IMG/VR virus record: IMGVR_UViG_3300006999_000188
Span: 1-37,222 of that record
Origin: a virus
Length of the DNA stretch: 37,222 nucleotides
Reading direction: 5' to 3' (one strand)
The number at the start of each line of letters is the position of its first letter. The first letter of the stretch is position 1. The translations under genes and the position numbers were made by a program. The notes under the pieces are model-generated. The model had not been told where the DNA came from. It did not search any database and saw nothing but the letters and a program-made list of their open reading frames with translations. This document shows, in pieces, positions 1-37,222 of the stretch.

Positions 1-336
1 CATCGCGAGGACTTTGACGGTGTCCCAGGCGAGGTCGGACGTCCAGATTGCGTCGAGGGCGGTGTCGGACGTCGACACCGCATCCATCGCGGTCTGCGAA
101 GTCGACACCGCATCCATCGCGGTCTGCGACGTCGACACCGCATCCATTATGAAGGGCGTCCGGGCGTGGTTGCCCATCGTCTCGTCGCTCGACGCGACGA
201 TCTCCATGAGCATCTGGTCGGCGACGACCGTCTGCTCCCAGAGTTCCTGAATCTCCGCGAAGTCCTGGTAGTCCGTCGTTAGGTTGTCTGCGAGGCGATA
301 CGTCTTGCCGGAACCGCTGAGTGGTGAGAGTGTCAT
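1..336 (-). CDS. Tail-fibre-like protein, N-terminal part (cut by window edge)
   Basis: An open frame of 112 codons starts with ATG at 336 and runs off the left edge, so the C-terminus is missing. Its ATG directly follows the TAA of the upstream gene (337-339), as expected in an operon. The protein starts MTLSPLSGSGKTYRLADN and then has decapeptide repeats of the type AMDAVSTSQT at about residues 64-95, encoded by 30-bp direct repeats. Such short A-M-D-A-V repeats are common in phage tail-fibre and tail-spike proteins, where they probably form an elongated stalk. It is the last visible gene of the late tail block, downstream of two other putative fibre or adhesion proteins, which fits a host-recognition role. 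The function is inferred from repeats and position; no receptor-binding domain is visible. Confidence 0.75.
   Translation of the reverse strand, partial: MTLSPLSGSGKTYRLADNLTTDYQDFAEIQELWEQTVVADQMLMEIVASSDETMGNHARTPFIMDAVSTSQTAMDAVSTSQTAMDAVSTSDTALDAIWTSDLAWDTVKVLAM
71..147 (-). repeat. 30-bp tandem repeat in fibre gene
   Basis: Two copies of a 30-bp unit (71-100 and 101-130; they differ only at the last base) are followed by a 17-bp partial copy (131-147). The period is ten codons, so gain or loss of a unit keeps the frame and changes the length of the fibre repeat region. Confidence 0.85.
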
Positions 337-930
337 TTAGTTACCGTCTTCTCCGTAGAACGTCGTTTCCTGTCGCGCGAACGCAATCGTCCCGTCCGGG
401 AGGTCCGTCGGGATGTCCGCCTTCGAGGCGAACACCGGCACCCGAAGGACGTCCTCGGCGCGGAGGATGTCGGGCGTCATCGTCTGCCCGACGTCCCGTT
501 CGTCCACGCTCGCGGTCACGCCCGCGCCGTCGGTGTCGAACGTCCAGATGGGGATGCGGCGGTCGTCCGCCGCGAAGTCGGCGTCGAGGCCGACCAGCAC
601 CGTATCGCGCTTCCCCTTATCCCAGCCGAGGTAGACCGTCTGGCCAGCCGTCGAGGCGGCGAGCGTCACCGTCGACGCGGTGTCGCGGGCCAGCCACGCG
701 CCCCCGACGAACGCCTCGCCGGGGTCGATGGTGACGTCGAGACTCGCGCCGCCGGCGGTCGCCGCGAACGCGTTCAGCGCGCCCGCGTCCAGGTCGACGT
801 CTTCGTCGGCGAGCTCGACCTCCCCGGAGGGGACGACCCAGCCCGGGCTGCCCGCGCCGACCGCGATGGTCGTCGCGAGTTCGTGCCGTTTCCCCGGCGC
901 GTTCACCGAGGGGCGTACTCTATCCGTCAT
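337..930 (-). CDS. Putative tail fibre/adhesion structural protein
   Basis: 197-residue protein (MTDRVRPSVNAPGKRH...) with no recognised catalytic motif. The middle is rich in Gly, Thr and Val with alternating hydrophobic residues (for example GGAWLARDTASTVTLAAS and VYLGWDKGKRDTVLVGL), which suggests a beta-rich, trimeric-fibre or baseplate-fibre-like fold. It sits five bases after the preceding gene and its TAA abuts the ATG of the fibre gene at 336. In tailed viruses the genes after the tape measure and hub usually encode distal tail parts, and this is the basis of the call. The exact role is inferred and could equally be a structural linker of the tail tip. Confidence 0.6.
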   Translation of the reverse strand: MTDRVRPSVNAPGKRHELATTIAVGAGSPGWVVPSGEVELADEDVDLDAGALNAFAATAGGASLDVTIDPGEAFVGGAWLARDTASTVTLAASTAGQTVYLGWDKGKRDTVLVGLDADFAADDRRIPIWTFDTDGAGVTASVDERDVGQTMTPDILRAEDVLRVPVFASKADIPTDLPDGTIAFARQETTFYGEDGN

Positions 931-934
931 CGTG

Positions 935-1549
935 TTAGGCCGCCCGGAACTGGAGTTCGACGTCGACGGTCGCCGTCTTCGAGTCGTCCTTCGCGATCTC
1001 CGTGATGAGCGCGCGGTTCAGCATGAACCCGCCGTTCGCGGCGGTGTCCGTGTACAGCGCCGCCTCCCGGAGTTCTTCGCCGGCGTCGGTGTCGACGTTC
1101 GCCTCGGTCGAGTCGAGGAACGTCGACGTCGTCAGGTCCCGCCCGTTGTCGATGACCTCGGTTATCTCGGTGCGGTACACTTCGTCCCCGAGCGCGGCGT
1201 CCGACGTCGTCGGCCCGGTGTTGTCTCGCCCGACGGCGAGATGCGACGCCGATTCGTTCACCGCCTGCTCGGGGTCGAGGTTGTCGACGATGTACGAGTG
1301 CAGCCCCTCGACCGTGGTGTTCCAGGTCGTCCGGGACTCGACCGGGTCAACGCTGCTCGCCCGGAGCGCCCGATGCTTCTCCGGTTTCGTGAGGGCGTCC
1401 CAGTCGTCGATCTCGCGCCGGAGGTCGGCGACGTCGTACAGCGCGACGTCGAACCGGCCCCGTATCTCGACGCGGTCCCGGAGGAGTGCGTCGGCGGCGC
1501 GTGTTCGGATACGATTCGCTATCCGTCGGATGGTTTCGAGTAGTCTCAT
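935..1549 (-). CDS. Distal tail structural protein, unknown family
   Basis: 204 residues, starting MRLLETIRRIANRIRTRAAD with a basic amphipathic helix, unusual among its acidic neighbours. The central part (about 45-90) is charged and helical. The C-terminal half contains TSTFLDSTEANVDTDAGEEL and FMLNRALITEIAKDDSKT, ending in a beta-like VDVELQFRAA. The last 75 residues resemble the 'gain of property on a test, then strand' layout seen in many haloviral tail-tip proteins, but I do not recognise a family. It is the second gene after the hub and co-directional with tail genes, so a virion role is likely. No transmembrane segment or signal peptide is visible. Confidence 0.55.
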   Translation of the reverse strand: MRLLETIRRIANRIRTRAADALLRDRVEIRGRFDVALYDVADLRREIDDWDALTKPEKHRALRASSVDPVESRTTWNTTVEGLHSYIVDNLDPEQAVNESASHLAVGRDNTGPTTSDAALGDEVYRTEITEVIDNGRDLTTSTFLDSTEANVDTDAGEELREAALYTDTAANGGFMLNRALITEIAKDDSKTATVDVELQFRAA

Positions 1550-1564
1550 AGGTTGGTCTGGTCG

Positions 1565-1897
1565 CTAACTCCACTCGTCGAAGTCGTACCGCGACTGGTC
1601 CCAGGTCCAGCCGCCCGGGTCGTCGGTCGCGACCGCCGTCGAGTCCCCCGACGTCGAGGCGTCCACGGCGGACGCGTCGTTCTCGCGAGCGTCGGTGGAG
1701 TCACCGCCCGAGGTCGCGTCCCGCACCAGGGCGTCCTGCTCGCGGGCGTTCGTCGAGTCGGTCGCGGAGACGCCGTCGCTGAGAATCCGGAGTAAGTTCG
1801 GGACGCCGTCACTCGTGGAGACGGCTTGTTCGAGGGCTTCGACGCGGTCCTTGATGCCTCGGAGGATGCCGACCGCGTCCTTATTCGAGTCCGTCAT
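1565..1897 (-). CDS. Small acidic tail-region protein
   Basis: 110 residues. The N-terminus (MTDSNKDAVGILRGIKDRVE) has heptad-like hydrophobics and could form a short coiled coil at about residues 8-27. The rest is low-complexity Asp/Ser/Thr/Ala with repeated elements such as SATDSTNARE and GGDSTDAREN, ending in an aromatic tail, GWTWDQSRYDFDEWS. The ATG overlaps the stop of the 475-residue hub gene (ATGA), so the two are translationally coupled. The coiled coil plus repeated DST-NARE elements resemble a fibre adaptor or chaperone, but this is inference from composition and position. Confidence 0.55.
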   Translation of the reverse strand: MTDSNKDAVGILRGIKDRVEALEQAVSTSDGVPNLLRILSDGVSATDSTNAREQDALVRDATSGGDSTDARENDASAVDASTSGDSTAVATDDPGGWTWDQSRYDFDEWS

Positions 1898-3321
1898 ATC
1901 GTCGCGACCTCCTGGGCGACGATGGTCGTCGACAAGTGGACGCCGTCGTAGCGGTCGCGCTTTTCGAGGACGACCGCGTTCCCGACGAAGTTCTCGTCGG
2001 GTTCCTCGACGAAGATGACCTCGCCGGGGTCGAGGTTGTGCGCGCGCACCGACTCGGCGGGGAACTCGATGGTTCGCTCGGGCGTCGCCGAGTGGCGGAG
2101 CGACGCCTTCGCGACTTCGTTCGTCTGCTGGCGCGTCTTCAGCGTCTCTTTCCGAATCGTCTTCTCCCGGCGTCGGTACTCCGCGATGCTCCCCGTGTCT
2201 TCGAGGATGGTCGCAAGCGGGTACGGGTAGTACGCGCGGTACGCCGGCACCGTCGTCGCGGTGTCAACGCCGACGGCCTGCCCCGTGCTTCCGACCGATT
2301 CGAGGATTAGCCACGGGTTCGGGTCCGGGAGCGTGTGGTCGGGCATCAGGAACGTCGTCCAGTCGTTCTGGGCGAGGAAGTCCGCCGAGAGTTCCTTCCG
2401 CGCGATGTCCGACTCCGTCGAGTTCACGGCCTTCGGCGCGCCGCCGTCATCGGCCTGGAGGCGCGCGACGAGATTGTCGCCCGACCCGGTGCGCGTCGGG
2501 TCCGTCCAGAGCTCGAGGCGCGCGACCTCGGACTTCCGCGTCCCGAGTTGCACCGTGAGGCGCGAGGAGTCGGTGACGGTCGTCCAGCCGTTCTGGGTCG
2601 TCTGTTCTTCGTCGACCTGGACGCCGGTCCCGCCCTCGACGCGCACCTGATTCGCCATCGAATCGTCCGTCTCCTTGACCGTATGGAGGCCCTTATCGTG
2701 GGACTGCAGCGCGAACTCGACGGGGATGTCGCTGATAGGCCGGAACACGAGACTCGTATCGTCCGCCGACGCGACCGCGTCGCCTCGGTCGGCGAGCTCG
2801 CTGACGGCTTCGAGCAGCGACGTCGCGTTCCAGACGACGTTCACCGACTCCCAGACGTCGACGATCTGCGAGCGGTCGACCTCGGGGGCGTTGTTCGCGA
2901 GGATGCGGTTCAGTATCGCGTCCGGGTTGCCCGAGATCGGCTGGCCCTCGAAGGCGTTGACGACCGACCGGGTGTCGAGCAGGCCGAAGACGAAGTCGTC
3001 GACGCGGAGGTCGAGCGTCCCCGACGCCGGCCCCGTCTTCTCGTACGTCACCGGACGCACGAGGCCAGTCCACCGGCGACTGAGGTCGCCTTCGCCTTCA
3101 AGACGCGTTCGCAACTCCAGCCGGTCGCCGGACGTGACCAGCCCGGAGTACGCGCCTCGGTCGTTGTCGAGTTTGATACTCCCGGTGTCGACGAGGTCCT
3201 GCACCCGGGAGTTGATAGACACCGAGTTCAGGTCCGACTGCGGGACGGTCGCGTCGGGGATGTCACCGTCGTTCGTCGGCTTGAAGACGTCGAGTTCGGC
3301 GTCGACGAGTTGTTTCGTCAT
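1894..3321 (-). CDS. Tail hub/baseplate-like protein
   Basis: 475 residues when started at the ATG at 3321 (MTKQLVDAELDVFKPTNDGD). A longer frame exists upstream but would overlap the tape-measure gene heavily, and its extra residues look like out-of-frame translation, so I reject it. Segments such as LRVDDFVFGLLDTRSVVNAF, ILNRILANNAPEVDRSQI and NATSLLEAVSELADRGDAV resemble the gp27/gpD-like tail hub fold, in which 'nILnriLa' and 'sllEalseLa' helices are typical. The position directly after the tape measure is where hub or distal-tail proteins lie in siphoviruses. It probably forms the tail-tip ring or hub. The family assignment is by pattern only. Confidence 0.65.
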   Translation of the reverse strand: MTKQLVDAELDVFKPTNDGDIPDATVPQSDLNSVSINSRVQDLVDTGSIKLDNDRGAYSGLVTSGDRLELRTRLEGEGDLSRRWTGLVRPVTYEKTGPASGTLDLRVDDFVFGLLDTRSVVNAFEGQPISGNPDAILNRILANNAPEVDRSQIVDVWESVNVVWNATSLLEAVSELADRGDAVASADDTSLVFRPISDIPVEFALQSHDKGLHTVKETDDSMANQVRVEGGTGVQVDEEQTTQNGWTTVTDSSRLTVQLGTRKSEVARLELWTDPTRTGSGDNLVARLQADDGGAPKAVNSTESDIARKELSADFLAQNDWTTFLMPDHTLPDPNPWLILESVGSTGQAVGVDTATTVPAYRAYYPYPLATILEDTGSIAEYRRREKTIRKETLKTRQQTNEVAKASLRHSATPERTIEFPAESVRAHNLDPGEVIFVEEPDENFVGNAVVLEKRDRYDGVHLSTTIVAQEVATI

Positions 3322-3325
3322 CGGG

Positions 3326-6091
3326 CTACCACCGGAACCCGTGGCTGCGGAGTTCGTCGGTGAAGCCCATCGCCGCCGCCTCACCCTCGGCGCGGCTGTT
3401 CGCGCGGACGACGACGCGCCCGATCTGCGGACCGCCCCCGCCGGTCATCTGGTCGAGCTTCGACAGCGGGATGACCGCCTCGGACTCGCCGCCCTCGCCG
3501 ACCATCGCGAGCGTCGGCGCGGTCACGATACCACCGGACGCGAGGCCGGGGACAGCGTCGGAGACGCCGCCCGCGACATCACCGGCGACGTCGCCGGCTG
3601 CGGACGCGGCGTCGGAGGCGGCGCTGGCCGCGCTCGACGCGGCGTTCGACGCGGCGGAAGCGGCGTCGGACGCCATCGACTTCGCCTTCGACAGCGCCGA
3701 GGACGCGGCGTCGACGGCGTCGTTCGCGCTCGACATGATGCTTCCGGCGATGGATTCGACGGTCGAGAGTGCGCCCTCGAACGTCGAGACGACCGTGTCG
3801 ACGGCCCCGCTGATAGCGCCCTTGAAGGCGTCGAGGGGGGCCATAATCGCGCCGGCGAGGTCGACGTTCCCGAGGAAACCGAGAACCTTCCCGAACATCT
3901 CGGGAATGTAACTCCCGAAGATTAGCCAGTTCCCGAAGTCCTTGAACGCCTGAATCGCGCCGTCGAGAAGGCCGCCCAGCCAGCCGAGGAACCGCGACCC
4001 CCAGTTCGCGGCGAACCGGTAGACGCCCCTGAGCGTCCGCTCGAAGAACCCCGCGATGAGGTTCCACGCGCGCTTCCAGTCGCCCTCCATCACGGCGGTC
4101 GTCGTCTTGATGAGCGTGACGAGTCCGTCGAGTAGCCAGCCGAGCGTCGAGAAGATGACGTCGGCGGCGAGCTCGACGACGGCGACGATCTCGTCGCCGA
4201 ACAGGTTCCAGGCCTTCGCCGCGATGCCGAAGAACCACCGGAAGATACCCATCAGCGTGTTCGCGAGCGCGGTGACGACGGTGATGACGACGCCAGCGAG
4301 CGTCCGGACGATGAACATGATGTCCTTTCCGTGTTGCTGCCAGAACGACCGGAGGCGCGTGAGAAGCGGCGTGATTATCTGCAGGAGCGTCGTCGCGAGG
4401 CCGAAGAACGTCGTCTGCACGAGGTTGACGTAGTTCCGGACGGTCGCGAAGACCTTCCCCGAGTGCGTCTGCCACAGCGTAAAGAGCATCCCGAGGGACT
4501 GCCGCGTCACCATCTGGACGATGGCGAACAGGTTCCGGACCGTCTTCGTAATCCGCTTCCGGTTCGCCGCCCAGAACGCTTCGACGCGCTTCAGCGTCGT
4601 CCGGTACAGGTCCTCGTAGAACTGTAAGCCCGCCGTCGCGACGGTCTGGATACCTCCGAACAGCGCGCTGACGTCGGCGATGACCGCCTTCCGGTTCCGC
4701 GACCACAGCGCCCGCATCCCTGTGAGCGCCGTCCGGACGCCCTTCGAGAGTTGCTGCATCGCCGGGAGGAAGACGGCCCGAAGATCGGTGACGAGTGCGT
4801 TGACGTGGCCGCGCATCCCCATGAAGTTCGTCGCGTACGCCGTCCCGAGCGCCGCGACCGCGCCGATGGCGAGGCCCAGCGGGCCGGAGATGAGCATCCC
4901 GACCGCGAGTACGAGGCCGCCGACGGCGCTCGCGGCGAGGCCGAACGCCTTCTGCTGGGCGGTCAGTTTGTTGATGAGCGAATCGCTCGACGTGAGGAAG
5001 TCGTTCACCGATTCGAGCGCGCGCGTGAGCGGCGGGAGTAGGACGTTCCCGATGGCGACGGCGTTCTCCCGAAGCAGGTTCTTCAGGATGGTCAGCTTCG
5101 AGTTGAACGTATCCGTCGCCGCGTCGAACTCTTTCTGCAGCGACGTCCCTTCCTCGAAGGACTGGTTCGCCATCCCGAGGGCTTCCCGCGCCCCGTCGAG
5201 GTTCTGGCTGAGGCCACCGAGCGCCTGCCGACTCGTCGTCGTCAGCGTCGACCGGAGGGCGTCGGCCTGCTCGCCGCCCTCTTTCATCGTCGACGCCATC
5301 TGCATGATGAGTTTCGACGGGTCGTTCTCCCGCATCGACCGGAACTCCTCGGTCGTCATCCCGAGGGCCGCCGCCAGGTCCTCGGTTTTCTTCGGGTTCA
5401 TCATCTCTTGGCCAACCCGGCGGAGGCGGGTGCCGGCGCGCTCGCTGGACTCGCTGACCTCGTTGAGCGCCGCCGACAGCCCGACGATCTCGGTGTTCGA
5501 CACACCGAGTTGGGACAGCGCCGCCGACGACCGCATCATCGAATCGATGATTTCCGACGACGACGTCGCGAAGTTGTTCGAGAGCTCGTTTACGGAACTC
5601 CCGAGGTTCTCGATCTTGTCGACGGGCGTGTTCGTCAGCGTCGCGAGACGGGCGAGCGATTCGCCGGCCTGCTGCGCGCCGAGGTCGGTCGCGGTCGCCA
5701 TCTTCGCGACCGTCTCGGTGAACGTCCGCAGGTTCTCCGGGCCGGTGATGCCGAACCGGGCGGCGTCCGCCGTCAGTGCGGCGAGTTCGGACTGCGCGAG
5801 CGGGATGGTCCTGGCCATCTCCATTATTTCGCCCGACATCGCGCTGGCGACCTCGGGGTTCGTTACCTTCTCGACTTCGACCATCGCTTGCTCGAAGTCG
5901 GCGGCGGCGTTGGTCGCGGCGGCGAGCGCGCCCGTACCGAACGCGGCGAGCGCGCCACCGGCGAGGCCGACGGCGTATTTGAACTTCCCGAGCGAATCGA
6001 TGGCCGAATCCATCGCGCCCGTGAAGCCGCCGACGCCGTCGGACTCGACCTTCACGGCCAGCGTCCGCTCCATACCGGGAGTGAATGCCAT
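3326..6091 (-). CDS. Tail tape measure protein
   Basis: 921 residues, the longest gene in the window. The N-terminal 350 residues match the TP901-type phage tail tape-measure domain: FEQAMVEVEKVTNPEVAS, the turn GITGPENLRTFTETVAKMAT and LGVSNTEIVGLSAALNEVSE are characteristic. Hydrophobic stretches follow at about 380-420 (LAASAVGGLVLAVGMLISGP), with more around 570-640, as usual for tape measures that insert into or cross the host envelope. Residues 780-860 are Ala/Ser-rich helical repeats. The length sets tail length; 921 residues would suggest a tail of roughly 130-140 nm by the common 0.15 nm per residue rule (inference). It begins 21 bases after the end of the frameshifted chaperone, the classic order. 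Confidence 0.95.
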   Translation of the reverse strand: MAFTPGMERTLAVKVESDGVGGFTGAMDSAIDSLGKFKYAVGLAGGALAAFGTGALAAATNAAADFEQAMVEVEKVTNPEVASAMSGEIMEMARTIPLAQSELAALTADAARFGITGPENLRTFTETVAKMATATDLGAQQAGESLARLATLTNTPVDKIENLGSSVNELSNNFATSSSEIIDSMMRSSAALSQLGVSNTEIVGLSAALNEVSESSERAGTRLRRVGQEMMNPKKTEDLAAALGMTTEEFRSMRENDPSKLIMQMASTMKEGGEQADALRSTLTTTSRQALGGLSQNLDGAREALGMANQSFEEGTSLQKEFDAATDTFNSKLTILKNLLRENAVAIGNVLLPPLTRALESVNDFLTSSDSLINKLTAQQKAFGLAASAVGGLVLAVGMLISGPLGLAIGAVAALGTAYATNFMGMRGHVNALVTDLRAVFLPAMQQLSKGVRTALTGMRALWSRNRKAVIADVSALFGGIQTVATAGLQFYEDLYRTTLKRVEAFWAANRKRITKTVRNLFAIVQMVTRQSLGMLFTLWQTHSGKVFATVRNYVNLVQTTFFGLATTLLQIITPLLTRLRSFWQQHGKDIMFIVRTLAGVVITVVTALANTLMGIFRWFFGIAAKAWNLFGDEIVAVVELAADVIFSTLGWLLDGLVTLIKTTTAVMEGDWKRAWNLIAGFFERTLRGVYRFAANWGSRFLGWLGGLLDGAIQAFKDFGNWLIFGSYIPEMFGKVLGFLGNVDLAGAIMAPLDAFKGAISGAVDTVVSTFEGALSTVESIAGSIMSSANDAVDAASSALSKAKSMASDAASAASNAASSAASAASDAASAAGDVAGDVAGGVSDAVPGLASGGIVTAPTLAMVGEGGESEAVIPLSKLDQMTGGGGPQIGRVVVRANSRAEGEAAAMGFTDELRSHGFRW

Positions 6092-6112
6092 AACTTGAGT
6101 CCTCGAATCGAA

Positions 6113-6403
6113 TCAGTCGGCTGCTTTCTGGCGTTTGACGCGTTCGTCGAGCTCCTGCAGCTTCGCGCGGTCAGACTCCCTCGGCGTCGTCTTCCCGAGG
6201 GCGTCGTCGAGGTCGCCGTCGGGGCCGCTCGCGTTCCTTGCCTTCTTCAGTTCGTTCTGAATCTCGGCGTCGACGCGACGGCCTTCTAGGAGACGGCGAA
6301 TCTCGGGGTACGTGAGTGAGGAGATCGGCGGGTCGCCCGAGTACCGGTACCCCGCTTCGTGGAGTACCCACTCGGCGCGCGCCTCTAATTGCCAGTCTTC
6401 GTA
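6113..6403 (-). CDS. Tail assembly chaperone, frameshift extension (gpT-like)
   Basis: There is no start codon of its own. This frame is entered by a -1 shift at the slippery site 6403-6409 from the chaperone gene at 6385-6942 and adds 96 residues, ending at TGA 6113-6115. The added sequence begins YEDWQLEARAEWVLHEAGYR and includes DPPISSLTYPEIRRLLEG and a charged C-terminal helix (RAKLQELDERVKRQKAAD). The fusion would be 276 residues. In lambda-type tails the shifted form (gpGT) bridges the short chaperone and the tape measure. Coding quality is high over the whole segment, there is no other gene in the gap, and the tape measure follows after 21 bases. The residues 'EARAEW' and 'YPEIRRLLEG' look like genuine conserved protein, not junk. 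Confidence 0.85.
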   Translation of the reverse strand, partial: YEDWQLEARAEWVLHEAGYRYSGDPPISSLTYPEIRRLLEGRRVDAEIQNELKKARNASGPDGDLDDALGKTTPRESDRAKLQELDERVKRQKAAD

Positions 6404-6942
6404 TTTCCCTCAACCGCCTGGACGAGCTCGGCGTTCTCGCCGACCATGCCCATCTGGTACTCGAACCCGGAGGCGTTGTACCACGCGAGCAGGAGCGGCG
6501 TAATCCCGAACGCCTTGATGTCGTCGAGTTCCGACTCCGCCCGGGAGGTGTCGAGGTCCCAGTCTGGCTGGACGAAGAACCGATTCAGGACCTCCGCGAT
6601 CTGGCGGTCGTCCATGTCGTTCGGGTCGCCCGAGTCCGGGAGGTACCGGGTCGCGTCGCCCTGGCGGGCGGGGATGACCTGGACCCATTTCTGCTTCTGC
6701 GACCCGGGAATCGCTTCCCAGACGGGGAGGAGTTCGCCGTCGCCGTCGCGCTGCACCTCGAAGTCGTCCTTCGAGGCGACCGCGCCCTCGGGCGGACGGT
6801 CGCCGTCCCACGTCGAGGGGTCGGACGCGACGGGGTCCTGGTCGATGTCGTGCTCGAAGTCGTCGGCTTCGGCGGCGTCGACGTCGTCGGCGGTGTTGGT
6901 GGTCGATGCGTCTCGGTCGTCGGTCGAGTTGTCGGCTGCCAT
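6385..6942 (-). CDS. Tail assembly chaperone (gpG-like)
   Basis: 185 residues, unshifted product, TAG at 6385-6387. The first 60 residues are very acidic (MAADNSTDDRDASTTNTADD...). The folded part includes WEAIPGSQKQKWVQVIPARQ, DMDDRQIAEVLNRFFVQPDW and FGITPLLLAWYNASGFEYQM. It lies between the tail tube gene and the tape measure, the universal place for the G/GT chaperone pair. It would bind the tape measure and recruit tube subunits during tail assembly and be absent from the finished virion. A -1 frameshift near the last six codons makes a longer form. The family identity is inferred from position and the frameshift arrangement. Confidence 0.85.
   Translation of the reverse strand: MAADNSTDDRDASTTNTADDVDAAEADDFEHDIDQDPVASDPSTWDGDRPPEGAVASKDDFEVQRDGDGELLPVWEAIPGSQKQKWVQVIPARQGDATRYLPDSGDPNDMDDRQIAEVLNRFFVQPDWDLDTSRAESELDDIKAFGITPLLLAWYNASGFEYQMGMVGENAELVQAVEGNTKTGN
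6403..6409 (-). promoter_or_regulatory. -1 ribosomal frameshift site (G GGA AAT)
   Basis: Read on the minus strand in the chaperone frame, GAG GGA AAT contains the heptamer GGGAAAT with the X-XXY-YYZ spacing needed for -1 slippage. It lies six codons before the stop of the unshifted frame, and the -1 frame from here stays open for 96 codons to just before the tape-measure start. Confidence 0.85.
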
Positions 6943-7010
6943 CTGTGTTGAAAGAAGTCGTCGGGTAGTCTGCGAGCGGTACGCCGGCCCACGGCCCTAC
7001 GCGGCGTCGG

Positions 7011-8315
7011 TTACGCGACGCTCAGGCCTGCGGTCCCACCTCCCTCGGGGATGAACGTCTCGTCGATGCTCATCGTCGACTCCTCGGCTTCGTACGGCCC
7101 CAGTCCGGGGTCGGTGAGTTTCGCCGACGCGACAGTCAGCGTCCCGTTGCCGGTCGGGGCGTCCGGGAACGTCCAGACGATATCGCCGCCGACGTTCTGC
7201 AGCGCGCGCCGGGCGTCGGCGTACGACTGCGTCTCGCCCATCGTCGTCACGGACATCTCGGTGTCGCGGACGCCCTCGGTAATCCGCATCCGCAGCGAGT
7301 CGTCGCGGTTCGTCGTCCCGAGGTTGTTGTCGACCGAGAACTCCTTCGAGTTGATGTCGAACCAGTGGTCGCTACTCCCGTCGAGCGTAATCTCGTCGGT
7401 GAGCGTCCGGAGGAAGCTGGACCCGATGGCCGACGAGTGCGACCCGCTCCCGAGCGCGGGAACGCCGAGATCGCCTTCGATGCCGTCGTAGGAGTCCGCA
7501 CCCGGGATGACGGCGAGGAGTTCGCCGTCGACGGCGGGGTCGCCGTCGTAGACCTCGACGTCCCCGACCGTTTCGGCGCCGAGCGCGAGGGCGTCGATGT
7601 TGTCGAAGGACGCGGTCGTCGTCACCGCCGTGGTTCCGTTCAGACTCGCGTCCTCGGTGGACGTCGCGCCTTCGTCTTCGATGGTCAGCGTCTGCGTGGT
7701 GTCGACGTCGTCGGTCGTCTTGACGTGGAGCGTCGTCCCGGCGTCGGGCTGGTCGATCTGGATACGCCGCACCTTCTCGGCGTTGTGGACGACCTCGACG
7801 TTCGCGGGCTGCTGGTCGCCCGGGTCGACGGTGATGGTGACCTCGCCGACCTTCCCGCCGCGAACGACGGTGTAGATGCGCGTCTCCTTGCTGGTCGCCT
7901 GCGCGGGGTCGTTCTCGCGACCCTCGACGGTCGAGGCGGGCGCGACCTTCCCCTTCGACTCGCGGTCGACGATGGTGTGCGTGTTCGGCAGGAGGCCGTC
8001 AGCGTCCCGGAGTAGGCCGTCGCCGGCGAGGTCCGAGGGGTCACCGTTCTGGTCGACGAACCAGCGCTGGAGCGCGTACGCCTGCGTGAACTCGTGTTCC
8101 TCGGGTCCCTTGTCGTGTTCGGCGACGTCGGTGTCGCCGAGTCCTCGGTCGGCGGTCAGGCCGGGCGTCGGCCCCCACTTGACCGAGTACATTCGGTCGC
8201 TCGGGCGTTCCCACGCGGGCTCGCTCGGGGTGACCGGGTCGCCGTTCGCGTCGACGTCCTCGCGGACGAACTCGACGCGGTGGTCGCGAAGCCCGGATTC
8301 CTGTCGGGCGGGCAT
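7011..8315 (-). CDS. Major tail tube protein
   Basis: 434 residues, starting MPARQESGLRDHRVEFVRED. The N-terminal part (YSVKWGPTPGLTADRGLGDT) and C-terminal part (SMTIDE-like close SMSIDETFIPEGGGTAGLSV) look like the beta-rich tail-tube fold. The centre (about 150-270) has an inserted beta domain with EVTITVDPGDQQPANVEVVH and TLTIEDEGATSTEDASL, likely a surface-exposed Ig-like or decoration domain. The length is long for a siphovirus tube protein (often 150-250), explained by this insertion. Order supports the call: connector genes upstream, chaperones and tape measure downstream. No sheath-sized neighbour is present, which argues against a myovirus. It would polymerise into the tail tube. 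Confidence 0.8.
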   Translation of the reverse strand: MPARQESGLRDHRVEFVREDVDANGDPVTPSEPAWERPSDRMYSVKWGPTPGLTADRGLGDTDVAEHDKGPEEHEFTQAYALQRWFVDQNGDPSDLAGDGLLRDADGLLPNTHTIVDRESKGKVAPASTVEGRENDPAQATSKETRIYTVVRGGKVGEVTITVDPGDQQPANVEVVHNAEKVRRIQIDQPDAGTTLHVKTTDDVDTTQTLTIEDEGATSTEDASLNGTTAVTTTASFDNIDALALGAETVGDVEVYDGDPAVDGELLAVIPGADSYDGIEGDLGVPALGSGSHSSAIGSSFLRTLTDEITLDGSSDHWFDINSKEFSVDNNLGTTNRDDSLRMRITEGVRDTEMSVTTMGETQSYADARRALQNVGGDIVWTFPDAPTGNGTLTVASAKLTDPGLGPYEAEESTMSIDETFIPEGGGTAGLSVA

Positions 8316-8591
8316 CTACTCGCCCCCCGCATCGCCGCCGGACTCGCGGTCGACGATGCTGATGTGGTCGTATTTCTCGGCGAGCAGTTCGCCGACGTCG
8401 GACGTGACTCGCGCCTTTCCGTCGTCGGTGAACTCGACGACCGCCTCCGTGGGGTCGTCGAGGATGTCGCTCGCGTCCGATGCGTCGACGTCCTCGCGGG
8501 TCACGTCGTCATCGCCCAGGAGGGCGACGACGTCGGGGTCGCGAAGCCGCCGAGTTCCGTGCGTCTCGGGGTCGTCGATTTTGATGTACAT
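8316..8591 (-). CDS. Small acidic protein before tail tube, unknown
   Basis: 91 residues from ATG at 8591 (MYIKIDDPETHGTRRLRDPD). The longer upstream extension of this frame has a basic, non-haloarchaeal composition and contains the 14-bp repeat elements, so I reject it. The middle carries DVVALLGDDDVTREDVDASD, and the tail has VTSDVGELLAEKYDHISIVD. Its stop abuts the ATG of the tail tube gene (8315). No motif is recognised. Being between the tail terminator-like gene and the tube gene, it may be a small virion or assembly factor. The roughly 200-bp gap upstream of it is unusual in this otherwise packed operon and may hold a separate promoter or operator. Confidence 0.65.
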   Translation of the reverse strand: MYIKIDDPETHGTRRLRDPDVVALLGDDDVTREDVDASDASDILDDPTEAVVEFTDDGKARVTSDVGELLAEKYDHISIVDRESGGDAGGE

Positions 8592-8799
8592 CGTAGGTGT
8601 CTCGTTGGGTAGCCGCTCCGCTGTGCGGCTGTAGCGGGCAGAGTAGCCGCCGGGTTCCTTCGGCGGGCGAGGTAGAGTCGGACGGTTATCTTCCGTCCGC
8701 CGCCCCGCGCGTGGAGCTCGAGGCGGGTTCGTACCTGCGAAGTTCGCTCGAACGAACGCGTTCGCTCGAACGAAACCCGGGGTGTCTGCCCGGGAACGG
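8592..8799. promoter_or_regulatory. Intergenic region with 14-bp palindromes
   Basis: 208 bases without a convincing gene. It contains TTCGTACCTGCGAA (8728-8741), TTCGCTCGAACGAA (8743-8756) and a second identical copy (8761-8774), 15 and 18 bp apart. Because this is the only long gap inside the tail/connector block, it is a candidate operator or processing region for the downstream tail genes. I see no strong TATA box. Confidence 0.45.
8728..8774. repeat. Three 14-bp palindromic elements
   Basis: Two perfect copies of TTCGCTCGAACGAA, 18 bp apart, plus one degenerate copy. The same element, in the form TTCGTTCGAGCGAA, recurs at 16546, 20506 and 26408. Confidence 0.8.
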
Positions 8800-9282
8800 T
8801 TACGTCTCATACCCGTACCGGACCTCCGCTCGGTAGTGCGCGAGCGAAGGCCGGTCTGGGTCGGGGACAGCCTCGCGCCCGTTGTACGCGAGACTGCTGA
8901 CCGGTTCCGCGCCGGTCGACGGGTTCGTCGGCGTCGAGGCGTGCGCGGAGGAGATTCGCTGAATCTCCTCGCAGCAGCGCTCGGTGAACTCGCGGGGGTT
9001 CTGCGTCGATGCGTCGGCGAGATCGTCCGGGTGGCACCAGACGTGGACTTCGATAGTCCCGCCGACGGTCTGCCCGGGACCCCCGCCGCCCGGGTCGATG
9101 TGCGAGTACCCCGTCTGGCCGCCATCGATTGGCGACTCCTCGGGCTGCCCGACGGTCACCTGCGCGCCGTAGTCCTCGTTGAACCAGCCGAACGTTATCT
9201 TCGGCGTCAGGTCGAACGTGTTCGCGGGCGTCCAGTCCTGCTGGAGTAACGCGAGCACGAGTTTTTCGCGGGCTTCCCGCAT
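8800..9282 (-). CDS. Putative tail terminator/tail completion protein
   Basis: 160 residues. It starts MREAREKLVLALLQQDWTPA, then KITFGWFNEDYGAQVTVGQP and a Gly/Pro-rich loop (IDPGGGGPGQTVGG). IEVHVWCHPDDLADAS and the HYRAEVRYGYET end complete a pattern of an N-terminal helix, then strands, then a helix with a C-terminal strand. That is the usual layout of gpU/gp17-like tail terminators. It lies between the stopper/HK97-gp10-like genes and the tail tube, which is the expected site. ATG 9282 overlaps the upstream stop. The family is inferred by position and size rather than by a recognised motif. Confidence 0.65.
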   Translation of the reverse strand: MREAREKLVLALLQQDWTPANTFDLTPKITFGWFNEDYGAQVTVGQPEESPIDGGQTGYSHIDPGGGGPGQTVGGTIEVHVWCHPDDLADASTQNPREFTERCCEEIQRISSAHASTPTNPSTGAEPVSSLAYNGREAVPDPDRPSLAHYRAEVRYGYET

Positions 9283-9644
9283 CAGTATCGCCTCCGACAG
9301 ACGAGGCGTGTCAGGCCGTTCCCCTGGTCGTTCGCGAAGACGACGACGTACTCGCCGTCCCCGTCCCCGTCGACGTCGATCTGGGTCGCGCCGTCACCGC
9401 CGCCGTCTTGTGTGATGGCGACGGCGTCGTCAACGAAGATGTCCGCGTCGACGTCGGCGTCGGCGCCGAACTGGTCGCGGAGTGACTCGACGCCGCCGAC
9501 GACGATGCGCGCGGAGACGACCGGCGCGGGGAGGACGGGCGTGTAGTTCTCGCCGTACTCGTCTTCGCCCGTCTTCTGGTAGTTGATGACCTCGACGTCG
9601 CGACCGGCGCGGTCGAGGGCGCGGCGAGCAGCGCTTCGGACCAT
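9282..9644 (-). CDS. Putative head closure (stopper) protein
   Basis: 120 residues, starting MVRSAARRALDRAGRDVEVI. The segment EVINYQKTGEDEYGENYTPV followed by VVSARIVVGGVESLRDQFGA resembles small beta-barrel stoppers of the SPP1 gp16 group, in which a short helix is followed by a 'two-strand, loop with E-Y-G-E' pattern. It ends in EYVVVFANDQGNGLTRLVCR. The gene is the middle one of three small head-tail connector genes between the adaptor (9996-10376) and the terminator (8800-9282). The stopper would close the portal channel after packaging and receive the tail. Moderate certainty. Confidence 0.65.
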   Translation of the reverse strand: MVRSAARRALDRAGRDVEVINYQKTGEDEYGENYTPVLPAPVVSARIVVGGVESLRDQFGADADVDADIFVDDAVAITQDGGGDGATQIDVDGDGDGEYVVVFANDQGNGLTRLVCRRRY

Positions 9645-9992
9645 CTACTTCACCCGCGTCGCTTCGATGCTCGCGCGGAGTCGCCCGGTGTCGACGGGCG
9701 CGCGCTTCTTCGCCTCGCGTTCGATGGCGAGGGCGACCTTCCGAACCATCTCGTCGACGGACCCGACCTGCCCGACGTGCTGGCCGGGCGACCGGGAGAC
9801 GCGCTTCGCCGCCGGGAACAGGTACGGCTGGGCTTTCATCCGTGACGTCCCGAGCTCGACGTACGCGGCGTACTCGACGTTCGTCCCGACGATGTACACC
9901 GCGTCGCCGTTCTCGGGCGCGCCGAACTCCCGCTTCAACTGGCGGAACGCTGCGCGCGCACCGGCGTGGCCGGCGAGGGACATCCCGGTCAT
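9645..9992 (-). CDS. HK97 gp10-like tail completion protein
   Basis: 115 residues. It contains the two signature pieces of the HK97-gp10 family: EYAAYVELGTSRMKAQPYLF (about 39-58) and KKRAPVDTGRLRASI (about 95-109). In most family members the 'APVDTGxLRxSI' piece precedes the 'YxxYVExGTSRMxAQPFL' piece. Here the order is reversed, so the domain looks circularly permuted. The protein would act in head-tail joining or tail completion. It lies between adaptor and stopper genes, with its stop next to the ATG at 9644. The family call is strong; the effect of the reversed order is unknown. Confidence 0.85.
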   Translation of the reverse strand: MTGMSLAGHAGARAAFRQLKREFGAPENGDAVYIVGTNVEYAAYVELGTSRMKAQPYLFPAAKRVSRSPGQHVGQVGSVDEMVRKVALAIEREAKKRAPVDTGRLRASIEATRVK

Positions 9993-9995
9993 CGG

Positions 9996-10376
9996 TCAGT
10001 TCCTCCCCGGGCCGAACGTCTGGAAGTCGGTCGACTTCCCGTCCTTCGCGCCGGCGAGCGTTCCCGTGTGGTCGAGCGCGAGGAGCATCCGCCAGTAGTC
10101 CGTCGAGTCCGACGCCCGCTGGTAGCGGAAACTCGTGTCGGCGATGGACTCCTGGTAGACGCGCGGGTCCTGCGTCGACGCGGCGTCGGCGGCGGCGAGC
10201 GTTTCCATCCGCGACTTCGTTCCGTCGTCGTACTCCCCCCAGTCGAGGCGGGAGTCGAGGAACGTGTACGCGATGTTCAGCCAGTACTTCTTCGCGTCTT
10301 CGTCGAGGTCCGAGTCGAAGATGACGTCGAGGTCGTCGACGGTCGCGTCGATGCCCGGGTCGAGTTGCACCGCCAT
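9996..10376 (-). CDS. Head-tail adaptor (connector) protein
   Basis: 126 residues, starting MAVQLDPGIDATVDDLDVIF. The segment DEDAKKYWLNIAYTFLDSRL is the helical pattern of the gp6/gp15-like adaptor (small all-helical ring under the portal), in which an aromatic-rich helix 'aa..yi' follows a short loop. A second part, YRQRASDSTDYWRMLLALDH-like (actual YQRASDSTDYWRMLLALDHT), is also helical. It lies immediately after the capsid genes and before the HK97 gp10-like gene, matching SPP1/HK97 gene order. It would dock on the portal and extend the channel. The name rests on fold pattern and position. Confidence 0.7.
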   Translation of the reverse strand: MAVQLDPGIDATVDDLDVIFDSDLDEDAKKYWLNIAYTFLDSRLDWGEYDDGTKSRMETLAAADAASTQDPRVYQESIADTSFRYQRASDSTDYWRMLLALDHTGTLAGAKDGKSTDFQTFGPGRN

Positions 10377-10475
10377 CTACCCGTCCTCCGCGCCGTCGTC
10401 CTCCTGGTCATCGTCGTCGTCCTCGGCGTCGTCGTCGAGGTCCGGCTGCACGGTGAAAGTCCGCTCGCCGGACAT
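10377..10475 (-). CDS. Very short acidic peptide gene
   Basis: 32 codons from ATG at 10475 to TAG at 10377-10379. The peptide starts MSGERTFTVQPDLDDD and the remainder is almost entirely Asp/Glu, including five consecutive Asp. It exactly fills the space between two operon genes, with its stop adjacent to the ATG at 10376, which supports its being translated. Function unknown. It may be a connector-associated peptide or only a coupling leader. Confidence 0.5.
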   Translation of the reverse strand: MSGERTFTVQPDLDDDAEDDDDDQEDDGAEDG

Positions 10476-10477
10476 CG

Positions 10478-10636
10478 TCAGTCACCCCCGTCCTGCAGCT
10501 TCTCGACGACGTTGATGAGTTCGCGCTTCCGGGACCCGGACAGGTCCAGGCGCATCTCGTCGCCGTCGACGTCGACGTTCAGGTCGGCGCGATTCTCCAC
10601 GAGTTCGTTCTCGTCTTCGTCGTACCAGAGCGTCAT
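10478..10636 (-). CDS. Small protein, unknown
   Basis: 52 residues from ATG at 10636 (MTLWYDEDENELVENRADLN), ending LSGSRKRELINVVEKLQDGG. Two strands followed by a C-terminal helix are likely. ATG lies one base after the TGA of the 233-residue gene upstream, and no other frame is credible here. A longer reading in the same frame is out-of-frame translation of the neighbour. No family recognised; co-transcribed with head and connector genes. Confidence 0.6.
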   Translation of the reverse strand: MTLWYDEDENELVENRADLNVDVDGDEMRLDLSGSRKRELINVVEKLQDGGD

Positions 10637-10637
10637 C

Positions 10638-11339
10638 TCAGTCGCCCCCGTTGTCGCGGGCGTCTTCGAGCGCCGAGACGAGGTCGGCCTTCGACTGGTT
10701 CCCGTCGATGCCGTTCGCGGGCGCGAGTTGCCGGAGCGCCTGGTAGTCGTCGGGAAGCGTCTCCGGGAAGTCCTCGGGGAGATCGTGCTCGAAGTCCTCG
10801 GGGACGTCGAGCGGCCCCGCGTCCTCGGCGGAGGCGTCGGCGCTGTCGTCGCCGTCCTGGTCGTCGGCGTCGGCGGACTCCTCGGCGTTCTCGGAGTCCT
10901 CGGCGTCGCCAGTTTCACTTTCGCCGTCCGCACTCTCCGCGTCGGCGTCCTCGACGACGACCTCGGTCGCGTCGTCGGCGGACGTCTCCTCGGTCGCCCC
11001 CGTGGTGAGGGGGCGGAACTTGTCGTCGAACGCCTCGTACACATCGTCGCGGAGTTCGACGACGTCGCCTTCCTCGTAGATGACGGGAGTGCCGTCTTCG
11101 GTCGTTCGGTACGTCCCGTGGATGAGTTCGTACTCGCCCACCGGGGACGGGCCGTTCGGTGCGTCTGCCGACCCAGTCGACGCCGGCGTGTCGCCGTCGA
11201 CCGGGACCATCAGGTCGCCGAACGCCTCGAGCTCCGCGTCGGTCGGTTCGATGACGTCGCCCGTCTCGAAGACGACCGGGTTGCCGTCGGCGTCGCGACG
11301 CCGGAGGCCGCTGCCGGTAAGTCGATATTTGTCGCCCAT
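10638..11339 (-). CDS. Two-repeat acidic head-region protein with SAP/HeH-like C-terminus
   Basis: 233 residues with a clear architecture. Two related beta-rich units occupy residues about 5-42 (YRLTGSGLRRRDADGNPVVF, then GDVIEPTDAELEAFGD) and 72-108 (YELIHGTYRTTEDGTPVIYE, then GDVVELRDDVYEAFDD). An Asp/Glu/Ala/Ser linker covers about 113-170. The end (about 205-233, QLAPANGIDGNQSKADLVSA) resembles a HeH/LEM/SAP-type 'G-l-s..K.dLv..L' nucleic-acid-binding helix pair. Such domains are found near capsid genes in several phages. It could be a head-associated linker between protein and DNA. The domain readings are by pattern. Confidence 0.65.
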   Translation of the reverse strand: MGDKYRLTGSGLRRRDADGNPVVFETGDVIEPTDAELEAFGDLMVPVDGDTPASTGSADAPNGPSPVGEYELIHGTYRTTEDGTPVIYEEGDVVELRDDVYEAFDDKFRPLTTGATEETSADDATEVVVEDADAESADGESETGDAEDSENAEESADADDQDGDDSADASAEDAGPLDVPEDFEHDLPEDFPETLPDDYQALRQLAPANGIDGNQSKADLVSALEDARDNGGD

Positions 11340-11351
11340 CTCTGTACCCCG

Positions 11352-12485
11352 TTAGATACCCGAGAGGTGGGCGAGCGCCATGTTCCCGTTCTGGTCGGAC
11401 TTCAGGACGGGGATGAGGCCGCCGAGAACCTTCCCGTGGAGCGTCATCCCGCCGTTCGACTCCCACTCGACCGGCTGGATGTCGGACGGGACGGCGAGCT
11501 GTACCGTCTCCTCGGTCGGCTTCACCAGCACGGCGTTGCCGTCCGGGAGGTAGTCGGCGCGACGGAACCGGACTTCCGGGAGGTCTTCCTCGGAGGCGAA
11601 CCGCTCCCGGATGTGCTGGAGCAGCCCGCTCTTGTTGTCGGTGCCGGAGTCCTTCGCGCGGACCTCCTGGTAGTTGTTCTTCGCGATGTAGCAGAGGAAC
11701 CCGGTGTTCCCCGGCGAGAAGTTGTTGTCCTCGACGCCCTCGACGGTCCGCATGACGTCGTCGACGACGTCGTCGCGGGTCGCGCCGTCCCAGGTCGCGT
11801 TGCCGGCGATGGCTTCGCGGTCCGGGTGGTTCGTGTACCCGTAAATCTGGTCGCCGGCGACCGTCATGTTCACGCCGTTCGCGAGGAGGCTTTCGAGGCG
11901 TTCGACGACCGACCGCGTCGCCTGCGAGACGGACGCGGTGTCGAGGGGTTCGCCCCGGTTCCGCGAGGAGCGCAGCTTCCGGAGGTTGTACCGCCAGGAC
12001 TTGTGCGCGAGCGGGAGGGGGACGCCGTTCTCCTCGAAGTTCGGCGCGTCTTCGTCGCCGGTCGACTCGGCGGCCATGTCGAGGTCGGCGTCGCCGAAGT
12101 CGTCCATCGTCTCCCACTCCCAGCGGAGCGTCCCGAGGTCGAGCGGGATGGTCAGCCCCATCTGCTGGAGGTCGCGGACCATCACGAGTTTGTCCCGGGC
12201 CGTCCGGACGAGCGCGTCGTCGATCTGCTTCCACTCGTCCTTCCGAAGCTGGCTGTTCCCGCCGAACTTCTTGTGGGTCTTGTACGCGGCGCAGTTCTTC
12301 GCGGCCTGCTTCCGGTCGCCGTCCCGACCCCGGTGCTTCGCGAGACGCATCCGGGAGTGCTGGACGGCAGCCTCGAAGCCGACGCCGCCGGTCATGTCTT
12401 CTGCGCGAGCGATACCACCGTCTCCGACGCCTGCGGTCGTTCCGCCGTCGGCGATGAGTCGACCGGTGTTGTGTTCGTCCTTCAT
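11352..12485 (-). CDS. Major capsid protein (HK97 fold)
   Basis: 377 residues from ATG at 12485 (MKDEHNTGRLIADGGTTAGV). The longer frame upstream overlaps the decoration gene and is rejected. Position (protease, decoration, capsid, connectors), length and the pattern of an N-terminal arm, a long spine helix (QIDDALVRTARDKLVMVRDL) and beta strands near the C-terminus (VQLAVPSDIQPVEWES, ALAHLSGI) fit an HK97-fold major capsid protein. The part MTVAGDQIYGYTNHPDREAI with a nearby TGFLCYIAKNNYQEVRA resembles encapsulin/linocin-like capsid subfamilies. It forms the icosahedral shell. Family wording is uncertain; the role is well supported by context. Confidence 0.85.
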   Translation of the reverse strand: MKDEHNTGRLIADGGTTAGVGDGGIARAEDMTGGVGFEAAVQHSRMRLAKHRGRDGDRKQAAKNCAAYKTHKKFGGNSQLRKDEWKQIDDALVRTARDKLVMVRDLQQMGLTIPLDLGTLRWEWETMDDFGDADLDMAAESTGDEDAPNFEENGVPLPLAHKSWRYNLRKLRSSRNRGEPLDTASVSQATRSVVERLESLLANGVNMTVAGDQIYGYTNHPDREAIAGNATWDGATRDDVVDDVMRTVEGVEDNNFSPGNTGFLCYIAKNNYQEVRAKDSGTDNKSGLLQHIRERFASEEDLPEVRFRRADYLPDGNAVLVKPTEETVQLAVPSDIQPVEWESNGGMTLHGKVLGGLIPVLKSDQNGNMALAHLSGI

Positions 12486-12486
12486 G

Positions 12487-13026
12487 TTAGGCAATCCGCA
12501 CGACTTCGATGTGCTCCTGGTTCTCGACGCCCGCCGCCGCGCCCGAGTTGTCGACCGATTCGAGCGCGACGTACAGCGCCCCGGCGTCGTACACCGTCTC
12601 CGAGGCCGCGCCCGTCCCGTCGCCGGTGGTCGCGACACCGGTGTGTTTCTTCAGGCCGCCGACGTCGGCTTCCTCCAGTACCTCGCCCTCGGTGACGTTC
12701 GCGTCCGCCCCCGTGTCGAGGTCGCCGCCCGCTGCGAGGCGAGCGTCGATGCGCCCGCCGACCGGGACGTGGACGACGTCGACGCGCTCGCCGTTCGGGA
12801 ACGCGTCGTCCTTCCCCGTCGAGGGGTCGAACTCGTTGAGGTCGGCGAACAGCCCGAGGCCGGTCGCCGCCGCGTCGACTCCGCTTTCGGTCGCGTGCTT
12901 GACGACGTCGCCGTCGGCGGCGATCTCCAGGGCGTTCCCCGGGTAGATGTCCGCCTCGCCGGCGTCGTATTCGTCCTGCACGAACGGTGCGTCGTTTCCG
13001 TTCTTGACGATAGTGTTGTCCGCCAT
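12487..13026 (-). CDS. Capsid decoration/stabilising protein
   Basis: 179 residues, starting MADNTIVKNGNDAPFVQDEY. The sequence is beta-rich and Gly/Ala-rich: IYPGNALEIAADGDVVKHAT, GVDAAATGLGLFADLNEFDP, VDVVHVPVGGRIDARLAAGG. This is the usual composition of small phage capsid-decoration proteins encoded between protease and capsid genes (gpD or DUF2190-like). The stop TAA lies one base before the capsid ATG at 12485, so the two are translated together. It probably binds the outside of the expanded capsid, useful in high salt. Assignment by position and composition. Confidence 0.7.
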   Translation of the reverse strand: MADNTIVKNGNDAPFVQDEYDAGEADIYPGNALEIAADGDVVKHATESGVDAAATGLGLFADLNEFDPSTGKDDAFPNGERVDVVHVPVGGRIDARLAAGGDLDTGADANVTEGEVLEEADVGGLKKHTGVATTGDGTGAASETVYDAGALYVALESVDNSGAAAGVENQEHIEVVRIA

Positions 13027-13028
13027 TC

Positions 13029-14477
13029 TCAGTCACTCTCCTCGGCTTCGAGGGCGGTCAGCGCGCCCCCCACTTCGACGTCGTCCGGGTCGAACTCGCC
13101 GCCGTCGTTCGTGCCGGCGGCCCGCCCGTCGTAGCGGGACTGCGTCGACGTCTGCGCGTCGAGCTTGTCCGCCATCGACTCCAGCTTCTCGACGTCGTCC
13201 GGGAGTTCGTCTTCCTCGAAGTTCGAGTTCGCGACGATGCGCGATTTGAGTTCCTCCCGGGTTTCGTTCGCCTGCTCGGACTGGACGACCTGCCGAATCC
13301 GGTCGTCGAAGTCCTCGACGGTCATGTCCGCGAGCGTCTGCCCGCCCGCGTTCCCCGAACCGTCCTGGCCGGGGTCGTCGGGGTCGTCCCCGCCGTCGGC
13401 GCTGCCGCCGTCGCCACCGTCTCCGGTGCCGTCGCCGTCGCCGCCGTCGCCGCCGTCTCCGGTGCCGTCGCCGTCGCCGCCGTCGCCGCCGTCGTCGTTC
13501 ATGTCGAGCGATGCCTCGATCTGTTCGACCGTCTGGTCGTCCATCTCGCGAAGCGCCTCGACCTCGAAGGTCGACGCGTTCGCGATGGCTTCGAGACGGT
13601 CGTCGTCGTTGGTGATTCCCATTTTAGGGGTGTCTGCCGCTGGGTTCGCGCGATTCTGCGCGTACGATACAGTCGTGGTTGCGTCGGTGTCGCCGAGGTC
13701 GAAGCCGAACGCTTCCTGCAGGAACGTCCGGAACCGCGATTCGGGCGACCCGTTCGCGGCGGAACCGCCTCCGCCGTTACAGTCGCCATCGCAGTCCGCG
13801 TCCCCGCAGTTCGCGGCGAAGGCGAGGCCCCCGCCGTCGGCGTTCGCGGCTGGCGTCGACATCTGGGTTCGAGGAGCGCCGCAGCCGGACGTCGTCGAAT
13901 CCCCGTCCCAGTTGCACGCGCCCTCCGAGTTCGGAAGCACGGCGAGATGGTCCGGGAGTAGGTCGACCTGGACTTCGTCGTACTCCTGGCCCTCGAACTC
14001 GCCCGCGTCGTTCTCGACGCCGTGCCAGTAGCCGGTCGAGACTTCGAGCGGGTCGCCGTTCTTCAGCATCTCGACGGTCTGGGTCGCTTCCTCGCCGAGA
14101 TCGTCGACGTTCTCAGACATCCACTCGACGGACGCCTGCTTAATCCAGAGCTCGCCGGCGAGACGTCGCCCGTCGTCGTCAGCCTCGGCGTTCAGGAACC
14201 TCCCGATCTGGAAGCGTTCGAGAACGTCGGACTGGTTCGCGGGGACGAACTCGCCGTCGTCGCCCTCGGGATGGTTCACCGTCAGCGGGACGCCGTTCCA
14301 TCCCGGCGCGGACATCTGAATCTCGCTGTACGGGAGGAACCCCCCGTTCAGCACACCTTCTGCAACCGCGACCACCGGCGCGACGAGATACGAGTCGCCC
14401 CGGACTTCCTCGGTCCTGAGCGCGTCCGGGTCGGGTTCGACCTGGACGGTCAGGAAGCGGTAGGATTCGTGTTTCAT
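13029..14477 (-). CDS. DUF2213-type prohead protease/scaffold
   Basis: 482 residues from ATG at 14477 (MKHESYRFLTVQVEPDPDAL). The protease part (about 1-190) contains APGWNGVPLTVNHPEGDD, VEMLKNGDPLEVSTGYWHGV and LLPDHLAVLPNSEGACNWDG, the diagnostic trio of the DUF2213 family; His of VNHP and Ser of VSTGY are the likely catalytic pair. A short Cys-rich stretch (CGDADCDGDCNGGGG, about 238-253) may bind metal. A Gly/Asp linker made of 36-bp repeats follows, and the C-terminal 100 residues are helical and acidic, fitting a scaffold domain. It would assemble the prohead and cleave itself and capsid arms. A start further upstream would add a non-haloarchaeal Arg-rich stretch, so I reject it. Confidence 0.85.
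   Translation of the reverse strand: MKHESYRFLTVQVEPDPDALRTEEVRGDSYLVAPVVAVAEGVLNGGFLPYSEIQMSAPGWNGVPLTVNHPEGDDGEFVPANQSDVLERFQIGRFLNAEADDDGRRLAGELWIKQASVEWMSENVDDLGEEATQTVEMLKNGDPLEVSTGYWHGVENDAGEFEGQEYDEVQVDLLPDHLAVLPNSEGACNWDGDSTTSGCGAPRTQMSTPAANADGGGLAFAANCGDADCDGDCNGGGGSAANGSPESRFRTFLQEAFGFDLGDTDATTTVSYAQNRANPAADTPKMGITNDDDRLEAIANASTFEVEALREMDDQTVEQIEASLDMNDDGGDGGDGDGTGDGGDGGDGDGTGDGGDGGSADGGDDPDDPGQDGSGNAGGQTLADMTVEDFDDRIRQVVQSEQANETREELKSRIVANSNFEEDELPDDVEKLESMADKLDAQTSTQSRYDGRAAGTNDGGEFDPDDVEVGGALTALEAEESD
13405..13494 (-). repeat. 36-bp tandem repeat in protease/scaffold linker
   Basis: Unit 1 (13405-13440) and unit 2 (13441-13476) differ by one base, followed by an 18-bp half unit (13477-13494). 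The period is 12 codons and encodes GDGDGTGDGGDG-type linker, so the linker length can change without loss of frame. Confidence 0.85.
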
Positions 14478-14921
14478 GGTCGCGTCCTCGAACCCGCCGC
14501 GCCCTCGGCGACCGACGCGGGTTCGTGGCGTCGGTCGGTCATCGGAGTCGCCCGGTGGGGAGTCGAACCCCGTTCTTCCTCGCGAGTGCCCTCGACGTCG
14601 TCGAGGAGTCGCCGGCGTCGAGTCGAGGAAGCGCGTCCAGCAGCCTGCGGGCGAAAGGGGGGAAGGGTAGGGGTAGCCGGCGAGGCGTTTCACCTCGCCG
14701 CGAGCGTCGGCCCCGAACCGTCCGGGTTGTCCCCGGGGCGAGCTCGGGAGTCGCTGCTCGCGGCCTGTGTTTGCCGGCGGTCCCCGGACGTCGAGGGAGT
14801 AGTCGCGTCCGGGGCGTCGAATCGGTGCGTCGACGTTGGGGAAAGAGGGGCGTGGGTCGGCTACCGTCCCCTTACCGTGCTCCGCGCGCAGCCGAAACGC
14901 GGGGTCATCGGGGAGGTCGAA
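14478..14921. other. Non-coding stretch upstream of protease gene
   Basis: 444 bases with no convincing coding frame on either strand. Possible minus-strand frames give Arg/Pro-rich, non-acidic protein unlike the neighbours. It holds a tRNA-like fragment (T-arm-like GGGGTTCGACTCCCC on the minus strand near 14557-14571, and partly complementary ends at 14551-14556 and 14647-14653), but no complete tRNA. I see no strong promoter. Confidence 0.4.
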
Positions 14922-15166
14922 CTATTTGAGGAGAACCGGGTCGAGGAGGTCGCGCATCCGCCATTCGGCGAGATGGTGGCAGGACCGGCATAGAGTCATC
15001 AGATTCCAGGGTTCTTTTGCTCCGACATCTCCGAGTACAGCCCCGCGATTTTATCGGCCCCGAACTGTTCGACGGTCAGATTCTTTCCAGGGTGCTTCCA
15101 TCCGAAGTGGGATTGGAGGCCGTTTTTCTTCTCGTAGGGCTGGCTACAAACCGGGCAATCGGGCAT
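14922..15166 (-). pseudogene. HNH-like zinc protein gene, split by one-base deletion
   Basis: Two overlapping short frames read as one protein once a base is restored. The first (15166 to 14999, 55 residues) starts MPDCPVCSQPYEKKNGLQSH and has a CPVC...H...H zinc-finger-like start. It stops right after QKNPGI. The second (14999 to 14922) is MTLCRSCHHLAEWRMRDLLD. Moving to the other frame at the AAC-CC-TGG junction gives KNPWNLMTLCRSCHHLAEWR, the typical 'NLMTLCxxCH' end of HNH endonucleases. The repaired protein would be about 81 residues. Interpreted as a decayed mobile or packaging HNH gene; a sequencing error or -1 recoding remain possible. It sits between the protease and Mu-F-like genes in the late operon. 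Confidence 0.65.
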
Positions 15167-15199
15167 ACGCAACCAAACCCACCGACACGTAATAGGTGT

Positions 15200-16294
15200 T
15201 TACGTGGCGTTTCGGGCGATGTTCGCCGCTCGGGATTCGTTCACCACGGGTAGGAAGGCGCATCTGCAGTTCGGGTGAACTGGCACGACGCCGCGCGCCT
15301 CGGTCAGCGAGAATACCGTCCCTTCGAGGCTTTCGCAGATCGGGCAGACGCGGCGGTCGCCGGCGGTCACGAGTTCGGCCTTCCCGACGACCTCGGCGTC
15401 CGCGCCGAGCATCGACTCGTAGCGGTTCAGCGTCGCCTCCGAGTGCGAGTGAATCGTCTCGGTCCGGGCGAGCGTCCGCGCTCGGGTGAGGCCGACCTTC
15501 TCGACGCGGTCGTTTATCTCGCGCGCCATCTTCCGGGGGTTCCAGCCCTCGGCGAACCCCCGCGTGAGGACCCGGCTTATCTCCTGGTCCATCGCGTCGG
15601 TGATGCCCTTGAGTTCGCGGTAGTTCCGCGTGTACAGGATGCCGAGGGCGTCGGCGTGAATCGGGGCGTTGAACGTCTCCGCGAGCGCCGTCGACGGGAC
15701 GCTCATCCCTTGCTCGCGAAGCCGGGCGTCGGCGAACTCGACGCCCTTCCCGTAGGAGCGTCGGACGTAGATGTTCTGCCACGCCTCCCGGTCGACGACG
15801 CGCCCGTCGCGACCGCGCTGGCGGATGGCGAGGATGTCGTCGTCCTCCCAGGACTGGAGGTCGTCGAGGAACGCGTCGATCTTGTCGGAGTCGTCGGGGA
15901 AGTCGTAGCCCCGGCTGGCTTCAGCCTGCCCGTCGAACCGGACGTCGCCTCGGTCGCCCTGGAGCTCGAGGCGACTCGGGTCGCGGTCCGTCCCGCCGCC
16001 GCTGTCGCGTCCGAGGCCGAAGGCGTCGTTCGCGACGACCGTCTCCCGGATGACGCCCTTGAGGCGGCGGAACCGCTTGGACATCTCCGCCGAGTAGTCG
16101 GACTGAATCGTCTTCGTCCGCGTCGGCCCCGAGGGGGCGCGGTCGTTCATCGCGGGTTCGGCGAGCGCGAGCGCGAGTCGCGCGCCTCGGGGGACGTCCT
16201 CGACGTCGGGGCCGCCGTGGTCGGCCTGGTGGGCGAGGCGGTCGTCGACCGCTGCGAGGTTCCGCGCGAGGTCGGCTTTCTGAACGGTCGACAT
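15200..16294 (-). CDS. Mu gpF/SPP1 gp7-like minor head protein
   Basis: 364 residues. The C-terminal third carries the phage head morphogenesis (Mu F) signature: TRARTLARTETIHSHSEATL, then the Cys pair CPICESLEGTVFSL and HPNCRCAFLPVV (about 312-350), which probably bind zinc. A long helical middle part includes ADALGILYTRNYRELKGITD and VLTRGFAEGWNPRKMAREIN. Such proteins bind the portal, enter the head in few copies and are needed for a complete head. Genes lie in the order portal, membrane protein, this gene. The first 48 residues are less convincing, and the internal ATG at 16150 (MNDRAPSGPTRTKTIQ) is an alternative start. Confidence 0.85.
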   Translation of the reverse strand: MSTVQKADLARNLAAVDDRLAHQADHGGPDVEDVPRGARLALALAEPAMNDRAPSGPTRTKTIQSDYSAEMSKRFRRLKGVIRETVVANDAFGLGRDSGGGTDRDPSRLELQGDRGDVRFDGQAEASRGYDFPDDSDKIDAFLDDLQSWEDDDILAIRQRGRDGRVVDREAWQNIYVRRSYGKGVEFADARLREQGMSVPSTALAETFNAPIHADALGILYTRNYRELKGITDAMDQEISRVLTRGFAEGWNPRKMAREINDRVEKVGLTRARTLARTETIHSHSEATLNRYESMLGADAEVVGKAELVTAGDRRVCPICESLEGTVFSLTEARGVVPVHPNCRCAFLPVVNESRAANIARNAT

Positions 16295-16295
16295 G

Positions 16296-16303
16296 ACTTA
16301 TGC
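16296..16303 (+). promoter_or_regulatory. TATA-like box of plus-strand regulator gene
   Basis: The sequence ACTTATGC is centred about 28 bases before the ATG at 16328. That spacing fits an archaeal TATA box with a leaderless mRNA. It overlaps the start of the minus-strand head gene, so the two would interfere. Confidence 0.35.
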
Positions 16304-16311
16304 CCCCTCGG

Positions 16312-16325
16312 TTCGTTCGTGCGAA
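16312..16325. promoter_or_regulatory. 14-bp palindrome just before regulator ATG
   Basis: TTCGTTCGTGCGAA, one base from the consensus TTCGYTCGARCGAA. It lies between the TATA-like box and the ATG of the winged-helix gene at 16328, the position of an autorepression operator. The second element pair is inside the gene at 16528-16559. Confidence 0.45.
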
Positions 16326-16327
16326 GT

Positions 16328-16909
16328 ATGAACGTCAGCGACGACGACGTCCTCGACGCCGTTCGCGACGTCCGCGCTCCGGTCGCCACCGCCAGCGAGG
16401 TTGCCGCCCACCTCCCCATCGGCCAGCGCGCCGTCCTGAACCGCCTGAACGAACTCGCCGATGAGGAGCGCGTCGAACGGAAGGACGTCGGCGCGCGCTC
16501 GACCGTCTGGTGGGTGCCCGGCGAGAGTTCGCACGAGGGAAGCGATTCGTTCGAGCGAACGCCGTCCGACCGGGAGTTCGAGGTGCAGCCCGACGCCGGC
16601 GACGGCGACCAGGAGGCCGGCGACGTCGTCGAGGAGATCGACGCCGACGTCCTCGACCTCCCCGGGAGCGGGTCGCGCCTCGACGACCGCCGCGAGGCCG
16701 TCCTCGCCTGCTACGAGTACCTTCGCGAGCACGGCGAGGGGAAGCGGTCGGTGTTCGAGTCGGAGGTCTACCCCGAGCATCCCGGCGGCTACGAGTCGGC
16801 GTACTCGTGGTGGAACAACTGCGTCATCCGGGGCCTGAAGCAACTCGCGGAGCGCGACGACGCCGTCGAAGTCCCCGGCCCGTCCGGGCGCTGGACGTAC
16901 CACGCTTAG
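16328..16909 (+). CDS. Winged-helix DNA-binding regulator inside late block
   Basis: 193 residues from ATG at 16328. A much longer upstream frame is only the reverse of the minor head gene and is rejected. The N-terminal domain (about 5-65) is a winged helix: VATASEVAAHLPIGQRAVLN, followed by the wing VERKDVGARSTVWW. A linker then leads to a C-terminal domain (about 105-193: YEYLREHGEGKRSVFESEVY, YESAYSWWNNCVIRGLKQLA) that also looks HTH-like, a pattern I associate with haloarchaeal virus and provirus proteins. It is the only plus-strand gene in the late block, divergent from the minor head gene and convergent with the membrane protein gene (stops overlap at 16906-16909), so it is a moron-like insertion with its own promoter. 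It may control late genes or immunity. Confidence 0.85.
   Translation: MNVSDDDVLDAVRDVRAPVATASEVAAHLPIGQRAVLNRLNELADEERVERKDVGARSTVWWVPGESSHEGSDSFERTPSDREFEVQPDAGDGDQEAGDVVEEIDADVLDLPGSGSRLDDRREAVLACYEYLREHGEGKRSVFESEVYPEHPGGYESAYSWWNNCVIRGLKQLAERDDAVEVPGPSGRWTYHA
16528..16559. repeat. Pair of 14-bp palindromes within regulator gene
   Basis: A weaker copy, TTCGCACGAGGGAA (16528-16541), and a perfect copy, TTCGTTCGAGCGAA (16546-16559), start 18 bp apart. They lie in the linker between the two domains of the regulator. Confidence 0.7.
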
Positions 16910-17244
16910 TCGCCCCCGTTCTGTCCGCTGTTCTCGCCGCCGCCGTCCTCCTGGTCGCCGTCGTCCTCGCCCTCGCCGTCGTTCCCGGTGAGGTCCTGGG
17001 CGGCGTCGACGGCGCTGTCGACGTTCGACTTCCCGAAGACGACGTACGCCGCTGCGAGCGCGAGCGCGACGATGGTCAGCCACAGGATACTCGGCGGGTT
17101 CTGCCCGTCGACGAGTAGGTAGATGAACGCGCCGAGGATGCCGTACAGGAACGTCGCCGCGACGAACATCCGAGCGCCCGGGTAGGGGAGCGTCGTCCCG
17201 ACGGCGCGTTTGCAGCGTTCGGCGAGACTGCCGTCTCGGGGCAT
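16906..17244 (-). CDS. Small two-helix membrane protein
   Basis: 112 residues, starting MPRDGSLAERCKRAVGTTLP. Two hydrophobic segments are visible at about 26-45 (MFVAATFLYGILGAFIYLL) and 53-71 (ILWLTIVALALAAAYVVF). The C-terminal 40 residues are Gly/Asp/Glu. The layout (short basic start, two membrane helices, charged tail) is that of a small holin-like or membrane-anchoring protein. It lies between the portal and minor head genes, with stop TAA overlapping that of the plus-strand regulator. A holin role in an archaeal virus is not established, and a membrane-located virion protein is as likely. Confidence 0.75.
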   Translation of the reverse strand: MPRDGSLAERCKRAVGTTLPYPGARMFVAATFLYGILGAFIYLLVDGQNPPSILWLTIVALALAAAYVVFGKSNVDSAVDAAQDLTGNDGEGEDDGDQEDGGGENSGQNGGD

Positions 17245-17247
17245 CGG

Positions 17248-18783
17248 TCACTCCTCGCCCCCGTCCGGGACCGCCGTCTGCTGGCCGTCGCCCTCGAAGA
17301 TGTCCTCGAAGAACTCCTCGACGTCCGGGTCGTCTTCGTCGAGCGGGTCCTCGGGGTCGACGTCGTCGACGTCGGTCGGGTCGTCGGCGGGGTCGTCCTC
17401 GAGGTCCGCCGGCCCGGGCTGCGGGTCGACCAGCGCGCCGCGCTCGGGCGGGAGGTCGAGGATGTCATCGCGGCGCTCCTCGGTCGTCGCGATCTCGGCG
17501 GGGTCGCCCATCGACGACGCGTCCTTGTACGCCTTCGCCTTCCGCTGCATGACCTCGGCGCGCTCGACCTCGGTGAGCTCGAACAGGTCGGGCCAGTCGA
17601 CCTCGTACGTGTCGTCGAGCGGCGAGGAGATGATGCCGTAGTCGACGAGCATATCGATGAGTGGGCGGAACAACTGGGGTTCGGCGAACTTCTGTCGGCG
17701 CTCCTCTATCATCCCGACGAACGCGGCTTCGTCCTGCGTCGACGCGAGGTCGCCGCGCTCGGTCCCGAGGAGTCGGCGCTTCGGGATGCGAGTGACCCCG
17801 GCGATGAGCTCGAGAAGGGAGTCCTTCAGCCCGGACGGGTCGGGACTGCCGCCGCCGACTTCGTCGAGTTCGAGGTTCCGCGCCCAGACGACGTCCCGGA
17901 GGTCGTTCACCATCTCCTCGACCTGCGTCGCGACCTTGTCTTCGTCCGGGAGCGACCCGGCGTCGTCCTTCAGGCCGGCGACGAACCGCTTTTTCGCGTC
18001 CCGCCAGTACATCTCGGAACTCCCGCCGACGACTTTCGTCAGGTCCACGAGGTAGTTGAAGATCGCCTCGTAGGCCGACCGTCCGATGGCTTCGTCTTCG
18101 AGCGCGCCCTCGGCGAGATGGACGACCCGGGAGTGGTGGACGTCCTTGTAGCCGATGCCGTCGTCGCCGAAGTCGACGTCGTACATCTTCGGGAGGCCGA
18201 ACCGTTCGTCGGTCGGGTCCTCCTCGCGGTCGAAGTCGACGTTATCCTCGCCGAACGGCTGGAAGTACAGGATGTCGTCGACGACGTCGCCCTTCAGTTT
18301 CGACTCGTCGACGGGCTGGTCGAGGTCCTGGCCGTCGTCGAACCCGATGAGGAGAATGCCGTACCGTCCGATGCGCTGGAGGGTGTCGGCGCGGTCGAGG
18401 TAGTTCAGCATCTTCTTCTCGTCGAACAGCGCCGCGACGTCCTCCTCGAAGTCGCTCCGGTCGTCGGGGTCGTCGCGCTCGCCGTCGTCGATGACCTCCG
18501 GGGGCGCGCTCCAGGTCTGTCCGGAGACGGCGGTGACGATGGTTTCGGCGATGCCCCCGCGCTCGAACTTCGCTCGGTAGTTGTCGATGCCGAGCTCGGC
18601 GCGCTCGGGGTAGCCGAGCGTCTGGAAGTAATCGCGTTCGTCGACGTTCCCGAACGACTGCCCCATCGCCGCCGCGATGTTCCGGCGGCGTACGAGTTCG
18701 GTCGTCAGGGCCGTCAGTTCTTCGCGCTCTTGCGCGTTCAGTTCTCCGGCGTCGGTCGCGTCGTCGGTGGGGTCGTCACTCAT
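17248..18783 (-). CDS. Portal protein (DUF1073-like)
   Basis: 511 residues, starting MSDDPTDDATDAGELNAQER. Typical portal pieces are visible: RADTLQRIGRYGILLIGFDD ('R..Gya.illig.dD'), SRVVHLAEGALEDEAIGRSA ('SRvihl.g..l.....G.S'), and IAGVTRIPKRRLLGTERGDL ('l.a.tgiP...LfG...g.l.ST'). These fit the DUF1073 portal family. The C-terminal 90 residues are an Asp/Glu/Pro tail not needed for the fold. Twelve copies would form the DNA entry ring and contact terminase. Order large terminase, then portal supports this. The start ATG at 18783 is 15 bases after the terminase TAA. Confidence 0.9.
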   Translation of the reverse strand: MSDDPTDDATDAGELNAQEREELTALTTELVRRRNIAAAMGQSFGNVDERDYFQTLGYPERAELGIDNYRAKFERGGIAETIVTAVSGQTWSAPPEVIDDGERDDPDDRSDFEEDVAALFDEKKMLNYLDRADTLQRIGRYGILLIGFDDGQDLDQPVDESKLKGDVVDDILYFQPFGEDNVDFDREEDPTDERFGLPKMYDVDFGDDGIGYKDVHHSRVVHLAEGALEDEAIGRSAYEAIFNYLVDLTKVVGGSSEMYWRDAKKRFVAGLKDDAGSLPDEDKVATQVEEMVNDLRDVVWARNLELDEVGGGSPDPSGLKDSLLELIAGVTRIPKRRLLGTERGDLASTQDEAAFVGMIEERRQKFAEPQLFRPLIDMLVDYGIISSPLDDTYEVDWPDLFELTEVERAEVMQRKAKAYKDASSMGDPAEIATTEERRDDILDLPPERGALVDPQPGPADLEDDPADDPTDVDDVDPEDPLDEDDPDVEEFFEDIFEGDGQQTAVPDGGEE

Positions 18784-18798
18784 GGTCGTATCTGGTGG

Positions 18799-20067
18799 TT
18801 ACGCTGAGACTTCGCGGCCCGGCCCCCAGGTCGCCGAGTCCGCCTGACTCGACTCTTTCGCGGCGAGGGCGAGCGCGTCGACGCAGTCGTCGTTCCAGCC
18901 CTCGGGGGCGTGGTAGCGGACGTTCCCCGAGGACGTCGTCGAATACTCGAACAGTTCGAGTTCGTTCACGAGTTGCGGGATGTCGGGGAACGTGATTTCG
19001 GCGGCTTCGAGGCGCTGCGCGAGGTTTTCGATGAGGTCGCGCTTCGACTGCGCCGAGAACTTCACCGCGTCGATGGGGACGCCGTTGTCCTCCAGGTCGG
19101 TCACGAGTTTGTTGTCCCGGGAGGCGTCGACGCGGACGACGCCGGGGTACCGCTCGTAGACGGCTTCCATCTTCTTCTGGAGCGCCGGCCAACTCGGGGG
19201 CTGTAGGCGCTCGAAGTTCACCAGGAGTCCGTCGCGGTCGAGCGTAATCCCGACCGTCCAGTTCTGGTGACGGGCGAAGTCCCAGCCGTGCGTGTAGGGG
19301 GCGTTCCCGTTCCGTTCCTGCCAGTCGTACTCGACGACGTTCCGGTCGCGGACCTCCCGGAAGACGCCGCCGGAGTCGTCGAGGAAGACGGCGAGGTATT
19401 CCTGCTTGAAGACGCGGTCGGGGAGCTCGCGGGCGGCGCTGTCGATCTCGTCGTCGGGAACCCACGGGTTGACGTAGGACGCGGCCTGCGAGGACCACCA
19501 GTCGGGCCACTCGTCGGATTCGCCTCGGAGGAAGTGGTCGTAGAACCAGTTCTTCCCCTTCGGCTTCGAGATAAAGAGGGCCTTCCCGAGCGTGTCCGAG
19601 AGCATCGGGCGGAGCGTCTGGTGCCAGATCGTCTCGGACATCATCGCCGCTTCGTCGATGACCATGTGGTCGACGCCCGCGCCGTCGAGGGAGTCGGGGT
19701 GGTCGAAGGTTCGGTATTCGATGGTCGCACCGTTCGAGAGGTATATCTCGCGGGGCTTCTCGCGCTTGACGCCCTGGTTTCCTTTCGAGGTGTCGAGGAG
19801 CGCCGAGGGAAGCATCTCTTTCGCGGTGTCGAAGCCGTACTTATTCGCCTGGTTGTACGTCGGGCCTATCCACCAGCAGGTGACGCGGTCGTCGTCGCCG
19901 TAGGGACTCCGGGTCGGGTCGAGGGCGTAGTCGATCTGGTCGATGTTCGCGAAGATGTTCTTCCCCGTTCGGCGGCCCCACGCGCAGGTCCGGTACCGCT
20001 GGGTCGCCTCGAATGCGTTCCGCTGGACGGGGTGCATTTTCCATTCGAGGTTGATGGTTCGAGTCAT
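18799..20067 (-). CDS. Terminase large subunit
   Basis: 422 residues. Walker A is GRRTGKN (residues 31-37, here ending in Asn rather than Thr/Ser), Walker B is DHMVIDEAA (133-141) and the coupling segment is LFISKPKGKNWFYDHFLRGE. The nuclease part has HGWDFARHQNWTVG, VVRVDASRDN and the closing NDDCVDALALA, the three acidic positions of the RNase-H-like domain. It cuts genome concatemers and drives DNA into the prohead. The gene starts the late block and has its own TATA box about 45 bases upstream. The ATPase site otherwise looks intact. Its small partner may be the gene at 22118-22708. Confidence 0.96.
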   Translation of the reverse strand: MTRTINLEWKMHPVQRNAFEATQRYRTCAWGRRTGKNIFANIDQIDYALDPTRSPYGDDDRVTCWWIGPTYNQANKYGFDTAKEMLPSALLDTSKGNQGVKREKPREIYLSNGATIEYRTFDHPDSLDGAGVDHMVIDEAAMMSETIWHQTLRPMLSDTLGKALFISKPKGKNWFYDHFLRGESDEWPDWWSSQAASYVNPWVPDDEIDSAARELPDRVFKQEYLAVFLDDSGGVFREVRDRNVVEYDWQERNGNAPYTHGWDFARHQNWTVGITLDRDGLLVNFERLQPPSWPALQKKMEAVYERYPGVVRVDASRDNKLVTDLEDNGVPIDAVKFSAQSKRDLIENLAQRLEAAEITFPDIPQLVNELELFEYSTTSSGNVRYHAPEGWNDDCVDALALAAKESSQADSATWGPGREVSA

Positions 20068-20109
20068 CGGTATTGCGAGATTGGGTTTATGTTGCCGCCT
20101 CGGGGACGG

Positions 20110-20116
20110 TATATAT
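20110..20116 (-). promoter_or_regulatory. TATA box for terminase (late) operon
   Basis: On the minus strand the sequence reads CATATATACC, centred about 46 bases upstream of the terminase ATG at 20067, giving a predicted start near 20087 and a leader of about 20 bases. It is the strongest TATA-like site in the region. A short inverted GTAC...GTAC repeat (20117-20130) lies just upstream of it. Confidence 0.65.
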
Positions 20117-20381
20117 GTACGAGTTTGTACGACAACGCCCGTGTTAGTTCACGAGCGTACACGTCTGGGCGTCAGTTTCCGCCGTATCTGGTACCACATA
20201 CGCAGATTACTGAGGTTATCCGCGTATCTGACCCCACGCCACGGCCTACCACGGGCGACCTCACGGACTTCCAGAACGTCGACCGCGCCCGGCGAACCCC
20301 CGGCGAGACGTCGTCGACCCGGTCGCCCTCCGAGCGCCGGCGACGTCGAGGCCGGTCGCGACGCCGAACCACCAGCCCGAC

Positions 20382-20460
20382 TGATGTATCGAAAACGTGT
20401 GTGGTCGGCGTCCCTCGGGAGTCGTCAGGATTCCTGACCACACGACTCGGTGATGTATCG
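20382..20460. repeat. Direct repeats flanking an inverted repeat (packaging-site candidate)
   Basis: TGATGTATCG occurs at 20382-20391 and 20451-20460. Between them lie the arms GTGTGGTC (20399-20406) and GACCACAC (20436-20443), and an inner 15-bp palindrome, GTCAGGATTCCTGAC (20424-20438). The symmetrical layout suggests a protein-binding or cleavage site. Confidence 0.6.
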
Positions 20461-20505
20461 GGCTGGCAGAAGACGTCGACGACGTCCGCGACCGACGCCG
20501 TCGGG

Positions 20506-20537
20506 TTCGTTCGAGCGAACCGATTCGTACGAGCGAA
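20506..20537. repeat. Pair of 14-bp palindromes
   Basis: A perfect copy, TTCGTTCGAGCGAA (20506-20519), and a near copy, TTCGTACGAGCGAA (20524-20537), start 18 bp apart, the same spacing as at 8743/8761, 16528/16546 and 26408/26426. Confidence 0.8.
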
Positions 20538-20570
20538 GCCCGCAGGACGACGCGAACGACGCTTGTGTCG

Positions 20571-20589
20571 TTAGTCCTCAGTTAACTAT
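20571..20589. promoter_or_regulatory. 19-bp dyad operator candidate, copy A
   Basis: TTAGTC-CTCAGTT-AACTAT: outer half-sites TTAGTY and AACTAW separated by 7 bp. On the plus strand the right half merges with a TATA-like AACTATACG. One of five related sites in the window. Confidence 0.6.
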
Positions 20590-20661
20590 ACGTCGAGGCG
20601 ACGCGTCGAGCGCCCCGCAACGTTCTGGAAATCCGTGTGTTCCGCCGCGCAAGCGCCGAAA

Positions 20662-20775
20662 ACACGGAGTACGCGGGCCGTGTGTACCGAATCCGCTTCA
20701 GAAGATTGCGAGGGGTAGGCTACCTAACCCACCTGATGGCGCACACAGCGCCAGCACGCTCCACACAGCGGATTC
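20662..20775. other. Multi-hairpin structured element
   Basis: The inverted repeat GAATCCGC (20689-20696) / GCGGATTC (20768-20775) encloses two hairpins: GGGGTAGG-CTA-CCTAACCC (20712-20730, one mismatch) and TGGCGC-ACACA-GCGCCA (20737-20753). Another stem, ACACGG/CCGTGT (20662-20683), lies just before. It may be a structured RNA or a DNA recognition site; the transcribed strand is unknown. Confidence 0.5.
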
Positions 20776-20802
20776 CGGGGGTATCGGGCCTGAAACGCGG
20801 GG

Positions 20803-21117
20803 TCAGCGCGACCGGAAGCGTGCGATTGTCGGATTCCCGTGACGTTCCGAGTGGCAGCGCGCGCACTTCGTCTCCAGGTTCCCCAGCGCGTGACTCCCGC
20901 CCTCGCCGACCGGGACGACGTGGTCCGGGTGGAGCGTCGCGTCGCCCCGGGGACCGCCCGTTCTACCACATTCTTGGCACGTGTAGTCGTCGCGCTCGAA
21001 GACGCGCTCGCGGCGAGTCGGCCAGTCGCTCGGGTAGTCTCGACCGGAGCTCGAGGCGGCGGGCCGCTTCGAGAACTTCGCCGCCAGCCGGTCGAGGTCG
21101 TCCGACGAGTCAGTCAT
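20803..21117 (-). CDS. HNH endonuclease
   Basis: 104 residues with a complete HNH module: ERVFERDDYTCQECG (Cys47, Cys50), the first His region TLHPDHVVPV (His63 or His66), Asn80 in GNLETKCARCH, and Cys85, Cys88 and His89. The Cys pairs would hold a structural zinc, and the HNH core would hold the catalytic metal. Free-standing HNH genes beside terminase genes are common in tailed phages, where they assist packaging by nicking or cutting DNA. Here the order is HNH, non-coding region, large terminase, which matches. ATG at 21117 overlaps the end of the previous gene (stop 21110-21112). A homing role is less likely because the gene is embedded in an operon. Confidence 0.92.
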   Translation of the reverse strand: MTDSSDDLDRLAAKFSKRPAASSSGRDYPSDWPTRRERVFERDDYTCQECGRTGGPRGDATLHPDHVVPVGEGGSHALGNLETKCARCHSERHGNPTIARFRSR

Positions 21118-21493
21118 CCCGGCGCGGGTCCGTCGCGATGAACTCCCGGATGTCCTCGATCTGCTTCGACGTCCATCGCCCCGACCGACGGGCGTGGTCG
21201 GTGTTGATGCTCACCGGGTAGCCGGTGATGACCTCGCGGTCGCCGACGTCGACGACGAGTCGGTAGGACGCGCCGCCGAACGTCTCCCGGAACCAGACGA
21301 TATCGTTCGAGTGCCGCTGCGTCTCGCCCCGTTCGATGCAGCCGTCGACGATCTCCCCGTCGAGGTGCCGGGGCGGACGGTCGTCCTCGTAGCGGTCGTG
21401 GAACCGGATGGGGAAGTGCGTCGACGGTCGGTACGCCGAGGGGTCCCGTGGGACGTCCACGTCGTCCTCGCTGTCGTCGGCGTCGGCGCTCAT
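21110..21493 (-). CDS. Unknown protein, possibly DUF4258/RelE-like
   Basis: 127 residues. After an acidic start, the body reads PIRFHDRYEDDRPPRHLDGE, EIVDGCIERGETQRHSNDIV, SYRLVVDVGDREVITGYPVS and SKQIEDIREFIATDPRRDD. The pattern 'H-R...R, V..CI..GE, short strands with RLVVDV, VITGYPV' resembles DUF4258 or BrnT-like small proteins, some of which are toxins, but no catalytic set is certain. Its ATG overlaps the stop of the acidic 70-residue gene upstream by ATGA, an arrangement seen in toxin-antitoxin pairs but equally in any packed operon. It overlaps the HNH gene downstream by eight bases. Confidence 0.7.
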   Translation of the reverse strand: MSADADDSEDDVDVPRDPSAYRPSTHFPIRFHDRYEDDRPPRHLDGEIVDGCIERGETQRHSNDIVWFRETFGGASYRLVVDVGDREVITGYPVSINTDHARRSGRWTSKQIEDIREFIATDPRRDD

Positions 21494-21705
21494 CAGTCCC
21501 CCCTCGCGCTCGGGTCGACGTCGAGCGTCCCCGTGTAGGCTTCAGCGAGGATGCGGACGACCTCGCCGTTCGGGACGTCGCCGCCCCACGTGCTCACGTC
21601 GACGACGCCATCCTCGACGTCCTGGGCGACGGCGTCGGCGGCGTCCTCGCGGGCGTCGATCTGGTCGTCGGACGTAGTCGTTACTGAAAGGCGGTCGCTG
21701 GTCAT
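21493..21705 (-). CDS. Small acidic protein, unknown
   Basis: 70 residues, starting MTSDRLSVTTTSDDQIDARE and containing VDVSTWGGDVPNGEVVRILA. The end looks like a helix (GEVVRILAEAYTGTL). No motif identified. It is coupled to the downstream gene by an ATGA overlap. It could be a partner of the 127-residue protein, but nothing in the sequence proves this. Confidence 0.6.
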   Translation of the reverse strand: MTSDRLSVTTTSDDQIDAREDAADAVAQDVEDGVVDVSTWGGDVPNGEVVRILAEAYTGTLDVDPSARGD

Positions 21706-21761
21706 GCGTGAGTGGTCTGAGAGTAGGGGGTCCGGCGCCGAGCGACGTCGCCCGGCGGGGG

Positions 21762-21947
21762 TTAGTTGTCGGCCATCGATTCGAGCGCCGCGAGTTCGCG
21801 CTCACGTTCCTTCTCGACGCGGCGGGCGCTTCGCCAGAACAGGTAGGCGAACGGCCAGCCGAGGATGGGGATGAGCGCGAAGACGGCGGCGAGGAGTCGG
21901 CGTCCGGTCGCTCGGGGCATACCCGAGTCATGTCGGGACCGGTACAT
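21762..21947 (-). CDS. Small single-pass membrane protein
   Basis: 61 residues when started at ATG 21947; the ATG at 21920 (MPRATGRRLLAAVFALIPIL) is an equally good start giving 52 residues. A basic N-terminus precedes one hydrophobic helix, RRLLAAVFALIPILGWPFAY, and a strongly charged C-terminal helix (RSARRVEKERERELAALESM). The positive-inside rule does not separate the sides because both flanks are basic. Unknown role; possible membrane anchor or entry-exclusion protein. It lies between the zinc-ribbon gene and the acidic gene in the same operon, with about 35 bases on the upstream side. Confidence 0.6.
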   Translation of the reverse strand: MYRSRHDSGMPRATGRRLLAAVFALIPILGWPFAYLFWRSARRVEKERERELAALESMADN

Positions 21948-21983
21948 AGGGATTCGGGTCGCGTGAGTCCCGTCGCCGGCGGG

Positions 21984-22121
21984 TTAGGGTTCGAGACTCG
22001 CCTTCGGGCGGCGGAACGTCCCGCACTTCGAGCACGCTATCTCGACGCCATCCCTGCCGTCGGGGAGTTCGACGGGCTGGACGGGGTAGGCGTTCGACCC
22101 GCCGCACTCGGGGCAGTTCAC
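21984..22121 (-). CDS. Zinc-ribbon mini-protein
   Basis: 45 residues beginning at GTG 22121, which overlaps the TGA of the upstream gene (GTGA), a typical coupled start. It reads NCPECGGSNAYPVQPVELPD, then EIACSKCGTFRRPKASLEP, with two CxxC knuckles (Cys3/Cys6 and Cys30/Cys33) 23 residues apart, a classical zinc ribbon. It is likely a nucleic-acid-binding accessory protein. No ATG exists in the frame, so it is easily missed. Very compact, with nothing outside the ribbon except a basic tail. Confidence 0.75.
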   Translation of the reverse strand: MNCPECGGSNAYPVQPVELPDGRDGVEIACSKCGTFRRPKASLEP

Positions 22122-22708
22122 GACTCGGGTCCTCCGGGAGTCGCGTCCTGGTCGTCGAGGTCGTCGGCGGTCACCTCGACGACGTCGGAGTTCACGCGGA
22201 GGTCCGTCTCGACTTCGAGGCGGTCGGGTTCCTCCTCGAGCTTACCCGTCCGGAACAGGAAGTCGGCCCACGCCTGGGTCGCTCGGACGCGGGCATTCGG
22301 GTCGTCGCCGGCGTCGTCCATCGCCTTCTCGAACGACGACGAGACGATGGCCATCACTTTCTGCTCGCCGACCGCGTCGACGATGAACTCCGACAGGACG
22401 TCGAAGTCCCGGGAGATCGTCGACTGGTTGACGCCGAACTCGTCGGCGAGTTGCGTCTGGTTCAGCGCTCGGTAGTCGCCCTTTCGCTTCCAGAGCTCGA
22501 GGAGCGCGGCGCGGCGTTCCTCGGTCGACGCCGACGGCCAGTTCGCGCGGTCGGGGAAGTCGATGGCCGCGTAGTTCGGGAACCCCGCGTCGTCCTCCTG
22601 GTCGTCGTCGGCGTGGTCGGGGCAGCGGTCGCTCGGAGTCGAGACGCGCCGCCCGCAGGGGTCGCCCGAGGCGGTGTCCGTCGACCCGCACGTCGGGTAG
22701 TCGGTCAT
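22118..22708 (-). CDS. HTH protein, candidate small terminase
   Basis: 196 residues from ATG at 22708. An N-terminal zinc knuckle (Cys7, Cys18, Cys29, His32) is followed by an HTH at about 64-105: LLELWKRKGDYRALNQTQLA, then DEFGVNQSTISRDFDVLSEF. A helical middle includes VMAIVSSSFEKAMDDAGDDP and RATQAWADFLFRTGKLEEEP, then an acidic tail. The order HTH, oligomerisation helices, acidic tail fits small terminases, and the gene lies in the block leading to HNH and large terminase. It could instead be a transcription regulator. The frame is open further upstream, but those residues belong to another frame of the neighbour and are rejected. Confidence 0.75.
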   Translation of the reverse strand: MTDYPTCGSTDTASGDPCGRRVSTPSDRCPDHADDDQEDDAGFPNYAAIDFPDRANWPSASTEERRAALLELWKRKGDYRALNQTQLADEFGVNQSTISRDFDVLSEFIVDAVGEQKVMAIVSSSFEKAMDDAGDDPNARVRATQAWADFLFRTGKLEEEPDRLEVETDLRVNSDVVEVTADDLDDQDATPGGPES

Positions 22709-23037
22709 CGGTTGAGGTTCCGCTCCCGTTCGCGGAGTCGGTTCGCCGCCCCGTTCTGCTGGACGTCGACCGTCAGGTCGTTCGCGGTCGGGACGACGTG
22801 GTTGGCGACGCCCATCCGCTCGACCGCCCGCGCCTGTCGCTGCGAGGTGACGGCGGTGTTCCCCCGGGGAGCGCCGGCGATGGTCGCGACGCCGCCTCCG
22901 ACGAGTTGGGCCATCGCGAGGACGCCCGGCGGTATCTCGCAGGAGACGCACGGCGAGTGGTTGTACTTGAGGCAGGCCGCGCAGTCCGTCCAGTCCCACC
23001 AGGGGGGTAGCCAGTAGGTCGGCGCGTCGTCAGACAT
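22705..23037 (-). CDS. Cys-containing protein with hydrophobic segment, unknown
   Basis: 110 residues from ATG at 23037 (MSDDAPTYWLPPWWDWTDCA). A very aromatic start is followed by Cys motifs CAAC and CVSC (about 19-33), then a hydrophobic segment, GVLAMAQLVGGGVATIAGAP (about 38-57), and a basic helix (TSQRQARAVERMGVANHVVP). The Cys set could bind zinc. The hydrophobic part is short and Gly-rich and only possibly membrane-spanning. ATG overlaps the end of the previous gene; the stop overlaps the next ATG (ATGA at 22705-22708). I do not recognise a family. Confidence 0.65.
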   Translation of the reverse strand: MSDDAPTYWLPPWWDWTDCAACLKYNHSPCVSCEIPPGVLAMAQLVGGGVATIAGAPRGNTAVTSQRQARAVERMGVANHVVPTANDLTVDVQQNGAANRLRERERNLNR

Positions 23038-23380
23038 CGCGACCTCCCTCGGTGAGTTCGTCGATGACCGCGTCGACGTCGAGGTCGTCCGCCCGGGGGA
23101 CGGCGACGATGTTCTCCCCGGCTTCGTCTCCCGCTCGGAGACGTCCGCCGGAGCGTCGGTACCGGATGAGCGACCCGTTCTCGAACTCCAGGTGCGAGAC
23201 GTAGCCGCTCGGGAGGTCGGCGCGGTCGACGCTCGCGGGGATGCCGAGGGTTCCGTGCTTGAAGATCGACGCGACGCCGCCGGCGTCGACCGGGGCGCGC
23301 TCGCGAGCGTCGTCCTCCAGGTCGGCGGCGACGTCGGCGACGGCAAGCCGGAGTGCGTCGAGGACGTCGTCGTCAGTCAT
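23030..23380 (-). CDS. Unknown protein
   Basis: 116 residues, starting MTDDDVLDALRLAVADVAAD. The N-terminal 30 residues are helical, with ERAPVDAGGVASIFKHGTLG, then SGYVSHLEFENGSLIRYRRS, which looks like strands. The early 'RAPVDAGG' recalls the 'APVDTG' turn of gp10-like proteins, but the rest does not follow. It overlaps the neighbouring genes at both ends by eight bases, as expected in an operon. Function unknown. Confidence 0.6.
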   Translation of the reverse strand: MTDDDVLDALRLAVADVAADLEDDARERAPVDAGGVASIFKHGTLGIPASVDRADLPSGYVSHLEFENGSLIRYRRSGGRLRAGDEAGENIVAVPRADDLDVDAVIDELTEGGRDV

Positions 23381-23750
23381 CGCCCCCTCCTGCCCCGACG
23401 TCGTCGCGTCCGGTCAGGACGACGTGGAGGGTCATCTCGTGGACGGTATCGCTGGTGTCGACGTCGAGGCCGAACCCGGCCAGCCCGAGGAGTTCGTACC
23501 CGGCGTTCTCGACCTCGCCCTCGACGGCGTCCCGGACGCGGGACGGGAGTTCGTAGAACCCCTGGTTCGCTCGGACGAAGTTGTCGTAGATCGTATCCCA
23601 GGCGAGGTTCGACACCTCGACCTCGGCGGGGACTTCCGCGCCCGGCGTCGCGAGCGTCGGGAAGTTCGTCAGCGCGGCGTCGATGGTCGGGATGTCGGCG
23701 TCGGTTTCGGGGGTTCGCTCGGTGTCGTCGGTGGTAGTGTCTGAGGACAT
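23373..23750 (-). CDS. Unknown protein downstream of methyltransferase
   Basis: 125 residues from ATG at 23750 (MSSDTTTDDTERTPETDADI). It can also be read as the C-terminal part of a 545-codon frame beginning in the methyltransferase, but that join exists only because of a one-base loss at about 23871. The ATG follows the expected methyltransferase stop (23755-23757) by four bases, so I treat it as a separate gene. Distinct parts: VEVSNLAWDTIYDNFVRANQ (about 58-77), ELPSRVRDAVEGEVENAGYE, and VHEMTLHVVLTGRDDVG. Unknown family. FVRANQ is encoded by a near match to the 14-bp palindrome. Confidence 0.65.
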   Translation of the reverse strand: MSSDTTTDDTERTPETDADIPTIDAALTNFPTLATPGAEVPAEVEVSNLAWDTIYDNFVRANQGFYELPSRVRDAVEGEVENAGYELLGLAGFGLDVDTSDTVHEMTLHVVLTGRDDVGAGGGDD

Positions 23751-23754
23751 GGGT

Positions 23755-25010
23755 TTATGCGTCGGTATGCGGGCCGCCGTCTGGTCGAGTGGCGGTGTTC
23801 TCGGCCCCGTCGTCGTCGCCTGATTTTCGCGCGCCGAGGGCTTCGGCGATGCGGCGTTCGATGACTGGGCATAGTTCTCCCGGTCGATCTCGAAGCCGAT
23901 GTACTCGCGGTCGAGGTCGACGGCGGCGACAGCGGTCGTCCCGGAACCCATGAACGGGTCGAGTACGAGGCCACCCGGGTCGGTCGCCTGCGTTACGAGG
24001 TTCGAGATGAGGCCGACGGGTTTCTGCGTCGGATGCTCGTACTCAGTCCGAACGGGCCGGGGGTATTCGAGAAGGTTCCGCTGCGCGTGTTCGAGACGTC
24101 GGGGACGGTCGTCTTCGGTGGTCGCGAAGATGATGAACTCGGTCGAGTACCCCCAGTTGTTCGTGTTATCCCCGATGCCCATCGATTCCTTATCCCAGGT
24201 TATCACGTTTTTGACGTCGAGGTGACGGTCGACGACGGGCTTCACGGCGTCGATGCCCCGCCAGTCGCAGAAGAAGTAGGCGTGCCCGCCGGGCTTCAGG
24301 ACGCGCGCGGCCTGGGCGGTGACGTCGTCGATGAGTTCGACCGCGTCGTCGACGGACTGGTCGCCGTCGATGGCGTCCCAGGCCTTGACGCGGTCGCCGG
24401 TGTCGTGGGCGTCGGTGTTCGACCCTTCGTGGAACGCCATCCCGTACGGCGGGTCGGTGACGACGGCGTCGACCGAGTCGTCGTCGAGGCGGGTTCGGAT
24501 GCCGTCGACGGCGTCCTCGAAGTAGACCGAGTGGTCGACGTCGTACTCGTAGGCCGGGGGGACCGAGCGGTCGCGTTCGAGCTCGGCGAGGATGTCGTCG
24601 AGGTCTTCCTCGGCGGCCCGGGCGAGTTCCTGCAGTTCGTCGTTCCGTCCGCCCTTCAGGATGGCGTCGTAGTCGATGGCGTCCCGCGTCCGGTCGTGGG
24701 TGCCGCTTATCTTGTTCAGTTCCTGGCGGTACAGTCGTCGTTCGGCGTCGTCCTCGAAGTCGACCTGGACGACGGGGACGTCGGTCAGCCCGAGTTCCTT
24801 CGCTGCTCGCCACCGGTGCTCGCCGTCGGCGATGAGGCCGTCGGTGTCGGTGACTATCGGGCCGCCGACCCACCCGCGTTTACGGATGCAGTCGACCAGC
24901 AGGCCGAACTTCTCGTCGGTCATCTCGTTGGGGTTCTCGCCGTCGACGAACAGTTCGTCGGTGGCGATCTCGCCCTCGAAGGCCGGTTCTGGTAAGTCGT
25001 CGAGTTTCAT
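23755..25010 (-). CDS. ParB-like/DNA methyltransferase fusion, with apparent frameshift
   Basis: The N-terminal domain (about 1-110) is ParB/sulfiredoxin-like: GENPNEMTDEKFGLLVDCIR, IVTDTDGLIADGEHRWRAAK ('GEHRWRAA' is diagnostic). The second domain is an amino-methyltransferase with DAVVTDPPYGMAF before VLDPFMGSGTTAVAA, so the catalytic motif precedes the S-adenosylmethionine motif (beta-class order, N6-adenine or N4-cytosine). Intact proteins of this kind end near FEIDRENYCPVIERRIAEAL. Here the reading frame breaks after ENY at about 23871: the -1 frame continues CPVIERRIAEALGARKSGDD to TAA 23755-23757, while the zero frame runs on into the next gene. One base (probably a T of TATTGC) seems lost. 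It would modify viral DNA against host restriction. All catalytic parts precede the break, so activity may remain. Confidence 0.9.
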
Positions 25011-25050
25011 GATGGTACCTCACGCCCCTGACGGGTATCGCTCAGACTCC

Positions 25051-25056
25051 TTTAAA
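25051..25056 (-). promoter_or_regulatory. TATA box for methyltransferase operon
   Basis: TTTAAA on the minus strand, in the context CGCGATTTAAAGGAG, about 43 bases before ATG 25010. It gives a predicted start near 25027. Confidence 0.55.
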
Positions 25057-25107
25057 TCGCGCCATGCGCGAAGTGAAAGTGTAACACGTTGACGGCGCCG
25101 AGGCCGC

Positions 25108-25731
25108 TTACTCCCCGGGCGGAAGCGCAGGGCGCTCGACGATGACGTCGACCTCGAACCCGCCGTCCTTCCGGACGATGTTCGCGGGGTCGGCGTCGAG
25201 GCCGCCGAGGCCGAGGACGTCCCCGACGTCGTACTCGGTCGCGTCGAGCGCGAACTCGACGGCGAGTCGGAACGTGTCGTCGTCGCTCATCGCGAACCGG
25301 GGGAACCGCTTCCGGTGCGCGACGACGAACCCGAGTACGAGCGGGTTGTGGTCGATCTTCAGCTCGGCGAGCGTCCGTGAGAGGTTCCGCGCGTACTCCA
25401 GCGCGCGGGGTTTCGGGAGTGGGCGGGTCGTCGCGCCGCGTATGCTCCCGCAGTTCGAGCAGGCCTTCGGCGGGTTCCCCGAGTCACCGTCGATGGCGGC
25501 GGACTCGGTGCGCGTCTCTTTCGAGACGTAGTACCGTACGAGGCCTTTCCGGACGGACCGTCGCCACGAGTGCGGGATGACGACGTCCCGGATTTTCAGG
25601 AAGCAGTTCGAGCAGACTTCCGGGTTCCGCTGGACGCGTTCGACGAAAACCTTCCCGGGGGCGACGCGGTTGTCGTCGCGTCCGACGCCGGGGTAGTATT
25701 CGGACTCGCCGTCGGCGTCGTGTCCTGTCAT
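25108..25731 (-). CDS. Haloviral double zinc-knuckle protein, unknown function
   Basis: 207 residues. Two CSNC knuckles: EVCSNCFLKIRDVVIPHSWR (about 39-58) and KACSNCGSIRGATTRPLPKP (about 88-107), which together could form a split zinc ribbon. A helical part follows, LEYARNLSRTLAELKIDHNP, then VLGFVVAHRKRFPRFAMSDD and FRLAVEFALDATEYD. The end is EVDVIVERPALPPGE. I believe proteins with this pattern recur in haloarchaeal viruses and proviruses, but no function is known to me. It starts the minus-strand middle block, with a TATA-like site and a 19-bp dyad upstream (25804-25829). Confidence 0.8.
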   Translation of the reverse strand: MTGHDADGESEYYPGVGRDDNRVAPGKVFVERVQRNPEVCSNCFLKIRDVVIPHSWRRSVRKGLVRYYVSKETRTESAAIDGDSGNPPKACSNCGSIRGATTRPLPKPRALEYARNLSRTLAELKIDHNPLVLGFVVAHRKRFPRFAMSDDDTFRLAVEFALDATEYDVGDVLGLGGLDADPANIVRKDGGFEVDVIVERPALPPGE

Positions 25732-25803
25732 AGAAGATACCCGTCGGTGTGGAATTGCCCTTCCCCCGTGGGGAAGTTACCCGAGTCTTTTCGCTAAACC
25801 GGG

Positions 25804-25808
25804 ATAAA
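25804..25808 (-). promoter_or_regulatory. TATA-like site for gene at 25108-25731
   Basis: On the minus strand CCTTTATCCC lies about 75 bases upstream of ATG 25731, directly next to the dyad at 25811-25829. Weak by sequence. Confidence 0.35.
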
Positions 25809-25810
25809 GG

Positions 25811-25829
25811 TTAGTTCTCGGTTAACTAA
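25811..25829. promoter_or_regulatory. 19-bp dyad operator candidate, copy B (perfect)
   Basis: TTAGTT-CTCGGTT-AACTAA: perfect inverted half-sites with a 7-bp spacer, abutting the TATA-like site of the minus-strand gene at 25731. Best copy of the family. Confidence 0.65.
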
Positions 25830-26023
25830 GAGCGCCGAGACGAGAAAGCGCCGCTGCTCGCGCTCGGAAGTGTAGGAATACGCCGCCCGGTCGGATTGCT
25901 CCGACGGGGTCGAACGTATGGGGAAAGTGCCTCGGGACTCCCGAATCGGGTCAGGAAGCGGGAACTCCCGGGGACGACTGAACGTAGAACCTCCCGGCAC
26001 ATCAATATTCGCATCCTAAACCC

Positions 26024-26195
26024 CGAGGCGGCGCGGGAATCACGGGTTCCGCCGGGAGATCGGGACGACCGAGGACGCCCTCGACGCGCTCGGGGAGCTC
26101 GAGGAACTCGACGTCGTCGACGCCGGCGACGACCGGGAGGGTCGGGACGGTCTTAACCAACACCGGCGGTCGCGGGTCGGGAGTGTTGGTTAAGC
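26024..26195 (+). pseudogene. Coding remnant, C-terminal fragment
   Basis: From a TAA at about 26021 the frame is open to TAA at 26193-26195 but lacks any start. It reads GFRREIGTTEDALDALGELE, then ELDVVDAGDDREGRDGLNQH. The composition is typical haloarchaeal, and the helix-plus-acidic end resembles the last part of winged-helix proteins. Probably a degraded gene. Confidence 0.35.
26152..26194. repeat. 12-bp perfect inverted repeat
   Basis: CTTAACCAACAC (26152-26163) and GTGTTGGTTAAG (26183-26194), separated by 19 bases. It could be a stem-loop or a dimeric protein-binding site. Confidence 0.75.
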
Positions 26196-26225
26196 CCGGC
26201 GCGGCGTCCTCGCGACGATGCCGCT

Positions 26226-26279
26226 GTGAGGATTCTAAGGACCCGGAGAAATTTTTTATTTTTTCGACGGCCACGAGAG
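26226..26279 (-). repeat. Left arm of ~55-bp inverted repeat with A/T tract
   Basis: Read on the minus strand this begins CTCTCGTGGCCGTCG, then AAAAAATAAAAAATTTC, then TCCTTAGAATCC. It aligns with plus-strand 26729-26783 in the opposite orientation, including both flanks of the A tract. Confidence 0.7.
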
Positions 26280-26357
26280 AGTCCGGGGCGGTCAAGACGG
26301 GACGCCTCAAACGCCGGAATATAGGCGGTTGAGCGGTTGGGTGAACCTACGTTTCAA

Positions 26358-26385
26358 CTACACTACTACTACTACTACTGTGTAG
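26358..26385. repeat. ACT microsatellite in a 6-bp hairpin
   Basis: Six ACT units (26362-26379) lie between CTACAC (26358-26363) and GTGTAG (26380-26385), which can pair. The purine-rich stretch after it has two GTAAGAAAG copies. Confidence 0.65.
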
Positions 26386-26407
26386 GTAAGAAAGAAGTAA
26401 GAAAGGG

Positions 26408-26439
26408 TTCGTTCGAGCGAAAAAATTCGCTCGGTACCC
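26408..26439. repeat. 14-bp palindrome with half-matching partner
   Basis: TTCGTTCGAGCGAA at 26408-26421 is perfect. TTCGCTCGGTACCC at 26426-26439 matches in its first half, again starting 18 bp away. It is about 70 bp upstream of the RHH gene. Confidence 0.7.
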
Positions 26440-26453
26440 AGCAGGCGGTAAGA

Positions 26454-26459
26454 TTATAA
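26454..26459 (+). promoter_or_regulatory. TATA box for RHH gene/early operon
   Basis: GATTATAAGG, centred about 33 bases before ATG 26489, predicting a leader of a few bases. A 10-bp palindrome, AGGACGTCCT, follows at 26459-26468. Confidence 0.55.
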
Positions 26460-26488
26460 GGACGTCCTAACCATGTCACAAACGTCGT

Positions 26489-27484
26489 ATGGGGAAAGAC
26501 AGTACGCAGCCCGGTTGTCAGATCGACGCATCGCTCTGGAGTGAGTTCCGCGAAGACGTTCGTCAGCGTCGCGGTCGAATCAACGGCGTCCTCGGTAGCG
26601 AACTTGAGAACGCCCTCCGCGCGTATCTCGACGGTTCCCAGGGAGGGGACGTCACCGACGAACTCCGCCGGCTACGCGAGGACTTCGACGACCTCGCGGA
26701 CGCCGTCGCGACCGACGGGGGGGACGCCTCTCGTGGCCGCTCAAAAAATAAAAAAAATTCTTCGTCGGATTCTAAGGATTCTCGAAGGACCGGTGACGCG
26801 CCCGTCTCGGACGGCGGACTCCCGGTCGACGACCGCGAACTTACCGGCGAGGGTCAGGACGACGACCGCAGCGTCGTCGAACGCCGGACCGACGGGGCCG
26901 TCGCGGAACTCGTCGCGAACTACGACCAGTTCATGCTCGGGGACCTCGACGACGCCATCGAATCCGGCGCGGGCGTCGCGAGCGACCCGACCGTGAAGGA
27001 CTACCGGAAGCGCGTCTTCGACCGCCTCGGCGGGAAGAAGAACCTCGTGCATCTGAACCACCGCGCGCGCCCGGTCGACCGCCAGGTGTTCTTCGTCGAC
27101 GAACGGGACGCCCGCGTCGCCGACGCGACCCAGCGCATCGAAAACGGCGCGACCCTCGAAGACGCCGCCGAGGAGAACGACTTCGACCCCTCGGAGTTGT
27201 ACGCCGAACTCGGGAGTAGCATCCGCGCAGCACTCCGCGTCCGGGACGGCGAACTCGGCGTCGAGGAAGCCGCCGCCCAGGAGGACACCGACGTCGAGTA
27301 CGTCGAGTCGTCCCTCCCGCCGGGCTTCGACCCCGACGATCTCGACGGCGACGGTGACGCGGACGACGCGGACACCGGCCCCCCTCGGGGGGTCGGGAAC
27401 TCCAGCGAGGCGACGCCGGTTACGGACCCGCGTGAGGACTCGGTCGCGAAGAACGCGGGCTTCGAGGCGGAGGGCGACGACTGA
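26489..27484 (+). CDS. Ribbon-helix-helix DNA-binding protein
   Basis: 331 residues. Residues about 10-50 (CQIDASLWSEFREDVRQRRG, then RINGVLGSELENALRAYLDG) match the ribbon-helix-helix pattern seen in haloarchaeal plasmid and virus proteins. A Lys/Ser-rich linker coded by A-tract DNA follows (about 84-106: SRGRSKNKKNSSSDSKDSRR). The centre (about 150-250) includes KDYRKRVFDRLGGKKNLVHL, RQVFFVDERDARVADATQRI and NGATLEDAAEENDFDPSELY, likely HTH-like. The tail is acidic. First gene of the right arm, next to repeats, so partition, origin-binding or repressor roles are plausible. Its stop overlaps the next ATG (27484). Confidence 0.8.
   Translation: MGKDSTQPGCQIDASLWSEFREDVRQRRGRINGVLGSELENALRAYLDGSQGGDVTDELRRLREDFDDLADAVATDGGDASRGRSKNKKNSSSDSKDSRRTGDAPVSDGGLPVDDRELTGEGQDDDRSVVERRTDGAVAELVANYDQFMLGDLDDAIESGAGVASDPTVKDYRKRVFDRLGGKKNLVHLNHRARPVDRQVFFVDERDARVADATQRIENGATLEDAAEENDFDPSELYAELGSSIRAALRVRDGELGVEEAAAQEDTDVEYVESSLPPGFDPDDLDGDGDADDADTGPPRGVGNSSEATPVTDPREDSVAKNAGFEAEGDD
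26729..26783 (+). repeat. Right arm of ~55-bp inverted repeat (in RHH gene)
   Basis: CTCTCGTGGCCGCTC, AAAAAATAAAAAAAATTC and GGATTCTAAGG match the minus strand of 26226-26279 with small indels. It encodes the SRGRSKNKK linker. Confidence 0.7.
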
Positions 27485-28365
27485 TGGGCGGGGAGTCCGT
27501 CTTCCCGTACATCGGCGGGAAGTCCCAGATCGCCGACTGGGTCATCGACAACCTCCCCGCGCACCGGCGGTACGTCGAACCGTTCTCGGGGAGCGCGTCG
27601 GTGCTGTTCTCGAAGCCGCCCTCGCCGGACGAAGTCATCAACGACGTCGACGGCGATATCGTCCAGTTCTTCGTCGTCCTCCGGGAGCGCGGCGACGAGC
27701 TCGCCGAGTGGCTACGGGACGTCCCGTACGCGAGGGACGTCCACCAGGAGTGGGCGCGAGCGTTCTACGACGGCGACCGTCCGGACGACCCGGTCGAGCG
27801 CGCGGGCCGGTTCTTCTTCCTCCGGTACGCCCAGACGGCGGCGAAGTACGACTCAAAGTCGGGGTTCAAGGCGACCGCGTTCAGTTCGCCCGCGCAGACG
27901 TTCGAGAACAAACGCCAGCGCCTCCGGGAGTTCGGCGACCGCCTCGCGGGGGTCGTCGTCGAGAACAAGGACTACCTGGAGATGTTCGACATCTACGACC
28001 GCGCGAACTCCGGCGAGGACGTCGGCGAAGGCACCGTCTTCTACTGCGACCCGCCGTACATCGGCGAGCGGTCGGGGGATGAATACTACTCGGTCGAGGG
28101 CGGCTTCGACCACGCCGAGTTCGTCGACGCGCTCGGGGAGCTCGAGGGCGACTTCGTCGTTAGTTACGACGCGCTCCCGGATGGGCTTCGCGAGCAGGTC
28201 GAGGCCGGCGACGTCTTTCTGGTCGAGCGCGGGTACGGCGCGCGGTCCGGTGGCTACCAGCACGGGGAGTCGAAGGCGACGACTGAGCGGCTGGTAACGT
28301 CGTTCGACCCGCGAGTGACGCCCGGGTTCGCGGAGGCCGGGATGCAGGCGACGCTCGACTACTGA
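27484..28365 (+). CDS. D12-class DNA adenine methyltransferase (Dam-like), copy 1
   Basis: 293 residues. The family motifs are all visible: FPYIGGKSQI (residues 7-16), YVEPFSGSASVLFSKP (about 30-45) for S-adenosylmethionine binding, INDVDGDIVQFFVVLRE, and the catalytic TVFYCDPPYIGERS (about 181-194). It methylates N6 of adenine in a short DNA site (probably GATC-like in this class, not proven here). The protein would protect viral DNA from host restriction or mark it for regulation. Stop TGA overlaps by seven bases with the end of the convergent regulator gene (28359). A second D12 enzyme of similar build is encoded at 36344. Confidence 0.95.
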   Translation: MGGESVFPYIGGKSQIADWVIDNLPAHRRYVEPFSGSASVLFSKPPSPDEVINDVDGDIVQFFVVLRERGDELAEWLRDVPYARDVHQEWARAFYDGDRPDDPVERAGRFFFLRYAQTAAKYDSKSGFKATAFSSPAQTFENKRQRLREFGDRLAGVVVENKDYLEMFDIYDRANSGEDVGEGTVFYCDPPYIGERSGDEYYSVEGGFDHAEFVDALGELEGDFVVSYDALPDGLREQVEAGDVFLVERGYGARSGGYQHGESKATTERLVTSFDPRVTPGFAEAGMQATLDY

Positions 28366-28901
28366 CCGGCGGACGCGGAGTCGGCGTCGTCGTCGATGGG
28401 TTCGTCGGGCGGCGCGGGCCGGTCGGTGCCGCCGTCGGTCTGGTCGGGGTCGTCCTCGACGCCGTCGGAGTCCTGGTCGTCGGGTTCGTGTTCCTCGTAG
28501 ACGTCTTCGACCTGGGTGATAGCGTCGAGGACTTGCTCGAAGTTCGGGCCGGGGCTGTACTCGCGGTCGAAGCGTTCGAGGACGCCGGATTCGACGAGCG
28601 CGGGGAGATGGTTCTGGTAGATGCCGATGTAGACGCGTTTCCGGGGTTGCCCGCTGGCGTCGTCGCCGATCTCCAGGCTGGCGATGTGGTCGGTGAGGTC
28701 GCTGATGTCGGCGGGGCCGTTCTCGGCGATGTACTCGACGACGCGTCGGCGGCGTGGGTCGGCGAGGATGTCGTAGATTTCCTGTAGTTCGAGCGGGCGA
28801 GTGCCGCCGTCGGTCATCGCCCGGTCGGTTGGTTCCGTCGCGGGGACGTACGCGGTGTCGTCCCGTTCATGTCGGTCGTTGTCGGCTGCGCTTTCTGTCA
28901 T
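28359..28901 (-). CDS. DUF7344-like haloarchaeal HTH regulator
   Basis: 180 residues. The core (about 36-115) reads LELQEIYDILADPRRRRVVE, YIAENGPADISDLTDHIASL, KRVYIGIYQNHLPALVESGV, the pattern of the haloarchaeal DUF7344 winged-helix domain ('ildllsn.RRR.vl.yL', 'v.i.L.h.HLPkL...gvi'). The flanks are disordered and acidic. Alone on the minus strand amid plus-strand early genes, convergent to the methyltransferase with overlapping stops and divergent from the gene at 29608, it has the typical setting of a lysogeny or early/late switch regulator (inference). A 167-bp leader separates it from the dyad at 29068-29086. Confidence 0.85.
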   Translation of the reverse strand: MTESAADNDRHERDDTAYVPATEPTDRAMTDGGTRPLELQEIYDILADPRRRRVVEYIAENGPADISDLTDHIASLEIGDDASGQPRKRVYIGIYQNHLPALVESGVLERFDREYSPGPNFEQVLDAITQVEDVYEEHEPDDQDSDGVEDDPDQTDGGTDRPAPPDEPIDDDADSASAGQ

Positions 28902-29002
28902 GGTTTACGCCCCTAAACGACCCGATTTCCCTTCGCGCCCTTCCCCGGGGGCGCAGTCGGTTGATGGTGTCATTACTCGTACTCATAATGAAGGTGTGGT
29001 GC

Positions 29003-29036
29003 CTTCTCACCGGCTTTTAGGCGTCCCGGTGAAAAG
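29003..29036. other. 11-bp stem-loop
   Basis: CTTCTCACCGG (29003-29013) pairs with CCGGTGAAAAG (29026-29036) with one G-U pair and a 12-base loop. T-rich sequence follows on the plus side (ATCTTTTACG). It could be a terminator for plus-strand transcripts or a leader structure of the minus-strand regulator. Confidence 0.5.
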
Positions 29037-29067
29037 CAGTTATCTTTTACGACGACGACACACCCGG

Positions 29068-29086
29068 TTAGTTTGTCGTTAACTAT
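29068..29086. promoter_or_regulatory. 19-bp dyad operator candidate, copy C
   Basis: TTAGTT-TGTCGTT-AACTAT, merging on the plus strand with a TATA-like AACTATAAGG. A start about 25 bp on would fall at ATG 29112. Confidence 0.6.
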
Positions 29087-29301
29087 AAGGTCCCGTACGC
29101 GTATGGTGAGCATGCAACGGGTCAGGAAGCCGGCGGACACGCGCCCGCTTGGGACTCGGCGACCCGGGAACCCCCGCGCGAAAGCCACGGGGACTGCCCG
29201 CGCCGAAGATGACCAACGCGCGTCAACCGCCTCCTGTTCGGTAACTCGGGTTCGCTCCCGTCTCGGAAGAAGTTCGCCGCCGACGCGGGACGGTAACGCG
29301 C

Positions 29302-29309
29302 TATTTATA
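29302..29309 (+). promoter_or_regulatory. TATA box of a possible non-coding RNA
   Basis: TATTTATA within GCGCTATTTATACCGG, one of the best archaeal TATA-like sites in the window. No gene starts within 250 bases downstream; the predicted start is near 29332. Confidence 0.5.
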
Positions 29310-29315
29310 CCGGCA

Positions 29316-29525
29316 GGCGAGGGTGAAAGCCCGACGCCGTAACGGAGCGCCCAGGAATGACGCCCCCGACCACCGAGGAGTGACGGGGCCGACCGCCGTA
29401 ATCGCGCTCGGGAGCGGGGGCAGAACCCGCACGAAACCACCAGTACAGTTCTACGACTACCCGACTTCCCCGAAGTCGGCTGACCCGTCGCCGCGACCAG
29501 CTCGCGACGGCGGGGTCGAACTACG
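29316..29525 (+). ncRNA. Candidate structured RNA
   Basis: Hairpins: GGCGAGGGTGAAAGCCCGACGCC (two helices with a GAAA loop; arms GGCG/CGCC and GGGT/GCCC), GCGGG-GGCAGAA-CCCGC (29416-29432 region), CCGACTTC-CCC-GAAGTCGG (29461-29479) and CCGTCG...CGACGG (29485-29510). With a TATA box close to the first hairpin and no coding frame, this may be an RNA gene or long leader. No known RNA family was recognised. Confidence 0.3.
29480..29521. repeat. 40-bp hairpin repeat, copy 1
   Basis: The last 20 bases (29502-29521) are identical to 30701-30720, and the first half is similar. Both copies keep the stem CCGTCG/CGACGG. Confidence 0.75.
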
Positions 29526-29582
29526 GGGAAACCGAAGCCGAGGCGAACGCGTCCCACGAGTGGACGCGCGACGCCTCCACAC

Positions 29583-29601
29583 TTAGTTAATTCCGACCTA
29601 A
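29583..29601. promoter_or_regulatory. 19-bp dyad operator candidate, copy D
   Basis: TTAGTT-AATTCCG-ACCTAA ends six bases before the ATG at 29608. The A/T-rich left half could act as promoter element, so binding would block initiation. Confidence 0.6.
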
Positions 29602-29607
29602 CCACCG

Positions 29608-29931
29608 ATGAGTACGAAACAACTCACTCCCGACCACGAAACCGAATCGCTCGAAGACCGAACGAACGACCTGATGCACGCGCTCGCCGACGGCGAGATC
29701 GACGCCGCGAACATCTCCGCCGACCGCATCGGCGGCGGCCTGATGGCGGTCGAGTTCCGCCTCGACGACGTCGAGCAGCGCGGGAACGTCAAGGCGCTCG
29801 CCCGCCAGTTCGGGTTCGGCGAAGCCGACTTCTCCTCGAACCGCGAGCGCACCTGGAGTCGCCCCGGACGCGTCGGCTACGTTCCGACGTCCGCGAACGT
29901 CCGACTGGTCGCGCCGCGCGGGGGCTGGTAA
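29608..29931 (+). CDS. Early protein, unknown
   Basis: 107 residues, starting MSTKQLTPDHETESLEDRTN. Folded part: LMHALADGEIDAANISADRI, LMAVEFRLDDVEQRGNVKAL, then ARQFGFGEADFSSNRERTWS, and the end VGYVPTSANVRLVAPRGGW. Mixed alpha/beta with no catalytic motif that I recognise. First gene of the second plus-strand run, led by dyad copy D only a few bases upstream, so it may be among the first regulated early genes. It is followed after one base by the next gene. Confidence 0.7.
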   Translation: MSTKQLTPDHETESLEDRTNDLMHALADGEIDAANISADRIGGGLMAVEFRLDDVEQRGNVKALARQFGFGEADFSSNRERTWSRPGRVGYVPTSANVRLVAPRGGW

Positions 29932-29932
29932 G

Positions 29933-30337
29933 ATGTCCTCGACGTCCCGAACGCCCGACGGGGGCAACGAGTACACCGACCCGCTCGACTCCCCGGACGG
30001 CTACGAGTCCCACCGCGAGCGCGCCGACGACGTCTGGACGCACCGCGAGACGGGCCTGGAGGTCCGCGTCGCGAAGAACGCGCGCCCGGACCAGATGCAC
30101 ACGCCCGAGACGTCGAAGCGAATGGAGGGGTTCGAGTCGAAGGTCCGGGGCGGCCCGGAGAACGTCGCCGAACCGCTCAGCGCGAACGACCTCGGGAACC
30201 GCCCCGGCCAGCGCGAGGTCGTCGAGGAGTTCATGGCCGCGTTCCCCGACGGCGAGTACGTCCCCGAGATACCCGAGTCCGCCTGGGACTGGGGCCGCGT
30301 CCGCTGGCGCGACGTCGCCGGCGAGGAGGACGACTGA
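29933..30337 (+). CDS. Early protein, unknown
   Basis: 134 residues, starting MSSTSRTPDGGNEYTDPLDS. Motif-like parts: HRERADDVWTHRETGLEVRV, ARPDQMHTPETSKRMEGFES, and near the end AAFPDGEYVPEIPESAWDWG. Composition acidic, with a Trp-rich end. Its stop TGA overlaps the next ATG (30337). I see no membrane segment or metal ligands. Function unknown. Confidence 0.7.
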   Translation: MSSTSRTPDGGNEYTDPLDSPDGYESHRERADDVWTHRETGLEVRVAKNARPDQMHTPETSKRMEGFESKVRGGPENVAEPLSANDLGNRPGQREVVEEFMAAFPDGEYVPEIPESAWDWGRVRWRDVAGEEDD

Positions 30338-30480
30338 TGGCGAACGTCGAAGTCTGGTACGACGAGTCCATCGGGAAGGTCCGTATCGCGTCGACGCCGG
30401 GCGGGGACGCCCTCGACGCGGAGGCCGCCCGGGAGTTCCGGGACGAACTCGACGCCGCCATCGCGGAGGCCGACCGATGA
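30337..30480 (+). CDS. Small early protein, unknown
   Basis: 47 residues from ATG 30337 to TGA 30478-30480, with ATGA overlaps at both ends, which strongly support it. It reads MANVEVWYDESIGKVRIAST, then a helix, AAREFRDELDAAIAEADR. Two strands and one helix: a minimal alpha/beta protein. No family recognised. Confidence 0.7.
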   Translation: MANVEVWYDESIGKVRIASTPGGDALDAEAAREFRDELDAAIAEADR

Positions 30481-30659
30481 AAACCGGGTCGGAGGCGTTC
30501 GAGGCGCAGAACCGCGCGCCCGGTCACCGGATGACGTACCCGACCCGGGAGAAGCACTGCCCGGACTGCGACGACGTCGTCGACGCGGAGCGAACCGGGA
30601 ACGGCACCCCGGGGAACGGGCGCGAGTACGAGTGCCCGGACTGCGGCGCGACGTTCTGA
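30477..30659 (+). CDS. Zinc-ribbon protein
   Basis: 60 residues. CPDCDDVVDAERTGNGTPGN with CPDC at about 28-31 and ECPDCGATF with CPDC at about 53-56 form a complete zinc ribbon at the C-terminus, a common nucleic-acid-binding module. ATG overlaps the previous stop. The last gene before an 80-base gap with a T-rich stretch and hairpin. Likely an accessory regulator. The short N-terminal part has no clear structure. Confidence 0.75.
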   Translation: MKTGSEAFEAQNRAPGHRMTYPTREKHCPDCDDVVDAERTGNGTPGNGREYECPDCGATF

Positions 30660-30740
30660 GCGACCCCCTCTTTTCGCGGCTTACCCGTCGGCGCGAGCGG
30701 TCGCGACGGCGGGGTCGAACGAACCGAGGGACCCGAGACG
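30660..30740 (+). promoter_or_regulatory. Gap with T tract and hairpin repeat, possible terminator/promoter
   Basis: CCCCTCTTTTCG (30664-30675) could end transcription of the upstream genes. The hairpin repeat copy 2 follows (30680-30720), then an HTH gene. Confidence 0.35.
30680..30720. repeat. 40-bp hairpin repeat, copy 2
   Basis: Similar to 29480-29521; 30701-30720 is identical to 29502-29521. The stem CCGTCG (30685-30690)/CGACGG (30704-30709) is retained although the loop differs. Confidence 0.75.
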
Positions 30741-31073
30741 ATGGAAAGCAAACCACCCGATATGACGAAGAAAGACCGGATTCGCGAGGCCGTATTCGAG
30801 TCGCCGTGGGCGACCCAGCAGGAGATCGCCGATGACGTCGGCGCGTCCCGCTCGACGGTCGCCGACGTCGTCTCCGAACGCCCGGAACTCCAGCAAGTCC
30901 GGCAGGCGTTCCGCGAGGGCTTCGAGCTCGACGCGACCGAGGGCAACCTCGAACGCCTCGCCGCGATGGACGGGGTTCCCGGCGCGGTCGCGACTCGCCT
31001 CCGCGAGTCCGCCGACGCCGACGACCTCGACGGCATCCGCATCGACCTCCGAGTAACGAAACCTGACACCTGA
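30741..31073 (+). CDS. HTH protein
   Basis: 110 residues; ATG 30762 (MTKKDRIREAVFESPWATQQ) is an alternative start. The HTH spans about 10-45: TQQEIADDVGASRSTVADVV ('T.qEIA..vg.S.sTV..vv'), then SERPELQQVRQAFREGFELD. The C-terminal half is helical and acidic. It resembles small phage regulators that use a single HTH of winged type. It follows the hairpin repeat and leads the next run of early genes, with the next ATG one base after its stop. Probably a transcription regulator or DNA-binding accessory factor. Confidence 0.8.
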   Translation: MESKPPDMTKKDRIREAVFESPWATQQEIADDVGASRSTVADVVSERPELQQVRQAFREGFELDATEGNLERLAAMDGVPGAVATRLRESADADDLDGIRIDLRVTKPDT

Positions 31074-31074
31074 C

Positions 31075-31725
31075 ATGAGTGACTCCGACGAACTCGGCGA
31101 CTTCGCCGAGCACGAAGACGAACCCGAACCGACTCCTGAACAGAACGCGGACCCGGTCGACCCGCTCGCCGACGACTTCGAGATCGGCGACCCCGTCGTC
31201 GACCTCGCGAACGGGCGGAACATGGTCGTCGTCGACCGGGCCGCCGACCGCTCGGACGACTGGACCGAGGCGAACGGCTACGACCTCCTGGGGAACACCG
31301 GGAACGACCGGCTGCGCGCTCGCGCGGCGGACCCCGTGTTCACCTGCGTGTACGTCGCGAGCGTCGGGAGCGAACCGTCGAAGACGTACGACTTCCCGTC
31401 CGCGCGTCTCGGGCGGCCCCGGTACGAGAACGCCGGCGACGACGTCCACCGCGTCTACCAGCTCGTCGCGCGCGACATCCTCGACCGGATGTTCCAGAAG
31501 GCGTTCGAGACGGCGGGAGATGAGGAGTGGGGCGGCATCCCGCCGGTCGACGTCCTCGAAACGCTCGCGCGGTTCGCCGACCTCGACGACGACGTCGTCG
31601 ACGAAGCCTTCGAGATGGCGGACGCCGAGGTGAACTTCCCGCCCGAAGACGCCGAGGAGTCGAACGCCCACGCGTCCCGCGTCGCCGAACAACTCGCGAT
31701 GGCGGACGACGACGATGGGAGATGA
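31075..31725 (+). CDS. Early acidic protein, unknown
   Basis: 216 residues. A disordered start (MSDSDELGDFAEHEDEPEPT) leads to a beta-rich core: DFEIGDPVVDLANGRNMVVV, TEANGYDLLGNTGNDRLRAR, VFTCVYVASVGSEPSKTYDF, SARLGRPRYENAGDDVHRVY. The C-terminal third is helical (QLVARDILDRMFQKAFETAG, DVLETLARFADLDDDVVDEA). Haloarchaeal viruses and proviruses often carry such proteins, but I know no function. The end overlaps the next gene start (31715). Confidence 0.75.
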   Translation: MSDSDELGDFAEHEDEPEPTPEQNADPVDPLADDFEIGDPVVDLANGRNMVVVDRAADRSDDWTEANGYDLLGNTGNDRLRARAADPVFTCVYVASVGSEPSKTYDFPSARLGRPRYENAGDDVHRVYQLVARDILDRMFQKAFETAGDEEWGGIPPVDVLETLARFADLDDDVVDEAFEMADAEVNFPPEDAEESNAHASRVAEQLAMADDDDGR

Positions 31726-32116
31726 CGACCGGCTGTCCTGGCGGGAACTCCAGCGCCGCGCGCTCCTCGCCGGGATACCCGCGACGCTCCCGCGCGATGA
31801 GCTCGAGGAACGCCTCGGCATCGACGACGAAGACGACGTCGAGGAACCGACCCCGGTTCCGGACGGTGGGACGGCGGCGGCGACGGCGGACGCCGACGTC
31901 GACCCGATGGCGCGCCTCAACGCGGCCCGCGAGGAGATACGCGCCGCGTTCGCCGACCTGGACGACGACGATGGCACCATCCGCGTTCGCGACGACGTCT
32001 TCGTCAGCGCGCACGGGGACTCGGTCGCCGTCGAGATCGACGGGAGTCCGTACGAGTTCGACCGGGAGTTCGCGACGCTCCTCGGGATGTGCGTGTACGT
32101 CGCCGCTGCGAGGTAG
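31715..32116 (+). CDS. Early protein with SAP-like N-terminus
   Basis: 133 residues. The N-terminal part (LSWRELQRRALLAGIPATLP, then RDELEERLGI) has the shape of a short SAP/HeH-like helix pair ('L..Lk..A...Gip..l.rdeLe..L'). An acidic linker is followed by a helix-strand part (ARLNAAREEIRAAFADLDDD, VAVEIDGSPYEFDREFATLL). Possibly DNA-associated. Overlaps the previous gene by 11 bases. Confidence 0.65.
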   Translation: MGDDDRLSWRELQRRALLAGIPATLPRDELEERLGIDDEDDVEEPTPVPDGGTAAATADADVDPMARLNAAREEIRAAFADLDDDDGTIRVRDDVFVSAHGDSVAVEIDGSPYEFDREFATLLGMCVYVAAAR

Positions 32117-32120
32117 CCCG

Positions 32121-32423
32121 ATGGCAGTTGAACCGACCACCGACGGCGACGGCGAGGTCGAGGGGCCGGACCCCGACGACGGCGACGCCGACGGGGAGAC
32201 GAAAACCCTCGCGAACTCGCAGGCGGAGGCGGTCGTTCTTCGCGACCAGGAACTCCGCGAGCAGGTCGACGACGTCCTCCGCGACCTGGAGGCCGACGCC
32301 CGGGACGACCCGGCGCGGCTTCCCGAGGACCGCCTTGACGCGCTCGACGACGCCATCGCGGAACTGATGCTGTTCTCGAAGGACCTTCGCGACCTCGAAG
32401 GCCGGGGGGACGATGCGGCCTAA
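32121..32423 (+). CDS. Small acidic helical protein, unknown
   Basis: 100 residues from ATG 32121 (MAVEPTTDGDGEVEGPDPDD). The rest is predicted to be helical, with heptad-like spacing: LANSQAEAVVLRDQELREQV, DDVLRDLEADARDDPARLPE, DALDDAIAELMLFSKDLRDL. A coiled-coil dimer is likely. A longer frame upstream is out-of-frame reading of the neighbours. The end overlaps the next ATG (32413). Unknown. Confidence 0.65.
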   Translation: MAVEPTTDGDGEVEGPDPDDGDADGETKTLANSQAEAVVLRDQELREQVDDVLRDLEADARDDPARLPEDRLDALDDAIAELMLFSKDLRDLEGRGDDAA

Positions 32424-32652
32424 GTACGAGCGGTCGTCCCTGGAGGACCGCCGCGAGTTCCTTCGCGACCTCGACGACCGGGATGACGTCGTCCAGACGG
32501 ACTTCACCCGAGACGGCTACCGGACGATCTACGCGCAGTTCGAGGTCGGCCTACACAAACTCGTGCAGTCGAGGGCGGACCGCCTCGGCTACGATATCGA
32601 ACACCTGAACGCCGGGATTTACCGGTTCTCGTACCGCCATACCAGTACTTAG
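32413..32652 (+). CDS. Small early protein, unknown
   Basis: 79 residues, starting MRPKYERSSLEDRREFLRDL. Parts: DVVQTDFTRDGYRTIYAQFE, VGLHKLVQSRADRLGYDIEH, LNAGIYRFSYRHTST. Alternating strands and a helix, more basic and aromatic than its neighbours. Last gene before dyad copy E. Unknown family. Confidence 0.7.
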   Translation: MRPKYERSSLEDRREFLRDLDDRDDVVQTDFTRDGYRTIYAQFEVGLHKLVQSRADRLGYDIEHLNAGIYRFSYRHTST

Positions 32653-32667
32653 TTAACTCAAACCTAA
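32649..32667. promoter_or_regulatory. 19-bp dyad operator candidate, copy E
   Basis: TTAGTT-AACTCAA-ACCTAA ends two bases before ATG 32670 and overlaps the stop of the previous gene. Arrangement nearly identical to copy D, so both downstream genes may share a regulator. Confidence 0.6.
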
Positions 32668-32669
32668 CC

Positions 32670-33143
32670 ATGAAACCGATTCGACGCGGCAGACTCGTGA
32701 CCATCGACGGGACGTTCGGAGTCGACGACCTCGACGACGTCTCGGGACAGAACAGCCTGAACGGACAACCGACCTCGGCGCTGAACGTCCGCGAGCGGGG
32801 GACGCTCCCCTCGGTGATGCGGTACGCCGCCGGCGAAGTCGCCGAACGCGTCGAGGAGCGCGTCGAAGTCACGTCGATCTCCGACGACGGCGACATCTCC
32901 CGCGACCACGTCGACGACGTCGTCGACCGGTACTCGAAGTGGGCCGTCGTCCCCGGCGAGTTCGCCATCGTCTGGGAGGACTTCGCCGCTCGCCACCTGA
33001 TGTACTCGACGCCCATCTGGGACGTCGTCGACGACGTCGTCCTCGACCTCAACGGGTTCCGGGACGACCACCCGGACGCGAACCCGTCGTCGTTCGGCAT
33101 CGGCTACCGAGGCGTCGCCGACGGCGCGACGGCACCCTCGTGA
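32670..33143 (+). CDS. Early protein, unknown
   Basis: 157 residues, starting MKPIRRGRLVTIDGTFGVDD. Distinct parts: NVRERGTLPSVMRYAAGEVA, EVTSISDDGDISRDHVDDVV, DRYSKWAVVPGEFAIVWEDF, HLMYSTPIWDVVDDVVLDLN. Mixed alpha/beta, with no motif recognised. Dyad copy E lies just upstream, so transcription likely starts anew here. Its stop TGA overlaps the next GTG (33140). Confidence 0.7.
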   Translation: MKPIRRGRLVTIDGTFGVDDLDDVSGQNSLNGQPTSALNVRERGTLPSVMRYAAGEVAERVEERVEVTSISDDGDISRDHVDDVVDRYSKWAVVPGEFAIVWEDFAARHLMYSTPIWDVVDDVVLDLNGFRDDHPDANPSSFGIGYRGVADGATAPS

Positions 33144-33361
33144 ACGAGCTCCGGATGACGTACCGCTGGAAGGACGCGAACGACAACACCCGGGGCGTCT
33201 CCGCGTACCTCGCGCGCTCGGGGTACGTCGAGGTGTACGAACCGAAGTTCGAGACTGAGGAGTTCGTCGACTTCGTCCGAGACGAAGTTTACCCGCACCT
33301 GGAGGAAGTCGACGACGAAGACGTCGCCGGCGCGGAAACCGGGGGTGAAGCCGATGCATAG
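33140..33361 (+). CDS. Small protein with GTG start, unknown
   Basis: 73 residues when started at GTG 33140, which overlaps the previous stop (GTGA); ATG 33155 is the alternative. It reads NELRMTYRWKDANDNTRGVS, then AYLARSGYVEVYEPKFETEE and VDFVRDEVYPHLEEVDDED. A short strand-helix protein. No family known to me. Confidence 0.65.
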   Translation: MNELRMTYRWKDANDNTRGVSAYLARSGYVEVYEPKFETEEFVDFVRDEVYPHLEEVDDEDVAGAETGGEADA

Positions 33362-33857
33362 CGCCTCCTACGGCGACTTCCCGAACTACGACGTCCTCAT
33401 CGCGGACGACGCCTCGAAGTTCATCGTCCACGACACCGAGGGCCGCGCGAACGCCAACGGGAAGTGGGACGACTCGGTCGACGGCGTCGACTACCGGTTC
33501 GTCCACGCGTTCGGCCCCGCGTACGTCTTCGAGTCCGTCGTCGTCCACCGCCATCCCGACGGCGAGGAGAACGACTGCACGCAGTACTCCCTCGGGCCGA
33601 ACGACGACAACGTCCTCGCCGACGACCTCCTCGCCGACGACCTCCCCGACGACGTCTCCGCGCTCGTACGCGACGAACTCGGGGTCGCCATCGGGTCGCC
33701 GGTCGCCGCCATCGACATGAACGACCCCGGGAACTCCCGGGTCGCCGACACCGACCCCGCCGACCAGGACGCCGACGCCGAGGACGTCGAACCGCTCGAC
33801 CCCGAGAAGGCCGTCGAGATCGACATCGACGGGACCGGAGGCGAGGGCGATGTTTGA
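33354..33857 (+). CDS. Early protein, unknown
   Basis: 167 residues from ATG 33354 (MHSASYGDFPNYDVLIADDA). GTG 33345 would add three residues. I prefer the ATG because GGGGGTGA (33341-33348) makes a good Shine-Dalgarno match six bases before it. Parts: SKFIVHDTEGRANANGKWDD, VDYRFVHAFGPAYVFESVVV, then an acidic, disordered half. Overlaps the previous gene by eight bases. Unknown. Confidence 0.7.
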   Translation: MHSASYGDFPNYDVLIADDASKFIVHDTEGRANANGKWDDSVDGVDYRFVHAFGPAYVFESVVVHRHPDGEENDCTQYSLGPNDDNVLADDLLADDLPDDVSALVRDELGVAIGSPVAAIDMNDPGNSRVADTDPADQDADAEDVEPLDPEKAVEIDIDGTGGEGDV

Positions 33858-34425
33858 GGCGTTCGCCGAGTCCGTCCGGGGGTTCGCGTACCAGGTGTCG
33901 AAGTCCTTCGAGCACGGCGTCGCCGCTGCTCGCGACGAGTGGAACGTCGCCATCGAACTCGCGCGCTACGACGACGTCGAGACGCTGCGCCTCGACGACC
34001 TGGAGGCGTCGTACGACCACGGCGACGACGGCGCGTACGTCCGCGTCGAGGACGTCGCCGACCACGGCATGGACGCCCCGGCGGTCGCGGTCCGGCTGCC
34101 CCTGGAGGCGGTCGAGGCTGAAGCCGCGAAGCGCGACGACCGGGAGCGCCGGGAGGCTGCGCGGACGGTCGAGACGGTCCCCCGGCAGGACGTCGTCGAG
34201 TCGTTCGACAAGATCGCGGGCGACCTCCGGAACTACGCCGAGGAGACGCGCGAGGACGTTCGCGACCGGACGGGGAAGAAGTACCCGCCGGACGGCCCCG
34301 TGCTCGCCGGGTCGTCGGAGGCGATGTACTACCACGATAACGGCGAGGCGTACGGCTACGAGCAGGCCGCGCGCCGCCTCGAACAGACCGCGCGGTCCCT
34401 CGAACGCGGAGGGCGCGATGAGTAA
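33850..34425 (+). CDS. Early helical protein, unknown
   Basis: 191 residues, starting MFEAFAESVRGFAYQVSKSF, mostly helical. Parts: HGVAAARDEWNVAIELARYD, YDHGDDGAYVRVEDVADHGM, VRLPLEAVEAEAAKRDDRER, VVESFDKIAGDLRNYAEETR, and near the end EAYGYEQAARRLEQTARSLE. The gene overlaps both neighbours (ATG 33850 and stop 34425), directly before the Hjc resolvase gene. No enzyme motif recognised. Confidence 0.7.
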   Translation: MFEAFAESVRGFAYQVSKSFEHGVAAARDEWNVAIELARYDDVETLRLDDLEASYDHGDDGAYVRVEDVADHGMDAPAVAVRLPLEAVEAEAAKRDDRERREAARTVETVPRQDVVESFDKIAGDLRNYAEETREDVRDRTGKKYPPDGPVLAGSSEAMYYHDNGEAYGYEQAARRLEQTARSLERGGRDE

Positions 34426-34879
34426 GTCGAAGGGAGACCGGTACGAGCGGCGTCTGGTCAACTTCTTCGCCGACGCGGGGTACATGGTCATGCGCTCGCC
34501 GAGCTCGGGGAGCGCGACAACGCGCGCCCAGCCCGACGTCTTCGCGCTCCGCGACGGCGAACGGGTCGCCTTCGAGGTGAAGTACGAGGGCAGCGCCGAG
34601 GGCATCGTCTACCTCGACGCCGAGGAAGTCGCCGCGCTCGAACGCTTCGCCGGCGTCGCCGACGCCGTCCCGATGGTCGTCGTCCGGTGGAAGCGCGACG
34701 GCGCGTTCTACCTACTCGACGTCGACGCCCTCGAACGCACCGACGGCGGCGACGGCGAGAACTACCGCGTCACTCGCGACGGTCGCGACCGCGCCGATGT
34801 CGTCCTCGCCGACCCCGAGGTTAAGCGGGGTCACGGGCGAACGGTCGCGGCGGTCGAGAAGACGGGGGTCCTCGGATGA
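34418..34879 (+). CDS. hjc: Archaeal Holliday-junction resolvase (Hjc)
   Basis: 153 residues from ATG 34418; a longer frame upstream is only a shadow. The Hjc nuclease motif is complete: KGDRYERRLVNFF (Glu10), SPSSGSATTRAQPDVFAL (Ser30 and Asp40) and the ExK pair in RVAFEVKYEG (Glu53, Lys55). Then a helix, LDAEEVAALERFAGVADAVP, and a strand, MVVVRWKRDGAFYLLDV, complete the fold. It cuts four-way junctions at recombination and replication intermediates, useful before packaging. The C-terminal 30 residues extend the usual 120-130. ATG overlaps the previous stop; its TGA overlaps the next ATG (34876). Confidence 0.93.
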   Translation: MSKSKGDRYERRLVNFFADAGYMVMRSPSSGSATTRAQPDVFALRDGERVAFEVKYEGSAEGIVYLDAEEVAALERFAGVADAVPMVVVRWKRDGAFYLLDVDALERTDGGDGENYRVTRDGRDRADVVLADPEVKRGHGRTVAAVEKTGVLG

Positions 34880-35262
34880 CCGAGGTCGAGGTCGGCGAGT
34901 ACGACGACCTCCGGGGCGACCGCGTCCTGAACTCGCGCGGGAAGGACATCGTCGTTCGCGAGCTCGCCGACGGCGCGAGCGCGGTCCTCCGCCTCGAAGA
35001 CTGGCTGACCGACGAGAAGTCCTTCGACTCGGTCGACGACGTCCACGTCGACGACCTGTTCCTCGGGCGCGTCATCGCCGACACCGAGAAAGCGTACCTG
35101 TTCACGCAGGAACCCCCGGACGTTCAGGACCCGGACGCGGACGAACCCGGGACGGACTGGGTTCCGAAGTCCCAGGCCCGCGTGTACGTCCCGAAGGACG
35201 GCCAGGACGCCGGCGACATCGACGACTCGACGCCCCAACGGGGGTTGACGGACTTTGGCTAA
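34876..35262 (+). CDS. Early protein, unknown
   Basis: 128 residues, starting MTEVEVGEYDDLRGDRVLNS. Parts: GKDIVVRELADGASAVLRLE, DWLTDEKSFDSVDDVHVDDL, FLGRVIADTEKAYLFTQEPP, WVPKSQARVYVPKDGQDAGD. Beta-rich, with the pattern of a small OB-like or tudor-like protein, but I cannot name it. The 'W-P-KSQ' end recalls single-strand-DNA binding loops only loosely. It overlaps Hjc by four bases and the next TTG start. Confidence 0.7.
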   Translation: MTEVEVGEYDDLRGDRVLNSRGKDIVVRELADGASAVLRLEDWLTDEKSFDSVDDVHVDDLFLGRVIADTEKAYLFTQEPPDVQDPDADEPGTDWVPKSQARVYVPKDGQDAGDIDDSTPQRGLTDFG

Positions 35263-35602
35263 GGCCGCTCCCGGCGACGACGCCGACGCCTGCGACAAGG
35301 ACTCCGGGGAAGACGAGTTCGCCGACCTCGGGTTCGACCCGCACCGCCTCCTGAACGGCGACCGGGTCGTCGTCGACTTCTCCGAGATCGACAGCTACGA
35401 CCGCGAGGGCGAGCGCGTCGCCGGCCTGACGCACCTCGACCTCGACCCCGCCCTCGACCACGTCGGCCCGCGCTTCAAAGCGGTCGTTCCCTACCAGTCG
35501 CGGAACGGCGGCTGGGAGTGCGGCGGCCCTCTCCGCGCGATTCGACCCGTGAGTAGCACCGTCCGCGAGACGACCAGCGACCGCGATTCCTACCAGAAAT
35601 GA
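35255..35602 (+). CDS. Early protein with TTG start, unknown
   Basis: 115 residues from TTG 35255 (translated MAKAAPGDDADACDKDSGED), coupled to the previous stop (35260-35262). No ATG lies in frame near the start. Core: FDPHRLLNGDRVVVDFSEID, SYDREGERVAGLTHLDLDPA, GPRFKAVVPYQSRNGGWECG. Beta-rich. The last codons overlap the next gene by four bases. Function unknown. Confidence 0.65.
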   Translation: MAKAAPGDDADACDKDSGEDEFADLGFDPHRLLNGDRVVVDFSEIDSYDREGERVAGLTHLDLDPALDHVGPRFKAVVPYQSRNGGWECGGPLRAIRPVSSTVRETTSDRDSYQK

Positions 35603-36081
35603 GCACACTCGACGACTTCAGCGACGACGATGAACCGAACGACGATATCGACCGCAGCGAGAAGCCCCGGGTCCGGCGGACGTACCCGGTGAAAGACCCC
35701 GACGACAAGACGACGCTGTACGGGATGCTCGCCGAGGACTACCGGCGGCCCGGGACCGCGTACACGAGTCCTCGGAAGCGCGAGGCGAACTTCTTCCGCC
35801 GCATCGGCGGCTACCCGATCTCGACGGACATCCTCGAACTGCTCCGGGACCCGCCCCGGAACGCGGGCGTCGGCCCCGTGAAGACGATTTACATCATCCA
35901 GCGGGAGTCGACCGACGACCACGCGCCGATGACCGTCTTCGAGTACCACATCCGGGACTACCTCGACGCGGCGGTCATCGACTTCCAGCCGTTCGGCGAG
36001 CAGCGCTGCCCGACGCTCGACGACGCCCGCGCCGTCTGGCCGGCCCACGGCGACCTCATCTTCGAGACGGGGGAACTATGA
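35599..36081 (+). CDS. Early protein, unknown
   Basis: 160 residues, starting MSTLDDFSDDDEPNDDIDRS. Basic centre: EKPRVRRTYPVKDPDDKTTL, then YGMLAEDYRRPGTAYTSPRK and GGYPISTDILELLRDPPRNA. End: VKTIYIIQRESTDDHAPMTV, FEYHIRDYLDAAVIDFQPFG. The basic centre with an alpha/beta end would suit a DNA-associated protein, but no known motif is present. Overlaps next ATG by four bases. Confidence 0.7.
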   Translation: MSTLDDFSDDDEPNDDIDRSEKPRVRRTYPVKDPDDKTTLYGMLAEDYRRPGTAYTSPRKREANFFRRIGGYPISTDILELLRDPPRNAGVGPVKTIYIIQRESTDDHAPMTVFEYHIRDYLDAAVIDFQPFGEQRCPTLDDARAVWPAHGDLIFETGEL

Positions 36082-36347
36082 CGACGAAACTCCTCGAGCT
36101 CCGCGTCGAAGCCGACGCGTACGACGACATCGCGCAGGCCGTCGGCGAGGCGGTCGTCGAGGAAGTCCAGGCGAAGTACCCCGTCCTCGACGACGTCGAC
36201 GTCCGGTGTACCGGCGTCGACCTGGACGCGAACACGGGCGACGCCGAGGTCGTCGTCTCCCTCCCGATGAGCGAAACCGAGGGCATCAGCGCGCTCGCCG
36301 AGGCCGCGCCCGAGGCGGGACTCGCAGGCCGGGGGAACGCGGAATGA
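36078..36347 (+). CDS. Small early protein, unknown
   Basis: 89 residues. It reads MTTKLLELRVEADAYDDIAQ, AVGEAVVEEVQAKYPVLDDV and DANTGDAEVVVSLPMSETEG. Helix-strand arrangement with a beta hairpin, perhaps a small oligomeric protein. Overlaps both neighbours by ATGA (36078 and 36344). No family recognised. Confidence 0.7.
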   Translation: MTTKLLELRVEADAYDDIAQAVGEAVVEEVQAKYPVLDDVDVRCTGVDLDANTGDAEVVVSLPMSETEGISALAEAAPEAGLAGRGNAE

Positions 36348-37222
36348 TGGCGGGCGAGCGGAAGCCGCCGAAGACGTCGAACAAGAAGCTGAGCGCGTTC
36401 CCCTACCCGGGCGGGAAGACGGTGTACTTCGAGAAGATCGTCGAACGCTTCCCCGACCACCGCCGGTACGTCGAACCGTTCGGCGGGAGCGCGGCGGTCC
36501 TCCTGAACAAAGCCCCGAGTCACCTGGAGGTGTACAACGACCTCGACGGCGACGTCGTCAACTTCTTCCGGGTACTTCGCGAGCAGCGCGACGAACTCCT
36601 CGACTTCCTGAATCACGTCCCGTATTCGCGGGACATCTACGAGCGCTGGTCGGCGGCGTACTACAGCGGCGACCGCGTCGACGACCCGGTCGAGCGCGCC
36701 GGCAGGTGGTTCTACCTTCGGTACACGCAGTTTAACGGGAGTCTCGACCGCCGGTCGGGATTCAAGACCGGGGGGAAGCGCAACGAAGCCCGGTCGTTCT
36801 GCTGGAGCGTCCACCGCCTCGAAGACATCGCCGAGCGGTTCAGCGAGGTGACGCTCGAACACGAGTCCTACGAGGACGTCGTCGACCGGTACGACCACCC
36901 GGACACGCTGTTCTACCTCGACCCGCCGTACTACGACGCCCGGCGCGTCTACTACCGGGTCGGCGACGACTTCGACCACCAGGCGCTCGCGGACGTCCTC
37001 GACGGGACCGAGGGCGACTGGGTCGTCTCCTACGACGAAGTCCCGCCGGCGCTGCGGGAGATCGCGACGACCGTCGAGACGTACACCGCGCGGTATTCGA
37101 TGTCGTACTCGGACGACCGCCCCGAGCACACCGAACACCTCGCGATGAACTTCGACCCCGCCGAACGCCCCCGGTTCGCGCCGGCGGGCCAGACGACGCT
37201 CCCCGGAGGCTACGATGACTGA
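36344..37222 (+). CDS. D12-class DNA adenine methyltransferase (Dam-like), copy 2
   Basis: 292 residues from ATG 36344, which overlaps the previous stop; ATG 36347 is the alternative. Motifs: FPYPGGKTVY (residues 19-28), YVEPFGGSAAVLLNKAP (about 42-58), YNDLDGDVVNFFRVLRE, and catalytic TLFYLDPPYYDARRVYY (about 190-206). It resembles copy 1 at 27484 in the shared stretch PVERAGRWFYLRYTQ (copy 1: PVERAGRFFFLRYAQ) but differs in the part expected to set DNA specificity, so the two probably methylate different sites. The TGA is the last codon of the window. Likely anti-restriction. Confidence 0.95.
   Translation: MMAGERKPPKTSNKKLSAFPYPGGKTVYFEKIVERFPDHRRYVEPFGGSAAVLLNKAPSHLEVYNDLDGDVVNFFRVLREQRDELLDFLNHVPYSRDIYERWSAAYYSGDRVDDPVERAGRWFYLRYTQFNGSLDRRSGFKTGGKRNEARSFCWSVHRLEDIAERFSEVTLEHESYEDVVDRYDHPDTLFYLDPPYYDARRVYYRVGDDFDHQALADVLDGTEGDWVVSYDEVPPALREIATTVETYTARYSMSYSDDRPEHTEHLAMNFDPAERPRFAPAGQTTLPGGYDD

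Follow-up and report, generated by a model that had tools for sequence, protein, structure and literature searches.

The window analyzed here is a 37,222-nucleotide stretch of DNA, the virus record IMGVR_UViG_3300006999_000188 (67.5% G+C). Of the named viruses, Halorubrum virus Hardycor1 is its closest relative; the host is therefore, most naturally, haloarchaeal. The minus strand of the window carries a tape measure gene, the product of which is 60% identical to Hardycor1 Tmp across the first 366 aa, and directly upstream of this gene lies a small ORF (6942..6385) for a G-like tail assembly chaperone. Further upstream, the gene at 7011..8315 is from its position the probable tail tube gene, and in other viral contigs, too, its homologs precede this gene pair. 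A gene for a neck or tail-completion-like protein follows, and beyond it are those for the major head protein, head maturation protease, head morphogenesis protein, portal and terminase. The features of the locus are as follows:

3326..6091, minus strand: tape measure protein, 921 aa (PHROG 28, E=5.2e-52; Pfam PhageMin_Tail, E=2.6e-22)
6113..6402, minus strand: T-like extension in the −1 frame, conserved and under purifying selection in relatives
6385..6387, minus strand: TAG that ends the 0 frame, 15 bases past the heptamer and bounding the shift on its 3' side
6385..6942, minus strand: G-like tail assembly chaperone ORF in the 0 frame, 185 aa, stop TAG, predicted pI 4.05
6403..6409, minus strand: slippery heptamer G GGA AAT, in slippery phase relative to the 0 frame
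6410..6412, minus strand: TGA in the −1 frame, abutting the heptamer upstream, 5' limit of the shift
7011..8315, minus strand: probable tail tube protein; the gene precedes the chaperone and is conserved (phrog_34360, E=2.8e-91, of unknown function)
9645-9992: neck or tail-completion-like protein, upstream of the 7011..8315 gene

Two other predictions from the window may be recorded here: a minus-strand gene at 23373-25010 encodes a fusion-like protein with ParB-like nuclease matches at its N-terminus and DNA methyltransferase matches at its C-terminus, and a predicted tRNA-Asp (8652-8747) was rejected as spurious, lying antisense within coding sequence.

An earlier note, made from the letters of this DNA, had placed GGGAAAT at 6403-6409 in the phase G GGA AAT shortly before the chaperone stop. 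The sequence agrees: the end of G reads GTT GAG GGA AAT ACG AAG ACT GGC AAT TAG, with five sense codons between the heptamer and the 0-frame stop. The −1 frame reads GGG AAA TAC GAA GAC TGG CAA TTA GAG and continues to a TGA at 6115-6113. It is open for 98 codons, of which 96, the number first reported, follow the two slip codons. As the note had also said, the extension has no start of its own (no ATG, GTG or TTG over the 98 codons), and gene callers that require a start will therefore miss it. The extension does end just before the tape measure gene, although the gap between its end (6113) and the tape-measure ATG (6091) counts 21 bases rather than the 22 given earlier. With the TGA at 6412-6410 closing the −1 frame and the TAG closing the 0 frame, the shift must fall between 6409 and 6385 (25 bases). 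The predicted fusion has 276 aa and about 30.8 kDa, with the junction AVEGN/YEDWQL.

A heptamer in just the one place where it could act is unlikely to be there by chance. The late-gene codons of the window (n=2522) include 13 GGA, two AAT and two TTA; the expected frequency of an in-frame G GGA AAN in these genes is about 1.3e-4 per codon position, and the chance of a heptamer in the roughly eight workable codon positions is about 1e-3. Outside the G gene, no further in-frame G GGA AAN was found in 2508 codon positions of late genes. Comparison with relatives removes what doubt about chance is left.

Conservation of the heptamer and selection on the extension

No close relatives came up when single proteins were searched against collections of viruses and genomes, and we therefore used the neighboring tail gene and the tape measure as queries, which reached several dozen further viral contigs; a plasmid search gave no match. 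G GGA AAN stands in the homologous place and in the 0-frame phase at 26 loci, a set that includes the window and the isolates Hardycor1 and HATV-3 and holds a few near-duplicates (L023/L032, L022/L028). Across these loci the small ORF that precedes the tape measure gene ends 0-36 bases after the heptamer, GGGAAA is invariant while the last letter is T, C, A or G, and the extension is in the −1 frame without exception.

Closer to the window the site is more uniform still. The window shares with its six closest relatives (L002, L003, L004, L008, L018 and L019), without variation, the full GGGAAAT and the 15 bases from it to the G stop, and this sequence and spacing are kept even though most pairs are close to saturated at synonymous sites. 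The codons concerned are minority codons, GGA making up 2-13% of Gly and AAT 2-15% of Asn (42% in L008). The G stop is a TAG inside the extension's TTA GAG/GAA in six of the seven; L019 has CTG AGG instead, so that TGA serves as the G stop at an unchanged distance. The G homologs of the closest viral contigs are 42-57% identical to the G of the window, and within the window-like group the conserved residues start right at the heptamer (GK.E.WQLEAR).

Non-synonymous and synonymous change were compared over the stretch of the extension that follows the G stop. Two close pairs of relatives reveal purifying selection there, with dN 0.010 and dS 0.282 for L003/L004, and dN 0.073 and dS 2.1 for L008/L018. 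Between the window and its relatives, synonymous sites are near saturation, with third-position changes in the −1 frame still in excess. The extension is real protein, as the earlier note had judged from its appearance, and the alignment of related haloviruses which that note had proposed as a check thus bore it out on both counts, conservation of the heptamer and selection on the −1 frame.

The companion proposal, a search for RNA folding downstream, turned up no conserved structure. Neither single folds nor a seven-sequence consensus (−2.68 kcal/mol, without covariation support) gave a common downstream structure in this search for simple structures. The 100 bases downstream of the heptamer in the window do not fold more stably than their shuffled versions (z −0.20); only in L008 and L018 does the corresponding fold come near z −2 (−2.1). 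Either a stimulator is unneeded, or it is something other than a simple conserved hairpin. Upstream of the site, inspection by eye across the loci showed no consistent Shine-Dalgarno-like motif.

Proposed frameshift and competing explanations

We consider it highly probable (roughly 0.93) that the overlapping frames are a tail assembly chaperone pair of the G/GT type, the longer form of which is made by a −1 ribosomal slip at G GGA AAT. Heptamer, frame relation, stop spacing, selection and gene order all fit this reading, and as a prediction the −1 frameshift put forward in the earlier note remains the best account of the locus. What was observed is the sequence with its phase, its conservation, the selection on the extension and the order of the genes; slippage, its rate and the G/GT roles we infer from the lambda paradigm and from published predictions, along the following lines. 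The majority of ribosomes would read the 0 frame to the TAG at 6387-6385 and yield the short, 185-aa G. A minority, with the GGA (Gly) tRNA in the P site and the AAT (Asn) tRNA in the A site, would slip back by one base, whereupon the tRNAs would re-pair with GGG AAA and reading would go on in the −1 frame to give the 276-aa GT fusion; slippage in the P site only would yield a VEGK/YEDWQL junction instead. If the roles are those known from lambda, the tape measure protein would be coated by G and the tail tube protein recruited through the T part, and the ratio of G to GT would depend on how often ribosomes slip.

The extension might alternatively be a separate protein, translated by re-initiation or from a non-standard start after the G stop. 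Stop-start coupled overlapping genes are common in viruses, the Hardycor1 annotation does contain a separate HrrHc1_115, and one relative (L015) has GTGATG across the G stop. However, ATG, GTG and TTG are absent from the extension not only in the window but also in L030 and L047, and in window-like relatives that do have a start codon (at codon 30 or later) the conserved residues begin well before it, at the heptamer. A separate start would moreover leave the invariant heptamer unexplained, and we regard this explanation as very improbable. Slippage of RNA polymerase on the template would give the same protein as slippage of the ribosome, and it too needs short runs; the runs here are merely three G and three A, though, and the conserved feature is a two-codon slip in ribosome phase whose last letter varies over the 26 loci, as expected of X XXY YYZ, so that a transcriptional origin seems scarcely credible. 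That one gene was split by a real or sequencing indel, which in a single assembly could look alike, is refuted by the arrangement and heptamer shared among independently assembled viral contigs and isolate genomes, and we give it practically no weight.

Relation to known chaperone systems

Frameshifting in the tail assembly chaperone is said, in work by Xu, Hendrix and Duda of 2004, to be conserved in tailed phages, with lambda gpG/gpGT as the example. The window stands apart from lambda and the phage chaperones in three respects: neither G nor T matches the curated chaperone families of Pfam and PHROG, the host is archaeal, and the last letter of the heptamer is T rather than G, the form G GGA AAG being reported as highly shift-prone in E. 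coli (PMC5009743).

The predicted model of G (mean pLDDT 75, moderate) comprises a short two-strand sheet followed by helices. Two of its fold matches are significant, and their length and identity mark them as the probable homologs from Hardycor1 and HATV-3; several others, weak and non-significant, carry tail assembly chaperone names. A comparison of G with the PDB gave no match, nor did a fold search with the T model. Gene order and the frameshift arrangement are the main grounds for calling G and T chaperones. In two relatives, the loop that follows IPG in G (L008:4498-5022 and L018:7269-7793) holds a DnaJ-type CxxCxGxG zinc-ribbon insert, matched by Pfam DnaJ_CXXCXGXG (E 1.5e-4) in only these two of 16 members; the G of the window is without it.

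For Hardycor1 itself, a −1 shift in the chaperone at the same G GGA AAT was proposed in 2021 (PMC7911831). Its HrrHc1_110/115 genes share with the window the heptamer, the place before the tape measure gene and the 15-base stop spacing, and differ by sequence divergence only (G 49-50% and T 54% identity, the tblastn match of the extension beginning exactly at the heptamer), plus a −1 frame that is open far upstream. Its predicted junction would be EAVQGN/FEPWQLEAR with two-tRNA slippage, and Gly-Lys ahead of FEPWQLEAR if only the P site slipped. According to two later articles, a −1 shift in the chaperone pair had been proposed in 2013 for HVTV-1, HCTV-1, -2 and -5 (Pietila 2013; Sencilo 2013; via PMC5009743, PMC8211752); these are haloarchaeal siphoviruses with, like the window, the shift in the chaperone gene, a likeness drawn from their published description. 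The HF1 group of haloviruses also has its chaperone pair between the tail tube and tape measure genes, in a position like that of the window, but this pair is reported to need a +1 instead of a −1 shift, without a conventional slippery sequence (PMC7230728).

Within the accessible literature we found no demonstration of slippage by archaeal ribosomes in these haloviruses, the reviews saying "appears" or "very likely", and the fucosidase of Saccharolobus solfataricus was the only archaeal −1 frameshift shown by experiment as of a 2021 review (PMC8211752). The frameshift in the window is not a new inference; it is a further well-supported example of one already predicted in related archaeal viruses, and it enlarges the small number of predicted archaeal −1 frameshifts by a clear case with many loci for comparison. 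The 26 loci also make up a ready reporter series for slippage on haloarchaeal ribosomes, with every last letter (T, C, A or G) and spacings of 0-36 bases.

Relatives with other junctions

Relatives lacking the heptamer had been named in the earlier note as grounds for rejecting the frameshift. Such relatives do occur, at a distance from the window, and they leave its case unrefuted, because all of them keep the −1 extension and in two, L020 and L033, this extension has no start codon. No X XXY YYZ heptamer was found at the end of G in L015, L020, L025-L029 (except L028, which has GGGAAAT and stands outside this set), L033 and L042. The junction at the G stop reads ACT CCC TAG in L033 (7263-7800), GAG ACG TAG in L020 (5190-5300), AGT CCC TGA in L025 (5190-5270) and CAG GCG TAG in L042 (5720-5800). 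In L015 (7690-7730) the G stop overlaps a GTG and an ATG of the extension frame (AAG TGA TG), and translation may restart there at GTGATG in place of a frameshift.

On a tree of the neighboring gene, absence of the heptamer takes three changes; well-supported branches force two of these, though long branches in the tree may be misplaced. It is tempting, if doubtful, to suppose that haloarchaeal tailed viruses have more than once swapped the canonical heptamer for some other recoding signal at the G stop while keeping the −1 GT extension. Candidate signals would be AGT CCC TGA or ACT CCC TAG, seen in L025-L029 (except L028) and L033, and none is recognizable in L020 and L042. If this were true, archaeal ribosomes would support a second, stop-linked −1 mechanism, one that concerns the relatives, the window having the ordinary signal.

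Five more contigs have A AAA AAC or A AAA AAG in place of G GGA AAN and probably come from other hosts. The length of the extension varies as well: the one that follows G GGA AAC in contig L054 (5111-5803), again in the −1 frame, has 231 codons, over twice what is usual.
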